Shown piece after piece: positions 1 to 64,000 of a stretch of DNA of 64,000 bases. The stretch spans positions 124,001 to 188,000 of the forward strand of contig NZ_JAFBID010000001.1 of assembly GCF_016811235.1 (NCBI RefSeq). Reading direction: 5' to 3'. Each line of letters opens with the position of its first letter. The first letter of the stretch is position 1. Source of the stretch: Microvirga arabica (lineage in GTDB: Bacteria > Pseudomonadota > Alphaproteobacteria > Rhizobiales > Beijerinckiaceae). The notes beneath the pieces are model-generated. The model worked only from the letters and a program-made list of their open reading frames with translations, did not search any database and was not told the DNA's origin. A program made the position numbers and the translations under genes.

Positions 1-619
1 GCCCGGCGACGGCCTCCTGGGCGACGCGTCCGTTATGGGGAAGGTTGTCGCACGACATCACCGTGAAGGGCGCAAGCTCCGCATCCCGCCGGCGCTTGAG
101 CGCGGCAAGGATCACGCCGAACACGCTTCTGGGCGCGTGCAGGTGAGCGGCATCGTGAAGGATGTCCGGATGCTTGGGATTGAAGGCGCCCGTGGCCGGA
201 TCGATGCAGTAGCCTCCCTCCGTGACGGTGAGGGACAGAATCCGCAGGGCCGGATCGTCGAGCGCCGCGATGATCGCGCGGCCGTCGTCTTCCACGGGCA
301 CGAAGTCGACCATCGCGCCGGTCACCCGCGCATGGTTGGCGCCGGGCTCGAGTTCCACCACAGTGGTGAGCCAGTCCTGAGACTCGAGCGCCTGCCGCAT
401 TGCCTTGTCGTTAGGGCGGATGCCCGCGCCGATCAGGGCCCAGTCGCGATCCCGTCCCGCATTGAAGAGATCATCCAGGTACACGGCCTGGTGCGCACGA
501 TGAAAATTGCCGACGCCGATGTGGAGGATGCCGGCTTGCAACTGCGCGCGCTCATAGCCCGGCTTTGCGATGGCGGGCGGCAGATCCGCGAGATGGATGA
601 GGTTCAAGGCACGGCTCAT
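1..619 (-). CDS. Mannitol dehydrogenase family oxidoreductase (5' part only, runs off the left edge)
   Basis: N-terminal ~206 residues of a long-chain polyol/hexuronate NAD-dependent dehydrogenase. The nucleotide-binding start GVGNFHRAHQAVYLDDL lies at about residues 35-51, and the family signature SCDNLPHNGR is near the window edge. The family includes mannitol 2-dehydrogenase, fructuronate reductase (UxuB) and tagaturonate reductase (UxaB); the substrate cannot be fixed from this part, and the catalytic C-terminal half is outside the window. The start is set at the ATG before SRALNLIHLADLPP. An in-frame ATG 60 bases upstream (position 679) is possible; neither has a strong ribosome binding site. 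A hexuronate role would fit the altronate dehydratase gene 15 kb away, but that is only a guess. Confidence 0.85.
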   Translation of the reverse strand, partial: MSRALNLIHLADLPPAIAKPGYERAQLQAGILHIGVGNFHRAHQAVYLDDLFNAGRDRDWALIGAGIRPNDKAMRQALESQDWLTTVVELEPGANHARVTGAMVDFVPVEDDGRAIIAALDDPALRILSLTVTEGGYCIDPATGAFNPKHPDILHDAAHLHAPRSVFGVILAALKRRRDAELAPFTVMSCDNLPHNGRVAQEAVAG

Positions 620-679
620 GGGATGGGTCTCGGTTGGCTGGATAGGGAGCTGTCGGAAGAGCGGCATCGCCTCATCCAT

Positions 680-1092
680 TGCCGTCGCCTGTAACAATGT
701 CAACGTCCCGGCCGAATGGCCGGCATTGCCGACATGGGCTTAGATCGGACCGGCACCAGCGGAGTTTCCATCGCGATCCGTGCAGCGGCTTTCTGCAATG
801 TGTTTCGCTGAATCGACCTCGACTGCACTCCCAATGGTGTATTCCCTTATTGCCCAGGCGCGGCATCCGCCGACACCATTCAAGAATCGACCATGGCTGT
901 CCTATCGTTTAGGATGCGATGCGGAGCGCAAGCGATCACTTGCGGCGGACGACTTGTTTTGCCTTGCAGCAGAGCACCGGCTCTTTTGCGCATGACCGGC
1001 AAAACAAACCGGGCTCGTTATAACGACAGCACTGCTCTGCGACGTGTGTGCGCTCCGAGGACGTCGATGCAGCTGATGGCGGGAGGCTCGCC
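680..1092. other. Divergent intergenic region with a spaced inverted repeat
   Basis: About 410 bases between the divergent dehydrogenase and binding-protein genes, with no convincing gene; the short frames here lack ribosome binding sites. Both promoters should lie here. AATGGTGT at 833-840 is mirrored by ACACCATT at 873-880, giving 8-base arms with centres 40 bases apart. This could be an operator pair or chance. Confidence 0.4.
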
Positions 1093-2196
1093 ATGGACCG
1101 AAACCTGTTGCGTCTCACAGCGGCGATCGTCTTCGCCGTGGCGAAGGTTGGCTCGGCCGGGGCTGAAATCCTCATCGGCATGGCAGGAGCCCTCACCGGT
1201 CCCAATGCCTATCAGGGCGAGCAGCAGCAGCAGGGCGTTGAGATGGCCATCGTCGACATCAACGCTGCCGGCGGCGTGCTCGGACAGCCGTTGCGTCTCA
1301 TCTCCGTCGACGATGCCTGCGACAGCGGCCAGGCCATCGCGGCGGCTCACAAGCTCGTGGCCGAGCAGGTAGCGTTCGTGGTCGGGCACCAGTGCTCGGG
1401 CGCCTCCATTCCAGCAGCCGGTGTTTACGAGCGAGCCGGCATCATCCAGATGACCCCGGCCTCGACGAATCCAAGATTGACGGAAGAGGGGCGCGCGAAT
1501 GTTTTCCGCATCTGTGGACGAGACGACCAGCAGGGCGAGATAGCCGCCGCCTATCTCGCGTCGCGAGGGCAGGATTCAAAGATCGCCATCCTCAGCGACG
1601 GCTCGATCTATGGGGATGGGATCACCAAGGAAACCCAGCGCCACCTGCGCAATCGCGGCGCTTTGGAAGCGCTGTATGACACCCTTGATCCGGGTCTGAG
1701 CGACTACTCTCCCCTGATTGCAAAGTTGCAGTCCGCCGGAATCCGGATTGCCTATTTCGGCGGATATTACCGGGAAGCCGCCATCCTGATCCGCAATGCC
1801 CGTGAACAGGGCTATGACCTGCAGCTGGTATCCGGCGACAGCATCGCGAGCGAAGCCTTCATCCAGGTTGCCGATGAGGCCGGCGAAGGAACCGTATTCA
1901 CGTCTTTTCGAGACCCGCGCCGAAATCCCGGCGCAGCCTCTCTCGTTGAGCGATTCCGACGCCAGGGATTCGAGCCCGAGGGCTACACGCTCTACAGCTA
2001 CGGTGCCGTTCAGGCCTGGGCCCAGGCGGTCACGAAAGCGGGCTCCATCCAGCCACAAGCCGTGGTGAGCGCGCTTCGGTCGCACGCGTTCGAGACCATT
2101 CTCGGGCGCATCAGCTTTGATGCCAGGGGAGACGTGCGGCAACCCGGCTTCGAATGGTTCATCTGGCGGAGTGGTCGATATGTACCTCTGGAATGA
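1093..2196 (+). CDS. Periplasmic ligand-binding protein, LivK/type 1 periplasmic-binding fold, probable sensor partner
   Basis: 367 residues with a Sec signal peptide (residues 1 to about 24, ending AGA). The mature part opens EILIGMAGALTGPNA and continues INAAGGVLGQPLRL, typical of branched-chain amino-acid/amide binding proteins of the HAAT class. The start is the ATG preceded by GGGAGG; a longer in-frame start at 1048 has no such site. No permease or ATPase gene is nearby. Instead the gene is followed after 24 bases by a membrane-bound hybrid histidine kinase. This arrangement recalls TorT-TorS, where a binding protein presents a ligand to a kinase, so a sensory role is inferred. The ligand is unknown. 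Confidence 0.85.
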   Translation: MDRNLLRLTAAIVFAVAKVGSAGAEILIGMAGALTGPNAYQGEQQQQGVEMAIVDINAAGGVLGQPLRLISVDDACDSGQAIAAAHKLVAEQVAFVVGHQCSGASIPAAGVYERAGIIQMTPASTNPRLTEEGRANVFRICGRDDQQGEIAAAYLASRGQDSKIAILSDGSIYGDGITKETQRHLRNRGALEALYDTLDPGLSDYSPLIAKLQSAGIRIAYFGGYYREAAILIRNAREQGYDLQLVSGDSIASEAFIQVADEAGEGTVFTSFRDPRRNPGAASLVERFRRQGFEPEGYTLYSYGAVQAWAQAVTKAGSIQPQAVVSALRSHAFETILGRISFDARGDVRQPGFEWFIWRSGRYVPLE

Positions 2197-2220
2197 GGAA
2201 GGGGCTCTGCCCCTGACGGC

Positions 2221-5200
2221 ATGCCTTTTCACCTGAGTGTCCGCTGGCGTCTGCTTCTTGCATTTCTCGGCATCAGCGCTTTCGCCGTGCTGGCTGCGGC
2301 TACGGGAACCTATGCCTTCCGCCAGATGGCTGCCGTGATCGAGCGGATCACGGAACAGCGCGTACCCTTCGCCCTTACCGCTCTCGACCTGTCACGACAG
2401 GCAGAACGTACCGTTGCTGCGGCGCCGACGCTTCTCACGGCCCGCTCACAGGCACAGTACAGGGAGATCTCCGCTGCCATTTCGACAGAGGTGGAACGTC
2501 TTGAAGACCTGCTGGCCCGGATCCGGAGCGAGGGTGATCCCGCGGCCGTCGCTGCCATGGAGCCTGCCGTCGCGGGATTGCGGCGCAACCTCACAGCGCT
2601 TGCCGGACTGGTAGCGGGGCGTCTCGCAGTGGGTGCACAGAAGGATGCGCTCGTCCAGCGCCTTACGAACGCAACGGTCGCCGCGCAGCGCCTGATCGCC
2701 CCTGCCCTGGTGGTTCTGGACGCAAAGTTTGCAGCCTCACGCCGCCTAGACCGCGGCGAGCAGACAACGGCCGGATTTCCGCAACCTCCTTCGGTGATTG
2801 TCCAGGAGATTGCTGAGAATCTTCTCATGCAGAAGGCGCAGCTCGAATTCGCTTCGATCAGTGACGGCCTGCTCAAGGCGTCGCTTGCCGAGAAGCCTGC
2901 CGATATCTCCGTAATGAGCTTTCCTCTCAACCGCTCCCTGGCAGCCTTGCGCCAAATCGCCTCCGAACTGGCGGACCAACGTCTGCGATCCCGATTCGAT
3001 CAGCGTATCTCCGATTTTGCTCGTTTGACCGATGGACAGGACAGCATCCTGTCCGCACGGAGAACGGAGCTCATCCTCGTGGAGGATGCTGAACGGCTTC
3101 TTGTGGAGAATGCCGGTCTTTCCGCACAACTGACACAAGCGGTCGACGGGCTCATCGCGGCGGCCCGGAACGACATCCGCGCAGCCAGCACGGAGGCCAT
3201 GACGGCACAGCGCGTCGGCCGGAGCATCCTGCTGACCGTGGTGTCCCTCAGCCTGCTGAGCTCCCTGCTGATCGTCTGGTTCTATGTCGACCGCAACCTC
3301 GTCGCGCGGCTGCAAAGCCTGAGCAACAGCATGCTGGCGATCGCCGGCGGTAACCTGCGCGCTCCTCTGCCCAAGGACGGCGGAGATGAGATCGGCCAGA
3401 TGGCAAAGGCTCTCGCGGTCTTCCGAGACACGGCCATCGAGGTCGAGGAAAAGAACCTGCGCGAGGTGGCCGATGCCCGGCAACGGCTGATCGACGCCAT
3501 CGAGAGCATCAACGAGGGCTTTGCTCTGTACGACGCCAACGATCGGCTCATCCTGTGCAACAGCCGCTACGAAGAACTCCTCTACCCTGGATCCGATGCC
3601 CCCATGGAGCCCGGAACGCCATTCGAAACGGTGATCCGGCGTGCGGCGGAGCGCGGCCTTATCCTCGAGGCGAAAGGGCGGGTGGATGCCTGGGTGGCCG
3701 AAAGGCTGGCGCGGCACAGAAACCCGGTCGCGGCCGAGATCCAGCAGCGCCAGGGTAACCGCTGGATCCAAGTGTGCGAACGCCGGATCGCGGGAGGCGG
3801 CACCGTCGCGGTCTATACCGACATCACGGAAATCAAGCACCATGCCGCGCAACTCGAACTGGCTCGCGACGAGGCCATGGCTGCCACGCGGGCCAAGAGC
3901 CAGTTTCTCACCAATATGAGCCACGAGTTGAGGACGCCGCTGAATGCGATCATCGGCATTACCGAGATGCTCAAGGAGGAGGCTGAGGAGACGGGCGACA
4001 GGCCTCTGGTCGAGCCCCTGGACAGGATCCGTCACGCGGGCACCCATCTGCTCGCCCTGATCAATGAAATTCTCGACCTCGCCAAGATCGAGGCCGGCAA
4101 GCTGGAACTCCATCCGGAGGAGGTCGATCTCCAGCTCTTGCTCCGGGATGCTGCCATGACGGCGGAGCCTCTCGCAAAGCGCAACGGCAACTCGATCAGG
4201 GTCGAGATTGCTCCGGACATCGGCCGGATGCAGACCGATCCCGTGCGCCTGCGGCAGGTTCTGCTCAATCTGCTGAGCAATGCCTGCAAATTCACCCAAG
4301 GAGGAACCGTCACGCTGAGGGCTTCCCGGATCACGGATCGGGAAGGCGACAGGATTGCGATCTCCGTCCACGACACGGGCATCGGCATGACGGCCGAACA
4401 GCGGGACAGGCTCTTCCAGGAATTCAGCCAGGCCGACAACACGACGACGCGCAAGTTCGGCGGCACGGGGCTCGGCCTTGCCATCAGCCGCCGGCTCTGC
4501 CGTCTCATGGGCGGGGACATCACGGTAGAAAGCACCGTTGGGGTCGGAAGCACGTTTTCCGTATCCCTGCCGGCAGGCGGGGTCGCCGGCCGGCCCAGGA
4601 GGCGTCCCAGCGCCGGAAACCCCTTGGCGGGTCCGCAGCCGCTCGGACGCGGGCAGCGCGCGCTGATCATCGACGACGAGCTGACATCGCGGGAGATCCT
4701 GCGCCAGATCCTGACCCGCGAGGGTTTCGACGTGGTGACGGCGGAAAGCGGCCAGGAGGGAATCGAGATCGCCCGCAGGATCCACCCGACGGTGATCACC
4801 CTGGACGTGCTGATGCCCGGCCTCGACGGCTGGAGCGCCCTCCAGCAGCTGAAGCGCGATCCCGAGTTGCAGGACATTCCCGTCATCATGGTCACCATCG
4901 TCGACGAGGAGAACCAGGCCTATGCCCTGGGAGCCGCCGCCTATCTGACGAAACCCGTCAACCGCGAGTGCCTCCTGAAGGCTCTTGCCGCCTGCCGCAC
5001 CAGCCCGGCGAACTCGCGGGTTCTGGTGGTGGAGGACGACGCACACACCCGGGGATGGCTCGCCCGGATTCTGCGCGAGGATGGATGGGAAGTGGCCGAG
5101 GCAGAGAACGGGCGGGTTGCCCTGGAGCGGCTTCCGCTCGTCCGCCCCGACATCGTCCTGCTCGACCTGATGATGCCGGAGATGGACGGCTTCGCGTTCG

Positions 5201-5418
5201 TCGATGAGATCCATCGCAAGGAGGAGACGCGGCATCTTCCCCTGGTCGTGCTGACGGCCGCCGATGTGGACGAGGAGGCCCAGCGCCGCTTGAGCGGGGG
5301 CATCCGAAAGATCCTGCGCAAGAAGCTCGGCGGCCGGGACGAGGTGATCGCCACCTTGCGGGACGTGATCGCCGATTGCCTGCGGCTCAGCCGGCCGGAG
5401 CACCAGGAGCGGGCATGA
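2221..5418 (+). CDS. Membrane hybrid sensor histidine kinase with two C-terminal receivers
   Basis: 1065 residues. Order: TM1 (about 10-30); a long mostly helical periplasmic region (about 31-332); TM2 (about 334-355); HAMP (about 356-408); PAS (about 420-538, starting at [11 protein letters not shown]); HisKA with [11 protein letters not shown] (His568); HATPase with N box NLLSNACKF (about 683-691), DTGIGM (Asp718) and GGTGLGLAI; receiver 1 with [10 protein letters not shown] (Asp862); receiver 2 with [10 protein letters not shown] (Asp982). All catalytic motifs look intact. It probably senses the ligand-loaded binding protein encoded just upstream and feeds a phosphorelay. Its stop overlaps the next start (ATGA), showing translational coupling with the response regulators. 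Layout resembles TorS, except that there are two receivers and no Hpt domain is apparent. Confidence 0.93.
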
Positions 5419-5792
5419 CCAGAATTCTTTATGTCGAGGACAACGAGGACAATGTCTACATGCTGACCCAACGCCTGACCCGGCATGGCTTCACGGTCAG
5501 CATCGCGTCGGACGGCGCTCAAGGAATCGACATGGCGCGCCGGGAGAAGCCAGACCTGATCCTGATGGATCTCAGCCTGCCGGCTCTCGACGGCTGGACT
5601 GCGGCCCGGCAGCTGAAGCAGATGCCGGAGACGAAGGACGTTCCCATTCTGGCTCTCTCCGCGCACACGATGCCGGGAGACCGGGAAAAGGCGCTGGACG
5701 CCGGCTGCGACGACTACGATGCGAAACCCATCGATTTCGAAAGGCTTCTTGAGAAGATCGATGCCCTGATCCGGACGCGGGGCGCTCCATGA
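5415..5792 (+). CDS. Single-domain response regulator (CheY/DivK-like)
   Basis: 125 residues, a lone receiver: acidic pocket VEDNED, phosphoacceptor Asp52 in LILMDLSLP, Ser/Thr in ALSAH and Lys in DAKPID. The [12 protein letters not shown] start is characteristic of DivK-like receivers used as phosphorelay intermediates. The start is the ATG overlapping the kinase stop; a longer frame from 5376 would run back into the kinase gene. Its own stop overlaps the start of the receiver-cyclase gene. No output domain is present, so it likely passes phosphate on or binds a partner. Confidence 0.9.
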
Positions 5793-6835
5793 CCGATGCC
5801 GGGGTGCGCATCCTCGTGGTGGATGACAACGAGGACAACCGCTACACGCTGACGCGCAGGCTGCAGCGGGAGGGGTGGATGGATCTGACCACGGCCGAGA
5901 ACGGGCGCGAGGCGCTCGACCGCATCGCCCGGGAGCGCTTTGACCTCGTCCTTCTCGACATTATGATGCCCGAGATCAACGGCTACGAGGTCCTGAGGCA
6001 CCTCAAGACGGATCCATCCACGCGCGACATTCCGGTTCTGATGATCTCCGCCCTGTCGGAGTTCGAGAGCGTGGTCCGCTGCATCGAGCTCGGAGCCGAG
6101 GACTACCTGCCAAAGCCCTTCAACCCAGCGCTGCTGCGGGCACGCGTGGGAGCCTGCCTCGAGAAGAAGAGGCTGCATGACCAGGAGCTCAGCTATCTGG
6201 CCGAGATCGACCGCCAGCGGCGGCGGGCCGAGGCTCTCCTCCATGCGATTCTGCCCTCGCAGGCCGTGGACGAACTGGAGCAGTTTCAAACCGTCACACC
6301 CCGCCGTCATGACGACGTAGTGGTGTTCTTCGCCGACATCGTGGGGTTCACGGCCTATTGCGACCTCCTCGCGCCGGAGGTGATCGTCGCGAACCTTCAC
6401 GTCTACGCCTCGACCTTCGAGGATATCGCCTCGCAGCACGGCCTCGAGAAGATCAAGACGGTCGGCGACGGGTTTCTCGCCACGGCCGGCCTGCTCCTGG
6501 ACAATCCGGATCCGGTGATGGCCAGCATCGCCTGCGCCATGGCGACCATCGCCTCCGCCCGCATCCTGCCGCTGCCGTGGGATGTGCGCGTCGGCATCCA
6601 TGTGGGCCCGGTCGTGGCCGGAGTCGTCGGGCGGCAGAAGTTCAGCTTCGACATCTGGGGTGACACAGTGAACGTTGCCGCACGGCTCGCCGGATATGGG
6701 AGACAGAGCGGCATCAATCTCAGCGCCGCCGCCTGGGAGCGGGTGCGCACGCGGATCGACGCCGCTCCCCTCGGGCCCGTGCCGATCAAGGGCAAGGGCG
6801 ATGTGGAAGCCTATAGGGTGTCGCCTCCCGACTAG
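5789..6835 (+). CDS. Response regulator with class III adenylate/guanylate cyclase output
   Basis: 348 residues. N-terminal receiver (about 8-125, phosphoacceptor Asp57 in LLDIMMPEING), a short helical linker with basic and acidic repeats (about 130-160), then a class III cyclase domain (about 175-345). Metal-binding Asp183 sits in FFADIVGF and Asp227 in KTVGDGF; the transition-state Asn and Arg are in DTVNVAARL. The Lys in KIKTVGD suits adenine. It should make cAMP when the receiver is phosphorylated, making it the output of the upstream kinase operon. Overlap of 4 bases with the preceding gene supports one transcript. Soluble; no membrane segment. Confidence 0.92.
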   Translation: MTDAGVRILVVDDNEDNRYTLTRRLQREGWMDLTTAENGREALDRIARERFDLVLLDIMMPEINGYEVLRHLKTDPSTRDIPVLMISALSEFESVVRCIELGAEDYLPKPFNPALLRARVGACLEKKRLHDQELSYLAEIDRQRRRAEALLHAILPSQAVDELEQFQTVTPRRHDDVVVFFADIVGFTAYCDLLAPEVIVANLHVYASTFEDIASQHGLEKIKTVGDGFLATAGLLLDNPDPVMASIACAMATIASARILPLPWDVRVGIHVGPVVAGVVGRQKFSFDIWGDTVNVAARLAGYGRQSGINLSAAAWERVRTRIDAAPLGPVPIKGKGDVEAYRVSPPD

Positions 6836-6852
6836 ACGGAGCGGACGGCAGA

Positions 6853-8250
6853 TCAGATGTGGAGCTCGCGTCCGAGCGATTTCAGCGCGCTCTCCTGGAA
6901 TGCCTCTCCCTGCGTGGGATGTGCATGGATGGTGCCGGCGATGTCCTCGAGGCGCGCTCCCATCTCAACGGCAAGACCGAAGGCAGCGGAGAGTTCGGAC
7001 ACGCCCTGCCCGACCGCTTGGATGCCGAGCACCAGATGGTTGTCCGCCCGCGCCACCACGCGCACGAAGCCCTCCTCGCCGAGCTTCGTCATGGCGCGCC
7101 CGTTGGCCGCGAAGGGAAACTGGCCGATACGCACCTCGCTGCCGATCTTATGCGCTTCGTCGGGCGTCATGCCGACCGCGACGATCTCCGGATCGGTGAA
7201 GCACACGGCCGGGATGGCCCGCTTGTCCCACACCCGCTGATGGCCCGCGACGATCTCGGCCACCATCTCGCCCTGCGACATGGCCCGGTGGGCCAGCATC
7301 GGCTCGCCCGTCACGTCGCCGATGGCATAGATGCCGCGCATGGAGGTCCGGCACCGCTCGTCGATCCGGATGAAGGGTCCGTCCATGTCGAGGACGAGTT
7401 CCTCCCTGCCCCACCCCTGCGTGACCGGCCGCCGGCCCACCGTGACGAGGATCCTGTCGGCCGGAAGCGACACTTCGGATCCGTTCTCGGTTTCCACCAG
7501 AAGAGCGCTGCCGCCTTTGGCCAAACCCTTGGCTTTTGCGCGCGTCATGACCTCGATGCCCAGCGCCTGCAGCCGCTTGGACACAGGACGGGTGAGTTCC
7601 GCATCGTATTGCGGCAGGATGCGCGCCTGCGCCTCGACGACGGTGACCTTCGCGCCCATCTTGGCAAAGGCCGTGCCGAGTTCGAGGCCGATATACCCGC
7701 CGCCGACCACCACCAGCCGGTCCGGCACCGATGTGAGCGAGAGCGCCTCGGTCGAGGAGATCACGGCTCCGCCGAAGGGCAGGCCGGGGAGTTCGACGGG
7801 CGCCGACCCGGTGGCGATCACGACGCTTTCGGCGCGGATGATCTGCCGGCCGGTCTCGGTCTCCACCTCGACGGTCTTGCCGTCGCGAAAGTGCGCCCGT
7901 CCCTGCACCATCTTGACCTTGGACTTCTTGAGGAGGCCCGACACGCCGCTGTTCAGGCGGCCCACGATGGTGTCCTTCCAGGCGATGGTCTGGGACAGGT
8001 CGATCTCGGGCTGTGTGGTCCTGATCCCGAGCGGGTTCGCGCCCGATGCGAGATGAGCGATCCGGTCGTATTCCTCGGCCGCATGGATGAGCGCCTTGGA
8101 GGGAATGCACCCCACATTGAGGCAGGTGCCGCCTGGCTTTCTTTCTTCCACGATGACCGTGTCGATGCCGAGCTGCCCGGCGCGGATGGCGCAGACATAG
8201 CCACCCGGACCGGCTCCGATGACGAGGAGCTTGCAGGAGATATCCTTCAT
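6853..8250 (-). CDS. lpdA: Dihydrolipoyl dehydrogenase (E3), branched-chain 2-oxoacid dehydrogenase operon
   Basis: 465 residues. FAD-binding GAGPGGYVCA near the N terminus, redox disulfide GGTCLNVGC (Cys43/Cys48), NAD-binding GGGYIGLELG mid-chain, and the C-terminal catalytic dyad His444-Glu449 in HAHPTQGE. Reoxidises dihydrolipoamide of the E2 core with NAD+. Last gene of a four-gene minus-strand operon with E1alpha, E1beta and E2, only 4 bases after the E2 stop, so it is likely the E3 dedicated to this complex (bkdC/lpdV type). It converges with the cyclase gene with 17 bases between the stops. Confidence 0.96.
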   Translation of the reverse strand: MKDISCKLLVIGAGPGGYVCAIRAGQLGIDTVIVEERKPGGTCLNVGCIPSKALIHAAEEYDRIAHLASGANPLGIRTTQPEIDLSQTIAWKDTIVGRLNSGVSGLLKKSKVKMVQGRAHFRDGKTVEVETETGRQIIRAESVVIATGSAPVELPGLPFGGAVISSTEALSLTSVPDRLVVVGGGYIGLELGTAFAKMGAKVTVVEAQARILPQYDAELTRPVSKRLQALGIEVMTRAKAKGLAKGGSALLVETENGSEVSLPADRILVTVGRRPVTQGWGREELVLDMDGPFIRIDERCRTSMRGIYAIGDVTGEPMLAHRAMSQGEMVAEIVAGHQRVWDKRAIPAVCFTDPEIVAVGMTPDEAHKIGSEVRIGQFPFAANGRAMTKLGEEGFVRVVARADNHLVLGIQAVGQGVSELSAAFGLAVEMGARLEDIAGTIHAHPTQGEAFQESALKSLGRELHI

Positions 8251-8254
8251 AACG

Positions 8255-9580
8255 TCAAGCCTCTACGAAGATCATGGCGGGCGTCTCCAGCAGCGTCTTG
8301 ATGCGCTGCACGAAGACCGCCGCGTCCCAGCCGTCGACGATGCGGTGATCGAAGCTGGAGGAGAGATTCATCATCTTGCGCGGGATGAAGGTGGAGCCGT
8401 CCCAGACCGGCCGCACCATGATCTTGTTGACGCCCACGATGGCAACCTCCGGATGATTGATGACAGGCGTCGTCACGATGCCGCCCATCGCGCCGAGCGA
8501 CGTAATGGTAATGGTCGAGCCGCTCAGTTCCTCGCGGGTGGCAAGCCCCGCCTTGGCGGCCTCGGCGAGACGATTCAGCTCCGTGGCGCAATCCCACAGG
8601 TCCCGCGCCTCCGCGTGCCTGACGACCGGCACCATGAGGCCCGACCCGGTCTGCGTGGCGATGCCGATATGAACGCCGCCATGCTGGTGAACGACGCCCG
8701 CCTCGTCGTCGTAGATCGCGTTCAGGTTCGGCTTCTCGGCGATGGCCTTGACCATGGCGCGCATGAGGAACGGAAGGATCGTCAGTTTCGGCCGCTCTGC
8801 GCGCTTGCTCGCATTCAGGGACGCCCGCAGATCCTCGAGTGCCGTCACGTCCACTTCCTCCACATAGGTGATGTGGGGGATGCGCGACTTCGCAAGCGCC
8901 ATCTTCTCCGCAATCTTGCGGCGCAAGCCGATCACCTTAATGGCCTGGACAGATGTATCCTGAGAAAGCCCCTCTGCTCCGGCAGCCTGCGGCCCATGCG
9001 CGAGAAAGGCATCCAGATCCTCGTGCGTGATCCGCCCGGCCGGACCGCTGCCCGGAACCTGCCTCAGATCGATGCCCGCTTCGCGGGCTCTCAGTCGCAC
9101 GGCCGGGGAGGCAATCGGCTTGTCGCCTTCCATCCGCCGGGCGGACGGGCGGTGCATCCGTACGGGCGGGCTCTGCGGCGCCTCGACTGGACGAGGCTGG
9201 GGAGCCTCCTTCGCCTGCTTCTCGACGATGGCATCCGAAGTTTTCACTGCACCATCGGCCTGAGCTTCGATCTCCTTCGGCCGGGCCGGCGCTTCAGGCG
9301 CCTTGTCGGTATCACGCGCGGAGGCAGCACCCTCCTCGTCGCCTGTCTTCAGGCGGATCAGGGGCGATCCGATCGCCACCACGTCGCCGATGTCCGCGCC
9401 CAGCCATAGAACCTCGCCATCGACGGGAGAGGGAATCTCCACCGTGGCCTTGTCGGTCATTACGGCCGCGAGCAGGGCATCCTCGCGCACGAGATCGCCG
9501 ACCTTCACGTGCCACTCCACGAGTTCGGCTTCGGCGATGCCCTCGCCGACATCCGGCATCTTGATCAGGTGCTCACCCAT
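8255..9580 (-). CDS. bkdB: Branched-chain 2-oxoacid dehydrogenase E2, lipoamide acyltransferase
   Basis: 441 residues. One lipoyl domain at the N terminus (MPDVGEG... with lipoyl-Lys44 in TDKATVE), a charged Ala/Pro/Glu-rich linker, a peripheral subunit-binding domain around 165-205 (PSARRMEGDKPIASPAVRLRA), and the acyltransferase domain ending with catalytic DHRIVDGWDA (His412, Asp416). Transfers the acyl group from lipoamide to CoA. The start ATG (MGEHLIKMPD) lies one base beyond the E1beta stop; a longer frame would run into E1beta. The operon context with paired E1 genes supports branched-chain over pyruvate or 2-oxoglutarate specificity. Confidence 0.95.
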   Translation of the reverse strand: MGEHLIKMPDVGEGIAEAELVEWHVKVGDLVREDALLAAVMTDKATVEIPSPVDGEVLWLGADIGDVVAIGSPLIRLKTGDEEGAASARDTDKAPEAPARPKEIEAQADGAVKTSDAIVEKQAKEAPQPRPVEAPQSPPVRMHRPSARRMEGDKPIASPAVRLRAREAGIDLRQVPGSGPAGRITHEDLDAFLAHGPQAAGAEGLSQDTSVQAIKVIGLRRKIAEKMALAKSRIPHITYVEEVDVTALEDLRASLNASKRAERPKLTILPFLMRAMVKAIAEKPNLNAIYDDEAGVVHQHGGVHIGIATQTGSGLMVPVVRHAEARDLWDCATELNRLAEAAKAGLATREELSGSTITITSLGAMGGIVTTPVINHPEVAIVGVNKIMVRPVWDGSTFIPRKMMNLSSSFDHRIVDGWDAAVFVQRIKTLLETPAMIFVEA

Positions 9581-9581
9581 G

Positions 9582-10595
9582 TCAGGCCTCCAACGTTTCG
9601 ACGAGCGCGCGCCCGACCCGGGCCGGTCCTGGGAAGTAGTCCCATTCCTGCGCATGCGGGTAAGGCGTGTCCCATCCCGTCACGCGGGCAATCGGCGCCT
9701 CGAGCTGGAAGAAGCAGGCCTCCTGGACGAGGGATGCAAGCTCCGCCCCGAAGCCGGAGGTGAGCGTCGCCTCATGGACGACGACGCAGCGGCCCGTCTT
9801 CTTCACCGATGCCACGATAGTCTCCATGTCGAGGGGAAGCAGGGTGCGCAGGTCGATGATCTCCGCATCGACGCCCGTTTCCGCCGCAGCCGCCTGCGCG
9901 ACATACACCATCGTGCCGTAGGCCAGCACCGTGACGGCCGCTCCCTCGCGCACGATGGATGCCTTGCCGAGCGGAAGCGTATAATGGCCGTTCGGCACCT
10001 CGCCGAGATCGTGCTTCGACCAGGGCGTGATCGGGCGGTCGTGGTGACCGTCGAAGGGGCCGTTATAGAGACGCTTCGGCTCCAGGAAGATCACCGGGTC
10101 GGGATCTTCGATGGCTGCGATCAGGAGGCCTTTGGCATCGTATGGGTTTGACGGCACGACGGTTTTCAATCCGGATACGTGGGTGAACAGGGCTTCGGGA
10201 CTCTGGCTGTGGGTCTGGCCTCCGAAGATCCCGCCGCCCGTCGGCATACGGACCACGAGCGGACAAGTGAACTCGCCGTTCGAGCGGTAGCGCAGACGCG
10301 CCGCCTCCGACACGATCTGGTCATAGGCCGGATACATGTAATCGGCGAACTGGATCTCGATGCAGGGGTGCAGCCCGTAGGCCGCCATTCCGATGGCCGC
10401 GCCCACGATGCCGGCCTCGTTGATCGGGGCATCGAAACACCGGGTCTTGCCGTATTTCTGCTGCAGGCCCGCCGTGCAGCGGAAGACGCCGCCGAAATAG
10501 CCCACATCCTCACCGAACACCACGACGCGTTCGTCGCGCGCCATCATCACATCCATCGCATCGCGGATGGCTTCGATCATCGTCATGCGTGCCAT
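9582..10595 (-). CDS. bkdA2: Branched-chain 2-oxoacid dehydrogenase E1 beta subunit
   Basis: 337 residues, full length for the transketolase-like E1 beta family. Shows the conserved start MTMIEAIRDAMD, VFGEDVGYFGGVFR, the loop GVFRCTAGLQ and ITPWSKHDLGEVP; C-terminal transketolase domain with VVVHEA. With E1 alpha it decarboxylates 2-oxoisovalerate, 2-oxoisocaproate and 2-oxo-3-methylvalerate with TPP and acylates the E2 lipoyl group. Starts three bases after the E1alpha stop. Confidence 0.95.
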   Translation of the reverse strand: MARMTMIEAIRDAMDVMMARDERVVVFGEDVGYFGGVFRCTAGLQQKYGKTRCFDAPINEAGIVGAAIGMAAYGLHPCIEIQFADYMYPAYDQIVSEAARLRYRSNGEFTCPLVVRMPTGGGIFGGQTHSQSPEALFTHVSGLKTVVPSNPYDAKGLLIAAIEDPDPVIFLEPKRLYNGPFDGHHDRPITPWSKHDLGEVPNGHYTLPLGKASIVREGAAVTVLAYGTMVYVAQAAAAETGVDAEIIDLRTLLPLDMETIVASVKKTGRCVVVHEATLTSGFGAELASLVQEACFFQLEAPIARVTGWDTPYPHAQEWDYFPGPARVGRALVETLEA

Positions 10596-10598
10596 GGA

Positions 10599-12631
<2,033 letters not shown>

Positions 12632-12635
12632 ATGC

Positions 12636-12647
12636 CTAACATGTTAG
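12636..12647. promoter_or_regulatory. Perfect 12-bp palindrome, probable operator of the GntR regulator
   Basis: CTAACATGTTAG is a perfect inverted repeat four bases upstream of the regulator's start codon, in the 127-base region shared with dctP. The size and the A-C...G-T symmetry fit FCD-type GntR operators. That it is bound by the neighbouring regulator is inference. Confidence 0.6.
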
Positions 12648-12758
12648 TTCAGCCGACGGGCAAATGCCAACAGCTTGTCGGATGTCCTGGACGGGTCATC
12701 GGCCCGCCGACCACCATCAACCGGACGAAGAGCCGGGCTACTTTTCAGAGGAACGCCT

Positions 12759-13754
12759 ATGCCATCTTTGACCCGCCGCCTAGCCTTCAGCCTGATCGCC
12801 GCCGCAGCCGTCACCCTGCCCGCCCTGCCGGCCAGCGCCCAGACCAAGCTCAAATGGGCCCATGTCTACGAGACGTCCGAGCCCTATCACAAATGGGCCC
12901 TCTGGGCCGGGGAGGAGCTCAAGAAGCGGACCAACGGCAAGTACACGATCGAGGTCTTCCCGGCCTCGTCGCTTGGCAAGGAAAGCGACATCAACGAGGG
13001 ACTGTCCCTCGGCACGGTGGACATCATCTATACCGGCCAGCTCTTCGCCGGCCGCGCCCATGGCCCGGTCGCCATCGGCGGCGCCCCCTACATGTTCCGC
13101 GACTTCGGCCACTGGAATGCCTTCCGCAAGTCCGATCTCTTCAAGGAGCTCGGTGACGGATACGAGAAGAAGACCGGCCACCGGGTCGTGAGCCTCACCT
13201 ATTACGGCGAGCGTCATGTGACGGCGAACAAGGACATCGCCAAGCCCGAGGACATGAAGGGGCTGAAGATCCGCGTGCCCGATGCGCCGCTCTATACCAT
13301 GTTCCCTAGAGCCGTCGGCGCCAACCCGACGCCGATCGCCTTCGCCGAGGTGTATCTGGCGCTCTCGCAGGGCGTGGTCGACGCGCAGGAGAACCCGCTC
13401 GTCACCATCCAGGCCAAGAAGTTCCACGAGGTTCAGAAGAACATCGTGCTGACCGGACACATCACCGACGCTCTTCTCACCATCGTGTCCGGCGGCACGA
13501 TGAAGCGCATGTCGGCGGACGAGCAGAAGGCCCTGACAGCGATCCTCCAGGAGGCGGCCGACAAGTGCACCGACGACATCGCCAAGATGGAGAAGGAACT
13601 GGTCGAGTGGTTCAAAGGCCAAGGCAAGAACGTGGCGGCGGTGGATCGCGCGCCGTTCCGCGAAGCAGTGGTCAAGATGCACATGGGACCGGACGCCACC
13701 TGGGATAAGGCAGTCTACGACCGTCTGCAGGCCATCAAGGCAACCACGAACTGA
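12759..13754 (+). CDS. dctP: TRAP transporter solute-binding protein (DctP family)
   Basis: 331 residues with a signal peptide (cleavage after ALPASA, about residue 26). The mature protein begins QTKLKWAHVYETSEPYHKWA and shows the DctP features FPASSLGKESDINEGL and the substrate-carboxylate Arg region LKIRVPDAP followed by NPTPIAFAEVYLALSQGVVDAQENP. Binds an organic acid in the periplasm for the two membrane subunits that follow. The start is the ATG with AGAGGA upstream; an earlier in-frame ATG at 12675 would put 28 residues before the signal peptide. With an altronate-dehydratase-family enzyme downstream, a hexonate or other sugar acid is the likely substrate. Confidence 0.93.
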   Translation: MPSLTRRLAFSLIAAAAVTLPALPASAQTKLKWAHVYETSEPYHKWALWAGEELKKRTNGKYTIEVFPASSLGKESDINEGLSLGTVDIIYTGQLFAGRAHGPVAIGGAPYMFRDFGHWNAFRKSDLFKELGDGYEKKTGHRVVSLTYYGERHVTANKDIAKPEDMKGLKIRVPDAPLYTMFPRAVGANPTPIAFAEVYLALSQGVVDAQENPLVTIQAKKFHEVQKNIVLTGHITDALLTIVSGGTMKRMSADEQKALTAILQEAADKCTDDIAKMEKELVEWFKGQGKNVAAVDRAPFREAVVKMHMGPDATWDKAVYDRLQAIKATTN

Positions 13755-13767
13755 ATCGACGCTCCTC

Positions 13768-13793
13768 GGCCCTCTCCCATTCCGGAGAGGGCC
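13768..13793 (+). terminator. Intergenic hairpin between dctP and dctQ (attenuator or mRNA-stabilising stem)
   Basis: GGCCCTCTCC (13768-13777) pairs perfectly with GGAGAGGGCC (13784-13793) around a 6-base loop, followed only by CTTTCC. With no real T-run it is more likely a partial terminator or 3' stabiliser that keeps binding-protein mRNA above permease mRNA than a full stop, because the permease genes lack another obvious promoter. Confidence 0.6.
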
Positions 13794-13822
13794 CTTTCCG
13801 ATCCAGTGAGAAAAGCCCGCCC

Positions 13823-14434
13823 ATGCCCGCGATGCAGAACAGCCAGACTCCTACCCTTGTCGACCCGAGAAGCGCCTCGGCGCCGCCGGAGGATATTCAC
13901 CAGGAGGTGGATGAGCTGTTCGAGCAATGGCAGGAGGAGGAATCGCATGTGGACCTCTCCGATCTGCGCTGGTCGGACGCGCTGGTCTTCGCGATCTTCT
14001 GGATCCTGTTCGGAATCGTCTTCCTGCAGTTCTTCACGCGATATGTGCTGAACAACTCGCTGGGATGGACGGAGGAGATCGCACGGTACTTTCTGATCCT
14101 GATCACCTTCGTGGGCTCGGTGACGGCCATGCGCAAGGGCTCGCACATCGCCGTCGAAGCCCTGCTGATCTATCTTCCGCGCGGAGCCAGACACTGGACC
14201 CTCGTGGCGGTTGACGGGCTCGTGGCCCTCTTCTGCGGCGCGATGGCTTGGTACGCCTATCGGCTCGGTGCGCTCGCCCCAGGCTACATGGTGTCCATCG
14301 ATATCCCGAAAAGCTACATCTATTGGGCAGTTTCCGCAGCCCTGGCCGGGGTGACCGTGCATGCGAGCTTACGCTTTCTGCGGCGCCTTCGCGGCCGTGA
14401 GGCCGATGCCCCTCACGGCTTGGCTCTCGACTGA
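13823..14434 (+). CDS. dctQ: TRAP transporter small permease (DctQ family)
   Basis: 203 residues with four predicted membrane helices (about 50-70, 88-108, 130-152, 165-185). The first ~48 residues are a hydrophilic acidic extension. The motif TRYVLNNSLGWTEEIARYFLI is the family signature for the small subunit. Forms the membrane complex with DctM and uses an ion gradient. It lies 68 bases after dctP and 14 before dctM. Confidence 0.92.
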   Translation: MPAMQNSQTPTLVDPRSASAPPEDIHQEVDELFEQWQEEESHVDLSDLRWSDALVFAIFWILFGIVFLQFFTRYVLNNSLGWTEEIARYFLILITFVGSVTAMRKGSHIAVEALLIYLPRGARHWTLVAVDGLVALFCGAMAWYAYRLGALAPGYMVSIDIPKSYIYWAVSAALAGVTVHASLRFLRRLRGREADAPHGLALD

Positions 14435-14448
14435 CGGCGGAGATTCAC

Positions 14449-15804
14449 ATGCTCATCACCCTGATGCTTGTCGCGCTCCTCGTCATGATCGTCATCGGCG
14501 TGCCGATTGCCGTGGCGCTGGCAGGTTCCTCGCTCCTGTTCCTGCTCGTCGGAAACCTGACGGGCGAAGTCACCACCCCGGTGATCACCGTGATCCACCG
14601 GATGGTGAACGGGGTCGATTCCTTTCCGCTCCTGGCAGTGCCCTTCTTCATCATGGCCGGCAACCTGATGAACTCCGCCGGCATCACCAAGCAGATCTAC
14701 GATTTCGCCGTCGCGGCGGTGGGCTGGCTGCGAGGCGGCCTGGGCCACGTGAATGTCGCAGGCTCCGTCATCTTCGCCGGAATGTCCGGAACCGCGGTGG
14801 CCGATGCAGGCGGCATCGGGACCATCGAGATCAAGGCAATGCGCGACCATGGTTACGACACGAAGTTCGCCGTGGGCCTCACCGCCGCCTCCTCGACCAT
14901 CGGGCCGATCATCCCGCCGTCCCTGCCGCTGGTCATCTACGGCGTCGTCGCCAATGCCTCAATCAACGCGCTCTTCGTGGCTGGCATCCTGCCTGGCCTG
15001 ATCATGGCGTTCTTCATGTCGGCCACGGTGGCCCTCTATGCCCATCATTACGGCATCGGGCGGGATGCGCGCTTCGAGCTTGGGCGTCTCGGGCGCTCCT
15101 TCCTGAATGCCTTTCTGCCGCTCCTGACACCGGCCATAATCATCGGCGGCATGAGCTTCGGTCTGTTCACGCCGACGGAAGCGGCCGTCTTCGCCTGCGC
15201 CTATGCGCTGCTCCTCTCGACGGTGATCCACGGCAGCTTCAATCTGGTGCTGAGCGCCCGCGGCCAGCGACCCCGCTATTCGGTTCTGAGCCTGCGCCAG
15301 TTCATCCGCGTGACGATGGACACGATCGAGACGACGGCCGTGGTTCTCTTCATCGTCGCGGGAGCCTCGATCTTCGGCTGGGTGCTGACCACCACCCGCA
15401 CCACCGACGCGCTGGGCGAGTGGATCATCACCTTCGCGGCCGATCCCATCACCTTCCTGATCCTCGTCAACGTGTTCCTGGTGGTTGTCGGCTGCTTCAT
15501 GGAGACCATCGCGGCCATCACGATTCTCACGCCGGTGCTGCTGCCGGTGGCCATCAAGCTCGGGATCGATCCCGTTCACTTCGGTATCATCATGGTGCTG
15601 AACCTGATGATCGGCCTCCTGACGCCCCCTGTCGGCATGGTTCTCTACGTGCTCACCAGGGTAGCCAGGATCTCCTTCGAGGAGTGCATGAAGGCATGCG
15701 CACCGTGGCTGGTGCCCTTGTTCATCGTTCTTCTCCTCATCACATTCGTCCCTGAAACCGTCCTCTGGCTGCCGCAGTTCCTGAAGGAACTCGGCTACCT
15801 CTGA
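14449..15804 (+). CDS. dctM: TRAP transporter large permease (DctM family)
   Basis: 451 residues, strongly hydrophobic, with about 12 membrane segments. Conserved DctM features include AGNLMNSAGITKQIYDFA, HVNVAGSVIFAGMSGTAVADAGG and SSTIGPIIPPSLPLVIYG. This is the transport-channel subunit that couples substrate import to a Na+ or proton gradient. It starts 14 bases after dctQ and is followed after 18 bases by the dehydratase gene, so uptake and first catabolic step are co-expressed. Confidence 0.95.
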   Translation: MLITLMLVALLVMIVIGVPIAVALAGSSLLFLLVGNLTGEVTTPVITVIHRMVNGVDSFPLLAVPFFIMAGNLMNSAGITKQIYDFAVAAVGWLRGGLGHVNVAGSVIFAGMSGTAVADAGGIGTIEIKAMRDHGYDTKFAVGLTAASSTIGPIIPPSLPLVIYGVVANASINALFVAGILPGLIMAFFMSATVALYAHHYGIGRDARFELGRLGRSFLNAFLPLLTPAIIIGGMSFGLFTPTEAAVFACAYALLLSTVIHGSFNLVLSARGQRPRYSVLSLRQFIRVTMDTIETTAVVLFIVAGASIFGWVLTTTRTTDALGEWIITFAADPITFLILVNVFLVVVGCFMETIAAITILTPVLLPVAIKLGIDPVHFGIIMVLNLMIGLLTPPVGMVLYVLTRVARISFEECMKACAPWLVPLFIVLLLITFVPETVLWLPQFLKELGYL

Positions 15805-15822
15805 TTTTGCAAAGCTATTATC

Positions 15823-17340
15823 ATGAGCACCTCCCGTACCATCCGCCTTTCCCCCGACGACAACGTGGCCATCGCCATCGACCTCGTGAACCAGGGCTCT
15901 GACGCCGCAGGCCTGACCGCGCGGGAGCGCATCCTGCGCGGCCACAAGATGGCCGTGGAGCCGATCCGCGAGGGAGAGCCCATCCGCAAGTTCGGCCAGA
16001 TCATCGGCTTTGCCAAAATCCATATCGCGCCGGGCGAGTGGGTGCATGAACACAATGTCGGCCTGCACGATTTCGAGCGGGACTATGCCTTCTGCGCCGA
16101 GGCAGGAGACGACAGCCTGCTGCCGCCGGAACTGCAGGCGACCTTCCAGGGATACCGGCGCGCCTCCGGCAGGACAGGCACCCGCAATTACATCGGCATT
16201 CTCACCTCCGTGAACTGCTCGGCCTCGGTCGCCCGCTTCGCGGCTGCCGAAGTGGAGCGCTCCGGAATCCTGCGCGACTATCCAGGCATCGACGGCATAG
16301 TGGCCATCGTCCATGGCACAGGCTGCGGCCATGCGGCCTATGGCGAAGGGTTCGAGATCCTGCGCCGCACGCAGTGGGGCTATGCCAGCCATCCCAACTT
16401 CGCCGGCGTGATCATGGTCGGTCTCGGCTGCGAGGTGTTCCAGATCGGGCGCATGAAACAGGAATACGGACTCTCGGAGACGGACACGTTCCGCACCCTG
16501 ACGATCCAGGAGACAGGCGGCACGCGAAAGACCGTGCAGGCCATCGTCGATGCCGTGAAGAGCATGCTCCCTGTCGTTGCGAAGGCGCAGCGGGAGACCC
16601 GTCCGGCATCGGAGCTGGTCTTAGCCCTTCAATGTGGTGGGTCGGACGGCTATTCCGCCCTGACCGCCAATCCGGCCCTGGGCGTCGCGTCCGATCTGCT
16701 CGTGCGGCACGGCGGGACGTCCATTCTGTCCGAGACGCCGGAAATCTACGGCGCGGAGCATCTGCTCACCCGCCGCGCCGCAACCCGAGAGGTCGGCGAA
16801 AAGCTCGTGGCGCGGATCAAGTGGTGGGAGGCCTACACGGAGCGCAATGGCGGCGAGATGAACAACAACCCGTCACCCGGCAACAAGGCCGGCGGCCTCA
16901 CGACGATTCTCGAGAAGTCCCTGGGGGCAGCCGCCAAGGGCGGACGCTCCACACTTCGGGCCGTGTACGAATATGCCGAACTGGTGAAGGATCGCGGCTT
17001 CGTCTACATGGACACACCCGGCTACGATCCTGTCGCCGCCACGGGTCAGGTGGCCGGCGGGGCAAACCTGATCGCCTTTACCACGGGGCGCGGCTCCGCG
17101 TTCGGGTGCAAGCCTGCACCATCCCTCAAGCTCGCCACCAACTCGGATATCTACCGCCGCATGATCGACGACATGGACATCAATTGCGGCGATATCCTCG
17201 ACGGTGTCTCTCTTGAAGAGAAGGGACAGGAAATCTTCGAGACCCTGTTGAAGGTCGCTTCCGGAGAGCCCACGAAATCCGAGGAGCTGGGCTATGGCGA
17301 CCTCGAGTTCGTTCCCTGGCAAGTGGGCGCCGTCATGTAG
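15823..17340 (+). CDS. uxaA: Altronate dehydratase family protein (UxaA-type)
   Basis: 505 residues, the length of UxaA. N-terminal SAF-like domain (about 5-90, LSPDDNVAIAIDL ... HIAPGEWVHEHNVGLH), then the large dehydratase domain with GTRNYIGILTSVNCS, HGTGCGHAAYGEG and NNPSPGNKAGGLTTILEKSLG. UxaA removes water from D-altronate to give 2-keto-3-deoxygluconate; GarD-type galactarate dehydratases are related, so the substrate is uncertain. It is the last gene of the TRAP operon, and FCD regulators, TRAP importers and UxaA enzymes are a recurrent set for hexuronate and hexonate use. The matching aldolase and kinase are not in the window. Confidence 0.85.
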   Translation: MSTSRTIRLSPDDNVAIAIDLVNQGSDAAGLTARERILRGHKMAVEPIREGEPIRKFGQIIGFAKIHIAPGEWVHEHNVGLHDFERDYAFCAEAGDDSLLPPELQATFQGYRRASGRTGTRNYIGILTSVNCSASVARFAAAEVERSGILRDYPGIDGIVAIVHGTGCGHAAYGEGFEILRRTQWGYASHPNFAGVIMVGLGCEVFQIGRMKQEYGLSETDTFRTLTIQETGGTRKTVQAIVDAVKSMLPVVAKAQRETRPASELVLALQCGGSDGYSALTANPALGVASDLLVRHGGTSILSETPEIYGAEHLLTRRAATREVGEKLVARIKWWEAYTERNGGEMNNNPSPGNKAGGLTTILEKSLGAAAKGGRSTLRAVYEYAELVKDRGFVYMDTPGYDPVAATGQVAGGANLIAFTTGRGSAFGCKPAPSLKLATNSDIYRRMIDDMDINCGDILDGVSLEEKGQEIFETLLKVASGEPTKSEELGYGDLEFVPWQVGAVM

Positions 17341-17636
17341 CGGAGGGCTGACCGCTTCCATGAGCAGCCGACAGGCTGCGACATAAGTGGATCCTTACCA
17401 AAAGGAAGCATCGTTTAACGATGTGTTAACCATCTTCCGGCGATCATGCCCGGGCTGATCCACATGAGGATCAACACTCTCCCAAAAGTGAACGGGGCAC
17501 GGATGTACTGCCTCGCTTCGCTTTGGGATGCAGTGTCAGGGCTTCCTGAAGCCCACGCCTTCATCCTCGGACATGAATGAGATCAAGGATTCCCGGCGCA
17601 GGCGCTGGCCTGACTCTCGCCCTGACTCGAGCCACA
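17341..17636. other. Intergenic region, no gene seen
   Basis: Between uxaA and a short minus-strand gene. GGGCTT/AAGCCC form a 6-bp stem around CCTG near 17539-17554 without a T-run. The short open frames here have no ribosome binding site or recognisable product. Confidence 0.4.
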
Positions 17637-17738
17637 TCAGCCCAACACATAAAACGCCGTTGCAAGGGCAGCGATCCCGCCGATCAGAGCATAGGGATAC
17701 CAAGTTGGAAATGGCTTTTCGTGACCATTGAAACCCAC
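17637..17738 (-). CDS. Small single-pass membrane protein (33 residues), proposed
   Basis: GTG start with GAGGAG seven bases upstream on the minus strand, then 33 codons and TGA. The product begins MGFNGHEKPFPTWYPY and ends in one hydrophobic helix (ALIGGIAALATAFYVLG). A charged/aromatic head followed by a 17-residue membrane segment is typical of small bacterial membrane proteins. The gene stands alone between uxaA and the exb operon. I do not recognise a family. The case rests on the strong ribosome binding site and the coherent protein; conservation would decide. Confidence 0.5.
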   Translation of the reverse strand: MGFNGHEKPFPTWYPYALIGGIAALATAFYVLG

Positions 17739-18129
17739 GCTGAAACTCCTCGATGCAAGCCCCATGTCGATCCCTTGTCATTTTCCAAAACGGTATTTTT
17801 GTGAAACACTGTTGGGGTGTTTCTGAGGGAACCCGGCAAGCTCCCGCGCAGCTGAAAACAGAAAATTTTACTTTGAAGACTTTTTAAGGAAGCGAAATCG
17901 CTCCCGTTCTCAACATCGTAGCACCTGTTTTAGAACGCCTCTGACTTTCGTCTAACCCCTTGATCTGAATAGCTTCTCCCAGATATTCCTCTCATCGCCT
18001 CACGGGACGTTCCCGCCGATCTCAGGCATGCGCCCGACCGGCGGACCACGGAGGCGCCAGCGTTCGATCTCGCATCCGTGCGACCGCGCATTCGCGCACT
18101 CGTCCACACGAACGAGGAAGGAAGAGTTC
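17739..18129. other. Upstream region of the exb-tonB operon and the small minus-strand gene
   Basis: About 390 bases, AT-richer than the surroundings (around 17840-17960), with no convincing gene. It should carry the promoter for 18130-20654. A half-site resembling the Irr-type element (TTTAGAA at 17929-17935) lacks the second half at the right spacing. Otherwise nothing clear. Confidence 0.4.
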
Positions 18130-18594
18130 ATGGGAACAAGCACGTGGAACGAGCCCGGCTATTCGAAAGCAGGAATCTGGGCATGCCTCGCCCTGCTTCT
18201 TCCCTTCAGCGGAGCGGCTCTGGCTCAGGATCGTGCCTCGCCCTCGCCTCTGCGGATCGAGCTGAACAAGATCGAGGCTGCTGGCGAGAACTGCCGAACC
18301 TATTTCCTGATCGACAATCAGAAGGGCGACAGCTGGCGCTCTCTGAAGCTCGATCTTTTCGCCCTTGATATGGAGGGTGTCGCGGCCAAGAGGCTGGCTG
18401 TTGAAGTTGGCCCGGTGCCGGGCCGCAAGACCCTCATCAAGCTGTTCGATTTTCCTAGCTTGAGCTGCTCCCGGTTCGGACGCGTTCTCCTCAAAGATGT
18501 CATGACCTGCGAAGGCGTTGCGAATTCACGGGAGGAGTGTCTGTCCGCCCTCGAAACATCCTCCAAGATCGACACTGTTTCGTTCACGAAATGA
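18130..18594 (+). CDS. Exported protein of unknown function leading the exbB-exbD-tonB operon
   Basis: 154 residues with a signal peptide (hydrophobic LALLLPFSGAALAQ, cleavage near residue 35). The mature part has four or five cysteines (for example GENCRTYFLIDNQ, FPSLSCSRF, VMTCEGVANSREECL), suggesting disulfides in the periplasm, and WRSLKLDLFALD. The start is the ATG after AGGAAGGAAGAG. It lies 10 bases before exbB, so it probably works with the TonB energy-transducing system. No family named with confidence. Confidence 0.75.
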   Translation: MGTSTWNEPGYSKAGIWACLALLLPFSGAALAQDRASPSPLRIELNKIEAAGENCRTYFLIDNQKGDSWRSLKLDLFALDMEGVAAKRLAVEVGPVPGRKTLIKLFDFPSLSCSRFGRVLLKDVMTCEGVANSREECLSALETSSKIDTVSFTK

Positions 18595-18604
18595 GATCGC
18601 TGTG

Positions 18605-19291
18605 ATGAACGACATCGTACCCGCCACTCCGCACGATCTCTCCTTCGTTGGATTGTTCCTGCAGGCCGACCCCATCGTCAAAGGCGTCATGATCCTGCTC
18701 GTGCTGGCATCGCTCGGGTGCTGGACGATTGTTGTCGAAAAGCTCCTGCGTTTCAAGAGCGTCCGTCGCCAGGCGCGCGCCTTCGAAATGGCTGTGCGTT
18801 CGGCTGACAAACTTCACCAGAAATTGGCTGGGACGACGGGGCGGATCGTCGCCGCCGGTCAAGAAGCCTGGCGTGATCAGGACCCGTCGGAGAGTCGCGC
18901 AGAGCGTCGGGAGCGGATTGAGCGGGCCATGCGCGCTGCCCTGTCGGCCGACATGCGGCAGCTTCAGGTAGGGTTGCCGTTTCTGGCCACTACAGGATCG
19001 GCCGCGCCCTTCATCGGCCTGTTCGGCACAGTCTGGGGCATCATGAATTCGTTCTCCGCCATCGCAGCAAGCCAGGACACCAGCCTCTCGGTGGTGGCTC
19101 CTGGTATTGCCGAGGCCCTGTTTGCCACAGCCATCGGCCTTGTGGCCGCCATTCCGGCGGTGATCGCCTACAACAAGCTCACGACGGATCTCGGACGCCT
19201 CCAGCAATCCTTTGCGGCAGGCATCACATCGCTCGGCGACAGGCTCGCGCGCGACCGCAAGCCTCATCTGCGCGCAGAGGCTGCCGAATAA
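18605..19291 (+). CDS. exbB: TonB-system energy transducer ExbB (MotA/TolQ/ExbB family)
   Basis: 228 residues, three membrane segments: about 24-44 (GVMILLVLASLGCWTIVV), 120-142 (FLATTGSAAPFIGLFGTVWG) and 160-185 (GIAEALFATAIGLVAAIPAV). The second and third carry the proton-channel signatures of the family. Inner-membrane channel subunit with ExbD. The start is the ATG at MNDIVPATP, 10 bases after the upstream gene; the longer frame would overlap that gene by 77 bases. The stop and the exbD start overlap by one base. Confidence 0.94.
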   Translation: MNDIVPATPHDLSFVGLFLQADPIVKGVMILLVLASLGCWTIVVEKLLRFKSVRRQARAFEMAVRSADKLHQKLAGTTGRIVAAGQEAWRDQDPSESRAERRERIERAMRAALSADMRQLQVGLPFLATTGSAAPFIGLFGTVWGIMNSFSAIAASQDTSLSVVAPGIAEALFATAIGLVAAIPAVIAYNKLTTDLGRLQQSFAAGITSLGDRLARDRKPHLRAEAAE

Positions 19292-19737
19292 TGGGCATAG
19301 GACCCCTCCGCGCCGGCGAGCCGGACGACGAATTCGGCGTTGCGCCTCTGTCCGAGATCAACGTCACGCCGCTTGTGGACGTCATGCTCGTGCTGCTCAT
19401 CATCTTCATGGTGGCCGCCCCTCTGATGACCGTCGGCGTGCCGGTCAACCTGCCGAAAACGGCAGCGGCGAAGGTGTCGCAACCGAAGGCGCCTGTTGTC
19501 ATCAGCATCAACGAGCAGGGTCAGCCGTTTCTCGATAGGGAGCCACTCACGCCGGATGGAATGATGCCCAAGCTCAAGGCGCTTGCGAGTGCCGATCCAG
19601 CGCAGGTTGTGCTGGTCCGCGGAGACAGGTCTGTTCCCTATGGACGCATTGTCGAGATCATGGGGCAAGTCAGTGCAGCCGGCTTCAGCAAGGTCTCGCT
19701 CATCGCCCAGGCGCCGGGCGGAATGCCGGCCAGGTAG
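19291..19737 (+). CDS. exbD: TonB-system energy transducer ExbD (ExbD/TolR family)
   Basis: 148 residues, one N-terminal membrane helix (about 28-48) with the conserved channel aspartate in NVTPLVDVMLVLLIIF and a periplasmic domain ending YGRIVEIMGQVSAAGF. Forms the proton channel with ExbB and drives TonB. Translationally coupled to exbB (TAATG). Confidence 0.94.
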   Translation: MGIGPLRAGEPDDEFGVAPLSEINVTPLVDVMLVLLIIFMVAAPLMTVGVPVNLPKTAAAKVSQPKAPVVISINEQGQPFLDREPLTPDGMMPKLKALASADPAQVVLVRGDRSVPYGRIVEIMGQVSAAGFSKVSLIAQAPGGMPAR

Positions 19738-19754
19738 GACCTGAACCAAGCTCG

Positions 19755-20654
19755 ATGTTCGCACAAAGCATCCGTTCGACGCAGGAGCCAAGCCGGCTCG
19801 GAATCGCCTTCATCACGGCGCTTGCCCTGCATGGGGCTGCTCTGGGAGCGCTGACGTTCTGGCGATCCAGCGTAGATAACACCCCGGGTGAGCAGGAGAT
19901 CACCGTTGATCTTGCTCCTGCCATGGAAGAAGCAGTGTCCGTCGCACCTGCGGAGATGGCCGCAGTTGCAGCGCCTCCAGTCGAACCGGAACCGGTGCCG
20001 CTGCAACCGGAAACCATCGAGCCTCTGTCGCCCGAAGAAGTGACGGCTGAGCAGCCTGTGGAAGTAGCGGAACTCCCTGAACCGCAAGACACGACGGAAG
20101 TGCCCCCGGCCGAAGCGGAGATGGCGGTGGAGCCTGAGCCTGTCGTGGCTATTCCCCCACCCGAGGTTGTTGTCGCAAAGCCTGCTGAGCAGCCACCTCC
20201 GCCGAAGCCCGAGAAAAAGCCGCCACCGCCTAAGCCCGTGGAGCGGAAACCTCCTGCACGCCGGACTGTCGCCCAGCAGCAGCAGCAGCCCTCTGAGGCA
20301 CGTCAAGGACAGGCGTCCTCTTCGCGTGAGAACATGGGAGGCGCCGCGGCCTCGGCCGATCCGACTGCGCTCAATCGTTACAGAGCAACTCTCTATGCTG
20401 CGGTGAAGAGTCGTTTACGTTATCCTTCATCGGCAGAGAGCCGAGGAATAGTCGGGACTGCAGAGATACGCTTCACACTGGACCGCTCAGGGCAAGTTCT
20501 TAGCGTTTCTCTGGTGCGCAGCACTGGCAATCCGTTGCTGGATCAAGCAGCGCTAGCGACGGCACGGCCCGGCTCGTCCCTGCCATCTCCGCCAGATTCT
20601 GTGCCACAGCAGCTATTCACAATTACAGCGCCGCTACGCTTTAGCCCGCGCTAA
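19755..20654 (+). CDS. tonB: TonB family protein
   Basis: 299 residues. N-terminal membrane anchor (about 15-38, LGIAFITALALHGAALGALTFW), a long Pro/Glu/Val-rich spacer (about 60-165) turning into Pro/Lys repeats (PPPKPEKKPPPPKP), and a C-terminal TonB domain from about 205 (NRYRATLYAAVKSRLRYP ... GTAEIRFTLDRSGQVL). It spans the periplasm to energise outer-membrane receptors. No TonB-dependent receptor is encoded in the window, so the cargo is unknown; heme or siderophores would be usual. Confidence 0.93.
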   Translation: MFAQSIRSTQEPSRLGIAFITALALHGAALGALTFWRSSVDNTPGEQEITVDLAPAMEEAVSVAPAEMAAVAAPPVEPEPVPLQPETIEPLSPEEVTAEQPVEVAELPEPQDTTEVPPAEAEMAVEPEPVVAIPPPEVVVAKPAEQPPPPKPEKKPPPPKPVERKPPARRTVAQQQQQPSEARQGQASSSRENMGGAAASADPTALNRYRATLYAAVKSRLRYPSSAESRGIVGTAEIRFTLDRSGQVLSVSLVRSTGNPLLDQAALATARPGSSLPSPPDSVPQQLFTITAPLRFSPR

Positions 20655-20789
20655 GGATCTCCTGTATTCGTTTTCCTTGACGCTTGTAGGATCGCGATTA
20701 ACCTATTGGTAATAAGCGCTTGTTTCTTCGCGACCTTGCACACGACTGGGCGAGATCGGTAAGAACACATTATCGGTAGGAATAACGCC

Positions 20790-21746
20790 ATGACCGAAAA
20801 GGCTTTCGCCTCGACGGGAGACATGTCTGACAAGAAAGTGTCCTTCACCGAGATAGGGCCGGATCTTTACGCCTATACCGCCGAGGGCGATCCCAATACC
20901 GGTGTGATCGTCGGTGACGACGGCTGCATGGTGATCGACGCTCAGGCCACTCCGATGATGGCCGAGGATGTGATCACCCGCGTGCGGTCCGTGACCGACA
21001 AGCCGATCAAGTATGTGGTTCTGTCCCATTACCACGCAGTGCGCGTTCTCGGCGCATCGGCGTACAATGCGCAGGGCATCATCGCCTCGAATGCCACGTA
21101 TGACCTCATCGTCGAGCGCGGCGAGCAGGACAAGGCGTCCGAGATCGGCCGTTTCCCGCGCCTGTTCAAGGGCGAGAGCAGCATTCCGGAGGGCCTCACC
21201 TGGCCCACCCTCACTTTCGAGAGCGGCATGTCGGTGTTTCTGGGCAAACGCGAGGTGAAGCTGTTCCATCTCGGCGCCGGCCACACGGCAGGCGACATCA
21301 TCGCCTGGGTGCCGGACGCGGAGGTGATGTTCACCGGCGATCTCGTGGAATATCGCTCGGCCTGCTATTGCGGCGATGCTCACTTACGCGAATGGCCGCT
21401 GACGCTCGATGCCATTCTGGACTTCCAACCGCAGGCCATCGCGCCCGGCCGCGGCGATGCCCTGCGCGGCAGCCAGCAGGTGCGCGAGGCAGCGGCCATG
21501 ACCCGCGACTTCGTCACCAGCCTTTATGGGACGGCCGAACTGTCGGTGGCGCGCGGGCGCTCGCTGAAGGAGACCTTTGCGGCGACACGCGAGGCGATGG
21601 ACCCGAAATTCGGGGACTTCGCCATCTACGAGCACTGCCTTCCGTTCAATGTCTCGCGCGCCTTCGACGAAGCCTCGGGCATCGACCATCCGGTGATCTG
21701 GACGGCCGAGCGCGACCGCGAGATGTGGGCGGCCCTTCAGGGCTGA
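20790..21746 (+). CDS. Metallo-beta-lactamase-fold protein with a degenerate second metal site
   Basis: 318 residues. MBL core: GVIVGDDGCMVIDAQ, then SHYHAVRVLG (His80, His82) where the family has HxHxDH. Val84 and Arg85 replace the Asp and His of the second metal site. His165 (GAGHTAGD) and the Asp in MFTGDLVEY are kept, so one metal could still bind. The start is the ATG with AGGA eight bases upstream; an alternative is Met12. It lies 32 bases before an FAD monooxygenase gene, followed by a DUF2783 gene, so it probably hydrolyses or binds a product of that monooxygenase. Reaction unknown. Confidence 0.85.
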   Translation: MTEKAFASTGDMSDKKVSFTEIGPDLYAYTAEGDPNTGVIVGDDGCMVIDAQATPMMAEDVITRVRSVTDKPIKYVVLSHYHAVRVLGASAYNAQGIIASNATYDLIVERGEQDKASEIGRFPRLFKGESSIPEGLTWPTLTFESGMSVFLGKREVKLFHLGAGHTAGDIIAWVPDAEVMFTGDLVEYRSACYCGDAHLREWPLTLDAILDFQPQAIAPGRGDALRGSQQVREAAAMTRDFVTSLYGTAELSVARGRSLKETFAATREAMDPKFGDFAIYEHCLPFNVSRAFDEASGIDHPVIWTAERDREMWAALQG

Positions 21747-21778
21747 CGGTCAGACGGGGAGGAGAATTGAGAGGCGTG

Positions 21779-23383
21779 ATGAACACCCGCAAAGCCCTCT
21801 ATCAATACGGCTACCGCCGCTGCGCCGATCAGGACCGCCCCTCTGCCGCCCGGCATCCCGTTGTCGTCGTCGGCGCGGGGCCTGTCGGGCTGTGCTCCGC
21901 CATCGACCTCGCGCAGCGCGGCATTCCGGTGGTGCTCCTCGACGATGCGGACCGGATCGGCGAAGGGTCGCGCGGCATCTGCTACGCCGAGCGCACGCTC
22001 GAGATCCTCGACCGTCTCGGTGTTGCCGATCCCTGCCTTGAGAAAGGCGTCACCTGGAAGGTCGGCAAGGTCTTTCAGCGCAACGACCTGCTCTACGCCT
22101 TCGATCTTCTGCCCGAGGACGGGCACAAGATGCCGGCCTTCATCAATCTCCAGCAATATTATCTGGAACACGCCCTTGTGGAGCGAGCTGCAGCACTCCC
22201 GAACCTCGAGATCCGCTGGCGCAACAAGGTGGTCAATCTGAACCGCCGCAACGACGGCGCCACGCTCACGGTCGAGACGCCCGAAGGTCTCTACGATCTC
22301 GATGCCGAGTGGGTTGTGGCCGCCGACGGGGCGCGCTCGGCCTTGCGCGGCATGCTCGGCCTCGCCTTCCGGGGCGAGGTGTTCGAGGATCGGTTCCTCA
22401 TCGCCGACGTGAAGATGAAGGGCGAGTTCCCGCCGGAGCGCTGGTTCTGGTTCGATCCGCCGTTCCATGAGGGTCACTCCGCTCTCTTGCACAAGCAGCC
22501 GGACGATGTCTGGCGCATCGACCTGCAACTCGGGCGCGATGCGGACGTGAAGGCCGAGCAGACGCCCGAGCGTGTGATGCCGCGCCTCAGGCAGATGCTG
22601 GGCCACGACGACTTCTCGCTCGAGTGGGTCTCGGTTTACACCTTCCAGTGCCGTCGCCTGGAGCGCTTCGTGCATGGCCATGTAGTGTTCGTCGGGGACG
22701 CAGCCCATCAGGTCTCGCCCTTCGGCGCGCGCGGCGCGAATTCCGGCATTCAGGATGCGGACAATCTGGCGTGGAAGCTTGCTCTTATCATCAAGGGTGA
22801 GGCGCCGGAGCGGCTGATCGAGTCCTACGATCTCGAACGCTCCGCTGCGGCCGATGAGAATATCGGTCACTCGACCCGCTCGACGGATTTCATCGCACCG
22901 CGCTCAGCCCAGGAACTTCGCTTCCGAAATGCGGCCCTTACACTTGCGCGACACACGCCCTTTGCAAAGCGCATGGTGAATTCAGGCAGGCTGTCGATGC
23001 CGTCCACCTACGACACGCCTCTCTCGACCCCGGACGTGGACACCTGGTCCGGCTCCGCGCGCCTCGGCGCCCCTGTTCCCGACGCTCCCATGCGCGACCG
23101 CAAAGGGCAACCGATCTGGTTGCTTGATGCGATTGGCGGCGAGGAGACGATCCTGCAGGTGCCGAACGGCACTCCGCCGCAGCAAGGCTCCCGCGTTATC
23201 GTTCTCGGAGACGATCTCATCGACGCGCACGGCGTCTTCGCTCAACGGTTCGATGCAAGTCCCGGGAGCACCTATCTCGTGCGCCCCGATCAGCACCTTG
23301 CGGCGCGCTGGCGTCATGGGACGCCCTCGCTGCTTGAGAGCGCCTCGCGTCGACTGCGAGGGTTTGAGGGAGACCATGTATGA
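21779..23383 (+). CDS. FAD-dependent aromatic-ring-type monooxygenase (group A, MhpA/PheA-like)
   Basis: 534 residues. N-terminal FAD-binding VVVGAGPVGLCSAIDLAQRG (about 24-43), the second FAD motif VVAADGARSALR, and the GD motif HVVFVGDAAHQVSPFGARGANSGIQDADNLAWKL with an FAD- and substrate-binding role. Related to 3-(3-hydroxyphenyl)propionate and phenol hydroxylases, which hydroxylate an activated ring with NAD(P)H. The start is the ATG preceded by GGGAGGAG; the long upstream frame only shadows the MBL gene. The substrate is not identified. The closeness of an importer and the paa island suggests a hydroxyaromatic acid. Confidence 0.9.
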   Translation: MNTRKALYQYGYRRCADQDRPSAARHPVVVVGAGPVGLCSAIDLAQRGIPVVLLDDADRIGEGSRGICYAERTLEILDRLGVADPCLEKGVTWKVGKVFQRNDLLYAFDLLPEDGHKMPAFINLQQYYLEHALVERAAALPNLEIRWRNKVVNLNRRNDGATLTVETPEGLYDLDAEWVVAADGARSALRGMLGLAFRGEVFEDRFLIADVKMKGEFPPERWFWFDPPFHEGHSALLHKQPDDVWRIDLQLGRDADVKAEQTPERVMPRLRQMLGHDDFSLEWVSVYTFQCRRLERFVHGHVVFVGDAAHQVSPFGARGANSGIQDADNLAWKLALIIKGEAPERLIESYDLERSAAADENIGHSTRSTDFIAPRSAQELRFRNAALTLARHTPFAKRMVNSGRLSMPSTYDTPLSTPDVDTWSGSARLGAPVPDAPMRDRKGQPIWLLDAIGGEETILQVPNGTPPQQGSRVIVLGDDLIDAHGVFAQRFDASPGSTYLVRPDQHLAARWRHGTPSLLESASRRLRGFEGDHV

Positions 23384-23598
23384 AAGTGCTCGCCACCGAG
23401 AGCCGCTTGGCCGATCCGGATCGTACCTATCGTGCGCTGATCGAGGCGCATCGGGGATTGTCGGATGAGGACAGCGCTGCGCTCAACAGCCGCCTGGTCC
23501 TGATCCTGGCCAACCACATCGGCGAGCATGCGGTTCTCCAAGAGGCCATTGCTCTCGCTAAGCAGAGCATGGAACCAGTCAATGACGCATCCAAGTGA
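23380..23598 (+). CDS. DUF2783 family small protein
   Basis: 72 residues, helical and soluble, overlapping the monooxygenase stop by 4 bases (ATGA). Family recalled as DUF2783: DPDRTYRALIEAHRGLSDEDSAALNSRLVLILANHIGD-like signature (here ending HIGEH). The family is typically found next to this type of FAD monooxygenase, so it may be an accessory subunit. Function unknown. Confidence 0.8.
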   Translation: MKVLATESRLADPDRTYRALIEAHRGLSDEDSAALNSRLVLILANHIGEHAVLQEAIALAKQSMEPVNDASK

Positions 23599-23611
23599 AC
23601 GCCTGAACGGA

Positions 23612-24316
23612 TCACGCGACCCCGAGATAGGCCGCCTTCACCTGAGGATCTGCAAGCAGGGAGGAACCTGTTCCGCTGTACGCCACCTTACCGGTCTCAA
23701 GCACATAGCCGCGATCGGCGATGCCTAGCGCCGCACTGGCGTTCTGCTCCACGAGAAGCACCGTGATGCCGTTCTTCCTCAGAGACACGATGGCATCGAG
23801 AATCTGATCGACGAGAAGCGGCGACAAGCCGAGCGAGGGCTCGTCCAGCAGCAGGAGCTTGGGGCGGCCCATCAGCGCCCGGCCGATGGCTAGCATCTGC
23901 TGCTGGCCGCCCGACAAACCGCCCGCCAGGAGGTGACGCTTCTCGGCCAGGATCGGGAACATCGCGAAGACGCGGTCGCGATCCTGCTCGATCTCCTTGT
24001 CGCGCCGCCTGTAAGCTCCGAGCCGCAGGTTGTCCTCGACGGTCAGAGGCCCGAACACCTGTCGGCCCTCGGGCGACTGGGTGATGCCGAGTTCCACCCG
24101 CTGGTGGGGGTGCAGGCGATCGATGCGCTGTCCTTTGAAACGGATCTCACCGCCGGTGATCGGCTGCACACCGGAAAGCGCGCGCAGCAGCGTGGTCTTT
24201 CCGGCGCCGTTTGCGCCAACAAGCGCCACGACTTCGCCCGTTCGAACCTCGAGGCTGACACCTTTTAGGACCTCGATCCGGCCATAAGCGCTGCGCAGGT
24301 TCTCCACTTCAAGCAC
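23612..24316 (-). CDS. livF: HAAT-family ABC transporter ATP-binding protein, LivF type
   Basis: 234 residues, the usual LivF length. Walker A GANGAGKTTLL (about 40), signature LSGGQQQMLAIGRALM, Walker B LLLLDEPSLGLSPLLV. One of two ATPases powering the importer. The start is a GTG with AGGAGG six bases upstream; it overlaps the livG stop by 8 bases. The longer frame to 24373 would add a 19-residue tail inside livG. Converges with the DUF2783 gene 13 bases away. Confidence 0.93.
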   Translation of the reverse strand: MLEVENLRSAYGRIEVLKGVSLEVRTGEVVALVGANGAGKTTLLRALSGVQPITGGEIRFKGQRIDRLHPHQRVELGITQSPEGRQVFGPLTVEDNLRLGAYRRRDKEIEQDRDRVFAMFPILAEKRHLLAGGLSGGQQQMLAIGRALMGRPKLLLLDEPSLGLSPLLVDQILDAIVSLRKNGITVLLVEQNASAALGIADRGYVLETGKVAYSGTGSSLLADPQVKAAYLGVA

Positions 24317-25091
24317 GGGCAGCCTCCTGGGCTCCGTGCTGTCCCAGATAAGCCTCAAGGACCTTTGGATCATCGCGCACCTCCCGCGGCGTTCCTTCGG
24401 CCAGCGGCCTGCCTCGCTCCAGAACCAGGATCCTGTCGGAAATCTTCATCACGAGCTTCATGTCATGCTCCACGAGCACGACCGCCACACCCCGGTCGGC
24501 AACCTGCCGGATCAGATGGTCGATCTCCTCGGTCTCGACCGCATTGCAGCCGGCCGCCGGCTCATCGAGGAGCAGGACGCGCGGCTCTGCCGCAAGGGCT
24601 CGGGCGATTTCGAGGCGCTTGCAGGCGCCGTAGGGAAGCGATCCTGCGGGCATGTCCGCCACATCCTTCAGCCCCACATAGGCAAGGAGATCGAGCGCCG
24701 CCGCTCGCGTCTCCCTGTTCTGGCGCGTCACGGACGGGGCTCTGAACAGTGCCGGCAGCAGGCTGCACTTTTCGCGCAAATGGCGCCCGACCATCACGTT
24801 CTCGCAGGCCGTCATGCGCTGGAAGATCTGCAGGTTCTGAAACGTGCGGGAAAGCCCGCGTTCCGCCAACTTGTGGGGTGACAGGCCAGTCACATCCTCG
24901 TCGGCCAACCGGATCGTGCCGCGGCTTGCCGCATAGATGCCGGACACGATGTTGAAGAGGGTCGTCTTGCCGGCTCCGTTTGGCCCGATGATCGAGAGGA
25001 TCTGGCCAGGACTGACCGCAAAGCTCACGCCGTCGACGGCCTTCACGCCGCCGAACGAGATGCCGATATCGTTTGCTTTTAGGATGCTCAT
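24309..25091 (-). CDS. livG: HAAT-family ABC transporter ATP-binding protein, LivG type
   Basis: 260 residues. Walker A GPNGAGKTTLFN, signature region SLPYGACKRLEIARAL (the degenerate LivG form), Walker B VLLLDEPAAGCN, and the LivG C-terminal tail GRPLAEGTPREVRDDPKVLEAYLG. Pairs with LivF. Overlaps livM by 4 bases. Confidence 0.94.
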   Translation of the reverse strand: MSILKANDIGISFGGVKAVDGVSFAVSPGQILSIIGPNGAGKTTLFNIVSGIYAASRGTIRLADEDVTGLSPHKLAERGLSRTFQNLQIFQRMTACENVMVGRHLREKCSLLPALFRAPSVTRQNRETRAAALDLLAYVGLKDVADMPAGSLPYGACKRLEIARALAAEPRVLLLDEPAAGCNAVETEEIDHLIRQVADRGVAVVLVEHDMKLVMKISDRILVLERGRPLAEGTPREVRDDPKVLEAYLGQHGAQEAARA

Positions 25092-26035
25092 GCCCGTGCC
25101 CTCCTCAGGAACAAACCCGAGAGGCTCGGAACGATGCCGCTGCGCATGAAGATCATGGACACGATGATGATGAGGCCGAGCAGCAGATGCTCGTATTCGT
25201 GGAAGACTGTCAGAGCTTGCGGCAGCGTCACCAGAACGGCCGCTCCGACGATGCTGCCGACAACTGATCCGAGCCCGCCGAGAACCACGATGGTGACGAG
25301 TTCCACGGAATGCAGGAATCCTGCCTGATCCGGGTTGATGAAGCCGTTCATGAAGGCCAGCGCCGAGCCGGCGATCGACGCATAGACGGCGGCGATCACG
25401 AAGGCCTGCAGCTTGAAGCGGGCGACATCGACGCCCACCACCTGCGCGGCCACTTCGCTGTCATGCAGAGCGCGGAAGGCCCGTCCCGTGGGCGTCTCGT
25501 CGAGGTTGAGGGCGATCCAGGTTCCGACGAGCAGGAGCGCGCCGGTCACCCAATACCATGTGTATGATCCACTCACGCGCCAGCCGAACAGGGTCAGGCG
25601 CTCGACCGGCATGCCGTCCGGTCCACCGGTCCAACGGCTTTCCGTGGAAATCACGAGCGCGACCAGCACGCCGAGGCCGAGGGTCGCGATGGCGAGATAA
25701 TGTCCCTTCAGCCGCAGGATCGGGCGTCCTACGAGATAGGCGAGCACGGCGGACAGCGCGGCTCCGATGGAAAGCGCCGCCCAGGGCGGGATGCCGAGAT
25801 GGGCCGGCCCGATGGCGACGGAATAGGCTCCGATCCCGAAGAACGCCGCGTGGCCGAGACTGACCTGCCCCGCCTGCCCCATGAGAATGTTGAGCCCAAT
25901 AGCAGCCAGCGCCGACACCCAGACGAGCGACGCCACGCGGAAGTAATAGCTCGATGGAAAGACGAGCGGGAGCACTGCGATGACAACCGCCAGCACGGCG
26001 AGTGTCAGGAAGCGCTGGTTCAGGAGAGCACCCAT
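25088..26035 (-). CDS. livM: HAAT-family ABC transporter permease, LivM type
   Basis: 315 residues, about 8-10 membrane segments; conserved GLNILMGQAGQVSLGHAAFFGIGAYS and VVLGGLGSVVGSIVGAAVLV. Membrane channel subunit with LivH. The start is the ATG with GAGAGG eight bases upstream; a GTG two codons earlier sits too close to that site. The start lies 2 bases beyond the livH stop. Confidence 0.93.
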   Translation of the reverse strand: MGALLNQRFLTLAVLAVVIAVLPLVFPSSYYFRVASLVWVSALAAIGLNILMGQAGQVSLGHAAFFGIGAYSVAIGPAHLGIPPWAALSIGAALSAVLAYLVGRPILRLKGHYLAIATLGLGVLVALVISTESRWTGGPDGMPVERLTLFGWRVSGSYTWYWVTGALLLVGTWIALNLDETPTGRAFRALHDSEVAAQVVGVDVARFKLQAFVIAAVYASIAGSALAFMNGFINPDQAGFLHSVELVTIVVLGGLGSVVGSIVGAAVLVTLPQALTVFHEYEHLLLGLIIIVSMIFMRSGIVPSLSGLFLRRARA

Positions 26036-26037
26036 TC

Positions 26038-26910
26038 TCACACCCTCTCGACGGCTCGACGTCCGAACAGGCCCTGCGGGGCTGCGAACAGGACGATGAG
26101 AATGACCAGGAACGCAAAAGCGTCCTTGTAGGTGGAGCTCAGATAGCCGGCACCGAAGGCCTCCAGCAGACCCAGCAGCAGTCCGCCCACGACGGCGCCC
26201 AGCGGATTGCCCATGCCCCCCAGCATGGCGGCGGCGAAGCCTTTCAAGGCCAGCAGCGTTCCGACATCGTAGTTCGTCAGGGTGATCGGCGTCACGAGAA
26301 TGCCCGCGATAGCTCCAATGGCCGCGGAGCCTCCGAAGGCCAGCGCCATGATCGTGGTCGTGTTGATGCCGACCAGCCGCGCGGCCAGCCTGTTGGCGGC
26401 CGTTGCCAGAACAGCCTTGCCGAGAAGCGTGTGTTCGAGGAAGACATAGAGTGCCACCACGACCACGGCTGTTCCGCCGAGAACCCAGAAGCTCTGCGGC
26501 TGAACGGCCGCGCCGAGAATGTCGATGGGCGCCTCGCCCGTAAAGCCGGGGAGCTTGTGGAACTGCTTGTCGAAGACGATTGCGGCCAATCCACGGAGCA
26601 GGATCGACGCGCCGATGGTGATGATGATGAGGGTTACGGCCGATGCGCCGCGGGCAGGCTCGATGGCGAGGCGATGCAGGAGAAGCCCGATCACCACGGC
26701 GGCCACCACGGCAATGACAGCGGCCAGCGGCAGCGGCACGCCGGCGGCCGATGCGAACACGGTCACCATGCCCCCGAGCATCACGAACTCACCCTGGGCG
26801 AAGTTCACCACGCCGGATGCGTTGTAGATCAGCGTGAAGCCCAGCGCGACAAGCGCATAGACGGCACCCACCGTCAACCCTGAGACGAGAAACTGGAGGA
26901 ACTCGGCCAT
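26038..26910 (-). CDS. livH: HAAT-family ABC transporter permease, LivH type
   Basis: 290 residues, about 8 membrane segments; conserved FTLIYNASGVVNFAQGEFVMLGG near the N terminus and LKGFAAAMLGGMGNPLGAVVGG later. Forms the membrane pore with LivM. Separated from the binding-protein gene by 77 bases holding a strong hairpin. Confidence 0.94.
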   Translation of the reverse strand: MAEFLQFLVSGLTVGAVYALVALGFTLIYNASGVVNFAQGEFVMLGGMVTVFASAAGVPLPLAAVIAVVAAVVIGLLLHRLAIEPARGASAVTLIIITIGASILLRGLAAIVFDKQFHKLPGFTGEAPIDILGAAVQPQSFWVLGGTAVVVVALYVFLEHTLLGKAVLATAANRLAARLVGINTTTIMALAFGGSAAIGAIAGILVTPITLTNYDVGTLLALKGFAAAMLGGMGNPLGAVVGGLLLGLLEAFGAGYLSSTYKDAFAFLVILIVLFAAPQGLFGRRAVERV

Positions 26911-26938
26911 GATGATATCCCGCGACCTTTGGATCGGC

Positions 26939-26969
26939 GAACGGGAGGCGGATGATCCGCCTCCCGTTC
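26939..26969 (-). terminator. Strong hairpin between the binding-protein gene and livH
   Basis: A perfect 13-bp inverted repeat (26939-26951 with 26957-26969) around a 5-base loop, 18 bases after the binding-protein stop on the minus strand. No T-run follows on that strand, so it more likely stabilises the upstream mRNA or partly attenuates transcription into livHMGF than ends it. Equivalent placement to the dctP-dctQ stem in this window. Confidence 0.65.
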
Positions 26970-26987
26970 AGTCCATATCACCGAGGA

Positions 26988-28154
26988 TCAGCTGCCCGAT
27001 GCCACGAGGTTCCAGTCACCGCCCTTGATCTCGAGCATGCGGAAGGCCGAGAGATCGAGACCGAGGTGGTCGGTGGGCGACATATTCACGATGCCGCCGG
27101 TTCCGACGAAGCCCTTGGTCTTCTCGATCTCGTCACGGATCTTGCCGGAATCCGTGGAGTTGGCGCGTTTCATGGCCTCGACGAGAATGAAGAGACCATC
27201 ATAGGCATGCCCGCCGAAGGTGGAAACCGGCTGCTTGGTGGCGGCCTCATAGGCCTGCTTGTACTCCGTGACCACCTTCTTCTGCGGATCGTTGGCCGGC
27301 AGCTTGTCGCCGACGAGCAGCGCCGCGGCCGGCAGGCGCACGCCTTCCGCCGCAGCGCCGGCAAGATCGATGAAGCTCTTCGAGGCCACGCCGTGGCTCT
27401 GGTAGAACGGAATGGTGTTCATGCCGAGCTGGGCATAGTTGCGGGTCACGATGGCGGGTCCCTGGCCGAAGCCGGGATTCACCACCGCCTGCAGGCCGGC
27501 CGTGTTCTTGATCTTGGTGAGCTGAGCGGTCATGTCGCTGTCGCGCGGACTGTAATTCTCGTCCGCCACGATCTCCATGCCGTAATTGGGCGCGACCTTC
27601 ACGCACTGCGCCCGCATGGAGGCACCGAAGCCGTCGGTTCCGGAGATGAGGCCGATCTTCGTCAGATTGCGCTTCTTCAAATCCTCGAAGATCTTCTCGC
27701 AGGCCATCTTGTCGGTATGAGGCGTCTTGAAGACGAACTTGCGCACGGGATCGATCACCTCGATGGCACCCGCAAGCGAGATGAAGGGGATCTCGGCGTC
27801 CTCGAACACGGGGATCATGGCCATGGTGGTGCCGGTCGTCGTGCCGCCGACCATGGCGACCACTTCGTCATCCTCGACGAGGCGCGTCGCGAAGGTGCGC
27901 GCCTTGTTGGCGTCGCCGCCATCGTCGTAGATCACCAGCTCGAGCTTCTTGCCCGCAACACCGCCGGCCGCGTTGATCTTGTCGACATAGAGTCTGAGCG
28001 TCTTGTCCTCAGGCTCACCGAGGAAGGAGGCCGGTCCGGTGACCGACAGAACCGAGCCGATCTTGACCGTGTCCTGCGCATGGGCGCCGTGAGACATAGC
28101 GACACTGAACGCACCTGCGGCCAGCATCATCTTGAGCGTCGTTTGTGACTTCAT
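26988..28154 (-). CDS. HAAT-family ABC transporter substrate-binding protein, LivK type
   Basis: 388 residues with a signal peptide (cleavage after GAHA, about residue 26). The mature part starts QDTVKIGSVLSVTGPASFLG, with DKINAAGGVAGKKLELV and YDDGGDANKARTFATRLVEDDEVVAMVGG: the type 1 periplasmic-binding fold. AGGAGG precedes the ATG. First gene of the transporter operon. Members of this class import branched-chain amino acids, amides, urea or aromatic acids. It is divergent from paaG, and the adjacent PaaR-type operator and monooxygenase genes suggest an aromatic acid such as phenylacetate or a hydroxyphenyl acid; this is inference. Confidence 0.9.
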   Translation of the reverse strand: MKSQTTLKMMLAAGAFSVAMSHGAHAQDTVKIGSVLSVTGPASFLGEPEDKTLRLYVDKINAAGGVAGKKLELVIYDDGGDANKARTFATRLVEDDEVVAMVGGTTTGTTMAMIPVFEDAEIPFISLAGAIEVIDPVRKFVFKTPHTDKMACEKIFEDLKKRNLTKIGLISGTDGFGASMRAQCVKVAPNYGMEIVADENYSPRDSDMTAQLTKIKNTAGLQAVVNPGFGQGPAIVTRNYAQLGMNTIPFYQSHGVASKSFIDLAGAAAEGVRLPAAALLVGDKLPANDPQKKVVTEYKQAYEAATKQPVSTFGGHAYDGLFILVEAMKRANSTDSGKIRDEIEKTKGFVGTGGIVNMSPTDHLGLDLSAFRMLEIKGGDWNLVASGS

Positions 28155-28397
28155 CCGTTTCCTCCTGGTTGTTGTCGTTTATTATTGTTCGTTCTTGCAC
28201 GGTGAATCGGTCCCCCACGGCCCTTCAGGTCACGGCGGCTCGAACACAGCGGGGTGGGAAAGCAGTAGTGGTGAAGCAGGGATGGATGCTTCGGCGGTCG
28301 TGTGTGGTCACAGCCTGCGAGGCTTGGGTGAGCGTATCCCGATGGTCTTCGAAAAATCCCATCTCATGCGGCTCCGTGCGAGCTGTGAATGCTCTCA

Positions 28398-28425
28398 TTG
28401 ACCCTTTGCGTAACATCAATATAAT
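28398..28425 (+). promoter_or_regulatory. Sigma70-type promoter of the paaG operon
   Basis: TTGACC (28398-28403), a 16-base spacer and TATAAT (28420-28425). The -10 is a perfect match, and the -35 misses one base. It lies 75 bases before the paaG start, and its -10 end touches the operator at 28424-28445. Confidence 0.7.
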
Positions 28426-28445
28426 TGACCGAACGGTTGGTCAAT
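28424..28445. promoter_or_regulatory. PaaR-type (TetR) operator on the paaG promoter
   Basis: 22-base imperfect palindrome with perfect 7-base outer arms ATTGACC (28424-28430) and GGTCAAT (28439-28445). It shares layout and most bases with the site at 37529-37550 before paaZ and resembles the PaaR motif I recall from Corynebacterium (ACCG-NN-CG-NN-CGGT core). It overlaps the -10 end and presumed start point, so a bound repressor would block initiation. Confidence 0.7.
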
Positions 28446-28500
28446 AGTAAACAAGTCGCAAGACCACCCGCTTGCCATCAGCGAAGAATTCGGGAGGGCC

Positions 28501-29295
28501 ATGGTGGAGACTGATCTCATCCTCACGGACAGGCGAGAGGGATACCGCGTCATCACCCTCAACCGGCCCGATCGTCTCAACTCCTTCAACGAGGCGATGC
28601 ACGCGGCCCTGATGGCGGCGCTTCTCGATGCGGAGGCCGACACGGATTGCCGAGCGCTGATCATCACAGGCGCCGGGCGCGGCTTCTGCGCAGGCCAGGA
28701 TCTGTCGGACCGGGTCTTCAGCCCGGGGCAGGCTCCCGATCTCTCCTCGACGCTGGAGCGGCTCTACAACCCACTGGTACGCAAGCTGCGCGAATTACAG
28801 ATGCCAGTGGTCTGCGCCGTCAACGGCGTAGCCGCGGGTGCCGGCGCCAACATTGCGCTCGCCTGCGATATCGTTCTGGCGGCCCGCTCGGCGAAGTTCA
28901 TCCAGGCGTTCGCGAAGCTCGGCCTCGTCCCCGATTCAGGCGGCACCTGGTTCCTGCCGCGCCTCGTCGGCTCGGCGCGCGCACGCGCTCTCGCTCTGCT
29001 TGCCGAGCCGGTTGCGGCCGAACAGGCGGAGGCCTGGGGCATGATCTGGAAGGCGGTCGACGATGCAAGCCTGATGGACGAAGCGCATCGACTCGCGGCG
29101 CACTTCGCGACGCAGCCGACCATCGGGCTCGGGCTGATCAAGCAAGCGCTCGACGCTTCGCAGACGAATGATCTCAGTCAGCAGCTCGACTTGGAACGCG
29201 ATCTGCAGGGCCGGGCCGGCCGCACGCCGGACTATATGGAAGGCGTCATGGCCTTCTTCGAGAAGCGGCAGCCCAAATTCACGGGGAAAGCCTGA
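28501..29295 (+). CDS. paaG: PaaG, 1,2-epoxyphenylacetyl-CoA isomerase (enoyl-CoA hydratase family)
   Basis: 264 residues, crotonase fold: LNRPDRLNSFNEAMH, oxyanion hole FCAGQDLSDR (about 62-71) typical of PaaG, and ANIALACDIVLAARSAKF with VPDSGGTWFLPRLVG. Converts ring-1,2-epoxyphenylacetyl-CoA to the seven-membered oxepin-CoA and also handles later double-bond shifts. GGGAGG precedes the ATG. First gene of paaG-paaI-paaK-tetR, with a promoter and operator directly upstream. Other crotonases (PaaF) are close relatives, but sequence and order favour PaaG. Confidence 0.93.
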   Translation: MVETDLILTDRREGYRVITLNRPDRLNSFNEAMHAALMAALLDAEADTDCRALIITGAGRGFCAGQDLSDRVFSPGQAPDLSSTLERLYNPLVRKLRELQMPVVCAVNGVAAGAGANIALACDIVLAARSAKFIQAFAKLGLVPDSGGTWFLPRLVGSARARALALLAEPVAAEQAEAWGMIWKAVDDASLMDEAHRLAAHFATQPTIGLGLIKQALDASQTNDLSQQLDLERDLQGRAGRTPDYMEGVMAFFEKRQPKFTGKA

Positions 29296-29771
29296 TGGAC
29301 GCGCCCTCCTCCGCCATCGCCGCCCACGACATCGCGCAAGCCTGCGCGCAGGCCATGTGGGCCGAGGATCAGGCAAGCCAGGGCCTCGGCATGGTTGTGG
29401 AGCGGGTCGCGCCGGGCGAGGCGGTTCTGTCCATGCTGATCCGGCCCGACATGACGAACGGCCACGGCATCTGCCACGGCGGCTTCATCTTCACGCTGGC
29501 CGACTCGGCCTTTGCCTTCGCCTGCAACACCTACGACCAGCGCACCGTTGCGCAGCAATGCAATGTCACGTTCCTGCAGCCTGGCCGCCGGGGCGACATG
29601 CTCACAGCGCATGCGGTGGAGCGCAATCGCTCGGGCCGCTCCGGCATCTACGACGTGACGGTTCGCAACGGCCAGGGCGAGGTCGTCGCCGAGTTCCGCG
29701 GACATTCGCGCACGATTTCCGGCACGCTGCTCGCGTCAGGCGCGGACGAGACGGAACCAACAAGAACATGA
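29295..29771 (+). CDS. paaI: PaaI, hydroxyphenylacetyl-CoA thioesterase
   Basis: 158 residues, hotdog fold with the PaaI motif NGHGICHGGFIFTLADSAFA (catalytic Asp in LADS) and VTFLQPGRRGD. Releases CoA from ring-hydroxylated or dead-end phenylacetyl-CoA derivatives to rescue the CoA pool. Start and paaG stop overlap (TGATG), so the two are coupled. Confidence 0.93.
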   Translation: MDAPSSAIAAHDIAQACAQAMWAEDQASQGLGMVVERVAPGEAVLSMLIRPDMTNGHGICHGGFIFTLADSAFAFACNTYDQRTVAQQCNVTFLQPGRRGDMLTAHAVERNRSGRSGIYDVTVRNGQGEVVAEFRGHSRTISGTLLASGADETEPTRT

Positions 29772-29784
29772 ATGGGAGGTTTGC

Positions 29785-31119
29785 TTGAATCAGATTCCGC
29801 TCCGCAAGCTGTCCGAACTCAACCCCCAGGCCCCTGACCTCGACCGTCTCGAACGCGCATCCCGTGACGAGCTGGCCGCATGGCAGCGCGAGCGTCTCGC
29901 CTGGTCCCTGCGCCATGCTTACCAGAACGTGCCGCACTACCGGGCGAAGTTCGACGCAGTTGGCGTCCATCCGGATGACTTCAAGGAACTGAGCGACCTC
30001 GCCAAATTTCCGTTCACGACGAAAGCGGACCTGCGCGACAACTACCCCTTCGGCATGTTCGCCGTTCCCCAGAATCAGGTCGCCCGCGTGCACGGCTCGT
30101 CGGGCACCACCGGCAAGCCCACGGTCGTTGGGTACACGAAGCGCGACATCGATACGTGGTCCGACGTGATGGCCCGCTCGATCCGGGCGAGCGGTGCGCG
30201 GCCGGGCATGAAGGTGCACGTGGCCTACGGCTACGGTCTCTTCACCGGCGGATTGGGCGCGCATTACGGCGCCGAGCGCCTCGGCTGCATGGTGATCCCC
30301 ATGTCGGGCGGCATGACCGAGCGCCAGGTGCAGCTCATCCACGACTTCCAGCCCGACGTGATCATGGTCACGCCGTCCTACATGCTGGCGATCCTCGACG
30401 AATTCCGCAAGCAGGGTCTCGACCCGTGCCAATCGTCGCTTAAAGTAGGCATCTTCGGCGCGGAACCCTGGACGAACGCCATGCGGGCCGAGATCGAGGA
30501 GGCCTTCGACATCCATGCGGTGGACATCTACGGCCTCTCCGAGGTCATGGGGCCGGGGGTTGCCTGCGAGTGCATCGAGACCAAGGACGGCCTGCATATC
30601 TGGGAGGATCACTTCTATCCCGAGGTGATCCATCCAGTGACCGGCGAGGTGCTGCCGGACGGCGAGGAAGGCGAGCTCGTCTTCACGTCGCTCACCAAGG
30701 AGGCGATGCCGGTCATCCGCTACCGCACCCGCGACCTGACCCGGCTCATGCCCGGCACCGCGCGCACCATGCGGCGCATGGAGAAGGTCACGGGCCGCAC
30801 CGACGACATGATGATCATCCGGGGCGTGAATGTCTTCCCTACCCAGATCGAGGAAAAGCTCCTGCAGATCCCGAGCCTGTCTGGCCATTACCAGATCGTG
30901 CTGACCCGCGAAGGCCGCATGGACCAAATGGAGATCCGGGCCGAGATCCGGCCCGAGGCCGACTACCCGGAAACCCGCAAGGCCGCCTCCGACCGCTTGG
31001 GCCAGGCAATCAAGGATACCATCGGCATCACGGCTCAGGTAAACGTCCTCGACCCCGAAGGGATTGAGCGCTCGCTGGGCAAGGCGAAGCGCGTGATCGA
31101 CCGCAGACCGAAAGAATAG
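29785..31119 (+). CDS. paaK: PaaK, phenylacetate-CoA ligase
   Basis: 444 residues, the family length. AMP-binding motif HGSSGTTGKPTVVGYT (about 105-120), IYGLSEVMGPGVACEC, and the C-terminal domain RTDDMMIIRGVNVFPTQIEE. Activates phenylacetate with ATP and CoA, the entry step. The start is TTG with GGGAGG five bases upstream; no ATG suits the N terminus (NQIPLRKLSELNPQ). Downstream the TetR gene follows after 7 bases. Confidence 0.95.
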   Translation: MNQIPLRKLSELNPQAPDLDRLERASRDELAAWQRERLAWSLRHAYQNVPHYRAKFDAVGVHPDDFKELSDLAKFPFTTKADLRDNYPFGMFAVPQNQVARVHGSSGTTGKPTVVGYTKRDIDTWSDVMARSIRASGARPGMKVHVAYGYGLFTGGLGAHYGAERLGCMVIPMSGGMTERQVQLIHDFQPDVIMVTPSYMLAILDEFRKQGLDPCQSSLKVGIFGAEPWTNAMRAEIEEAFDIHAVDIYGLSEVMGPGVACECIETKDGLHIWEDHFYPEVIHPVTGEVLPDGEEGELVFTSLTKEAMPVIRYRTRDLTRLMPGTARTMRRMEKVTGRTDDMMIIRGVNVFPTQIEEKLLQIPSLSGHYQIVLTREGRMDQMEIRAEIRPEADYPETRKAASDRLGQAIKDTIGITAQVNVLDPEGIERSLGKAKRVIDRRPKE

Positions 31120-31126
31120 CAAACTC

Positions 31127-31762
31127 ATGGCCCGCACCCGCGCCAGCAATTACGACGACAAGCGCCGGGCGATCCTTGATCGCTCGGCCGAGCTCTTTGC
31201 CGAGCATGGCTATGACCGCGCCTCCATGAGCAGGATCGCCGAGGCCTGCGGGGTCTCGAAAGCGAATCTCTATCACTATTACCGGGACAAGGAGGAACTG
31301 CTCTTCGACGTGATCCGCTTTCACCTGGAGGAACTGCTCGAGGTGGTGGAAGCCGCCGACCGGCCGGACCTTGCACCCGGCGATCGTCTCAGGACGCTCG
31401 TTGCTGCGATCCTTGAAGCCTACCGGGACGCGGATGCCCAACACAGCGTGCAGATCAACGGCCTTCGCCTGCTGCCGTCCGACCGTCAAGCCGAGCTCAA
31501 ATCCATGGAGCGCGATCTGGTGAAGATCTTCTCCGACGCTGTGGCGGGCGTCGCACCTCAACTCAAGGGAACGAAGCTGCTCAAGCCCGTGACCATGTCG
31601 CTCTTCGGCATGATCAACTGGCACTATCTCTGGTTCAAGAGCAACGGCCAGGTGACACGGGCGGACTACGCGGAGCTTGTCTCGCAGCTGATCGTGGACG
31701 GAACCCGCAATCTCCAGGCCGAATCCGCAGCGGCGCCACGACGTGCCACGGCCGCGGAATAG
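31127..31762 (+). CDS. paaR: TetR/AcrR-family regulator, probable PaaR repressor
   Basis: 211 residues. N-terminal HTH (about 12-58): RRAILDRSAELFAEHGYDR, MSRIAEACGVSKANLYHYYRDKEELL; C-terminal helical ligand domain with LFGMINWHYLWF. The gene is last in the paaG operon, so it should control its own transcription. TetR regulators called PaaR that respond to phenylacetyl-CoA are known in Thermus and Corynebacterium. Two matching 22-bp sites in this island, at the paaG and paaZ promoters, fit this role. Function name is by context. Confidence 0.85.
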   Translation: MARTRASNYDDKRRAILDRSAELFAEHGYDRASMSRIAEACGVSKANLYHYYRDKEELLFDVIRFHLEELLEVVEAADRPDLAPGDRLRTLVAAILEAYRDADAQHSVQINGLRLLPSDRQAELKSMERDLVKIFSDAVAGVAPQLKGTKLLKPVTMSLFGMINWHYLWFKSNGQVTRADYAELVSQLIVDGTRNLQAESAAAPRRATAAE

Positions 31763-31791
31763 CCAACGGTCAAATCTGCGCGGGATTGAGA

Positions 31792-32595
31792 TTACTGTAA
31801 GGAGACCTGCTCGTCGATATCATGCGGCGCATCGCCGGGAGCAAGAAGACCGAACCGCGAGAGAAGCGGGCGGACGATACCCTGCCATTGGGCGAGAAGT
31901 TCCTCCCTACCTTTCTGGCGCAATCCGTATTTCCTATGCTGCGTGAAATGATCCGACATGCTGCTGCCGAACGTATCAGCAACCCGCGGATACCAGTAGT
32001 TCACCGAGGCTTGAGCATCCGTCTTGTCGTGACCCCTCTCCAGTTCCGCCTGCAGCCCGTGCTCACCGAGTTCCGCATGTTGCCTCTCGACAGGAAGGAT
32101 AACCGTGAGGACATCGGCAAGAGGCTGGTAGGAGCCGCGGCTGAGCTCATCGAGCTGCACCACGGTCGCCTGTTCCATCAGGCAGTTCATGACCACCGCA
32201 TCAACCCAGCCGTTGATCGGATAGTGAAACACGTTGAGGCGCATGTCTCCGTCCATGCGCCGAGTGCCAAGATTGACGCTGCGATCGAGGCGCGAGGCCC
32301 AGGGATGAGCCCCCACATACTGATCCATGTTGGCCCCGAACTGCTCCATCAATTGGAGAACCTGCCGGGCATGATCGAATTTCTGCAGGACGATGTGCGT
32401 GGCCGTGATCCGCTCTCTGAGGCCAGGCGCCAGATTGATGCAATCCGCAAAGCCTGAGGCGCCGGCCATCTCGGAGTCGACGAAGATCGACATCAGGCGC
32501 ATGAGCTCCGCGCGATAACGGGGCGTCACGTTATCCGGTGCGCTCAGGCGGCCGCCGCCGGCCACAAAACTGACAAGGCCTTCTTCATCGACCAT
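31792..32595 (-). CDS. PaaA/PaaC-like ferritin-fold protein with a degenerate diiron site
   Basis: 267 residues, phenylacetic-acid catabolic family (PF05138 type). Alignment with PaaA of this window by eye: Glu42 matches PaaA Glu61; Asp74-His-Ala-Arg77 replaces PaaA Glu91-Ala-Gly-His94; Glu170-Arg-Gln-His173 matches PaaA Glu174-Ser-Phe-His177; and GSYQPLADVLT matches [11 protein letters not shown]. One ExxH is therefore kept and the other lost, so full diiron chemistry is doubtful. Sixth gene of the epoxidase operon, 15 bases after paaE. A structural or regulatory partner of the multicomponent epoxidase, or a variant oxygenase, is possible. Function unknown. Confidence 0.85.
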   Translation of the reverse strand: MVDEEGLVSFVAGGGRLSAPDNVTPRYRAELMRLMSIFVDSEMAGASGFADCINLAPGLRERITATHIVLQKFDHARQVLQLMEQFGANMDQYVGAHPWASRLDRSVNLGTRRMDGDMRLNVFHYPINGWVDAVVMNCLMEQATVVQLDELSRGSYQPLADVLTVILPVERQHAELGEHGLQAELERGHDKTDAQASVNYWYPRVADTFGSSMSDHFTQHRKYGLRQKGREELLAQWQGIVRPLLSRFGLLAPGDAPHDIDEQVSLQ

Positions 32596-32610
32596 GGCGC
32601 ACCTCGTCGG

Positions 32611-33687
32611 TCACTTGTCGAAATCGACCAGGATCCTGTCGCTTACCGGGTAGCTCTGGCAGGTGAGAATGTAGCCCCGGGCAATCTCGTAATCCTCCAG
32701 GGCGAAGTTGGCATCCATGTCGACCTCGCCCTCGACCAGCATCGCCCGGCAGGTGGAACAGACACCGCCCTTGCAGGCGTAAGGCAGCTCGAGCCCTTCC
32801 TGAGTGGCCGCATCGAGCACCGATGCGGTGCCCTTCTCGAAAGACAGGGTGCGGGCGCGTCCGTCGATGACGATGGTGGCCTCGCAGAGATCCTTGTGGT
32901 TCCTGGCCTGCTCCTCTTCGAGTTTGCGCGGGCGGCGGCTTGGTGTGGATGTGGCGAAGAGCTCGAACTTGATCTTGCGCTTGTCGAGGCCGTGTTCCTC
33001 AAGGCTTTTCGCGACCCCCAGCATCATGTCCTGCGGCCCGCAGATGAAGGCGGTGTCGATGGTGGACGCGTCAACCCAGTGCTCAAGGAGCTGGTCGCAC
33101 TTCTCCTTGGTCAGGCGGCCGTTGAACAGGTCGATGTCCTGCTGCTCGCGACTGAGGATATGGATGAGGCTGAAGCGCTCGAGATGCTCGTTCTTGAGAT
33201 CTTCCAGCTCCTCCCGGAACATGATGGAGCTCGATGCGCGGTTGCCGTAGAAGAGGGTGAAGAAGGACTGCGGCTCCGCCAGAAGCGTCGTCTTGACGAT
33301 GCTCAAAAGCGGCGTGATTCCGCTGCCCGCCGCAAAGCCCACGAAGTGCCTTTTCTGCGTGTGATCGAGGGGCACGAAGAAGTTGCCCATCGGCGGCATG
33401 GCTTCGATCACATGGCCGGGAGCCAGCTGCTCCCTCACCCAATTCGAGAACACGCCGCCGGCAATCTTCTTGATGCCGACGCGGAGCCTGCCCTCCATGG
33501 GCGCGGCGCAGATGGAATAGGACCGCCTGACCTCGTCGCCGTCGATATTCGTGCGCAGTGTCAGGTATTGCCCTGGCGAGAAGCTGAATGCCTCCTTGTG
33601 CTCATCCGGCACGTCCAGCGTGAGGATGATGGCATCGCGTGTCTCGCGCCTGACATCGGCTACTGTGACGGGGTAGAACTTTGTCAT
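32611..33687 (-). CDS. paaE: PaaE, reductase of phenylacetyl-CoA epoxidase
   Basis: 358 residues: FAD-binding ferredoxin-reductase domain (about 1-230; YLTLRTNIDGDEVRRSYSIC, FAAGSGITPLLSI, FICGPQDMM) and a C-terminal plant-type [2Fe-2S] domain with CKGGVCSTC and a last Cys in LTCQSYP. Passes electrons from NADPH to the PaaA diiron centre. 16 bases after paaD. Confidence 0.96.
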   Translation of the reverse strand: MTKFYPVTVADVRRETRDAIILTLDVPDEHKEAFSFSPGQYLTLRTNIDGDEVRRSYSICAAPMEGRLRVGIKKIAGGVFSNWVREQLAPGHVIEAMPPMGNFFVPLDHTQKRHFVGFAAGSGITPLLSIVKTTLLAEPQSFFTLFYGNRASSSIMFREELEDLKNEHLERFSLIHILSREQQDIDLFNGRLTKEKCDQLLEHWVDASTIDTAFICGPQDMMLGVAKSLEEHGLDKRKIKFELFATSTPSRRPRKLEEEQARNHKDLCEATIVIDGRARTLSFEKGTASVLDAATQEGLELPYACKGGVCSTCRAMLVEGEVDMDANFALEDYEIARGYILTCQSYPVSDRILVDFDK

Positions 33688-33703
33688 GGAGCGTCCGCTC
33701 GTT

Positions 33704-34216
33704 TCAAATGCACTTGAAATAGTCGAAAGGCTCGAGGCAATCGTCGCATCGGTACTGCGCCTTGCAGGGCGTCGAGCCGAACTCGCTCACGCGCGTCGTG
33801 TTCTCGGATTTGCAGCGCGGGCAGGCGATTACCAGCGGCTTGCGCAGCAGGCGGTCGAAGACCGACGGACCACCCGCACTCTCGGCCGGCGGCGCGATGC
33901 CGTAGGCTTCGAGCTTGCGCCTTCCTTCAGCACTGATCCAGTCCGTCGTCCAAGGCGGCGACAGCCTGCGTTCGACGCGCAGGCGATCAACGCCCTTCGC
34001 CCGCAGCGCTGACTCGATGTCGAGCGCAATGACGCTCGTGGCAGGGCAGCCTGAATAGGTGGGCGTGATCGCCACGACGAGGTCGTCGCCCGACCATTGC
34101 ACATCGCGGACGACGCCGAGATCCACGACGGAGACGACAGGCACTTCCGGATCGGAAACCTCTTCCAGCCAAGTTCTGATCTGCTCCAGATCCGGCCGCG
34201 TCAGGCTGCTCGTCAT
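33704..34216 (-). CDS. paaD: PaaD, phenylacetyl-CoA epoxidase maturation factor
   Basis: 170 residues. N-terminal MIP18/DUF59-like domain (DPEVPVVSVVDLGVV, ITPTYSGCPAT) and a C-terminal zinc-ribbon-like segment with CPRC and CDDC. Thought to help assemble the iron centres of the epoxidase complex. Gap of 9 bases from paaC. Confidence 0.95.
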   Translation of the reverse strand: MTSSLTRPDLEQIRTWLEEVSDPEVPVVSVVDLGVVRDVQWSGDDLVVAITPTYSGCPATSVIALDIESALRAKGVDRLRVERRLSPPWTTDWISAEGRRKLEAYGIAPPAESAGGPSVFDRLLRKPLVIACPRCKSENTTRVSEFGSTPCKAQYRCDDCLEPFDYFKCI

Positions 34217-34225
34217 CGCCGCCCC

Positions 34226-34984
34226 CTACCACACTGCGTTCGGATAGGCCCGCTGCAGGAACTGAAGATCCGCGAGGATGTAGCCGAGATGCTCCGAATG
34301 CATGCCCCGCTTGCCGCCCCGCTGCGCCCATCCGGGTTGAGGCAGGGTCAGTGTGGCCTCATCAGTTGTGGCCCGCATCAGGCCGAGCCATGGCTCGTGA
34401 AGCGACGAGAGATCGGCGCCGATGCCCTCGCGCATCATGGCCTGTTCCACTTCGTCGGATTCGAACATCTCGCCCGTGTACATCCAGAGATCGTCAATGG
34501 CCGCCTGCATGCGGCGATGGCTCTCTTCCGTGCCGTCGCCGAGGCGCAGGATCCAGTCGCGGCTGCGCTCCAGGTGATAGGTCACCTCTTTCAGACCCTT
34601 CGCGGCAATTTCGCCGATGCGCCCGTCCTTCGAGCCCGTGAGCTCCCGCAGCAGCAGGTAGTGCCAGGCATCGAAATAGAACTGGCGCGCCATGGTGGCG
34701 GCGAAGTCGCCGTTCGGCTGCTCGACGAGCAGGAGATTGCGAAAGTCGCGGGCGTCGCGCAGATAGGCGAGCTTGTCGGCATCGCGCCCCTTGCCTTCGA
34801 CCTCGCCGGCGAGGTTTAGCCAGAGCTGCGTCTGTCCAATGAGATCGAGGGCGACGTTGGACAGCGCCAGGTCCTCTTCCAATGCGGGCGAATGCCCGCA
34901 CCATTCCGACAGACGATGCCCGAGGATCAGCGCGTTGTCGCCGAGCCGCAGCAGGTACTCGAAGAGCGCATCCTGCCCGCTCAT
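34226..34984 (-). CDS. paaC: PaaC, structural subunit of phenylacetyl-CoA epoxidase
   Basis: 252 residues, ferritin-like, catalytically silent partner of PaaA. Features LGDNALILGHRLSEWCGHSP, VALDLIGQTQLWLNLAGE and WTHSEHLGYILAD-like C terminus (here MHSEHLGYILADLQ). The start is the ATG overlapping the paaB stop (TGATG) by one base; a GTG three bases earlier gives one extra residue. Confidence 0.95.
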   Translation of the reverse strand: MSGQDALFEYLLRLGDNALILGHRLSEWCGHSPALEEDLALSNVALDLIGQTQLWLNLAGEVEGKGRDADKLAYLRDARDFRNLLLVEQPNGDFAATMARQFYFDAWHYLLLRELTGSKDGRIGEIAAKGLKEVTYHLERSRDWILRLGDGTEESHRRMQAAIDDLWMYTGEMFESDEVEQAMMREGIGADLSSLHEPWLGLMRATTDEATLTLPQPGWAQRGGKRGMHSEHLGYILADLQFLQRAYPNAVW

Positions 34985-35274
34985 CACATGTGCCCCAGCT
35001 CTTCCGGGATTTCGTAGAAGGTCGGGTGCCGATAGACCTTGCTGTTGGCCGGATCGAACAGCGGACCCTTTTCGCCAGGGGAGCTCGCCGCAATGTCGGA
35101 TGCGCGCACCACCCAGATGCTCACGCCCTCATTGCGGCGCGTATAGACATCGCGCGCATTCTTGATCGCCATCTCGGCGTCAGGCGCATGCAGGCTGCCC
35201 ACATGCCGGTGGGCGAGCCCGTGCTGGCTGCGGATGAACACCTCCCAGAGAGGCCATTCCTTCTTGTCGGTCAT
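34984..35274 (-). CDS. paaB: PaaB, small subunit of phenylacetyl-CoA epoxidase
   Basis: 96 residues. Family pattern EWPLWEVFIRSQHGLAHRHVGSLHAPDAEMA and NARDVYTRRNEG. Bridges PaaAC units into the large complex. The start is the ATG with AGAGGA upstream; the longer frame adds six residues without support. Confidence 0.95.
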   Translation of the reverse strand: MTDKKEWPLWEVFIRSQHGLAHRHVGSLHAPDAEMAIKNARDVYTRRNEGVSIWVVRASDIAASSPGEKGPLFDPANSKVYRHPTFYEIPEELGHM

Positions 35275-35288
35275 CGTTCCTCTCCCGC

Positions 35289-36284
<996 letters not shown>

Positions 36285-36459
36285 GGCGCTTCTCCCTCGC
36301 CTTCGTTCGTTCCCCCCTCCCGAGCCACCTCCTAAAAAGGACCAAGCAGCTTCAAAAGATCGGAGGCATCGCCCATCCAGGCGCATAGTCAACGCTGTTC
36401 CGGTCGTCGGCGCTCCAAAGCAAAGCGAATTGCCTCGTCAGCGTCTCACGAGCTTTCCT

Positions 36460-36488
36460 TAATATGTCACAAAAAATGCGTTTTTCAA
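36460..36488 (-). promoter_or_regulatory. Candidate promoter of paaABCDE
   Basis: On the minus strand, TTGAAA (36488-36483), 17 bases, ATATTA (36465-36460), about 175 bases before the paaA start. TTTGTGA between the boxes resembles half of the PaaX site known from E. coli. The boxes are ordinary matches in an AT-rich patch, so confidence is moderate. No PaaR-type site is seen here. Confidence 0.4.
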
Positions 36489-36509
36489 GATTTTCTTGTA
36501 ATCTATTTC

Positions 36510-37406
36510 TCAGACCGCCTTCAGCTTGGCCGAGACCGGAATCGACTGGAACCGCTCCGCGAAGCCCCTGCCGGCCTCCGGCAGCGGCCCCTTGTCGTCC
36601 TGGGCATGGGTGTCGATCCATTGCTCGGAGGCCGGTAGCAGGGTCTTGTAGATCGTCCCGCAGAGTTCACGGGCGCGGGCTCCCGCCCATGGCTTCGGAA
36701 GGAGCTGCGCCGGCAGCAGGGGATCCTTCAGGACAGCGCGGCGGTAATCGTGGATCAGCAGGATCCTGACCAGGAGGGCATCCAGATCTGTGAACCCGGC
36801 CCCTCGCTCAAGCGCCGAGAGCATACCCGAATAGGTGTCGATGAAGCGCTGATACCGGCTCTCGATTTCCGCAAGCGGCCAAGCCCGTTCCACGAGCCGC
36901 CGGGCCGTGGGCAGATCGGCCGGTACAGCTGAAAGCCGCAGAAAGGCGGCGGCTTCTCCAGCCGATGCGGAAGCGGCAATCATAAGGTCCGTTCCAAGGA
37001 CCCCATACCCGGCCTCCGACAACTCGGCCTTGAGGGCGGTCCGGTCCTGGGCGTTTTCAAGCAGCAGGAGGTCGAAGGCGCCCCGCCAATCCTGGGGCAG
37101 GTCGGCATAGATCCGCTGCGTCGCCTGGGCAAAAGCCTCCCGCCCCCGGGGAGCGAGCCGGTAATAGCTGTTGCGCCCCAACTTCCACCGCTCGAACCAT
37201 CCGTCCGACACGAGGCGGGACAAAGCCGTTCGCACGAGCGTGTCGCTGATCCGGAACGCGCGCATGACCTCGTGAAGCGAGGCCAGCGACAGCACCCCGC
37301 CCCGAGGCACGACCGCGTCCCCGAAGACGGTCACGATCAGGGAGCCTGCTCTGATCGGGGTCCGCTCATGGAACCTGTCCAGGAGGGCTTCCACAAACCC
37401 GGCCAT
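36510..37406 (-). CDS. paaX: PaaX family transcriptional repressor
   Basis: 298 residues. N-terminal winged helix with the PaaX pattern RAGSLIVTVFGDAVVPRGG (about 18-36), then LVRTALSRLVSDGWFERWKLGRNSYYRL; C-terminal PaaX domain (RILLIHDYRRAVLKDPLLPAQLLP, WAGARARELCGTIY). PaaX repressors release DNA with phenylacetyl-CoA. It lies directly upstream of paaA, in the same direction (225 bases), and divergent from paaZ. With a TetR PaaR candidate in the same island, two repressors appear to share the pathway. Confidence 0.95.
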   Translation of the reverse strand: MAGFVEALLDRFHERTPIRAGSLIVTVFGDAVVPRGGVLSLASLHEVMRAFRISDTLVRTALSRLVSDGWFERWKLGRNSYYRLAPRGREAFAQATQRIYADLPQDWRGAFDLLLLENAQDRTALKAELSEAGYGVLGTDLMIAASASAGEAAAFLRLSAVPADLPTARRLVERAWPLAEIESRYQRFIDTYSGMLSALERGAGFTDLDALLVRILLIHDYRRAVLKDPLLPAQLLPKPWAGARARELCGTIYKTLLPASEQWIDTHAQDDKGPLPEAGRGFAERFQSIPVSAKLKAV

Positions 37407-37525
37407 TCAAACCCACTCCACTTGCTCGTCAAATATGACGCTTCGCCTCTCGGCCGCAGCTCTCACCTATCGATTCTTTTCCTCGATTGTCGAGATATAG
37501 CCCGCCCTGACCTTGGCAAAATTCC

Positions 37526-37553
37526 TTGACTAACCGACCGGTCGGTCAATAAT
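37526..37553 (+). promoter_or_regulatory. paaZ promoter with PaaR-type operator in the spacer
   Basis: -35 TTGACT (37526-37531), a 16-base spacer, and -10 AATAAT (37548-37553). A 22-base site covers 37529-37550, with the perfect inner palindrome ACCGACCGGTCGGT at 37533-37546. The whole matches, with one mismatch at the right end, the PaaR motif as I recall it from Corynebacterium. The site fills the spacer and overlaps both promoter boxes, so binding should block polymerase. Located 55 bases before paaZ. Confidence 0.75.
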
Positions 37554-37607
37554 GCTGCAGGATCCGGCGCTGCCAATGCAGCCCCCATTCATCATCCAAG
37601 GTGCCCC

Positions 37608-39635
37608 ATGAGACTTGAAAGCTTCGTTCGCGGAAGTTGGATGTCCCCCGGCCAGGAACTCGCCGAGATTCGCAGTGCGGTGACCAGTGACGTGGTCGCC
37701 GAGGTCGCCAGCGGTGGCCTCGATATGGGTGAGGTGCTGGCTTATGCCCGGCAGGTCGGCGGCCCCAATCTGCGGCGGCTGACCTTCCATCAGCGTGCAG
37801 AGCTTCTGAAAGCTCTTGCCATCTATCTGTCAGAGCGCAAGGAGCAGCTCTACAAGATTTCCTACCAGACCGGCACCACGCGGTCCGACAATTTCATCGA
37901 CGTGGACGGCGGCATCGGCACCCTGCTCGTCTATGCCTCCAAGGGCCGCCGCGAACTGCCCAACACTACCTTCCTCATCGATGGCGCCGTGGAGCCTTTG
38001 TCGAAGGGCGGCAGCTTCGTCGGACAGCACGTGATGGCGCCGATGCACGGCGTTGCGGTCCACATCAATGCCTTCAACTTCCCCTGCTGGGGAATGCTTG
38101 AGAAGCTCGCTCCGGCTATCCTGGCCGGCGTGCCGGTGGTCACGAAACCGGCGACGATCACATCCTACGTAGCGCATGCCCTGGTGCGCATGATCGCGGT
38201 GTCCCGCATTCTTCCCGAAGGCGCGCTTCAGTGCATCATCGGCTCCACGGGCGATCTGTTCGATCACCTCACCTGCCAGGATGTGGTCTCCTTCACTGGC
38301 TCCGCCGACACGGCTCAGAAGCTGCAGCGGCATCCCGTGATTGCCAGAGAATCCGTTCGCTTCATTGCGGAGCGTGACTCGCTCAACGCCGCGATCCTTG
38401 CGCCCGATGCCGTACCCGGCACCCCGGAATTCGACCTTTTCATCAAGGAGGTCGCGAAGGAGATGACCGTCAAAGCGGGACAGAAATGCACCGCAATCCG
38501 CCGTGCCATTGCGCCCAACACCCATGTTCCTGCGGTCATCGAGGCATTGCGCGAGCGGCTCTCCAGGGTCACGGTCGGCAACCCCGAGCTTGAGAATGTC
38601 CGCATGGGTCCTGTCGTCGGTCTCAGTCAACGTCGAGACGTGCTGGCGCAGGTGGCGAAGCTGCGGAGCGAGGCCGACATCGTCGTCGGCGATCCGGAGA
38701 ACTTCGCGGTCGAGGGCGCGGATCGCGAGCGTGGCGCCTTCATCCCGCCGCTTCTGCTGCACTGCCCGGATCCGATCCGCGCCACCAACGTGCACAGCGT
38801 CGAGGCCTTCGGCCCGGTCTGCACCGTGATGGGCTATGACGGGCTCGATCAGGGCATCGCTCTCGCCAATCGCGGCGACGGCAGCCTTGTCGCCTCCGTC
38901 TATACGTACGATCCCGCAGTGGCATCCGATCTCGTCTTCGGCGTCGGCGCTTTCCACGGCCGCCTCGTGCTGATCGACCGCGACTGCGCCAAGGAGCAGA
39001 CCGGCCACGGCTCGCCGATGCCGCATATGGTCCATGGCGGGCCGGGACGCGCCGGCGGCGGCGAGGAGCTCGGCGGCATGCGCGGCGTCCACCACTACAT
39101 GCAGCGCACGGCCCTGCAAGGCTCGCCCGCCATGCTGTCGCGCGTCACGCAGAGCTGGATCAAAGGCGCCCCGATGGTTCAGGAGGGTCGGCATCCATTC
39201 CGCTACCACTTCGAGGATTTGGCTATCGGACAGACCTTCATCTCGAAGGAGCGCACGATCACCCTGGAGGACATCGAGCACTTCGCAGAATTCACCGGCG
39301 ACACCTTCTACGCGCACATGAGCGAGGAGGCCACGAAGGACCATCCGTTCTTCCCCGGCCGTGTCGCCCATGGCTATCTGCTGCTGTCCTTCGCAGCCGG
39401 CCTGTTCGTGGACCCGGATCTCGGGCCGGTTCTCGCCAATTACGGTCTCGACTCCTTGCGTTTCCTCAAGCCCGTTCAGCCAGGCGAGACCATCAAGGTT
39501 CGCCTCACGGCGAAATCCAAGTCGCCGCGCAACGAGCAGTATGGCGAGGTGCGCTGGGACGTTGAGATCACCACCGACAAAGACGAGACGGTCGCGACCT
39601 ACGACCTTCTCACCATGAACGCGGTGCGTCCCTGA
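37608..39635 (+). CDS. paaZ: PaaZ, bifunctional oxepin-CoA hydrolase / 3-oxo-5,6-dehydrosuberyl-CoA semialdehyde dehydrogenase
   Basis: 675 residues. N-terminal aldehyde dehydrogenase (about 1-520) with catalytic Cys294 in AGQKCTAIRR; C-terminal MaoC-type hydratase (about 535-670) with catalytic Asp565 and His570 in FTGDTFYAHM. Opens the oxepin ring and oxidises the aldehyde to 3-oxo-5,6-dehydrosuberyl-CoA. Both active sites look intact, so no separate ring-opening enzyme is needed. Divergent from paaX. Confidence 0.96.
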   Translation: MRLESFVRGSWMSPGQELAEIRSAVTSDVVAEVASGGLDMGEVLAYARQVGGPNLRRLTFHQRAELLKALAIYLSERKEQLYKISYQTGTTRSDNFIDVDGGIGTLLVYASKGRRELPNTTFLIDGAVEPLSKGGSFVGQHVMAPMHGVAVHINAFNFPCWGMLEKLAPAILAGVPVVTKPATITSYVAHALVRMIAVSRILPEGALQCIIGSTGDLFDHLTCQDVVSFTGSADTAQKLQRHPVIARESVRFIAERDSLNAAILAPDAVPGTPEFDLFIKEVAKEMTVKAGQKCTAIRRAIAPNTHVPAVIEALRERLSRVTVGNPELENVRMGPVVGLSQRRDVLAQVAKLRSEADIVVGDPENFAVEGADRERGAFIPPLLLHCPDPIRATNVHSVEAFGPVCTVMGYDGLDQGIALANRGDGSLVASVYTYDPAVASDLVFGVGAFHGRLVLIDRDCAKEQTGHGSPMPHMVHGGPGRAGGGEELGGMRGVHHYMQRTALQGSPAMLSRVTQSWIKGAPMVQEGRHPFRYHFEDLAIGQTFISKERTITLEDIEHFAEFTGDTFYAHMSEEATKDHPFFPGRVAHGYLLLSFAAGLFVDPDLGPVLANYGLDSLRFLKPVQPGETIKVRLTAKSKSPRNEQYGEVRWDVEITTDKDETVATYDLLTMNAVRP

Positions 39636-39742
39636 TGGAAGAATATTGGCAACGCATGCCAGTTGCTTTGAGATAAGACTGGTACCCGCCGCTTCGTCAC
39701 GGCTGGCAGCGGATATCAGAAGAAGAATGATTGGGGGAATCA

Positions 39743-40168
39743 ATGTCTGCGTTCGACGAAGCCACCGCCGAGAGAATGCTCACCGATGTCTTTGCGCCCT
39801 GGATCCAGGCACTCGAGTTGTCCATCGAGAGCCTCAGCCCCGAGGGCGCGGTTCTGCGGATGCCGTTCTCGGAGAGGCTGTGTCGCGACAACGGCGTGAT
39901 CTGCGGGCAGGCGCTCATGAGTTTGGCCGACACCGCCATGGTGTTTGCCGTCTCCTCCGCCGGAAGGGCGTACCGGCCCATGACCACGGTGGACCAGACC
40001 ATGCATTTCCTCCGCCCTGCTGCGAGCGCCGATGTGCTGGCGGACGCGAAGGTCGTTCGGCTCGGGCGCACCATGGCCTTCGGCAGCGTGACGCTCACGA
40101 CCGTGGGCGACAGCCGCACCGTCGCCATCGCGCAGCTCGCCTATGCCCTGCTGCCCGATACCAAATAA
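39743..40168 (+). CDS. PaaI-like hotdog thioesterase with an altered HGG motif
   Basis: 141 residues, hotdog fold. NGVICGQALMSLADTAMV aligns with the PaaI segment: the Asp in LAD is kept, but CGQ replaces HGG. TVDQTMHFLRPA is typical. The start is the ATG with GGGGGA six bases upstream. It lies 107 bases after paaZ in the same direction and converges with the Lrp-type gene. Probably an acyl-CoA thioesterase acting on pathway or related intermediates, different from PaaI. Substrate unknown. Confidence 0.8.
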   Translation: MSAFDEATAERMLTDVFAPWIQALELSIESLSPEGAVLRMPFSERLCRDNGVICGQALMSLADTAMVFAVSSAGRAYRPMTTVDQTMHFLRPAASADVLADAKVVRLGRTMAFGSVTLTTVGDSRTVAIAQLAYALLPDTK

Positions 40169-40182
40169 ACCAAGCCCATCGT

Positions 40183-40638
40183 TCAGAACGGCAGCGCCAC
40201 GCTGGTCTTGATCTCCTTCAGGATCACGTTGGTGCGCACATAGCGGATGCCGGGCAGGCGGAACATGAACTCGTCGAGAAACGCGTTGTAGGCCTTCATG
40301 TCGCGCACCACGACCCGAAGGTGATAATCGGCATCGCCCGTAGTGGCGAAGCATTCCAGCACTTCGGCCCGCTCCGTCACACGTGCGACGAACTCGTCGA
40401 CGAATGTTGCGTCGTGCCGCTCCAGGGACACGTGCAGGATCGCCGAAGTGGTGAAGCCTGCCTTCTCCCGGTCTACCAGCGCCGAGTACCCGGTGATTAC
40501 CCCGGTCTCTTCCAGCGCTCGAACGCGCCGCCAGCAGGCGGAGGTGGACATGCCCACATCCTCGGCCAGTTGCTGGTTGGTGGTGCGCCCTTCCTTCTGC
40601 AGCTGCACCAGAATGTGCTCGTCCTGCTTCTCCAGCAT
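40183..40638 (-). CDS. Lrp/AsnC-family transcriptional regulator
   Basis: 151 residues. HTH (about 4-60): LEKQDEHILVQLQKEGRTTNQQLAEDVGMSTSACWRRVRALEE; RAM ligand domain in the C-terminal half (HDATFVDEFVARV, GDADYHLRVVVRDMKAYNAFL). The start is the ATG after GGAGGG; the longer frame adds 20 residues without a site. Divergent from the indolepyruvate oxidoreductase gene, as in other proteobacteria where an Lrp-type regulator senses an aromatic amino acid. Probably activates that gene. Confidence 0.9.
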   Translation of the reverse strand: MLEKQDEHILVQLQKEGRTTNQQLAEDVGMSTSACWRRVRALEETGVITGYSALVDREKAGFTTSAILHVSLERHDATFVDEFVARVTERAEVLECFATTGDADYHLRVVVRDMKAYNAFLDEFMFRLPGIRYVRTNVILKEIKTSVALPF

Positions 40639-40795
40639 GGCGCCCTCCCGTTGGTCACTTTTACCAGATACAACGCCAACAGTTCGAATATCTACCACAA
40701 AGAAGCTATTCTAAGGGATAAAGAGAAAGCACCTACCAGCCGTTCGGGACTACCATAGTTAGCCAGAACAGGGCTTTCTCCTTGAGGTCAGGCTG

Positions 40796-43700
40796 ATGAC
40801 AGGCGTTCCGTCCCTCGACGATTACCGGCTCTCCGACCGCTATGCCCGCGAGACCGGCCGGGTGTTCCTCACCGGCACGCAGGCGATCATCCGGATCGTG
40901 CTCGATCAGGCCAGACGCGACCGGCTGGCTGGCCTCAACACGGCAGGTTTCGTCTCGGGCTATCGCGGCTCGCCGCTCGGCGGCGTGGATCTCGAATTCT
41001 GGCGCGTGAAGGAGCAGCTGAAGGAACACCGGATCGAGTTCCTGCCCGCCGTCAATGAGGATCTCGCGGCCACCGCCGTGCTGGGCTCGCAGCAGGTGGA
41101 GACGGACCCCAACCGGCAGGTCGAGGGCGTGTTCGGCCTCTGGTACGGCAAGGGCCCGGGCGTCGACCGCTCGGGCGATGCCTTGAAGCACGGCAACGCC
41201 TACGGCTCCTCGCCCCATGGCGGCGTGCTGGTGGTGGCGGGCGACGACCATGGCTGCGTGTCCTCGTCGATGCCGCACCAATCCGACGTGGCCTTCATGA
41301 GCTGGTTCATGCCGACGCTCCATCCCGCGAGCGTCGCCGAATATCTCGAGTTCGGCGAATACGGCTATGCGCTGAGCCGCTTCTCCGGCATGTGGGTCGG
41401 GTTCAAGGCCGTGTCCGAGATCGTGGAGTCCGGCACCTCGGTCGAGCTTCTCCCGCCGCGCCGGTTCATCACGCCCGACTTGACACCGCCGCCCGGTGGC
41501 CTGCACTACCGCTGGCCGGATCTGCCGGGGCCGCAGATCGAGGAGCGCATGGAGGCGAAGAAGCACGCGGTCTATGCCTTCGCCAAGGCCAACCCCATCG
41601 ACCGGCGCATCTACGACATTCGCGATGCCTCCTACGGCATCGTCACGGCCGGCAAGGCCCATCTCGACCTGATGGAGGCGCTTCGCCTCATCGGCCTCGA
41701 CGAGGCCGCCTGCCGCCAGCACGGCATCGACATCTACAAGGTCGGCATGGTGTGGCCGCTGCCGCTGCACGACGCCATGGAGTTCGTGAAAGGCAAGCGC
41801 GAGATCCTCGTGGTCGAGGAAAAGCGCGGCATCATCGAGAGCCAGTTCAAAGAATATTTTTACGACTATCCGGGCTCCAAGCCCGAGCGCATGGTCGGCA
41901 AGCACGACGAGTTAGGCCAGCGCCTCATTCCCTGGACCGGCGAGCTCACGCCGCGCTTCCTCGCCGGCGTTCTGGCCAAGCGCCTAGATCCCATCTTTCC
42001 CGATCTTGACCTCGCGCAGCGCGTCGCCGCCCTGTCGCCTGACGCGGAGCGCGTGATCGCGGTGCCGGGCGCGACGCGCACGCCTTACTTTTGCTCCGGC
42101 TGCCCGCACAACACCTCGACCAAGGTGCCGGAAGGCTCGAAGGCGCTCGCGGGAATCGGCTGCCACTTCATGGCGAGCTGGATGGACCGGGAGACCTCGT
42201 CGCTGATCCAGATGGGTGGCGAGGGCGTCAACTGGGCGGCCTCGTCGAAGTTCACCGGCCAGGGCCATATCTTCCAGAATCTGGGCGAAGGCACCTATTA
42301 TCATTCGGGCTCCATGGCGATCCGGCAGGCTATGGCGGCAGGCGCCAACATCACCTATAAGATCCTGTTCAACGACGCGGTCGCCATGACCGGCGGCCAG
42401 CCGGTGGACGGGCCGGTGAGCGTCTACGCCATCGCCCACAGCGTGCGGGCGGAAGGCGTGCAGCGCATCGCGCTCGTATCGGACGATCCCGACAAGTTCG
42501 TGCCGGCCGATCTGCCGAAAGGCGTGACGATCCATCACCGCGATGAGCTCGATGCCGTGCAGCGGGAGCTGCGCGATGTTTCCGGCGTCACGGTGCTGAT
42601 CTACGAGCAGACCTGCGCAACGGAAAAGCGCCGCCGCCGCAAGCGCGGCCAGATGGAGGATCCGAAGCGCTTCGCCTATATCAACGATCTGGTCTGCGAA
42701 GGCTGCGGCGACTGCTCGGTGGCGTCCAACTGTCTCAGCGTGGAGCCAAAGGAGACGCCGTTCGGCCGCAAGCGCAAGATCAGTCTCTCCACCTGCAACA
42801 AGGACTTCTCCTGCCTCGACGGCTTCTGCCCGAGCTTCGTCACGGTGGAGGGCGCCACGCGCAAGGCGAAGACCACGTCGGGCTTCGATGCGGCGGCACG
42901 GGCCGCGTCCTTGCCCTCGCCTGTTCCTCCCGCGCTCGACAAGCCGTTCGACCTGCTCGTCACCGGCGTCGGCGGCACGGGCGTCGTGACCATCGGGGCG
43001 CTCATCAGCATGGCGGCGCATCTCGAAGGCCGCGGCGTCTCGGTGCTCGACTTCACGGGCTTTGCCCAAAAATTCGGGCCGGTGCTGAGCTATCTGCGCA
43101 TCGCCAACCATCCCGGCGCGCTGAACCAGGTGCGCATCGACCAGGGCGCGGCGGATGCGCTGATCGGCTGCGATGTCGTGGTCAGCTCCTCACCCAAGGC
43201 CTCCGGCACCTATCGGCATGGCACGCGGGCCGTGATGAACACGGCCGAGATGCCCACCGGCGACGTGGTGCGCTTCCGCGATGCGGATCTCGCCAGCCGC
43301 ACGCGCCTGCGCGCCATCGAGCGCGTCATCGGGGCTGACAACATGGCGACGGTCAATGCCAATGCGCTCGCCGAGACGCTGCTCGGCGACACGGTTTTCG
43401 CCAACGTGATGATGCTGGGCTTCGCCTGGCAGCAGGGGCTCGTGCCGGTCTCTTTTGAGGCCCTTTCACGCGCCATCGAGCTCAACGGCGTCGCGGTCGA
43501 GCGCAACCGGCAGGCCTTCGCCTGGGGCCGCCTGCTCAGCGCCGATCCGGCCGTCGTGCACGAGGTGGCGAACGACAAGCCGGAGGAGCCCGAGAGGCTC
43601 GATCAGGTGATCGCGCGGCGGGTCGCTTTTCTTACCGCCTATCAGGACGCGCTCTATGCCGGCCGCTACGAGATGATGGTGTCGCGGGTCCGCAAGGCTG

Positions 43701-44266
43701 AAGCCGCGCTCGGGTCCGATGCGCTCACCGACGCGGTGGCGCGCTCGCTGTTCAAGCTCATGGCTTACAAGGACGAGTACGAGGTGGCGCGCCTGCACAT
43801 GGAGACTGGCTTCCTCGGTAAGCTGCAGCAGGAATTCGACGGCGACTTCACGGTGAAGTACCACATGGCGCCGCCGCTCCTGTCCTCGAAGCGCGATGCG
43901 CGGGGCCGCCCGAAGAAGCGCGCCTTCGGCCAATGGATCCAGACGCCTATGCGCGTGCTGGCCCGGATGAAGATCGTTCGTGGCACGCCCTTCGACATCT
44001 TCGGTTACACGGCCGAGCGGCGCACGGAACGGGCGCTGATCGGCTGGTACGAGGCCCAGATCGAGCGTATTCTCGAAAGACTTGACGGGCAGCGCTTCGC
44101 CGACCTCCTGTCCATCGCGAAGGCTCCGATGGACATCCGCGGCTACGGCCCCGTGAAGGAAACAGCCATCCACAATGTACAGGCGGAGGTGGAGCGCTTA
44201 TGGTCGCGTATGGCGGAGCAGCCGGAGGTGATCGACACGCGGAAGCGCGAAGCCGCTCACGCGTGA
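40796..44266 (+). CDS. Indolepyruvate ferredoxin oxidoreductase, fused alpha-beta form
   Basis: 1156 residues, single chain. TPP-dependent parts in the N-terminal two thirds (FVSGYRGSPLGGVD; CSGCPHNTSTKVPEGSKALAGIGCHFMA; GGEGVNWAASSKF); cysteine cluster CEGCGDCSVASNC (Cys634-646) for [4Fe-4S]; IorB-like domain from about 718 (LLVTGVGGTGVVTIGALISMA). Decarboxylates aryl pyruvates (indolepyruvate, phenylpyruvate) to aryl-acetyl-CoA. With the paa genes next door, phenylpyruvate to phenylacetyl-CoA would feed the island without PaaK. GAGG lies upstream of the ATG. Confidence 0.93.
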   Translation: MTGVPSLDDYRLSDRYARETGRVFLTGTQAIIRIVLDQARRDRLAGLNTAGFVSGYRGSPLGGVDLEFWRVKEQLKEHRIEFLPAVNEDLAATAVLGSQQVETDPNRQVEGVFGLWYGKGPGVDRSGDALKHGNAYGSSPHGGVLVVAGDDHGCVSSSMPHQSDVAFMSWFMPTLHPASVAEYLEFGEYGYALSRFSGMWVGFKAVSEIVESGTSVELLPPRRFITPDLTPPPGGLHYRWPDLPGPQIEERMEAKKHAVYAFAKANPIDRRIYDIRDASYGIVTAGKAHLDLMEALRLIGLDEAACRQHGIDIYKVGMVWPLPLHDAMEFVKGKREILVVEEKRGIIESQFKEYFYDYPGSKPERMVGKHDELGQRLIPWTGELTPRFLAGVLAKRLDPIFPDLDLAQRVAALSPDAERVIAVPGATRTPYFCSGCPHNTSTKVPEGSKALAGIGCHFMASWMDRETSSLIQMGGEGVNWAASSKFTGQGHIFQNLGEGTYYHSGSMAIRQAMAAGANITYKILFNDAVAMTGGQPVDGPVSVYAIAHSVRAEGVQRIALVSDDPDKFVPADLPKGVTIHHRDELDAVQRELRDVSGVTVLIYEQTCATEKRRRRKRGQMEDPKRFAYINDLVCEGCGDCSVASNCLSVEPKETPFGRKRKISLSTCNKDFSCLDGFCPSFVTVEGATRKAKTTSGFDAAARAASLPSPVPPALDKPFDLLVTGVGGTGVVTIGALISMAAHLEGRGVSVLDFTGFAQKFGPVLSYLRIANHPGALNQVRIDQGAADALIGCDVVVSSSPKASGTYRHGTRAVMNTAEMPTGDVVRFRDADLASRTRLRAIERVIGADNMATVNANALAETLLGDTVFANVMMLGFAWQQGLVPVSFEALSRAIELNGVAVERNRQAFAWGRLLSADPAVVHEVANDKPEEPERLDQVIARRVAFLTAYQDALYAGRYEMMVSRVRKAEAALGSDALTDAVARSLFKLMAYKDEYEVARLHMETGFLGKLQQEFDGDFTVKYHMAPPLLSSKRDARGRPKKRAFGQWIQTPMRVLARMKIVRGTPFDIFGYTAERRTERALIGWYEAQIERILERLDGQRFADLLSIAKAPMDIRGYGPVKETAIHNVQAEVERLWSRMAEQPEVIDTRKREAAHA

Positions 44267-44267
44267 A

Positions 44268-45860
44268 TCACCCCTGCAGGCTTGCGAGATCGAGCCGGCG
44301 CGTGATGCCGACGGCTTCCAGGAAAGCTTCGTCGTGGCTGACGATGAGCAGCGCGCCGTCAAAGGCCTGCAAGCCCGCCTCGACAGCCTCAATGGAATCG
44401 ATGTCGAGATGGTTCGTCGGCTCGTCCAGGATCAGCAGCGCGGGCGGCTGCAATCCACCCAACACGCAGGCGAGCCCCGCCCGCAGCACTTGTCCGCCGC
44501 TCAAGGTGGAGACGAGCTGCAAGGCGGCGTCGGCTCGAAACATGAAGCGGGCGAGCGCCGCCCGGCAGGCATTCTCGTCCGCCGTCGGATTGATGCGCCG
44601 GAAATTGTCACGGATCGACGTTTTGGGGTCGAGCAGGCTCACCCGCTGATCGAACAGGGCGAAGTCGGTGAAGACCCGCACGCTCCCGCTCAAAGGCTGC
44701 AAGCCTCCGGTGACGAGCGCGAGCAGCGTCGTCTTTCCTGAGCCGTTCGGCCCCACGACGGCGACACGCTCCGGCCCTACGATGGAGAAGGAGAGATCGC
44801 GCAGGATCGGCCGCTCCGGCGCGTAGCCGGCGCTGGCAGTGTCGACCGTGAGAACCGTCTTCCCGGCCGGCAGGTGCGTCGGCGGCAGAACCACGGAGAA
44901 CGGCTGCAGGATCTCAATGCGCTCACGCGCCGAGGCCGCAGCATCGAGAGCCTGTACGCGCCGCCGCTCGGCCAGGCGCGCGTTCTCGCCGCCTGTATCC
45001 TCGCTCCGGTCCTTCATCGCATTCATGAGGATGCGCGGCATGTCGCCCTTGGCCCGTTTTCTGTGACCGGCCCCGTCCTTGCGGGCCTTTCGCTCGGCGA
45101 CTGCCTGCGTTTTCCGGTCGATCTCGGCGACACGCTTCTCCGCATCGGCGAGATCGTGCCGGGCCGCCGCGAGTTCCAGCGCCTTGCGCTCGCGGTAACA
45201 GCTCCAGTTGCCGCCATAGCGCGTTGCGCCAAGCGAGGTCAGCTCCACGATGGCATCCATGGTGTCGAGCAGCTCGCGGTCATGGCTGACGACGACGGCG
45301 CCGCCACGCCATCGGCCGAGAAGATCGATCACTGCCGCACGCCCTTCCCGGTCGAGATTGTTGGTGGGTTCGTCCAGAAGCAGGAAGTCGGGCTCGGCGA
45401 AGACAAGCGTGGCGAGGCCTGCCCGGGTGGCCTGGCCACCCGACAAGGTTGCGAGAGACGTGTCCGGCCGCGCATCCAGCCCCACCTGAGAGAGGGCGGA
45501 TACCATGCGCGCCTCCAGGGTCCAGTCCGCATCCGCGAGCTGCCCGGCCGTGGCCTTGCCGCTTTCGGCGCGGCGCAGGAGCGCGAGCGCTTCTGTGGCG
45601 CCGAACAGGCTGGCGATGGTCTGGGCCGGGCTGGTCTGAACCGACTGGCGCAGGATCCCGAAACTGCCATTGACGGTGAGGCTGCCGGAGCTTGGACGCA
45701 CCTCGCCGCCGATCAGCCGGAGGAGCGTGGTCTTGCCGACGCCGTTGCGGCCGACGAGGCCCGCCCGTTCAGGGCCAAAGCTCAGGTCGAGATCGGAAAG
45801 GAGGACGCGGCCGTCAGGCGTGGCCCAGGAGAGGCGAGAAAGCGTAATCGAAGCAGGCAT
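44268..45860 (-). CDS. ABC-F family ATPase (duplicated ABC domains, no membrane domain)
   Basis: 530 residues. Two ATPase cassettes: GRNGVGKTTLL with LSGGQATRAGLA and LLLDEPTNNLD, and GPNGSGKTTLL with LSGGQVLRAGLA and LLILDEPTNHLD. A basic, charged linker lies between them (about 225-300, rich in Lys/Arg/Ala). ABC-F proteins act on the ribosome E site and may rescue or protect translation. The start is the ATG at MPASITLSRL. Converges with the oxidoreductase gene, with 1 base between the stops. No known resistance subclass recognised. Confidence 0.9.
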   Translation of the reverse strand: MPASITLSRLSWATPDGRVLLSDLDLSFGPERAGLVGRNGVGKTTLLRLIGGEVRPSSGSLTVNGSFGILRQSVQTSPAQTIASLFGATEALALLRRAESGKATAGQLADADWTLEARMVSALSQVGLDARPDTSLATLSGGQATRAGLATLVFAEPDFLLLDEPTNNLDREGRAAVIDLLGRWRGGAVVVSHDRELLDTMDAIVELTSLGATRYGGNWSCYRERKALELAAARHDLADAEKRVAEIDRKTQAVAERKARKDGAGHRKRAKGDMPRILMNAMKDRSEDTGGENARLAERRRVQALDAAASARERIEILQPFSVVLPPTHLPAGKTVLTVDTASAGYAPERPILRDLSFSIVGPERVAVVGPNGSGKTTLLALVTGGLQPLSGSVRVFTDFALFDQRVSLLDPKTSIRDNFRRINPTADENACRAALARFMFRADAALQLVSTLSGGQVLRAGLACVLGGLQPPALLILDEPTNHLDIDSIEAVEAGLQAFDGALLIVSHDEAFLEAVGITRRLDLASLQG

Positions 45861-46030
45861 GGCGATGGATGGTCCCGGTGGCAAGGCGAAGCGGCGTTGC
45901 TGTCGGGTGGAAATCCATGTTGGCGCGCATCCTTATTGATGGGACGCCTGCCGGGGCGTCGGACGCTGGTTATACGGCAGGCTCTGGCCAAGCCGCAAGA
46001 CCGGCTGAAGCGGGGGAAGGATCGAGTGGC

Positions 46031-46438
46031 TTATGAAACGCCGTTGTTCTGCGCCCGCCGGGCCATCACGTCGTTCAGCGCCGCGACCAGGTCGTCCGGC
46101 ATGATGGGCTTGTGCAGGAACATGGCGTTGGGCGGCAGGTCGCCCGGGCCGGGGCCGGTCTTGCCGGAGATCACCAGCACGGCCACCTCCGGCCAGCCCT
46201 GCCGCACCAGCCGGGCGAACTCAAATCCGTCCATGGAGCCCGGCATGTTCACGTCGGTCAGGATGGCGTCGATCTCGGGCCGCGATTTCAGGAGCTCGAA
46301 CGCCTCGTCGGCATCCTGGGCCTCGACAACCCAGAACTCGGATTCCTTGAGGATGTCGACCTGGGTGAGGCGGACGAGCGGCTCGTCCTCCACCAGCAGA
46401 ACGACGGGGTGCTTCACGATGCGGCGGTGCGGTTTCAT
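46031..46438 (-). CDS. Stand-alone receiver protein (response regulator)
   Basis: 135 residues. Acidic pocket VEDEP, phosphoacceptor Asp in ILTDVNMPGSMDG, Ser in VISGK, and Lys in FLHKPI. No output domain. The start is the ATG at MKPHRRIVKHP; the ribosome binding site is weak, and the open frame extends upstream 61 codons. First of four clustered receivers (46031-48002) next to a chemoreceptor. The motif DLPPNAMFLHKPI resembles DLPPGAVFLPKPY of the receiver at 47502, implying duplication. Confidence 0.88.
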   Translation of the reverse strand: MKPHRRIVKHPVVLLVEDEPLVRLTQVDILKESEFWVVEAQDADEAFELLKSRPEIDAILTDVNMPGSMDGFEFARLVRQGWPEVAVLVISGKTGPGPGDLPPNAMFLHKPIMPDDLVAALNDVMARRAQNNGVS

Positions 46439-46527
46439 CCAGCATGAAACGGGAATGACTTTGTCCGGTTCCCTGCCATCGAGCAGCCGTGATGCTGCGG
46501 CGCAGCGGCCGCAGGGGCGACACGGGC

Positions 46528-46950
46528 TCAGAAGCGCTTTGCCGTGGCTTTCAGCTGCTTGATCCGGTCCACCACGTCCTGCGTGTGATACGGCTTTTCC
46601 ATCAGGGGGCCGGCCTCGCACAGGGTTCCGGCGATGTCCGCCGACCGCTCCGCCCCGGAGGTGAGGATCACCTGCGTCTCGGGCATGTTGGCCCGGATCC
46701 AGCGGGCGAGCCCGAAGCCGTCCATGTCCCCTGGCATCTCCACGTCGCTGAACACGATGTCGACGGACACCTCGGGGGCCTGGAGGATGAGGATGGCCTC
46801 CTCGGCATTGACGGCCTCATGGACCCGGTAGCCGCACTCGCGCAGGTATTCGGCGATCACAAGGCGGATCAGCACCTCGTCCTCGACAACGAGGATGGTC
46901 TGGAGGGCGGTGTCGGCCTCGGCCGAGAGATGGGTCGATGACGTGCTCAC
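46528..46950 (-). CDS. Stand-alone receiver protein (response regulator)
   Basis: 140 residues. TILVVEDEVLIRL, phosphoacceptor Asp in IVFSDVEMPGDMDG, Thr/Ser in ILTSGA, and Lys in MEKPYHT. A GTG start is used; no better ATG is near. Lone receiver in a cluster of four. Partner kinase not in the window's neighbourhood; PAS-kinase (LOV-HWE type) partners are common for this class in rhizobia. Confidence 0.88.
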   Translation of the reverse strand: MSTSSTHLSAEADTALQTILVVEDEVLIRLVIAEYLRECGYRVHEAVNAEEAILILQAPEVSVDIVFSDVEMPGDMDGFGLARWIRANMPETQVILTSGAERSADIAGTLCEAGPLMEKPYHTQDVVDRIKQLKATAKRF

Positions 46951-46989
46951 GCAAAGCTAATCGCCGAGCTTTTGCCTTTGTTCCTGCGG

Positions 46990-47382
46990 TCAAGCTTGCG
47001 CGGGCGGCCAGTTCAGGCTCCGGGCGACGAGCCCAGCGACCTCAGCAGCCTGATATGGCTTCTGGACAAAAGGTTCGAGGCCGGCCGGCGGATCCGTTTC
47101 CCCGGACGTGAGGATCATCTTCGTTGGGGCCGGCCTCTCGCGAATGTGGCGGACCACGTCCCAGCCGCCGTCACCCGGCAGGTCGAGGGCTAGAATCAGA
47201 AGGTCTACCGGGACGGCGTCCAGAACCGTCAGGGCCTCCGGTGCGGAGCCGGCCTCCAGCACCTTGAACCCCCAAGCTCGCAGCTCATCGCTGACGCGAT
47301 ACCGGATCCGGATATCCCCTTCGGCAACCAGAATGGTCGGCGGGGTCCGGCGCGGAAGAACCGTAACGGATGCAGCACTCAT
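46990..47382 (-). CDS. Pseudo-receiver protein lacking the phosphoacceptor aspartate
   Basis: 130 residues, receiver fold: TILVAEGDIRIRYRVSDEL, then DLLILALDLPGDGG where the phosphoacceptor position is Ala65, and the acidic pair is Glu21-Gly22-Asp23. The switch Thr (ILTSGE) and Lys (VQKPY) remain. Such pseudo-receivers may act as phosphorylation-independent partners. Asp67, two residues on, is unlikely to substitute by position. The start is the ATG at MSAASVTVLP, divergent from the next receiver. Confidence 0.82.
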   Translation of the reverse strand: MSAASVTVLPRRTPPTILVAEGDIRIRYRVSDELRAWGFKVLEAGSAPEALTVLDAVPVDLLILALDLPGDGGWDVVRHIRERPAPTKMILTSGETDPPAGLEPFVQKPYQAAEVAGLVARSLNWPPAQA

Positions 47383-47501
47383 TCTTGCCCCAGACGCATA
47401 CAACAGGCGGACAACGTGGTGATGCCCCGTGGGTTCTCTCCCCAAGTGCGCCAAGTCACCCCACGGGAAGGGCTGGCTCTCGCAACTGGAACCGTCTATC
47501 A

Positions 47502-48002
47502 ATGGCCACGTTTGCCATCAGCCCTGTCCTCTTGCCCCTCGGTCCCGTGTCCAACCAGCACCCCATAGGCGTCGTTCTCCTGGTCGAAGACGAACCGCTT
47601 GTGCGGCTCGTCACGGCCGACATCCTGCTGGAGGCGAATTTCCGCGTCATCGAGGCCGGCGACGCCGAGGAGGCCCTACGCGTGCTGAAAGCCGAGGTCG
47701 CGGTCGACGTGCTGCTCTCGGACGTGGAGATGCCGCCGGGCATGAACGGCTATGAGCTGGTCGGCCACGTGCACCGGGACTGGCCCGGGGTGGAGATCAT
47801 CGTCTCCTCGGGCCGCGAATGGCCGAAGGAGGACGATCTGCCGCCGGGAGCGGTGTTTCTCCCCAAGCCCTACCTGAATGCCACGCTCCTGTCCTACGTC
47901 CAGGCCGCGGCCGCGAGGGCCCAGGAGACTCGCCGGCTCAGGCGTGAGGCCGGCGCTGCAGGCGGCGGCGCTCCGGCCCGGGACATCCCCAAGACGGCCT
48001 GA
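47502..48002 (+). CDS. Stand-alone receiver protein with a basic C-terminal tail
   Basis: 166 residues. VVLLVEDEPLVRL, phosphoacceptor Asp in VLLSDVEMPPGMNG, Ser in VSSGR, Lys in LPKPYLNA, then a tail rich in Ala, Arg and Gly (about 130-166) with no domain. The start is the ATG at MATFAISPVL. Closely related in sequence to the receiver at 46031. Convergent with the chemoreceptor gene. Confidence 0.86.
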   Translation: MATFAISPVLLPLGPVSNQHPIGVVLLVEDEPLVRLVTADILLEANFRVIEAGDAEEALRVLKAEVAVDVLLSDVEMPPGMNGYELVGHVHRDWPGVEIIVSSGREWPKEDDLPPGAVFLPKPYLNATLLSYVQAAAARAQETRRLRREAGAAGGGAPARDIPKTA

Positions 48003-48026
48003 AGCTTCCCTAACGATGCCGACGCA

Positions 48027-48053
48027 GAAAAGGCGCAGCCGGAAGCTGCGCCT
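48027..48053 (-). terminator. Rho-independent terminator of the chemoreceptor gene
   Basis: AGGCGCAGC (48031-48039) pairs with GCTGCGCCT (48045-48053) around a 5-base loop; on the minus strand a TTTT run follows (48030-48027). It lies 38 bases after the chemoreceptor stop (48092). Confidence 0.75.
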
Positions 48054-48091
48054 ATTGATGTGCGTGGTGGGTGCGGATCGGGCTGGCAGCG

Positions 48092-49762
48092 TCACGCCGC
48101 CCGGACACCCTGCAGGAAGCCTTCGACCTCCCGGGTGAGGGCCGAGGAATTGGTCGACAGCTCACCGGCCGCGGCCAGCACCTGGGAGGCCGCCGACCCG
48201 GCATGGGTGGCCGCTCCCTGCACCTGGACGATGCTCTGGGTGACCTCCTGGGTGCCGCGGGCGGCCTCGCTGACATTGCGGGCGATCTCCTGCGTGGCCG
48301 CCTGCTGCTCCTCGACGGCCGCGGCCACGTTGGTGGCGATCTGGTGCACCTCCTCGATGGTGAGACCGATCTCGCGGATGGCGTCCACGGCGCCCTTGGT
48401 GGATTGCTGGATCTGGTTGATGTGCGAGGTGATGTCCTCGGTCGCCCGCGAGGTCTGGTTCGCCAGTTCCTTCACCTCGGCGGCTACCACGGCAAAGCCC
48501 TTGCCGGCCTCGCCGGCGCGGGCCGCCTCGATGGTGGCGTTGAGCGCCAAGAGGTTGGTCTGGCTCGCGATGCTGTTGATGAGGGTGACCACCTCGCCGA
48601 TCTTCTGCGCGCCGTCCGCAAGCGTCTCTACGAGCTCGTTGGTCTTGCGCGCATTCTGCACGGCGCGGGCCGCGGCAGCAGACGTTTGCGACACCTGGGT
48701 TCCGATCTCGTTGGACGAAGCGGCAAGCTCCTCCGTGGCGGCGGCCACGGCCTGCACGTTGCTTGAGGTCTGCTCGGCCGCAGCCGCCACCGCATTCGAC
48801 TGCTGGTTCGTCTGCTGGGCGGTGGTGGCCATCGAGCGGGCCGTGGACTCCATCTGCTGGGCGGCAACCGAGAGGTGCTGGACGAGACCGCCCACGCTGC
48901 CTTCAAAGCTCTGCGCGAGCGCCATCATGTCGAGCCGGCGGCGCTCGGCGGCGTGCTTTTCGGCTTCCGCCTGCTGGCGCCGCAGCCCGTCGGCCTCCTG
49001 CATAGTGCCGGCGAAGACCTGCGTGGCCTTCCAGATGTCGCCGATCTCGTCTTTGCCGGCTTTCGTCTGCGGCAGGTTGTAATCGCCGGAGGCCAGCTTC
49101 TGGATCGCCTCGGTGACGATCTTCAGCGGACGAGCAATCTGCCTGTTCCCCACGAGCCAGCCGATCAGCAGCGCCAGCATCGTGCCGCCCAGCGCGATGG
49201 AGACCAGCAGGGTGAGGCGCTCGCTGTAGAGTTCAGCGGAATAGCGGTCGACTGCGGCGATCTCTTCGCTGCCCTTCTGCGTCAGGGCATTGATGCTGAC
49301 CTGAAAAGCCTTCCGGTTGGCGCGGTTGGCTTCAGTATTGCCCTGTGCGTTGGCGGCCTCAGGCGACACTTCGGCACCGAGGCGCACGGTCTCGGATCGG
49401 AATGTCCTGAAGGCGGCAGCGTCCTTGACCACCGCGTCGAACAGCGCCTTGTGCGCATCCGGCACAATCGGCGCCCACTCTTTCAGCAGCTTGTCGATTT
49501 CATTCAGATTGGCGGTCAGTCCTTCGCCGAACTTTCGCGCATCGGCCGTGGTCTTCGAGGCATAGATGCCGCGCGCTTCCATGACAACATGCGTCACTAG
49601 CCGGTTCAGGCGCTCGCCGTAGAGCGCACGCGTGGCCGCGAGCCGCACGTCGTGGACGGCCTGATTGTAGGTCTGCAGGGTGCTGATGCCGACGGCGGCG
49701 ATCACCATGGCAACGAAGCTCAGGGCCGCGACGAGCGCAAATATCTTTGTTCTGATCTTCAT
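48092..49762 (-). CDS. Methyl-accepting chemotaxis protein
   Basis: 556 residues. TM1 (about 10-30), a four-helix-bundle-like periplasmic region (about 31-190), TM2 (about 190-210), HAMP (about 211-265, [16 protein letters not shown]), and the signalling domain with the highly conserved hairpin tip [34 protein letters not shown]-type sequence, followed by [11 protein letters not shown]. Methylation helices flank it. Start ATG at MKIRTKIF after GGGGGA; the longer frame adds 19 residues. Membrane chemoreceptor for an unknown signal. cheR, cheB and cheY are encoded 6 kb downstream. Confidence 0.94.
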
Positions 49763-49946
49763 GCATCCCCCAACCGGCTTGATCGACAAAATCGCTTCAA
49801 TACAGGCTGCAGTATTCACAGGACGCTTGTGTGGGGCTTGCCTTCAGGCTTGAAGTTTTCAACAGGCTTTCTCTGCGGGAGGTGACGGATTGTTAAGCAT
49901 AACCCCATAGGAATGATTGCAGTCGATTCTCATAGCGGCGGTTTCC

Positions 49947-50549
49947 ATGGGCGTACGGTTCGATAAAGTATTGGCGCAGGTGGCCAGGGCGGGACAGCCC
50001 GGGCGCGGAGCCGCCATCGAAACCCGCGAGCGGAAAGTGCGGCGCCTGGAGGACATGATCCGGGCGCGCGAGGCCATGGGTGACCGCATCGTCATGTGCT
50101 TGGGGCTGGCGCTCACCCTGTCGGCCGTCGCGCTTCCGGTTTACGCGGTCTATCTCAGTGATGGCTATGCCTATCTCCAGAGCGCAGGCAACGGCCTGCA
50201 GATGAGCAAAGGCGCGGAAGCGAGCCATGCACGTGCGCCCGATCTCAGCCCGTCCACCACGGGTTCTCTGAACAGGCAGAAGACCGCGGAGTCCGTCGTG
50301 GAGGCCAGGAGCGACAAGGCGCTTCTTGCCATCGACCGGCAGAGCCAGTTTCAGCGCTACGTCATCCACCGGGCGACGAGCGAATCCGCCCTGATCGAAG
50401 GTCCGGATGGCGTTTGGTGGGTCACGCCGGGGATGACGCTTCCCGGCATCGGCCAGATCATCTCGATCGAGCGCTCCGACAACGGCTGGGTCGTGCTGAC
50501 GTCCGAGACGATGATCAGCCAGCGACCGACTTCGAGAGCGGCGAGCTAA
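49947..50549 (+). CDS. Membrane-anchored protein of unknown function
   Basis: 200 residues: a basic N-terminal cytoplasmic part (about 1-48, with a coiled-coil-like ERKVRRLEDMIRA), one membrane helix (about 53-75, CLGLALTLSAVALPVYAVYL), and a soluble part ending in a small domain (GPDGVWWVTPGMTLPGIGQIISIERSDNGWVVLTS). Start at MGVRFDKV; a TTG at 49917 is possible. Position among motility genes hints at a flagellar link, not shown. A terminator follows. Confidence 0.75.
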   Translation: MGVRFDKVLAQVARAGQPGRGAAIETRERKVRRLEDMIRAREAMGDRIVMCLGLALTLSAVALPVYAVYLSDGYAYLQSAGNGLQMSKGAEASHARAPDLSPSTTGSLNRQKTAESVVEARSDKALLAIDRQSQFQRYVIHRATSESALIEGPDGVWWVTPGMTLPGIGQIISIERSDNGWVVLTSETMISQRPTSRAAS

Positions 50550-50570
50550 ACATCCTTGGGAGCTATCCTG

Positions 50571-50605
50571 AAAGCGCCGCCCGGACGGGCGTCGCTTTTC
50601 CGTTT
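50571..50605 (+). terminator. Rho-independent terminator between convergent genes
   Basis: AAAGCG-c-CGCCCG (50571-50583) pairs with CGGGCG-t-CGCTTT (50586-50598), one mismatch, tight loop, followed by TTTTCC and TTTTT on the plus strand. It ends the membrane-protein gene at 50549 and could work on the other strand more weakly. Confidence 0.75.
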
Positions 50606-51265
50606 TTACTTGGTTGCAGTCACGATGGGCGCGGCCTGATTGCCGAGCCATACCCAAGCTGTGCTCTCCGAACCTTCCCGCTTCACATAACGGTAGCCGG
50701 TCTCCTGCCAGGACAGGACCGCCGCACGCTTGTTATCGAGGATGTAGTCGCCACGATCCGTGCGCACCATCAGCACCGCATGGCCGGCGCCGAGCTCGTC
50801 GATCACCACGGTCATCCGCAGGGCGCGCCGCGGCAGGCCCGCCTCGATGAGGATGCGGCGCTTCAGGATCTGAATGTCTTCGCAATCGCCCATCCCGTCA
50901 TTGGGATAATCCCAGCGATCCGCCACACCCCAATGGTCCTGATCCGTCACCGGCAGGATTTTGGCATTCACGCGCTCGTTGACGTCGACGAGGAGCTTCC
51001 AGGTTTCGTGGTTCAGGCCAATGACGGCGGGCTCGGAGGAATCGAGCGCGCATTCGCCCGGCATCTGCTTGCAGAAATTGATCCAAGCCGGCGTCGGCCC
51101 GGCCTGTCCGGATGACAGAATGGCTGCACTCATCACCGGCAGGTTCAACTGCGGAAACGCATGAGCCGTATTCGCCGCAGCGACACCCGACAGGAGCGCC
51201 GCCCCTGTTGCGGCAGCGGCGAGGAGCCGCCGCCTCATATGCTTTAAGAAACCGGTCCTGTTCAT
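50606..51265 (-). CDS. Transglutaminase-like cysteine peptidase (BTLCP family)
   Basis: 219 residues with a signal peptide (AAANTAHA, cleavage about residue 36). Catalytic triad visible: Cys in GDCEDIQ, His in GAGHAVLMV and Asp in YILDN. Periplasmic proteases of this family (LapG-like) cleave adhesins or modify envelope proteins. No LapA-type adhesin or LapD-type receptor is in the window, so the substrate is unknown. Confidence 0.88.
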   Translation of the reverse strand: MNRTGFLKHMRRRLLAAAATGAALLSGVAAANTAHAFPQLNLPVMSAAILSSGQAGPTPAWINFCKQMPGECALDSSEPAVIGLNHETWKLLVDVNERVNAKILPVTDQDHWGVADRWDYPNDGMGDCEDIQILKRRILIEAGLPRRALRMTVVIDELGAGHAVLMVRTDRGDYILDNKRAAVLSWQETGYRYVKREGSESTAWVWLGNQAAPIVTATK

Positions 51266-51536
51266 GCCCCCGCACCCATCCGCTTCTTTTCATCAAAGCT
51301 GTCAGCCGCACGAGATCTGCGCAAGCGAGATTCGGGGTAAGATGTCAGAACGATGTCGCAGTGTTGACTTCAAGCAACAGACCAATGAGCCGGCTGCCGA
51401 TACTCTTCGAATGAAGAGGAATGCAGAAATCGACTCTCCAGGCCGCAGAAACTTCCCGGCCGGTAAGGCAGGGGCCCAACCGCATCGAGCAGCCCGATGG
51501 TGCGGCATCCTCCCTCACCGCCCCACCCGATCTTCT
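51266..51536. other. Intergenic region, no gene seen
   Basis: 271 bases upstream of the transglutaminase-like gene. Short open frames on both strands have neither a ribosome binding site nor a recognisable product. It should contain the promoter for that gene. Confidence 0.4.
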
Positions 51537-51674
51537 TCAGTAACGGCGCAACATTCCGCTCTGGCTCTTGGCCCAGCTCTTGGCCCTTTTCGATGAAGCC
51601 ATAAGGCGAATAGCAGGCGTGCCGACAAGGCCGATCAGCGATGCAGCAACAACCGGCACCAGAATGACGCTCAT
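51537..51674 (-). CDS. Small membrane protein (45 residues), proposed
   Basis: ATG with GGAG seven bases upstream. The product starts MSVILVPVVAASLIGLVGTP, one hydrophobic helix, followed by a strongly basic tail (SSKRAKSWAKSQSGMLRRY). A helix plus basic cytosolic tail is a classic small membrane protein layout. The gene stands alone between the transglutaminase-like gene and a lipoprotein gene. No family recognised. Confidence 0.5.
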   Translation of the reverse strand: MSVILVPVVAASLIGLVGTPAIRLMASSKRAKSWAKSQSGMLRRY

Positions 51675-51886
51675 TCCATTTCTCCGAAATCCGACGCTCT
51701 GTCGTTCGGGATTCATCATGCGTCGACAGCCTTGTGCGAAACTGGCACGAACAATCGGGTGCAGTCGGCGCCGCGACAACGGATGAGCTCAAACGCCGTC
51801 TTTACCAAACGATGCGAAGGCCCATGGCAATGCATCGGAGCGCCGGGAATTTCGTGGTAGGTTCTACAGGTTATCGGGAGGCCTGC

Positions 51887-52264
51887 TTGAGACCCATTCT
51901 CGCCTTGCTCGCGACGGCTCTAAGCGTCGGTGGATGCACGACGGCCTCCTATGAGGCGGCCGAGATTTCATGCTCGGATTACATCGGCAAGCCGATCTCG
52001 TCGCGCATTGCAGCCTACGGACCTCCCACTTCCGTGTACCGCATCAATGCCAGCCAGGTCGGCTATGTCTTCGAGACCAGGGCGACGACCTACGTGGGTG
52101 GCGAGCCCTTCTATACGGTAAACTACCTGACGGGAGCAGATAAGCACCACACCCCGGTCCGTAAGATCACGCGGGTCTGCCACGGAGTCTACGTGGTCCA
52201 TGCCCCGTCGGACGCCTTGCCGGTGTCCGAACAGATCATTGTGGGCATTCGGGCGAAAGGCTAA
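51887..52264 (+). CDS. Small lipoprotein of unknown function
   Basis: 125 residues from a TTG start with GGGAGG five bases upstream. Lipobox SVGGC (Cys17), then CSDYIGKPISSRIAAYGPPTSVYRI and GYVFETRATTYVGGEPFYTVNYL. The gene is convergent with the DUF1217 gene. The motif IAAYGPPTSVY recalls small SmpA/OmlA-like envelope lipoproteins, a weak likeness. Confidence 0.78.
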   Translation: MRPILALLATALSVGGCTTASYEAAEISCSDYIGKPISSRIAAYGPPTSVYRINASQVGYVFETRATTYVGGEPFYTVNYLTGADKHHTPVRKITRVCHGVYVVHAPSDALPVSEQIIVGIRAKG

Positions 52265-52303
52265 GCGACCTCAGCAGCGCTACGGTTGAGTGCTGTCGCA
52301 GTA

Positions 52304-53092
52304 TCAAAAGCCGCCGGGACGGAGCTTGGCGATGCTCATCATCAGGTCCACGCTGAAGCCTTGTTGCGGCGACGACTGATCGAACAGCGTCAGCACGGGT
52401 GCAGTCGTCGCCATGCTCGGATTGGTCACGTCCCACATGGCATTGAAGCGCTGGATCAGCTTGTCGACCTTCTTCGGGTCCTGCAGATCCTTGATGTTGA
52501 TGTGCTTCTCCAGGTTGCGGACCTGGATATCGAGATCGGCCTTCGAAGCGTTCTGCGGGATGTTGAAGGTGGTCTGGACAAACTTGAGCAGCGCCTTGTC
52601 AGCCAGCAGCCCCATGGTCGTCGTGACCGAAGAGGCCTTGCGCTTGAAATACATGGCGAGCTGCACGCCCTGGTTCTGATCGCCCTCCTTCTTCTCGAGG
52701 GTCATCTGCACGTATTTCTGCACCGCCTCCGTCGTGGCACTGGCCTCTGACGTTGCCGCAGCTCCCTTCGCCTTGAAATCGAACGCTTTGGCGAACTCCT
52801 TGTAGAGCGGGTTCGACATCTTGTTCGCCATGCTCAAGCGGTCGGTCACGCCCTCCTGGAGCAGCTTCTTGAAGAGCCCGTTGGCATAGGCCATGTCCTC
52901 AAGGCCATAGGCCTTCATGGCGAATTTGAAGATGCGGTCGTTCTTGACGAAGTCTTCGATCGTTTTGATCGTCTTGATGTTGGCCTGATAATACTCGATC
53001 TCGCGCTTCGTCGCCGGATCCTTCTCGATCAAGGCCTTGGTGCGCGCCAGATCCCGGGTGACGAGGTGGTAGCGTGTGGATGTGCTGATCAT
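52304..53092 (-). CDS. DUF1217 family protein of the flagellar locus
   Basis: 262 residues, helical, no signal peptide. DUF1217-type features: TRYHLVTRDLARTKALIEKDP, NPLYKEFAKAFDF and VTNPSMATTAP with a C-terminal FSVDLMMSIAKLRPGGF. The C-terminal hydrophobic pattern looks like the ends of flagellar axial proteins. Family usually lies with flagellar genes in rhizobia; role not established. The next gene upstream on this strand encodes an exported protein, then flagellin. Confidence 0.82.
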   Translation of the reverse strand: MISTSTRYHLVTRDLARTKALIEKDPATKREIEYYQANIKTIKTIEDFVKNDRIFKFAMKAYGLEDMAYANGLFKKLLQEGVTDRLSMANKMSNPLYKEFAKAFDFKAKGAAATSEASATTEAVQKYVQMTLEKKEGDQNQGVQLAMYFKRKASSVTTTMGLLADKALLKFVQTTFNIPQNASKADLDIQVRNLEKHINIKDLQDPKKVDKLIQRFNAMWDVTNPSMATTAPVLTLFDQSSPQQGFSVDLMMSIAKLRPGGF

Positions 53093-53122
53093 GGCGGCTC
53101 CCTTCAGCTCTGTTTCAGGCTG

Positions 53123-53713
53123 TCACTCGGCGAGCGAAGAATCATCGATCTTTTCGCGAAGGATAGCGGCGCAGTCTTTCCTGAACCTGTCCGCGACGTT
53201 GCTGGTATCCTTCGGATCGAGCCGGAACGCGTGCTGCTGCGTCTCGTAGCGATAGTTCGAGAGCTCGATCGTCAGGCTTTTCGCCTCGGCGAGCTTGTCA
53301 ACGAAGGTCCGCACCTGAGCGGGATCCGGAATCTGGCCGTGCCGGTCGCGGTAGATCCAGTGTCCGACCTCAGGGCTATTGTCGTCGAACCAGTAGACGG
53401 TGCTTCTCCCGTTCGGATCGCTCCGGCCCAGGAACTGCTTCTGCGCAACGGCGACCGTCGTGAATGGCACCGAGGGCTGATCCGGCTCGGATGCGAAGCG
53501 CTGGCACGTGAGCCAGAGCAGAGAGCCGTTCTCCCCCCGCAAACGGGCGAAGGCCGCTTGAGGCTGACCCTCGTCGTCGTGCCTCAGCACATAGTCCCAG
53601 GGACCGAACCAGGTGGCCAATCCGTGGCTCTCACTGGTGAATCCCATACCAGCAATGCAAGCTGCGGCGCCTGAGAGCAGCAGCTTTAGGTGGGATGATC
53701 GCTTAACGGACAT
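53123..53713 (-). CDS. Exported protein of unknown function
   Basis: 196 residues with a signal peptide (KLLLSGAAACIAGMGFTSESHG, cleavage about residue 30). Mature part: WFGPWDYVLRHDDEGQPQAAFARL, LLWLTCQRFASEP and a C-terminal CAAILREKID. Two cysteines in the mature part could pair. It lies between flagellin and DUF1217 genes in the same direction. No family recognised. Confidence 0.7.
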   Translation of the reverse strand: MSVKRSSHLKLLLSGAAACIAGMGFTSESHGLATWFGPWDYVLRHDDEGQPQAAFARLRGENGSLLWLTCQRFASEPDQPSVPFTTVAVAQKQFLGRSDPNGRSTVYWFDDNSPEVGHWIYRDRHGQIPDPAQVRTFVDKLAEAKSLTIELSNYRYETQQHAFRLDPKDTSNVADRFRKDCAAILREKIDDSSLAE

Positions 53714-53735
53714 TAGATGCTCTTCTCAAACGAAA

Positions 53736-53765
53736 GGAGCCCCGCCTTTCGCAAGGCGAGGCTCC
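53736..53765 (-). terminator. Rho-independent terminator of the flagellin gene
   Basis: GGAGCC-c-CGCCTT (53736-53748) pairs with AAGGCG-a-GGCTCC (53753-53765), loop TCGC, with TTTCGTTT on the minus strand after the stem. It lies 22 bases after the flagellin stop. Confidence 0.8.
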
Positions 53766-53787
53766 CTTCAGGTCGATGCCAAAACTC

Positions 53788-54999
53788 TTACTGGAAGAGC
53801 TTCAGGATCATCTGGCTGTTCTGGTTCGCCATGGAGAGAGCCTGCACGCCGAGCTGCTGCTGGGTCTGCAGAGCCTGGTTGCGGGTCGAAGCCTCGTTCA
53901 TGTCGGCATCGATGAAGGCGCTGACACCAGCGGTGAGCGAGTCGGAGAGCACGCCGATGAACTCTTCCTGGGTCTCGAGCAGGGCCTTGTTGGCACCCAG
54001 CATCGCCGAGCCTTCGGTCACCTTAGCGATTGCATCATCGATGCTTTTCAGGGCTTCAGAGATCGTGCCGTCGACGAGAGTAGCAGTCACGTCTTCCGTA
54101 ACGGCCTTTGCAGTAAGCGTCAGGCCGGCTGTCGCGTCCCAGGCGACCGTAAGCTTGTTGGTGGAGGCTGTAGCTGGATCGGTTTGCGAAGCCTTCTGGA
54201 TGGCGGCTGCCAGTGCGGTGCCATCTGCCTCCTCACCGGTCATGGTATACGACTGCGTCGTGGTACCGACTGTCCAGGTGATCTTAGTTCCAGCCTGAAT
54301 TCCACTCTGGCTTGCAGTGAAATTAACTTTGCCTGCCGCAGCAGTGACATCGTCACCACCGCCAGTGACGCCGTCAGGGCCGTTGCTCGCTACAACGTGC
54401 GCCGTTGCAGTTCCCTTGACGACGGCATTGGTAGCTGAGCTGATATCGACGGCAGCAGCGTCCTCAAGAAGTCCACCCGTGCCAGCTGCCGCGTCGTCGA
54501 AGAGGTTAGTCTTTGCAGTATCGATGGCAAGCATGCCGACCTTATTATTCACGCCGTCATATGACGTAACAAGGTTGACTTGGGAGCCCGCGCCAGCGAG
54601 CCAATTCTGACCATTGAACGAAGCCGATCCAGCCGCGCTCTTCATACCTTCGATGTTAGCCTTGAATTCGGTCTGGATCTTCGCAAGATCGGCACCTGGC
54701 TGCGAAGCTGCGACGAGACCTTCCTTCATCTTGTTGAGGTAGGTCAGCGACTTGTCCATCGCGGAGGTGAAGGTGTTGATCATTGCCTTCGACTGCTTGA
54801 TGGAATCCTTCACTGCGCCTAGAGCGCCGTTATCGGACTTCATCTGAGTCGAGATCGACCAGTAGGAGGCATTGTGGGAAGCCTCGCCGACGCGCAGACC
54901 TGTGGAGATCTGGTTCTGGTTCTTGTTCATGGCGTTCTGCGTGCTCTTCAGAGCCTGCAGAGCGGTCATGGCGGAGAGATTTGTGTTGATCGAAGACAT
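53788..54999 (-). CDS. fliC: Flagellin
   Basis: 403 residues. Conserved N-terminal D0/D1 (MSSINTNLSAMTALQALKST, NQISTGLRVGEASHNASYWSIS) and C-terminal D1/D0 (STRNQALQTQQQLGVQALSM, ANQNSQMILKLFQ), with a variable Ala/Thr-rich centre (about 150-300). Filament subunit. The start has AAGGA upstream. Regulated in this group by FlbT/FlaF, whose genes are at the right end of the window; FlbT acts on flagellin mRNA leaders. Confidence 0.95.
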   Translation of the reverse strand: MSSINTNLSAMTALQALKSTQNAMNKNQNQISTGLRVGEASHNASYWSISTQMKSDNGALGAVKDSIKQSKAMINTFTSAMDKSLTYLNKMKEGLVAASQPGADLAKIQTEFKANIEGMKSAAGSASFNGQNWLAGAGSQVNLVTSYDGVNNKVGMLAIDTAKTNLFDDAAAGTGGLLEDAAAVDISSATNAVVKGTATAHVVASNGPDGVTGGGDDVTAAAGKVNFTASQSGIQAGTKITWTVGTTTQSYTMTGEEADGTALAAAIQKASQTDPATASTNKLTVAWDATAGLTLTAKAVTEDVTATLVDGTISEALKSIDDAIAKVTEGSAMLGANKALLETQEEFIGVLSDSLTAGVSAFIDADMNEASTRNQALQTQQQLGVQALSMANQNSQMILKLFQ

Positions 55000-55410
55000 G
55001 TGCTTCTTCCTTGAATGATGTGATTTTCAGGGAATGTCGGGATCTAACCGACCCAGCGGAGTGGCTTCATGCCTCGAGGGGATCTCGATCCGCTGCTCAC
55101 ATGACATCCGGGCTTTTACCGGCAAAATGGAATTGGCATCATGCCTAGCCTTCACCAGAAGGCGTACCATAGTGCTTTCTCTGCACCTGGAGAGCTTACG
55201 CTTTCCGTCTGCGGTGCTTGCAGTTCTTGTCTACCAACGCCCTCCTCCAGCGTCAAGCATCAAGATGGAGGGCGGAGCAGAATTTTTATCGTTAATCTTC
55301 TGTTAACTATGAAGGTCAGGGCCGTTTACTATGCCGATCATGCAATTCGACACCTGAACAACGCAGTCAGGCCGTCGAAATCTAAGACGGCCGTATTGCC
55401 ATGCGCCGGC
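55000..55410. other. Flagellin promoter and leader region
   Basis: About 410 bases between cheR and flagellin (both minus strand); no gene supported. AT-rich at about 55290-55320. GGCCGTC (55370-55376) and GACGGCC (55386-55392) make a 7-bp stem with 9-base loop, 18 bases after the cheR stop, without a T-run. The flagellin leader that FlbT would target lies here. No sigma28 box assigned. Confidence 0.45.
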
Positions 55411-56262
55411 TTACCGTCCGCCGACGGCGAACATCTTCGGCGCAACGCTTGAAGCGTTCTTCGAATACAATCCCCGATGAGCCGGATCGAGCGTCAGCGC
55501 ATCGGTGACGCCAAGCACCGTCTCCGAGGCGCCGAGCAGCAGGGAGCCGTCGGGCGCCATGACATTCGCGATGCGGCGCAGCACATCGGCCTTCAGGTTG
55601 GGGTCGAAATAGATCAGCACGTTGCGGCAATAGACGATGTCGAACTGGCCCAGGCGATTGAAGTCCTCGATCAGGTTCAGGTAGCGGTAATCCACCATCG
55701 CGCGGATCTCGGGCGCAATCTGCCACTGGTCGCCCACCTGCGTGAAGTATTTCACGAGCAGGCGGATCGGCAGGCCGCGCTGCACTTCGAACTGGTTGTA
55801 GAAGCCGGCCTTCGCCTTTTCCAGAACCTCGGTGGAGATGTCCGAAGCGACAATGTCGATGTGCCAGCCCGGCATGCGGGGTGCTGCTTCCTTGAGCAGC
55901 ATGGCGAGCGAATACGGCTCCTGGCCCGTGGAGGCCGCCGCGCACCAGATCCGGAGGCGGCGGGTCGATGCGCGCTCCTTCAGGTATTTCGGCAAAAGGA
56001 CGTCCTGGAACAGATCGAACGGCCCCTTGTCCCGGAAGAAGAAGGTCTCGTTCGTGGTCATCGCCTCGACGGTTGCCTTCTCAAGGGCGAGCGAGCGCCC
56101 TGCCCTGATCTCGCGCACGAGGTGCGACAGGCTGTCGATCTTGAACCGCGTGCAGACCGACGAGAGACGGCTCTCCACGAGGTATCGCTTGTCCGGAGAC
56201 AGCGCCAGGCCCGATTTGGTTTTGAGAAAGGCGCGCAGGACGTCGAATTCGGCCTCGGTCAT
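55411..56262 (-). CDS. cheR: CheR, chemotaxis protein methyltransferase
   Basis: 283 residues. N-terminal CheR helices (about 1-75), then SAM-binding domain with RIWCAAASTGQEPYSLAMLL (about 100-119) and the NVLIYFD motif. Methylates receptor glutamates with SAM. Start overlaps the cheB stop by 4 bases. Confidence 0.95.
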   Translation of the reverse strand: MTEAEFDVLRAFLKTKSGLALSPDKRYLVESRLSSVCTRFKIDSLSHLVREIRAGRSLALEKATVEAMTTNETFFFRDKGPFDLFQDVLLPKYLKERASTRRLRIWCAAASTGQEPYSLAMLLKEAAPRMPGWHIDIVASDISTEVLEKAKAGFYNQFEVQRGLPIRLLVKYFTQVGDQWQIAPEIRAMVDYRYLNLIEDFNRLGQFDIVYCRNVLIYFDPNLKADVLRRIANVMAPDGSLLLGASETVLGVTDALTLDPAHRGLYSKNASSVAPKMFAVGGR

Positions 56263-57374
56263 TTTGCGGATCCGGCGATGTGGCCCTTCAGAGAGCGGCC
56301 GATGGATTCCAGGGGAAGGATCTCATGGGCCAAGCCGGCCGTCACGATGCTTCCCGGCATTCCCCAGACGATGCTCGTGGCTTCGTCCTGTGCGATAATC
56401 ATGGCGCCTGCCTTGGTGAGATGGCGCGCCCCATGCGTTCCATCGGACCCCATGCCGGTGAGCACCGCCGCAATGGCGGAAGCGCCGAACACGCCGGCAG
56501 CTTCCCTGAAGAGCACGTCGACGGCGGGGCGGCAGAAATTCTCCGGCGGTCCGTCGTTGAGCCGGATGACCGCTTTGCCGCCAGACGAGACCACGCCCAT
56601 GTGCCGCCCGCCGGGAGCGACGAGAATCGTTCCGGGGCTGACGACGTCACCATCCCGGGCTTCGCGGGCCGGAACGGAGAGGAAGGACTGCAGGTGCTCG
56701 GCGAAAACAGCCGTGAACATGGCAGGCATGTGCTGCACGATCAGCACCGGGATCGTCGAGAGCGCCGGCTTGAGATCGAGCAGGACACGTTCGACCGCTC
56801 TTGGACCGCCGGTGGAGGATCCGATCAGCAGGCATTGCGGCCTCACCGTGCCGGGCTTCGCAACCGGCAGAGGGGACGGCGTCGGCATGACGGAGAGAAC
56901 CGGTGCCGACGATCTCACCTGGCGGCTCTTCGCCTCACCGAGGGCGCGCAGCTTCGCAATCAGATCGCGCTGGAAGTCGGCCGCCGCTCCTGCTGCGCGG
57001 GCACTTTCGGGCTTGGCCAGATAATCGACGGCTCCCAGGGAAAGGCACTTCAGCGAGATCTCGGCATTTCTCTGCGTGAGAGTCGAGATGACGATGACCT
57101 TGCTCGTCGGATGAGCCTTGAGGATCATCGGAAGAGCCGCAAGCCCATCGACCTCCGGCATCTCGATGTCGAGGAGGATGATCTCCGGCTTTGACCGCTC
57201 GGCAGCATCGACCGCCATGCGCCCGTTGGATGCCGTGGCGACGATCTCGAAACCACCGGCCTCGGTGAGCCAGCGCCCGATCATCCCACGGATGACGGCG
57301 CTGTCGTCGACGATCATGACGCGGGTCGGCCTGCTCTGGGCGGGACCGGATTGAATGACGGGAGCAAACGACAT
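56259..57374 (-). CDS. cheB: CheB, receptor methylesterase/glutaminase
   Basis: 371 residues. Receiver domain (about 17-135, phosphoacceptor Asp in ILLDIEMPEVDG), linker, and methylesterase domain with Ser in GSSTGGPRAV, His in IVQHMPAMFT and Asp in TGMGSDGTHG. Demethylates and deamidates chemoreceptors when phosphorylated. Four bases after cheY. Confidence 0.95.
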   Translation of the reverse strand: MSFAPVIQSGPAQSRPTRVMIVDDSAVIRGMIGRWLTEAGGFEIVATASNGRMAVDAAERSKPEIILLDIEMPEVDGLAALPMILKAHPTSKVIVISTLTQRNAEISLKCLSLGAVDYLAKPESARAAGAAADFQRDLIAKLRALGEAKSRQVRSSAPVLSVMPTPSPLPVAKPGTVRPQCLLIGSSTGGPRAVERVLLDLKPALSTIPVLIVQHMPAMFTAVFAEHLQSFLSVPAREARDGDVVSPGTILVAPGGRHMGVVSSGGKAVIRLNDGPPENFCRPAVDVLFREAAGVFGASAIAAVLTGMGSDGTHGARHLTKAGAMIIAQDEATSIVWGMPGSIVTAGLAHEILPLESIGRSLKGHIAGSAK

Positions 57375-57378
57375 CAGG

Positions 57379-57762
57379 TCACGCTGAGTGGGAGACGGGA
57401 AGGACGCCGAGTTCCTGGAACTTGGCTGCGAGGATGTCCCGGTCGAACGGCTTCATGATGTACTCGTTCGCCCCGGCGTCCAACGCACGCGTGATATGAT
57501 CGAGATCGTTCTCCGTCGTGCAGAACACAACCTTTGGAGCCTGCCCCTCCGGCGTTGCACGCAGATGCTTGAGGAAGCTGTATCCGTCCATGACGGGCAT
57601 GTTCCAGTCCAGGAGGATGACGTCCGGCATCTCTGCCCGGCAAGCCTGGAGCCCCACCTCGCCGTTCTCTGCCTCGGCCACGCGCAAGGACAATCCTTCC
57701 GCAATCTCGCGGGAGACTTTCCGGATGACGCGGGAGTCGTCAATGATCAAGCAATAACTCAT
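57379..57762 (-). CDS. cheY: CheY-type chemotaxis response regulator
   Basis: 127 residues. IDDSRVIRKV, phosphoacceptor Asp in ILLDWNMPVMDG, Thr in FCTTEND, and Lys in IMKPFDR. The start is the ATG at MSYCLIID; the longer frame adds 51 residues without support. First of cheY-cheB-cheR. cheA and cheW are not in the window, so signalling relies on genes elsewhere. FliM as the target is inferred. Confidence 0.92.
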   Translation of the reverse strand: MSYCLIIDDSRVIRKVSREIAEGLSLRVAEAENGEVGLQACRAEMPDVILLDWNMPVMDGYSFLKHLRATPEGQAPKVVFCTTENDLDHITRALDAGANEYIMKPFDRDILAAKFQELGVLPVSHSA

Positions 57763-57814
57763 TAAAATAATTCCTGTCCCTGGACAGTCAGGACTTTGGA
57801 GAGGCCTGTTTCGA

Positions 57815-58264
57815 TTAGGAGCGAATGGCGGACTTGTCGACGAAGTTGAAATTTTCGACCAGAATTTCCTTGACGATCTCGGCACCCAGGCGCTTGTTGA
57901 TTCTGTCGCGAACATTGCCGATCATCCCGTTGACGTTGTAGCGGGACAGCTTCCTGAAATCGAGGCTCTCGTCGGCATAGACGTATCGGAAGACCTCGTC
58001 CTGAATGAAGGCTTCCGGTGGAATTGAAATCTCCCGCAACGTCTTGGCATCGGCCGTGAAGACCAGGTTGGCAACCACGTATCCCTGGACAGCTCCCTCG
58101 GCGATGACAGGAATGTTCATGGCCGGCAGCTTCTTGTACTGCAGCCCCTCATAACTTCCCTTGTCCTCGACAGGCGCCTTTCCGACGATCCACGTCACCG
58201 CCGCATAGCACGAGGCCAGCGTGACGGCGCAAACCCAGAAACCCGCGATCACGTTCTTGATCAT
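57815..58264 (-). CDS. Flagellar-locus membrane-anchored protein of unknown function
   Basis: 149 residues: an N-terminal membrane helix (about 5-27, VIAGFWVCAVTLASCYAAVTW) and a periplasmic domain with NIPVIAEGAVQGYVVANLVF and a C terminus ILVENFNFVDKS. Topology and the ending recall FliL-like proteins, but the likeness is weak. Start overlaps the FlgN-like gene's stop by 4 bases. Position between flagellar chaperone and cheY genes suggests a motility role. Confidence 0.75.
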   Translation of the reverse strand: MIKNVIAGFWVCAVTLASCYAAVTWIVGKAPVEDKGSYEGLQYKKLPAMNIPVIAEGAVQGYVVANLVFTADAKTLREISIPPEAFIQDEVFRYVYADESLDFRKLSRYNVNGMIGNVRDRINKRLGAEIVKEILVENFNFVDKSAIRS

Positions 58265-58605
58265 GCGCCGTAACCCGACTTGGCCACATGAGCCGAATAG
58301 GTGCTGTCGGACTCAGCCTTCTGGATGGCGTTCGAGATGATGCTTGCGACCTCCTGAACGGCATGCATGTGGCGCCGGAGAATGTCCTGGTTCCGCTCGA
58401 TCTTGCCCTGCAGATTCTGAAGGCGCTTGGTCGCCTTGGGATCCAGCGCGCTGATCTCGGCCGTGCGCACGATGCGGCTGATCTCGAGAAGGCACTGGCT
58501 CTTGCGGCGGTTGAACTCATCCAGGTTGGATAGATCCCGCGCCATGAGCGCCGAAGTCTCCATGTCGAGCGCCTCTTCGAGACGGTCCAGCGATTTCATC
58601 AGCAT
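58261..58605 (-). CDS. flgN: FlgN-like flagellar export chaperone
   Basis: 114 residues, all helical: MKSLDRLEEALDMETSALM, NLDEFNRRKSQCLLEISR and QNLQGKIERNQDILRRHM. FlgN chaperones the hook-filament junction proteins. Assignment is by size, helix pattern and place beside the rod-binding gene. The ATG at 58605 has AGGA eight bases upstream; the ATG two codons earlier (58611) sits too close to it. Confidence 0.7.
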   Translation of the reverse strand: MLMKSLDRLEEALDMETSALMARDLSNLDEFNRRKSQCLLEISRIVRTAEISALDPKATKRLQNLQGKIERNQDILRRHMHAVQEVASIISNAIQKAESDSTYSAHVAKSGYGA

Positions 58606-58645
58606 GGGCATGTTCCTTTGTTCGAATGGTTTCGCGCGACTGAGG

Positions 58646-59149
58646 CTACACCTTGCCGAGTAGGTCGCTCACGGGCTGGCTCGGCATCTGCGGTGCGGCA
58701 GCGGAAGGACCCTGCTTGCGGGCGTTGAGCAGCCTGTCGACAATTCCGATCCCGCCGGCCTTCGACAATTGCCCGCCGATCTGTTCTGCCAGCATGGATT
58801 TCCAGATCGAGCCCGCATTGCCCTTGCCGTAGGTATTCTCCGCATTCTTGGGCAGCATCGACTCGACGAAGGTCTGCAGGATGTAGGCCTCGAATTCCTG
58901 GTGGGCTTTCCGCACCTTGTCGGCATTCGCCGTCTCGGCGTCGTTGCGGAGCGAGTTGCGGATGGAATAGATATCAGCCCCGGGCATCATGAGGGGCTTG
59001 TCCGCAGCTTCCTTGACAGCGTCGTCGAAGCTTGCTCCTTCGGCAGGCGAGGCGCCTTCCATGAGCTTTCGGGATGCGGCCTGAAGGCGGGCCGGGTCGG
59101 CGGCTCTCGCGACGTCGCTGATAATATCTGAGGGCGGGCTAATCGCCAT
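58646..59149 (-). CDS. cheL: Rod-binding protein, FlgJ N-terminal type (CheL)
   Basis: 167 residues. The rod-binding domain (KAHQEFEAYILQTFVESMLPK, GKGNAGSIWKSMLAEQIGGQ at about 80-130) without a muramidase domain. The FlgJ-type scaffold for rod assembly; the peptidoglycan hydrolase is usually separate in these bacteria. A Pro/Ser/Ala-rich tail follows. Ends 40 bases before the FlgN-like gene. Confidence 0.88.
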   Translation of the reverse strand: MAISPPSDIISDVARAADPARLQAASRKLMEGASPAEGASFDDAVKEAADKPLMMPGADIYSIRNSLRNDAETANADKVRKAHQEFEAYILQTFVESMLPKNAENTYGKGNAGSIWKSMLAEQIGGQLSKAGGIGIVDRLLNARKQGPSAAAPQMPSQPVSDLLGKV

Positions 59150-59196
59150 CGCATCACTCTCGTTTCTTGCGTTCCGTCTTGTCTACATCGGCTAGC

Positions 59197-59595
59197 TTAC
59201 GGGAAGCTTGCGCTGCCGCCCTTCGCCAAGGTCTCAAGAATCGAGGCGAGATCCTTCTTCTCCGTTTCACGCCGGTTCTGATCTCTCAGGTTCGTCAGCA
59301 TCTTCTCCGTTCGCTTCGCCTGCATGGCTTTCTCGAGAGCGATCGCCTTCTGCCTGATCTTGGCCTTCTCAACGTGACCTTCCTGTGTCGACAAAGCCTG
59401 CAGTCGCTTGGCGGCCACATCCACGAACAACCCGTGAAGCGTTTCGTGGTCGTTCATCGAATGGATGATCATCTCTTGGGCGGTTCTCAGCTCCGCTGCT
59501 TCCCTCTCAAGGAGCGAGACCTTCAGCTCCGCCTCCTGCTTGAGGCGCTCCTGGACCTTCAGAATACGGTCGATCTTGCGAATGCGCTGTTTCAT
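59197..59595 (-). CDS. FliJ-like coiled-coil protein
   Basis: 132 residues, nearly all coiled coil, rich in Lys, Glu, Arg and Gln: KQRIRKIDRILKVQERLKQEAE, and AKRTEKMLTNLRDQNRRETEKKDL. Size and the flagellar setting, directly after fliR (5 bases), suggest the export-apparatus stalk/chaperone FliJ. Sequence is low in specific motifs, so FliJ is likely, not proven. Confidence 0.72.
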   Translation of the reverse strand: MKQRIRKIDRILKVQERLKQEAELKVSLLEREAAELRTAQEMIIHSMNDHETLHGLFVDVAAKRLQALSTQEGHVEKAKIRQKAIALEKAMQAKRTEKMLTNLRDQNRRETEKKDLASILETLAKGGSASFP

Positions 59596-59600
59596 TTCGT

Positions 59601-60356
59601 CTACCCGTTTCGAAGCCAGGCGGAGAAGGCATCCATGAAGAGGAGAACATAGTCCTGAGCCGCGAAGTACATGATGAACAGCCCCCCGAGCATGATGAAA
59701 GGTGTTGCTAGAAAGTAGACCGGGATCTGCGGCGTCAGCTTGTTGGTCAACCCCACAGCCAAATTGACGATCACCGAATACAGGATGAACGGACTGCTGA
59801 TCCTGAGGGCCAGGACGAAAGCCGCGGCGATCTGGTCGACCAGTTGTGTCAGCGACAAACGCGCTCCGAAGCCGACCCCCATCGGCAGTCGGGAATAGGA
59901 CTCGACGATGCCGCGGTAGAGCTCCCAGTGCAGGTCGGAGAAGAACAGGATTGCAGTTGCCGCCATCATGATGAAGGAGCTGATCGGCGGAAGGGGCTCG
60001 GACTCGTCGATAGGCGTGCCGGGCATGCCGCCGAGACCCAACGCCATGGCGACTCCGCTCAGCATCGTCTGGAGGGCCAGAAAGTAGACCCGCCCCAGCA
60101 GCCCGATCAGAAGGCCGGTCAACAACTCGGATCCGATGAGGACGAGCATGGTGGCCGGTACAAGCGCTGCCACCTCACCGCTCAGCTTCGTCAAAAGAAC
60201 GGGGGCCAGGGCGAGACTTGTGGTCAGGGCAATGAACAGGCGAACCTGCAGCGGGATCCTGAAGCTCGAGAAACCGGGGGCAATGAGCAGGCAGCCCCCA
60301 ACCCGGCAGAAAATCAGGAAGATCCCGAGCAGGAGCTCGGCCATCGCCTGCGTCAC
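59601..60356 (-). CDS. fliR: FliR, flagellar export-gate membrane protein
   Basis: 251 residues, about six membrane segments ([52 protein letters not shown]). Part of the FliPQR export gate. The start is a GTG overlapping the flhA stop by 4 bases with GGGA seven bases upstream; the ATG four codons later (60344) is an alternative. Forms the flhA-fliR coupled pair. Confidence 0.93.
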
Positions 60357-62428
60357 GAGATCGTCCCGAGGGAGTTGACCTCCACACCGCGCGCAATCTC
60401 CAGGTGCGACAGGACGGGCAGCGAGGAGAACATGCGTTCGATGATCATCCGCACGTAAGGACGGGCGTCCGGAGCCGTCACGATGGCGAAGCTCTGGACC
60501 TGCCCCATGCGGGTCTTGATTGCATCGGAAGCCTCGGTGCCGAACTGCTCTACGAGGCGCGGATCGATGTCGAACTCGACCACGTCGCCTTTTGCATCCC
60601 GCTTCAGGCTTTGATGGAAGGCAATGTCCCACTTGTTGCCGAGACGCAGCACGTTGAGCGCGCCTCCTTCTGCCAGATCGCCGCAGATCTGCTGGGCGAT
60701 GCGCACCCGCACATGCTCCACCAGCTGCTCGGCCCGCCGCGCATGCGGAGCGATCTCGGCAATCGCCTCAAGGATGAGGCTCAGGTTGCGGATCGAGACC
60801 CGCTCCGCCAGCAGGAGCTTCAGCACGGCCTGGAGACCCGAATAGGAGATCTGCGAGGGGCAGATATCGTCAAGCAGCCGCTTGTACTCGCTGTCCAGGC
60901 TGTCCAGAAGATTGCGGACGTCCTTGTAGGAGAGAAGCTGCGGAAGATTGTTGCGGATCACCTCGCTCAGATGCGTGAGGAGGACCGATGCCCCGTCGAC
61001 TGCCGTAAAGCCCTGCCGCTTGATCTCGCCTACATAGACATCGGAGATCCAAAGGGACTTCATCCCGAACGCCGGCTCGCGCACCTCATCGCCAGGTACA
61101 TCCGGCATCGGGCCGTCACCGAGCACGACGAGAAGATCGCCCGGGCGGATCTCCTGCGTTGCCACCACCGTGCCGTGAATCTTGATCTGGTAGCTCTTCG
61201 GCGGGATCATCAGGCTGTCGGAGAGCTTCACGTCCGGGAGCACAAAGCCGTAATCCTGCGCAAACTTCTTGCGCATCTTGCTCACGCGATGCGCGAGATC
61301 GCCATGCGAGCTTGCAAGATACGATGCAAGATGCTTGCCAAGACACACCTCGATCTCCGCAAGCTTCAGAGATTCCTTCACCGAATCCCGTGATTCCAGC
61401 AGGTTTTTCTGCTGCTCTTCGGCCACTTTGGCTTTGGTCTTCGCCTCCTGATCAGCCCGTTGCCTCGGGATAGCATAGGCGATGAAGGCCATGCAGCCGC
61501 CCAGCAGCAGGAAGGGAATCATGGGCAACCCTGGCATGATGGCGAACACGAACATCAGGGCGGACGCCACCATCAAGGCCCGAGGGTAGGCTCCCAGCTG
61601 ATCGAGAACCGCTTGCTGCGCCTGACCGCGCGTGCCGCCTTTCGAGACCAGAAGGCCGGCAGCAAGGGACACCACCAGGGCCGGGATCTGACTGACGAGT
61701 CCGTCACCTACGGAGAGCTGCGTGAATACGTCGGCGGCCTTGGCGAGCTCCATGCCGTGCCGGGTCACGCCGATGATGATTCCGCCGAAGATGTTAACCG
61801 CGATCGTGATCAGGCTCGCGATGGCCTCGCCGCGGACGAACTTTGAAGCGCCGTCCATCGAGCCGAAGAATGCGCTTTCCTCTTCAAGCTCCCGCCGCCG
61901 CCTCTGGGCCTCCTTCTCGTCGATGAGGCCGGCGGACAGATCCGCATCGATGGCCATTTGCTTGCCGGGGATGGCATCGAGAGTGAAGCGGGCGCCGACC
62001 TCCGCGATACGGGTGGCACCCTTGGTGATGACCAGGAAGTTGACGGTGATCAGGATGATGAAGACAACGATACCGATGACGAAATCGCCGCTCATCACAA
62101 ATTGGGAGAAGCCGCTGATCACGTGCCCGGCCGCATCGACACCTTTGTGGCCGTCGGACAAGATCAGGCGGGTCGACGCGATGCTCAGGGCCAGACGCAA
62201 CAAAGTTGCAATGAGAAGGACCGTCGGGAAGGCCGAGAATTCGAGAGGCTTCTGAATCCAGAGAGCCACCATCAGGATCAGCACGGACATGGCGACCGAG
62301 AGGGCGAGACCCATGTCAATAAGCAGAGGCGGAATCGGCAGGAAGAGAATGGCCAGAATGGCCACCACACCGCCGGCGAAAGCCAAGTCCCTGCTGCGGC
62401 TCAGCGCTGTAGTTTGAACTACTTCCAT
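60353..62428 (-). CDS. flhA: FlhA, flagellar export-gate protein
   Basis: 691 residues. N-terminal membrane half (about 1-330, eight segments; FHIPP region [27 protein letters not shown]), and a cytoplasmic half (about 370-691) with [17 protein letters not shown]. Docks export substrates and chaperones. Start ATG at MEVVQTTAL. Overlaps fliR. Confidence 0.96.
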
Positions 62429-62496
62429 GTTCCTGTCAGCTCACCGATCAAACGTTGAGCCTGACAGATGCACTACGAAGCTTGCGCGGAGGTCGC

Positions 62497-62519
62497 AAGC
62501 CTCCCTGAACCGGAGGCTT
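62497..62519. other. Hairpin in the fliQ-flhA gap
   Basis: AAGCCTCC (62497-62504) pairs with GGAGGCTT (62512-62519) around a 7-base loop. No T-run follows on the transcribed strand. Could be a processing or attenuation site, or chance. Confidence 0.35.
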
Positions 62520-62556
62520 ATTGCTTTTCTCCACGACGGAAGGCTGTCAATCCTCG

Positions 62557-62823
62557 CTAGAACCCTGTTACAATCCGGCCGTATACCAGTTCCGTGAACG
62601 CGAAGATCTGCGAGCCCACGAAGGATCCCGTCACCAGCGCAACGACGAGGATCGCGATGATCTTCGGGATGAACGTGAGGGTGACTTCCTGGATTTGGGT
62701 CAGCGCCTGAACCAAGGCGATGGCGATGCCGATGACCATCGCGGCGGCCACGGCCGGTCCGGCTCCGATGATGACGGTCCAAATCGCGGCGCGGACCAGT
62801 TCCAGGGCATCGACCTCGTTCAT
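62557..62823 (-). CDS. fliQ: FliQ, flagellar export-gate protein
   Basis: 88 residues, two membrane helices, with VRAAIWTVIIGAGPAVAAAMVIG and LTQIQEVTLTFIPKIIAI, the FliQ family length and pattern. Starts 1 base after the flgD stop. Confidence 0.95.
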   Translation of the reverse strand: MNEVDALELVRAAIWTVIIGAGPAVAAAMVIGIAIALVQALTQIQEVTLTFIPKIIAILVVALVTGSFVGSQIFAFTELVYGRIVTGF

Positions 62824-62824
62824 G

Positions 62825-63220
62825 TCAGCTCACCACGATGCCCGGACCAAGCAGGACGTTGTCGCCGCTCTTGAGCTTGGCGACGGCTCCCTCATTGGTG
62901 ATGATCACCGAGTCCACCTGACCGGAGATCTTGCCGTCCGCCGTCGTCACGGTGCGGCCGATGACGCCGTCAGCCTGGGACAGAGCCGACGACGCGAGGA
63001 GCGCATCGAGCTTGGCGTTGCTCTGCACCGTCTGCTCCACTTGGGAGAAGGTGGCGAGCTGGGCCATGTACTCGGTGGACTTCATGGGCTCGGTCGGGTC
63101 CTGATTCTTCATCTGGGCCATCAGGAGCTTCAGGAAATTGTCGTATGTTGCGGTGGCGGTCGATTGGCCGGTTGCAGCCGGCCGGCTTGAAATCGGCGAG
63201 GCAACGGAGGTTACGTTCAT
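62825..63220 (-). CDS. flgD: FlgD, hook cap protein (short form)
   Basis: 131 residues. FlgD signature NFLKLLMAQMKNQDPTEPMKSTEYMAQLATFSQVEQ at about 28-63. It lacks the C-terminal Ig-like/Tudor part of enteric FlgD (about 230 residues). Short forms are usual in rhizobia. The start is the ATG with GGGAG seven bases upstream. Confidence 0.93.
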   Translation of the reverse strand: MNVTSVASPISSRPAATGQSTATATYDNFLKLLMAQMKNQDPTEPMKSTEYMAQLATFSQVEQTVQSNAKLDALLASSALSQADGVIGRTVTTADGKISGQVDSVIITNEGAVAKLKSGDNVLLGPGIVVS

Positions 63221-63234
63221 CACTGGGCTCCCGG

Positions 63235-63651
63235 TTAGGCGGCCTGAACCGCTGCGGTGGGCGGGACGACGGGACGGGCCTCCGGCTCGAACAGGGTCCG
63301 GATAACCTTCAGGGCTTCGAAGATTCGATTCGATTCGACCAGATCGCCGACCCGGCGAAGCGCCTCCTTCGTGGGTTCGTCCGCTGCGGTCTGCAGAACC
63401 GAATCGTACAGCTTGCGGAAGGCGCCCATTACCTTATCGGCTTCCTGAGGATTGATCAGGATCGACTGCGCGACGAAGTAGAGCTGGCGCATGGGCGTGG
63501 TCGCTTCCGAGACCTGAAGCACGTGGCTCTCCAGGAGGAACCGCGCCTCGTTGAGGAGGCTCAAGGTGACCTTTTGGCTCACCGTGAGAACCGCGCCATT
63601 GATGAAAATTCGCTCGCCCGCCTTGAGGGAGAACCGCATCTTCGCTTTCAT
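63235..63651 (-). CDS. flbT: FlbT, flagellin translation regulator
   Basis: 138 residues. FlbT family features MRFSLKAGERIFINGAVL and ESHVLQVSEATTPMRQLYFVAQSIL. In Caulobacter FlbT promotes decay of flagellin mRNA before hook completion; in some other alphas it acts positively. Overlaps flaF by 4 bases. Confidence 0.95.
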   Translation of the reverse strand: MKAKMRFSLKAGERIFINGAVLTVSQKVTLSLLNEARFLLESHVLQVSEATTPMRQLYFVAQSILINPQEADKVMGAFRKLYDSVLQTAADEPTKEALRRVGDLVESNRIFEALKVIRTLFEPEARPVVPPTAAVQAA

Positions 63652-63995
63652 TTCAAGCCTTCCTGGATCATGGCATTGATATCGATCAGAGCTTCGAGAT
63701 TGTTGTGTTCACCTCTGACCACGCGGTCCGACTCGCGCATGACCCAGAGACCGATGGAGATGAGCTGTCCCTTCAGCTTGTCCGGCAGACCGTTTTCGGG
63801 ATGGCCGATATCCTTGATCAGGAAGGTCCAGAGACGCTGGACGAAGACGATGGCCTCAATCATTTCCAGGGACTGGGACGGCTTTCCGTTCGCCGTCCTC
63901 ATCATGGTGATGGCACGGTCGAAAAGCTGGTATTCGCGGTCGCGGCAATCTCTGGAGGAGTCCTCAATGACTTCGGCGTAGGAGAAACGGTACAT
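63648..63995 (-). CDS. flaF: FlaF, flagellar biosynthesis regulator
   Basis: 115 residues. FlaF features MYRFSYAEV, LFDRAITMMRTA and QRLWTFLIKDIGHPENGLPD with LRGQLISIGLWVM-type end (here LKGQLISIGLWVMRE). Works opposite to FlbT in flagellin expression and export. Complete; the start is 5 bases from the window edge. Confidence 0.95.
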   Translation of the reverse strand: MYRFSYAEVIEDSSRDCRDREYQLFDRAITMMRTANGKPSQSLEMIEAIVFVQRLWTFLIKDIGHPENGLPDKLKGQLISIGLWVMRESDRVVRGEHNNLEALIDINAMIQEGLK

Positions 63996-64000
63996 ACTTC

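What the first reader, a model, noticed from the sequence alone, without database searches (positions are those of the whole stretch)
1093..6835. Binding protein, hybrid kinase, receiver and receiver-cyclase in one operon: a candidate periplasmic ligand-to-cAMP relay
The sequence shows four tightly packed genes; the last three overlap by 4 bases. The first codes for a LivK-fold periplasmic protein with no transporter genes around it. The kinase has a large periplasmic domain and two intact receivers, and the final gene is a receiver joined to a class III cyclase with intact Asp183, Asp227, Asn and Arg. TorT-TorS is the nearest known pattern, but it ends in a DNA-binding regulator, not a cyclase. 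The inferred path is ligand, binding protein, kinase, receivers, cAMP.
Basis: partly seen in the sequence, partly recalled or inferred. Interest (0 to 1): 0.68.

Follow-up and report, generated by a model that had tools for sequence, protein, structure and literature searches.

The report
Binding-protein-gated cAMP signalling operon
A soil-bacterium operon appears to link a small-molecule-binding protein outside the inner membrane to production of the messenger cAMP inside, through a kinase and a receiver-cyclase, and relatives carry the same kind of binding protein and sensor wired straight to a cyclase.

Summary
Four co-directional genes (1093-6835) encode a LivK-type periplasmic binding protein (SBP), a hybrid kinase (TorS-type sensor, HAMP, PAS, HisKA, HATPase, two receivers, no HPt), a single-domain receiver, and a receiver-class III cyclase with its catalytic and ATP-selecting residues. 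The operon is conserved under purifying selection in 14 of 48 genomes of the genus (matched to Microvirga). Four of the 14 have lost the stand-alone receiver while the other three genes stay constrained, so it is not an obligate relay step. The strongest new evidence is rewiring in relatives: a LivK-type SBP gene sits beside a one-chain receptor with the same kind of sensor-HAMP-PAS fused directly to a class IIIb-like cyclase (five loci, four genera; a sixth locus has another SBP). All 22 loci with a close version of this sensor have an SBP gene next door, from three SBP families, and 19 of 22 have a cyclase output. The receiver-cyclase core also recurs with other sensors (Tll0287-like, H-NOX, DctP, SBP_bac_1). 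SBP-to-cAMP is the best explanation (0.65); binding, phosphotransfer, sign and ligand are untested. New variant of a known kind.

The parts
1093..2196 (+). periplasmic solute-binding protein, LivK/Atu2422 type (Peripla_BP_6), 367 aa, Sec signal peptide about residues 1-24
   Evidence: signal peptide read by eye
2221..5418 (+). hybrid histidine kinase, 1065 aa: TorS-type sensor, HAMP, PAS_7, HisKA, HATPase_c, REC, REC; no HPt match
2311..3225 (+). periplasmic sensor domain (residues 31-335), TorS_sensor_domain family, presumed SBP docking site
   Evidence: PDB 3i9w TorS is the best hit of the family profile, E 5.9e-5
3892..4098 (+). HisKA, phospho-accepting His568
4663..4986 (+). kinase receiver 1 (D862, K911)
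5017..5328 (+). kinase receiver 2 (D982, K1034, no proline after the lysine); limits approximate
5415..5792 (+). single-domain response regulator (D52, K104), overlaps both neighbours by 4 bp; deleted in 4 of 14 orthologous operons
5789..6835 (+). receiver-class III (IIIa-like) adenylyl cyclase, 348 aa
5810..6148 (+). receiver domain of the cyclase (D57, K109)
6299..6820 (+). class III cyclase catalytic domain: metal D183/D227, adenine K223/D288, transition-state N295/R299 (roles recalled)
542..1092 (+). intergenic region upstream of the SBP gene (limits approximate; neighbour divergent); the 500 bp before the SBP start show several blocks conserved among nine sequences; no Crp-like palindrome in the window with up to one mismatch

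Best explanation
A ligand, most likely an alpha-amino acid or a relative such as proline or GABA, is captured by the LivK-type SBP. The loaded (or empty) SBP docks on the TorS-type helical periplasmic domain of the kinase dimer. The signal passes through HAMP and PAS and changes autophosphorylation of His568. Phosphate goes directly to Asp57 of the receiver-cyclase and changes cAMP synthesis. The two kinase receivers and the stand-alone receiver act as sinks, competitors or tuners rather than obligate relay steps, since the operon has no HPt and one receiver is dispensable. SHOWN: gene content, residues, conservation, selection, loss of one receiver, repeated linkage of SBP, sensor and cyclase in two architectures. 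INFERRED: docking, phosphotransfer route, cAMP rather than cGMP, ligand class, sign of control.
For: (1) SBP, kinase and receiver-cyclase adjacent in 14 of 48 genomes of the genus, which are all 14 with a close orthologue of the sensor; dN/dS 0.04-0.18. (2) Rewiring: a LivK-type SBP gene beside or just upstream of a one-chain sensor-HAMP-PAS-cyclase in L204, L277, L278, L286 and L241. SBP about 56% and sensor-PAS about 52% identical to the window's in L277 and L278. The fused cyclase has Thr in place of Asp288 and is 28-30% identical to the window's in L204, L277, L278 and L286, so a cyclase output seems to have been recruited separately to this kind of input. (3) 22 of 22 loci with a close version of this sensor (E <= 1e-20) have an SBP gene next to it, from Peripla_BP_6, DctP or SBP_bac_3; 19 of 22 have a cyclase output. 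(4) The sensor belongs to the TorS family, whose solved complexes include ones with the SBP TorT (titles of 3o1h, 3o1i, 3o1j). (5) SBP and sensor similarity track each other over 10 pairs with kinase, chemoreceptor-like or cyclase outputs (Mantel r 0.58, p 0.0005; 9 pairs r 0.55, p 0.0025). (6) K223/D288 fit ATP as substrate.
Against: Neighbouring SBP and kinase genes can be unlinked in function: AgtB and PA0602 with AgtS, and PA4985 with AruS, showed no binding (PMC11113362). No interaction could be modelled here: the single-sequence model of the sensor has pLDDT 60.7 and no fold match at E <= 0.001. The Pfam TorS match is under its cut-off in L278, L238 and L241. Weaker homologues of the sensor (E 1e-8 to 1e-14) are mostly chemoreceptor-like with no SBP seen within 1.5 kb: 1 of 6 has one. 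The TorS-sensor survey gave a Pfam-confirmed SBP neighbour in only 10 of 30 loci inspected (1.5 kb flanks). The 22 loci are not independent; I count six or seven arrangements. The receiver-cyclase core also occurs with quite different sensors, so SBP input is not a property of the core.
Confidence: 0.65

Rival explanations
1. The SBP serves an amino-acid ABC transporter encoded elsewhere, or scavenges, and the kinase senses something else (membrane state, or a ligand bound directly to the helical domain). The operon is co-expressed but the SBP is not part of the signal path.
For: The SBP is a LivK/Atu2422-type binding protein; published adjacent pairs without binding (PMC11113362). I did not look for the genome's own liv transporters.
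Against: An SBP gene is adjacent in 22 of 22 close sensor loci and the SBP family switches with the receptor (Peripla_BP_6, DctP, SBP_bac_3); no permease or ATPase gene noticed beside the operon, mostly by eye.
Confidence: 0.15
2. The kinase mainly drives another output through the stand-alone receiver or an unlinked HPt. The receiver-cyclase is modulated by a different kinase or mainly acts as a phosphate sink.
For: Two receivers on the kinase and a free receiver give several phosphate destinations; in two relatives the downstream genes are HPt and receiver-HAMP-EamA instead; some receiver-cyclases have no window-like kinase beside them (L178, L185, L186).
Against: The free receiver is deleted in 4 of 14 operons while kinase and cyclase stay constrained (dN/dS 0.07-0.10 in three pairs within that clade); the kinase-receiver-cyclase order recurs in several other alphaproteobacterial families.
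Confidence: 0.12
3. The product is cGMP, or the cyclase is regulatory and inactive.
For: Class III domains include guanylyl cyclases.
Against: Lys223 and Asp288, the adenine-selecting pair, and the metal and transition-state residues are invariant in the 17 aligned sequences (roles recalled).
Confidence: 0.05

Closest known systems
TorT-TorS-TorR (TMAO sensing)
   Same: separate periplasmic binding protein plus hybrid kinase with a TorS-family helical sensor
   Different: SBP is LivK-type, not the Peripla_BP_1/4 type seen beside the strong TorS match L208; no HPt; output is a receiver-cyclase, not a DNA-binding regulator (TorT and TorR features recalled); TorS equivalog score 411.1 against cut-off 676.5
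CheY-AC response regulators (architecture named in PMC1183210, passages read)
   Same: receiver joined to an adenylate cyclase domain
   Different: here linked in an operon to an SBP-type input; the receiver-cyclase architecture itself is not new
SBP-controlled diguanylate cyclase/phosphodiesterase receptors (receptor type named in passages of PMC11113362 and PMC9602780; the name NspS-MbaA is recalled)
   Same: binding protein controls a second-messenger receptor
   Different: c-di-GMP instead of cAMP; no kinase in between (recalled)
Atu2422 of Agrobacterium (GABA-responsive SBP per a PMC11113362 passage; linked to PDB 3ip5 and relatives by recall)
   Same: closest solved SBP, E 2e-97; GRDDQQG and SGD stretches are shared
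   Different: a Phe of the solved chain 3ip5 aligns with Gln100 here, invariant in 14 orthologues (that it is pocket residue Phe77 is recalled); Atu2422 works in transport (recalled)

Membership tests
TorT-TorS-TorR system | TorS-type periplasmic sensor domain | tested here: met
   PF21689 30.2 bits over cut-off 27, matching residues 49-154 only; family profile hits 3i9w TorS in PDB, E 5.9e-5
TorT-TorS-TorR system | TorT-type binding protein | tested here: not met
   SBP is Peripla_BP_6; Peripla_BP_1/4 not among its matches; that TorT is of that type is recalled
TorT-TorS-TorR system | HPt domain on the kinase | tested here: not met
   no Hpt match; second receiver instead
TorT-TorS-TorR system | DNA-binding response regulator | tested here: not met
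   partners are a single receiver and a receiver-cyclase
TorT-TorS-TorR system | TorS equivalog score | tested here: not met
   TIGR02956 411.1 bits, cut-off 676.5
class III adenylyl cyclase | two metal Asp, Asn/Arg pair, Lys/Asp adenine pair | tested here: met
   D183, D227, N295, R299, K223, D288 invariant in 17 sequences
class III adenylyl cyclase | makes cAMP | not testable with these tools
   needs enzyme assay
receiver-cyclase response regulator (CheY-AC) | intact receiver fused to class III cyclase | tested here: met
   D12, D13, D57, S87, K109 present; Pfam REC 103.2 bits and Guanylate_cyc 128.5 bits
SBP-gated receptor system | SBP gene linked to the receptor across relatives | tested here: met
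   14 of 14 operons; 22 of 22 close sensor loci; but 1 of 6 weaker sensor matches
SBP-gated receptor system | SBP binds the receptor domain | not testable with these tools
   no complex prediction offered; single-chain model of low confidence
LivK ABC-transport binding protein | score over the NCBIfam LivK-type cut-off | tested here: not met
   NF011933 318.2 bits, cut-off 477
LivK ABC-transport binding protein | linked permease and ATPase genes | tested here: inconclusive
   none noticed beside the operon, neighbours read by eye and five run against NCBIfam; the rest of the genome was not searched for them

The most novel reading that the evidence does not exclude
Alphaproteobacteria have a class of SBP-gated adenylyl cyclases: one kind of periplasmic SBP/TorS-type sensor input that evolution has wired to cAMP at least twice, once as a one-chain receptor cyclase (class IIIb-like) and once through a kinase and a receiver-cyclase (class IIIa-like), with the binding protein exchangeable between unrelated families.
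Probability: 0.55. Interest if true: 0.75.

Novelty: new variant of a known kind. Interest (0 to 1): 0.6.

Why it matters
Some rhizobia carry dozens of adenylate cyclases (37 in Bradyrhizobium japonicum, 28 in Sinorhizobium meliloti by the PMC1183210 table), and the stimuli of most are, to my knowledge, unknown. The examples of receptors activated by binding proteins in the passages I read of PMC9602780 and PMC11113362 are chemoreceptors, sensor kinases, diguanylate cyclases/phosphodiesterases and protein (Ser/Thr) kinases; adenylyl cyclases are not among them. If true, this gives a defined ligand entry point for bacterial cAMP, testable with a soluble binding protein, and a natural comparison of direct versus kinase-mediated wiring of one kind of input.

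Tried and rejected
Structure of the sensor: single-sequence AlphaFold2 gave an all-helical model with pLDDT 60.7 and pTM 0.41. Foldseek found no match at E <= 0.001; TorS chains appear at ranks 5-7, 14, 15 and 21, but so do unrelated helical bundles. Inconclusive.

It gave a few useful named loci (L078, L080, L120) but no count.

Ligand from the neighbourhood: the convergent E3-E2-E1 2-oxo-acid dehydrogenase cluster suggested branched-chain amino acids, but the best E1 alpha match is below its cut-off and of pyruvate-dehydrogenase type, so I do not use it. Crp-like sites: none in the window with up to one mismatch. Promoter and terminator scans are near chance level. The paper on the Atu2422 pocket (PMC2943279) is not held, so residue roles are recalled.

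Considered and rejected: chance adjacency; membership in TorTRS; free receiver as obligate relay.

Full report
OBSERVATION. Four + strand genes lie at 1093-2196, 2221-5418, 5415-5792 and 5789-6835, with a 24 bp gap and then two 4 bp overlaps. Pfam gives Peripla_BP_6; TorS_sensor_domain-HAMP-PAS_7-HisKA-HATPase_c-REC-REC; REC; REC-Guanylate_cyc. Phosphoacceptor aspartates, lysines, His568 and the named cyclase residues are present and invariant in the orthologue alignments. The one blemish is receiver 2 of the kinase, where the lysine is not followed by proline.

ORGANISM. The window lies in an unnamed 6.67 Mb genome. A 3,001 bp stretch of a Microvirga calopogonii contig (L120) is 100% identical to a genome of the same genus group (G021), so the genus is taken as Microvirga. 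The species of the window is not known to me.

DISTRIBUTION OF THE OPERON. Among 101 genomes searched with the receiver-cyclase, 23 had a match at E <= 1e-60, 24 matches in all. In the window and 13 other genomes the SBP, kinase and receiver-cyclase are adjacent in the same order. A search of the 48 genus genomes with the sensor domain finds the same 14 plus two more distant loci in genome G007. Orthologue identities to the window are 72-90% (SBP), 76-94% (kinase) and 82-96% (cyclase). dN/dS between the window and seven of the relatives is 0.04-0.18. The convergent E3 gene downstream is found in 13 of 13 fetched relatives, in two of them (L064, L066) further away and cut by the end of the stretch, so the locus is mostly syntenic.

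A NATURAL KNOCK-OUT. In four of the 14 operons (G011, G026, G006, G013; L057-L060) the stand-alone receiver is missing. The gap of about 85-121 bp holds short remnants of it, judged by eye, and the best receivers elsewhere in these genomes are only 35-38% identical. SBP, kinase and cyclase show dN/dS of 0.07-0.10 in three pairs within this clade. The free receiver is therefore not an obligate step, which favours direct transfer from kinase to cyclase receiver.

SAME INPUT, DIFFERENT WIRING. In G007 (Microvirga) a LivK-type SBP (41% identical) lies head-to-head with an 811 aa protein, TorS_sensor-HAMP-PAS_7-Guanylate_cyc (L204). In G704, G626 and G1140, of another family of the order, an SBP about 56% identical to the window's precedes a one-chain sensor-HAMP-PAS-cyclase whose sensor-PAS part is about 52% identical to the window kinase (L277, L278, L286; for L286 the cyclase was seen by tblastn only). 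In G107 two contigs carry the same receptor type, one after a LivK-type SBP (L241, cut by the contig end) and one after an NMT1-type SBP (L238). So five loci in four genera have the LivK-type pair with a one-chain cyclase, and a sixth locus has NMT1. In L278, L238 and L241 the Pfam TorS match is under the cut-off; there the relation rests on alignment to the window sensor. The fused cyclases of L204, L277, L278 and L238 have Thr at the position of Asp288, and those of L204, L277, L278 and L286 are 28-30% identical to the window's, so the cyclase seems to have been acquired separately. A further G007 locus has three DctP SBPs divergent from a TorS-sensor kinase, a receiver and a receiver-cyclase (L205).

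HOW OFTEN IS AN SBP NEXT DOOR? At E <= 1e-20 I have 22 sensor loci: 16 in the genus, five more in 397 genomes of the order, and G784 from 398 genomes of the phylum. All 22 have an SBP gene adjacent; 19 have a cyclase output. Two (L290, L291) have HPt and a receiver-HAMP-EamA protein, and for one (L287/L289) I saw only the kinase. These reduce to six or seven independent arrangements. Of six weaker matches, one (L281, the same gene as in L182, DctP SBP) has an SBP; for five chemoreceptor-like genes none was seen, by eye. In the wider TorS_sensor survey (49 matches in 28 of 190 genomes) I inspected the 30 loci given: ten have a Pfam-confirmed SBP neighbour (the window is one), L224 is marginal, L215 had no match, and 18 were judged by eye to have none. 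Over ten SBP-sensor pairs with Peripla_BP_6 proteins, SBP and sensor similarity correlate (r 0.58, permutation p 0.0005; nine pairs 0.55, 0.0025). I chose those pairs from loci already known to have an SBP, and shared ancestry contributes to the figure.

SAME OUTPUT CORE, OTHER SENSORS. The kinase-receiver-(HisKA-)receiver-cyclase core also follows Tll0287-like genes (L073, L075, L080, L174, L176, L184, L187), an H-NOX gene (L074), an SBP_bac_1/8 gene with a Tat-like signal (L067, L068), sits with a DctP gene in another gene order (L182), or has a GAF kinase (L078). Class-wide, 15 of 385 genomes, the window's included, have the receiver-cyclase at E <= 1e-65; in L178, L185 and L186 no window-like kinase was found beside it. 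The output core thus looks like an interchangeable cAMP module, and the window shows its amino-acid-type SBP version.

MECHANISM. Best reading: SBP with ligand docks on the TorS-like domain, HAMP-PAS relay, His568, Asp57 of the cyclase, cAMP. The SBP's closest solved relatives are 3ipc/3ip5 (Atu2422 by recall). Orthologues keep the amino-acid-binding region, with Gln100, aligned to a Phe of 3ip5, invariant; pocket roles are recalled. Hence an amino-acid-like ligand with a polar contact is my guess. Sign and ligand are open.

KNOWN OR NEW. Receiver-cyclases (CheY-AC) were named in 2005 (PMC1183210, passages). The examples of SBP-activated receptor types in PMC9602780 and PMC11113362 (passages) do not include adenylyl cyclases. 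My ten paper searches listed 12 to 20 papers each; no listed title or opening of an abstract was on this operon or on an SBP-gated adenylyl cyclase. Longer result lists were not seen, and subscription papers are mostly not held. I file it as a new variant of SBP-coupled two-component signalling, not as a member of TorTRS.

Noticed in passing
L290:5809-7298 (+) and L291:2268-3794 (-): After an SBP_bac_3 gene, a TorS-like-sensor hybrid kinase and an HPt gene comes a receiver fused through a HAMP-like stretch (25.1 and 24.7 bits, cut-off 25) to an EamA transporter: possibly a phosphorelay-gated transporter. In L290 the frame is split into two overlapping ORFs.
   Followed up: partly
L070, L073, L079, L080, L182, L184: These distant receiver-cyclases carry an N-terminal HisKA-like region with two repeats. 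By eye, in five of the six (not L079) the first repeat has lost the phospho-accepting His while the second keeps an HDLRTP-like motif; Pfam, run on L070 and L073, shows no ATPase domain.
   Followed up: partly
L073, L075, L080, L174, L176, L184, L187; L074: The same kinase/receiver/receiver-cyclase core follows Tll0287-like genes (a family reported as NO-binding in PMC12889525, passages read) in seven loci and an H-NOX gene in one, which suggests gas-to-cAMP versions.
   Followed up: partly
window 6853-11831 (-): Convergent E3-E2-E1beta-E1alpha 2-oxo-acid dehydrogenase cluster; E3 lies downstream of the operon in 13 of 13 fetched relatives; substrate class unclear.
   Followed up: partly
L057-L060 between kinase and receiver-cyclase genes: Short remnants of the deleted stand-alone receiver.
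   Followed up: yes
G000, whole genome: Roughly two dozen class III cyclase domains in the genome, by matches to the catalytic part of P0004.
   Followed up: no
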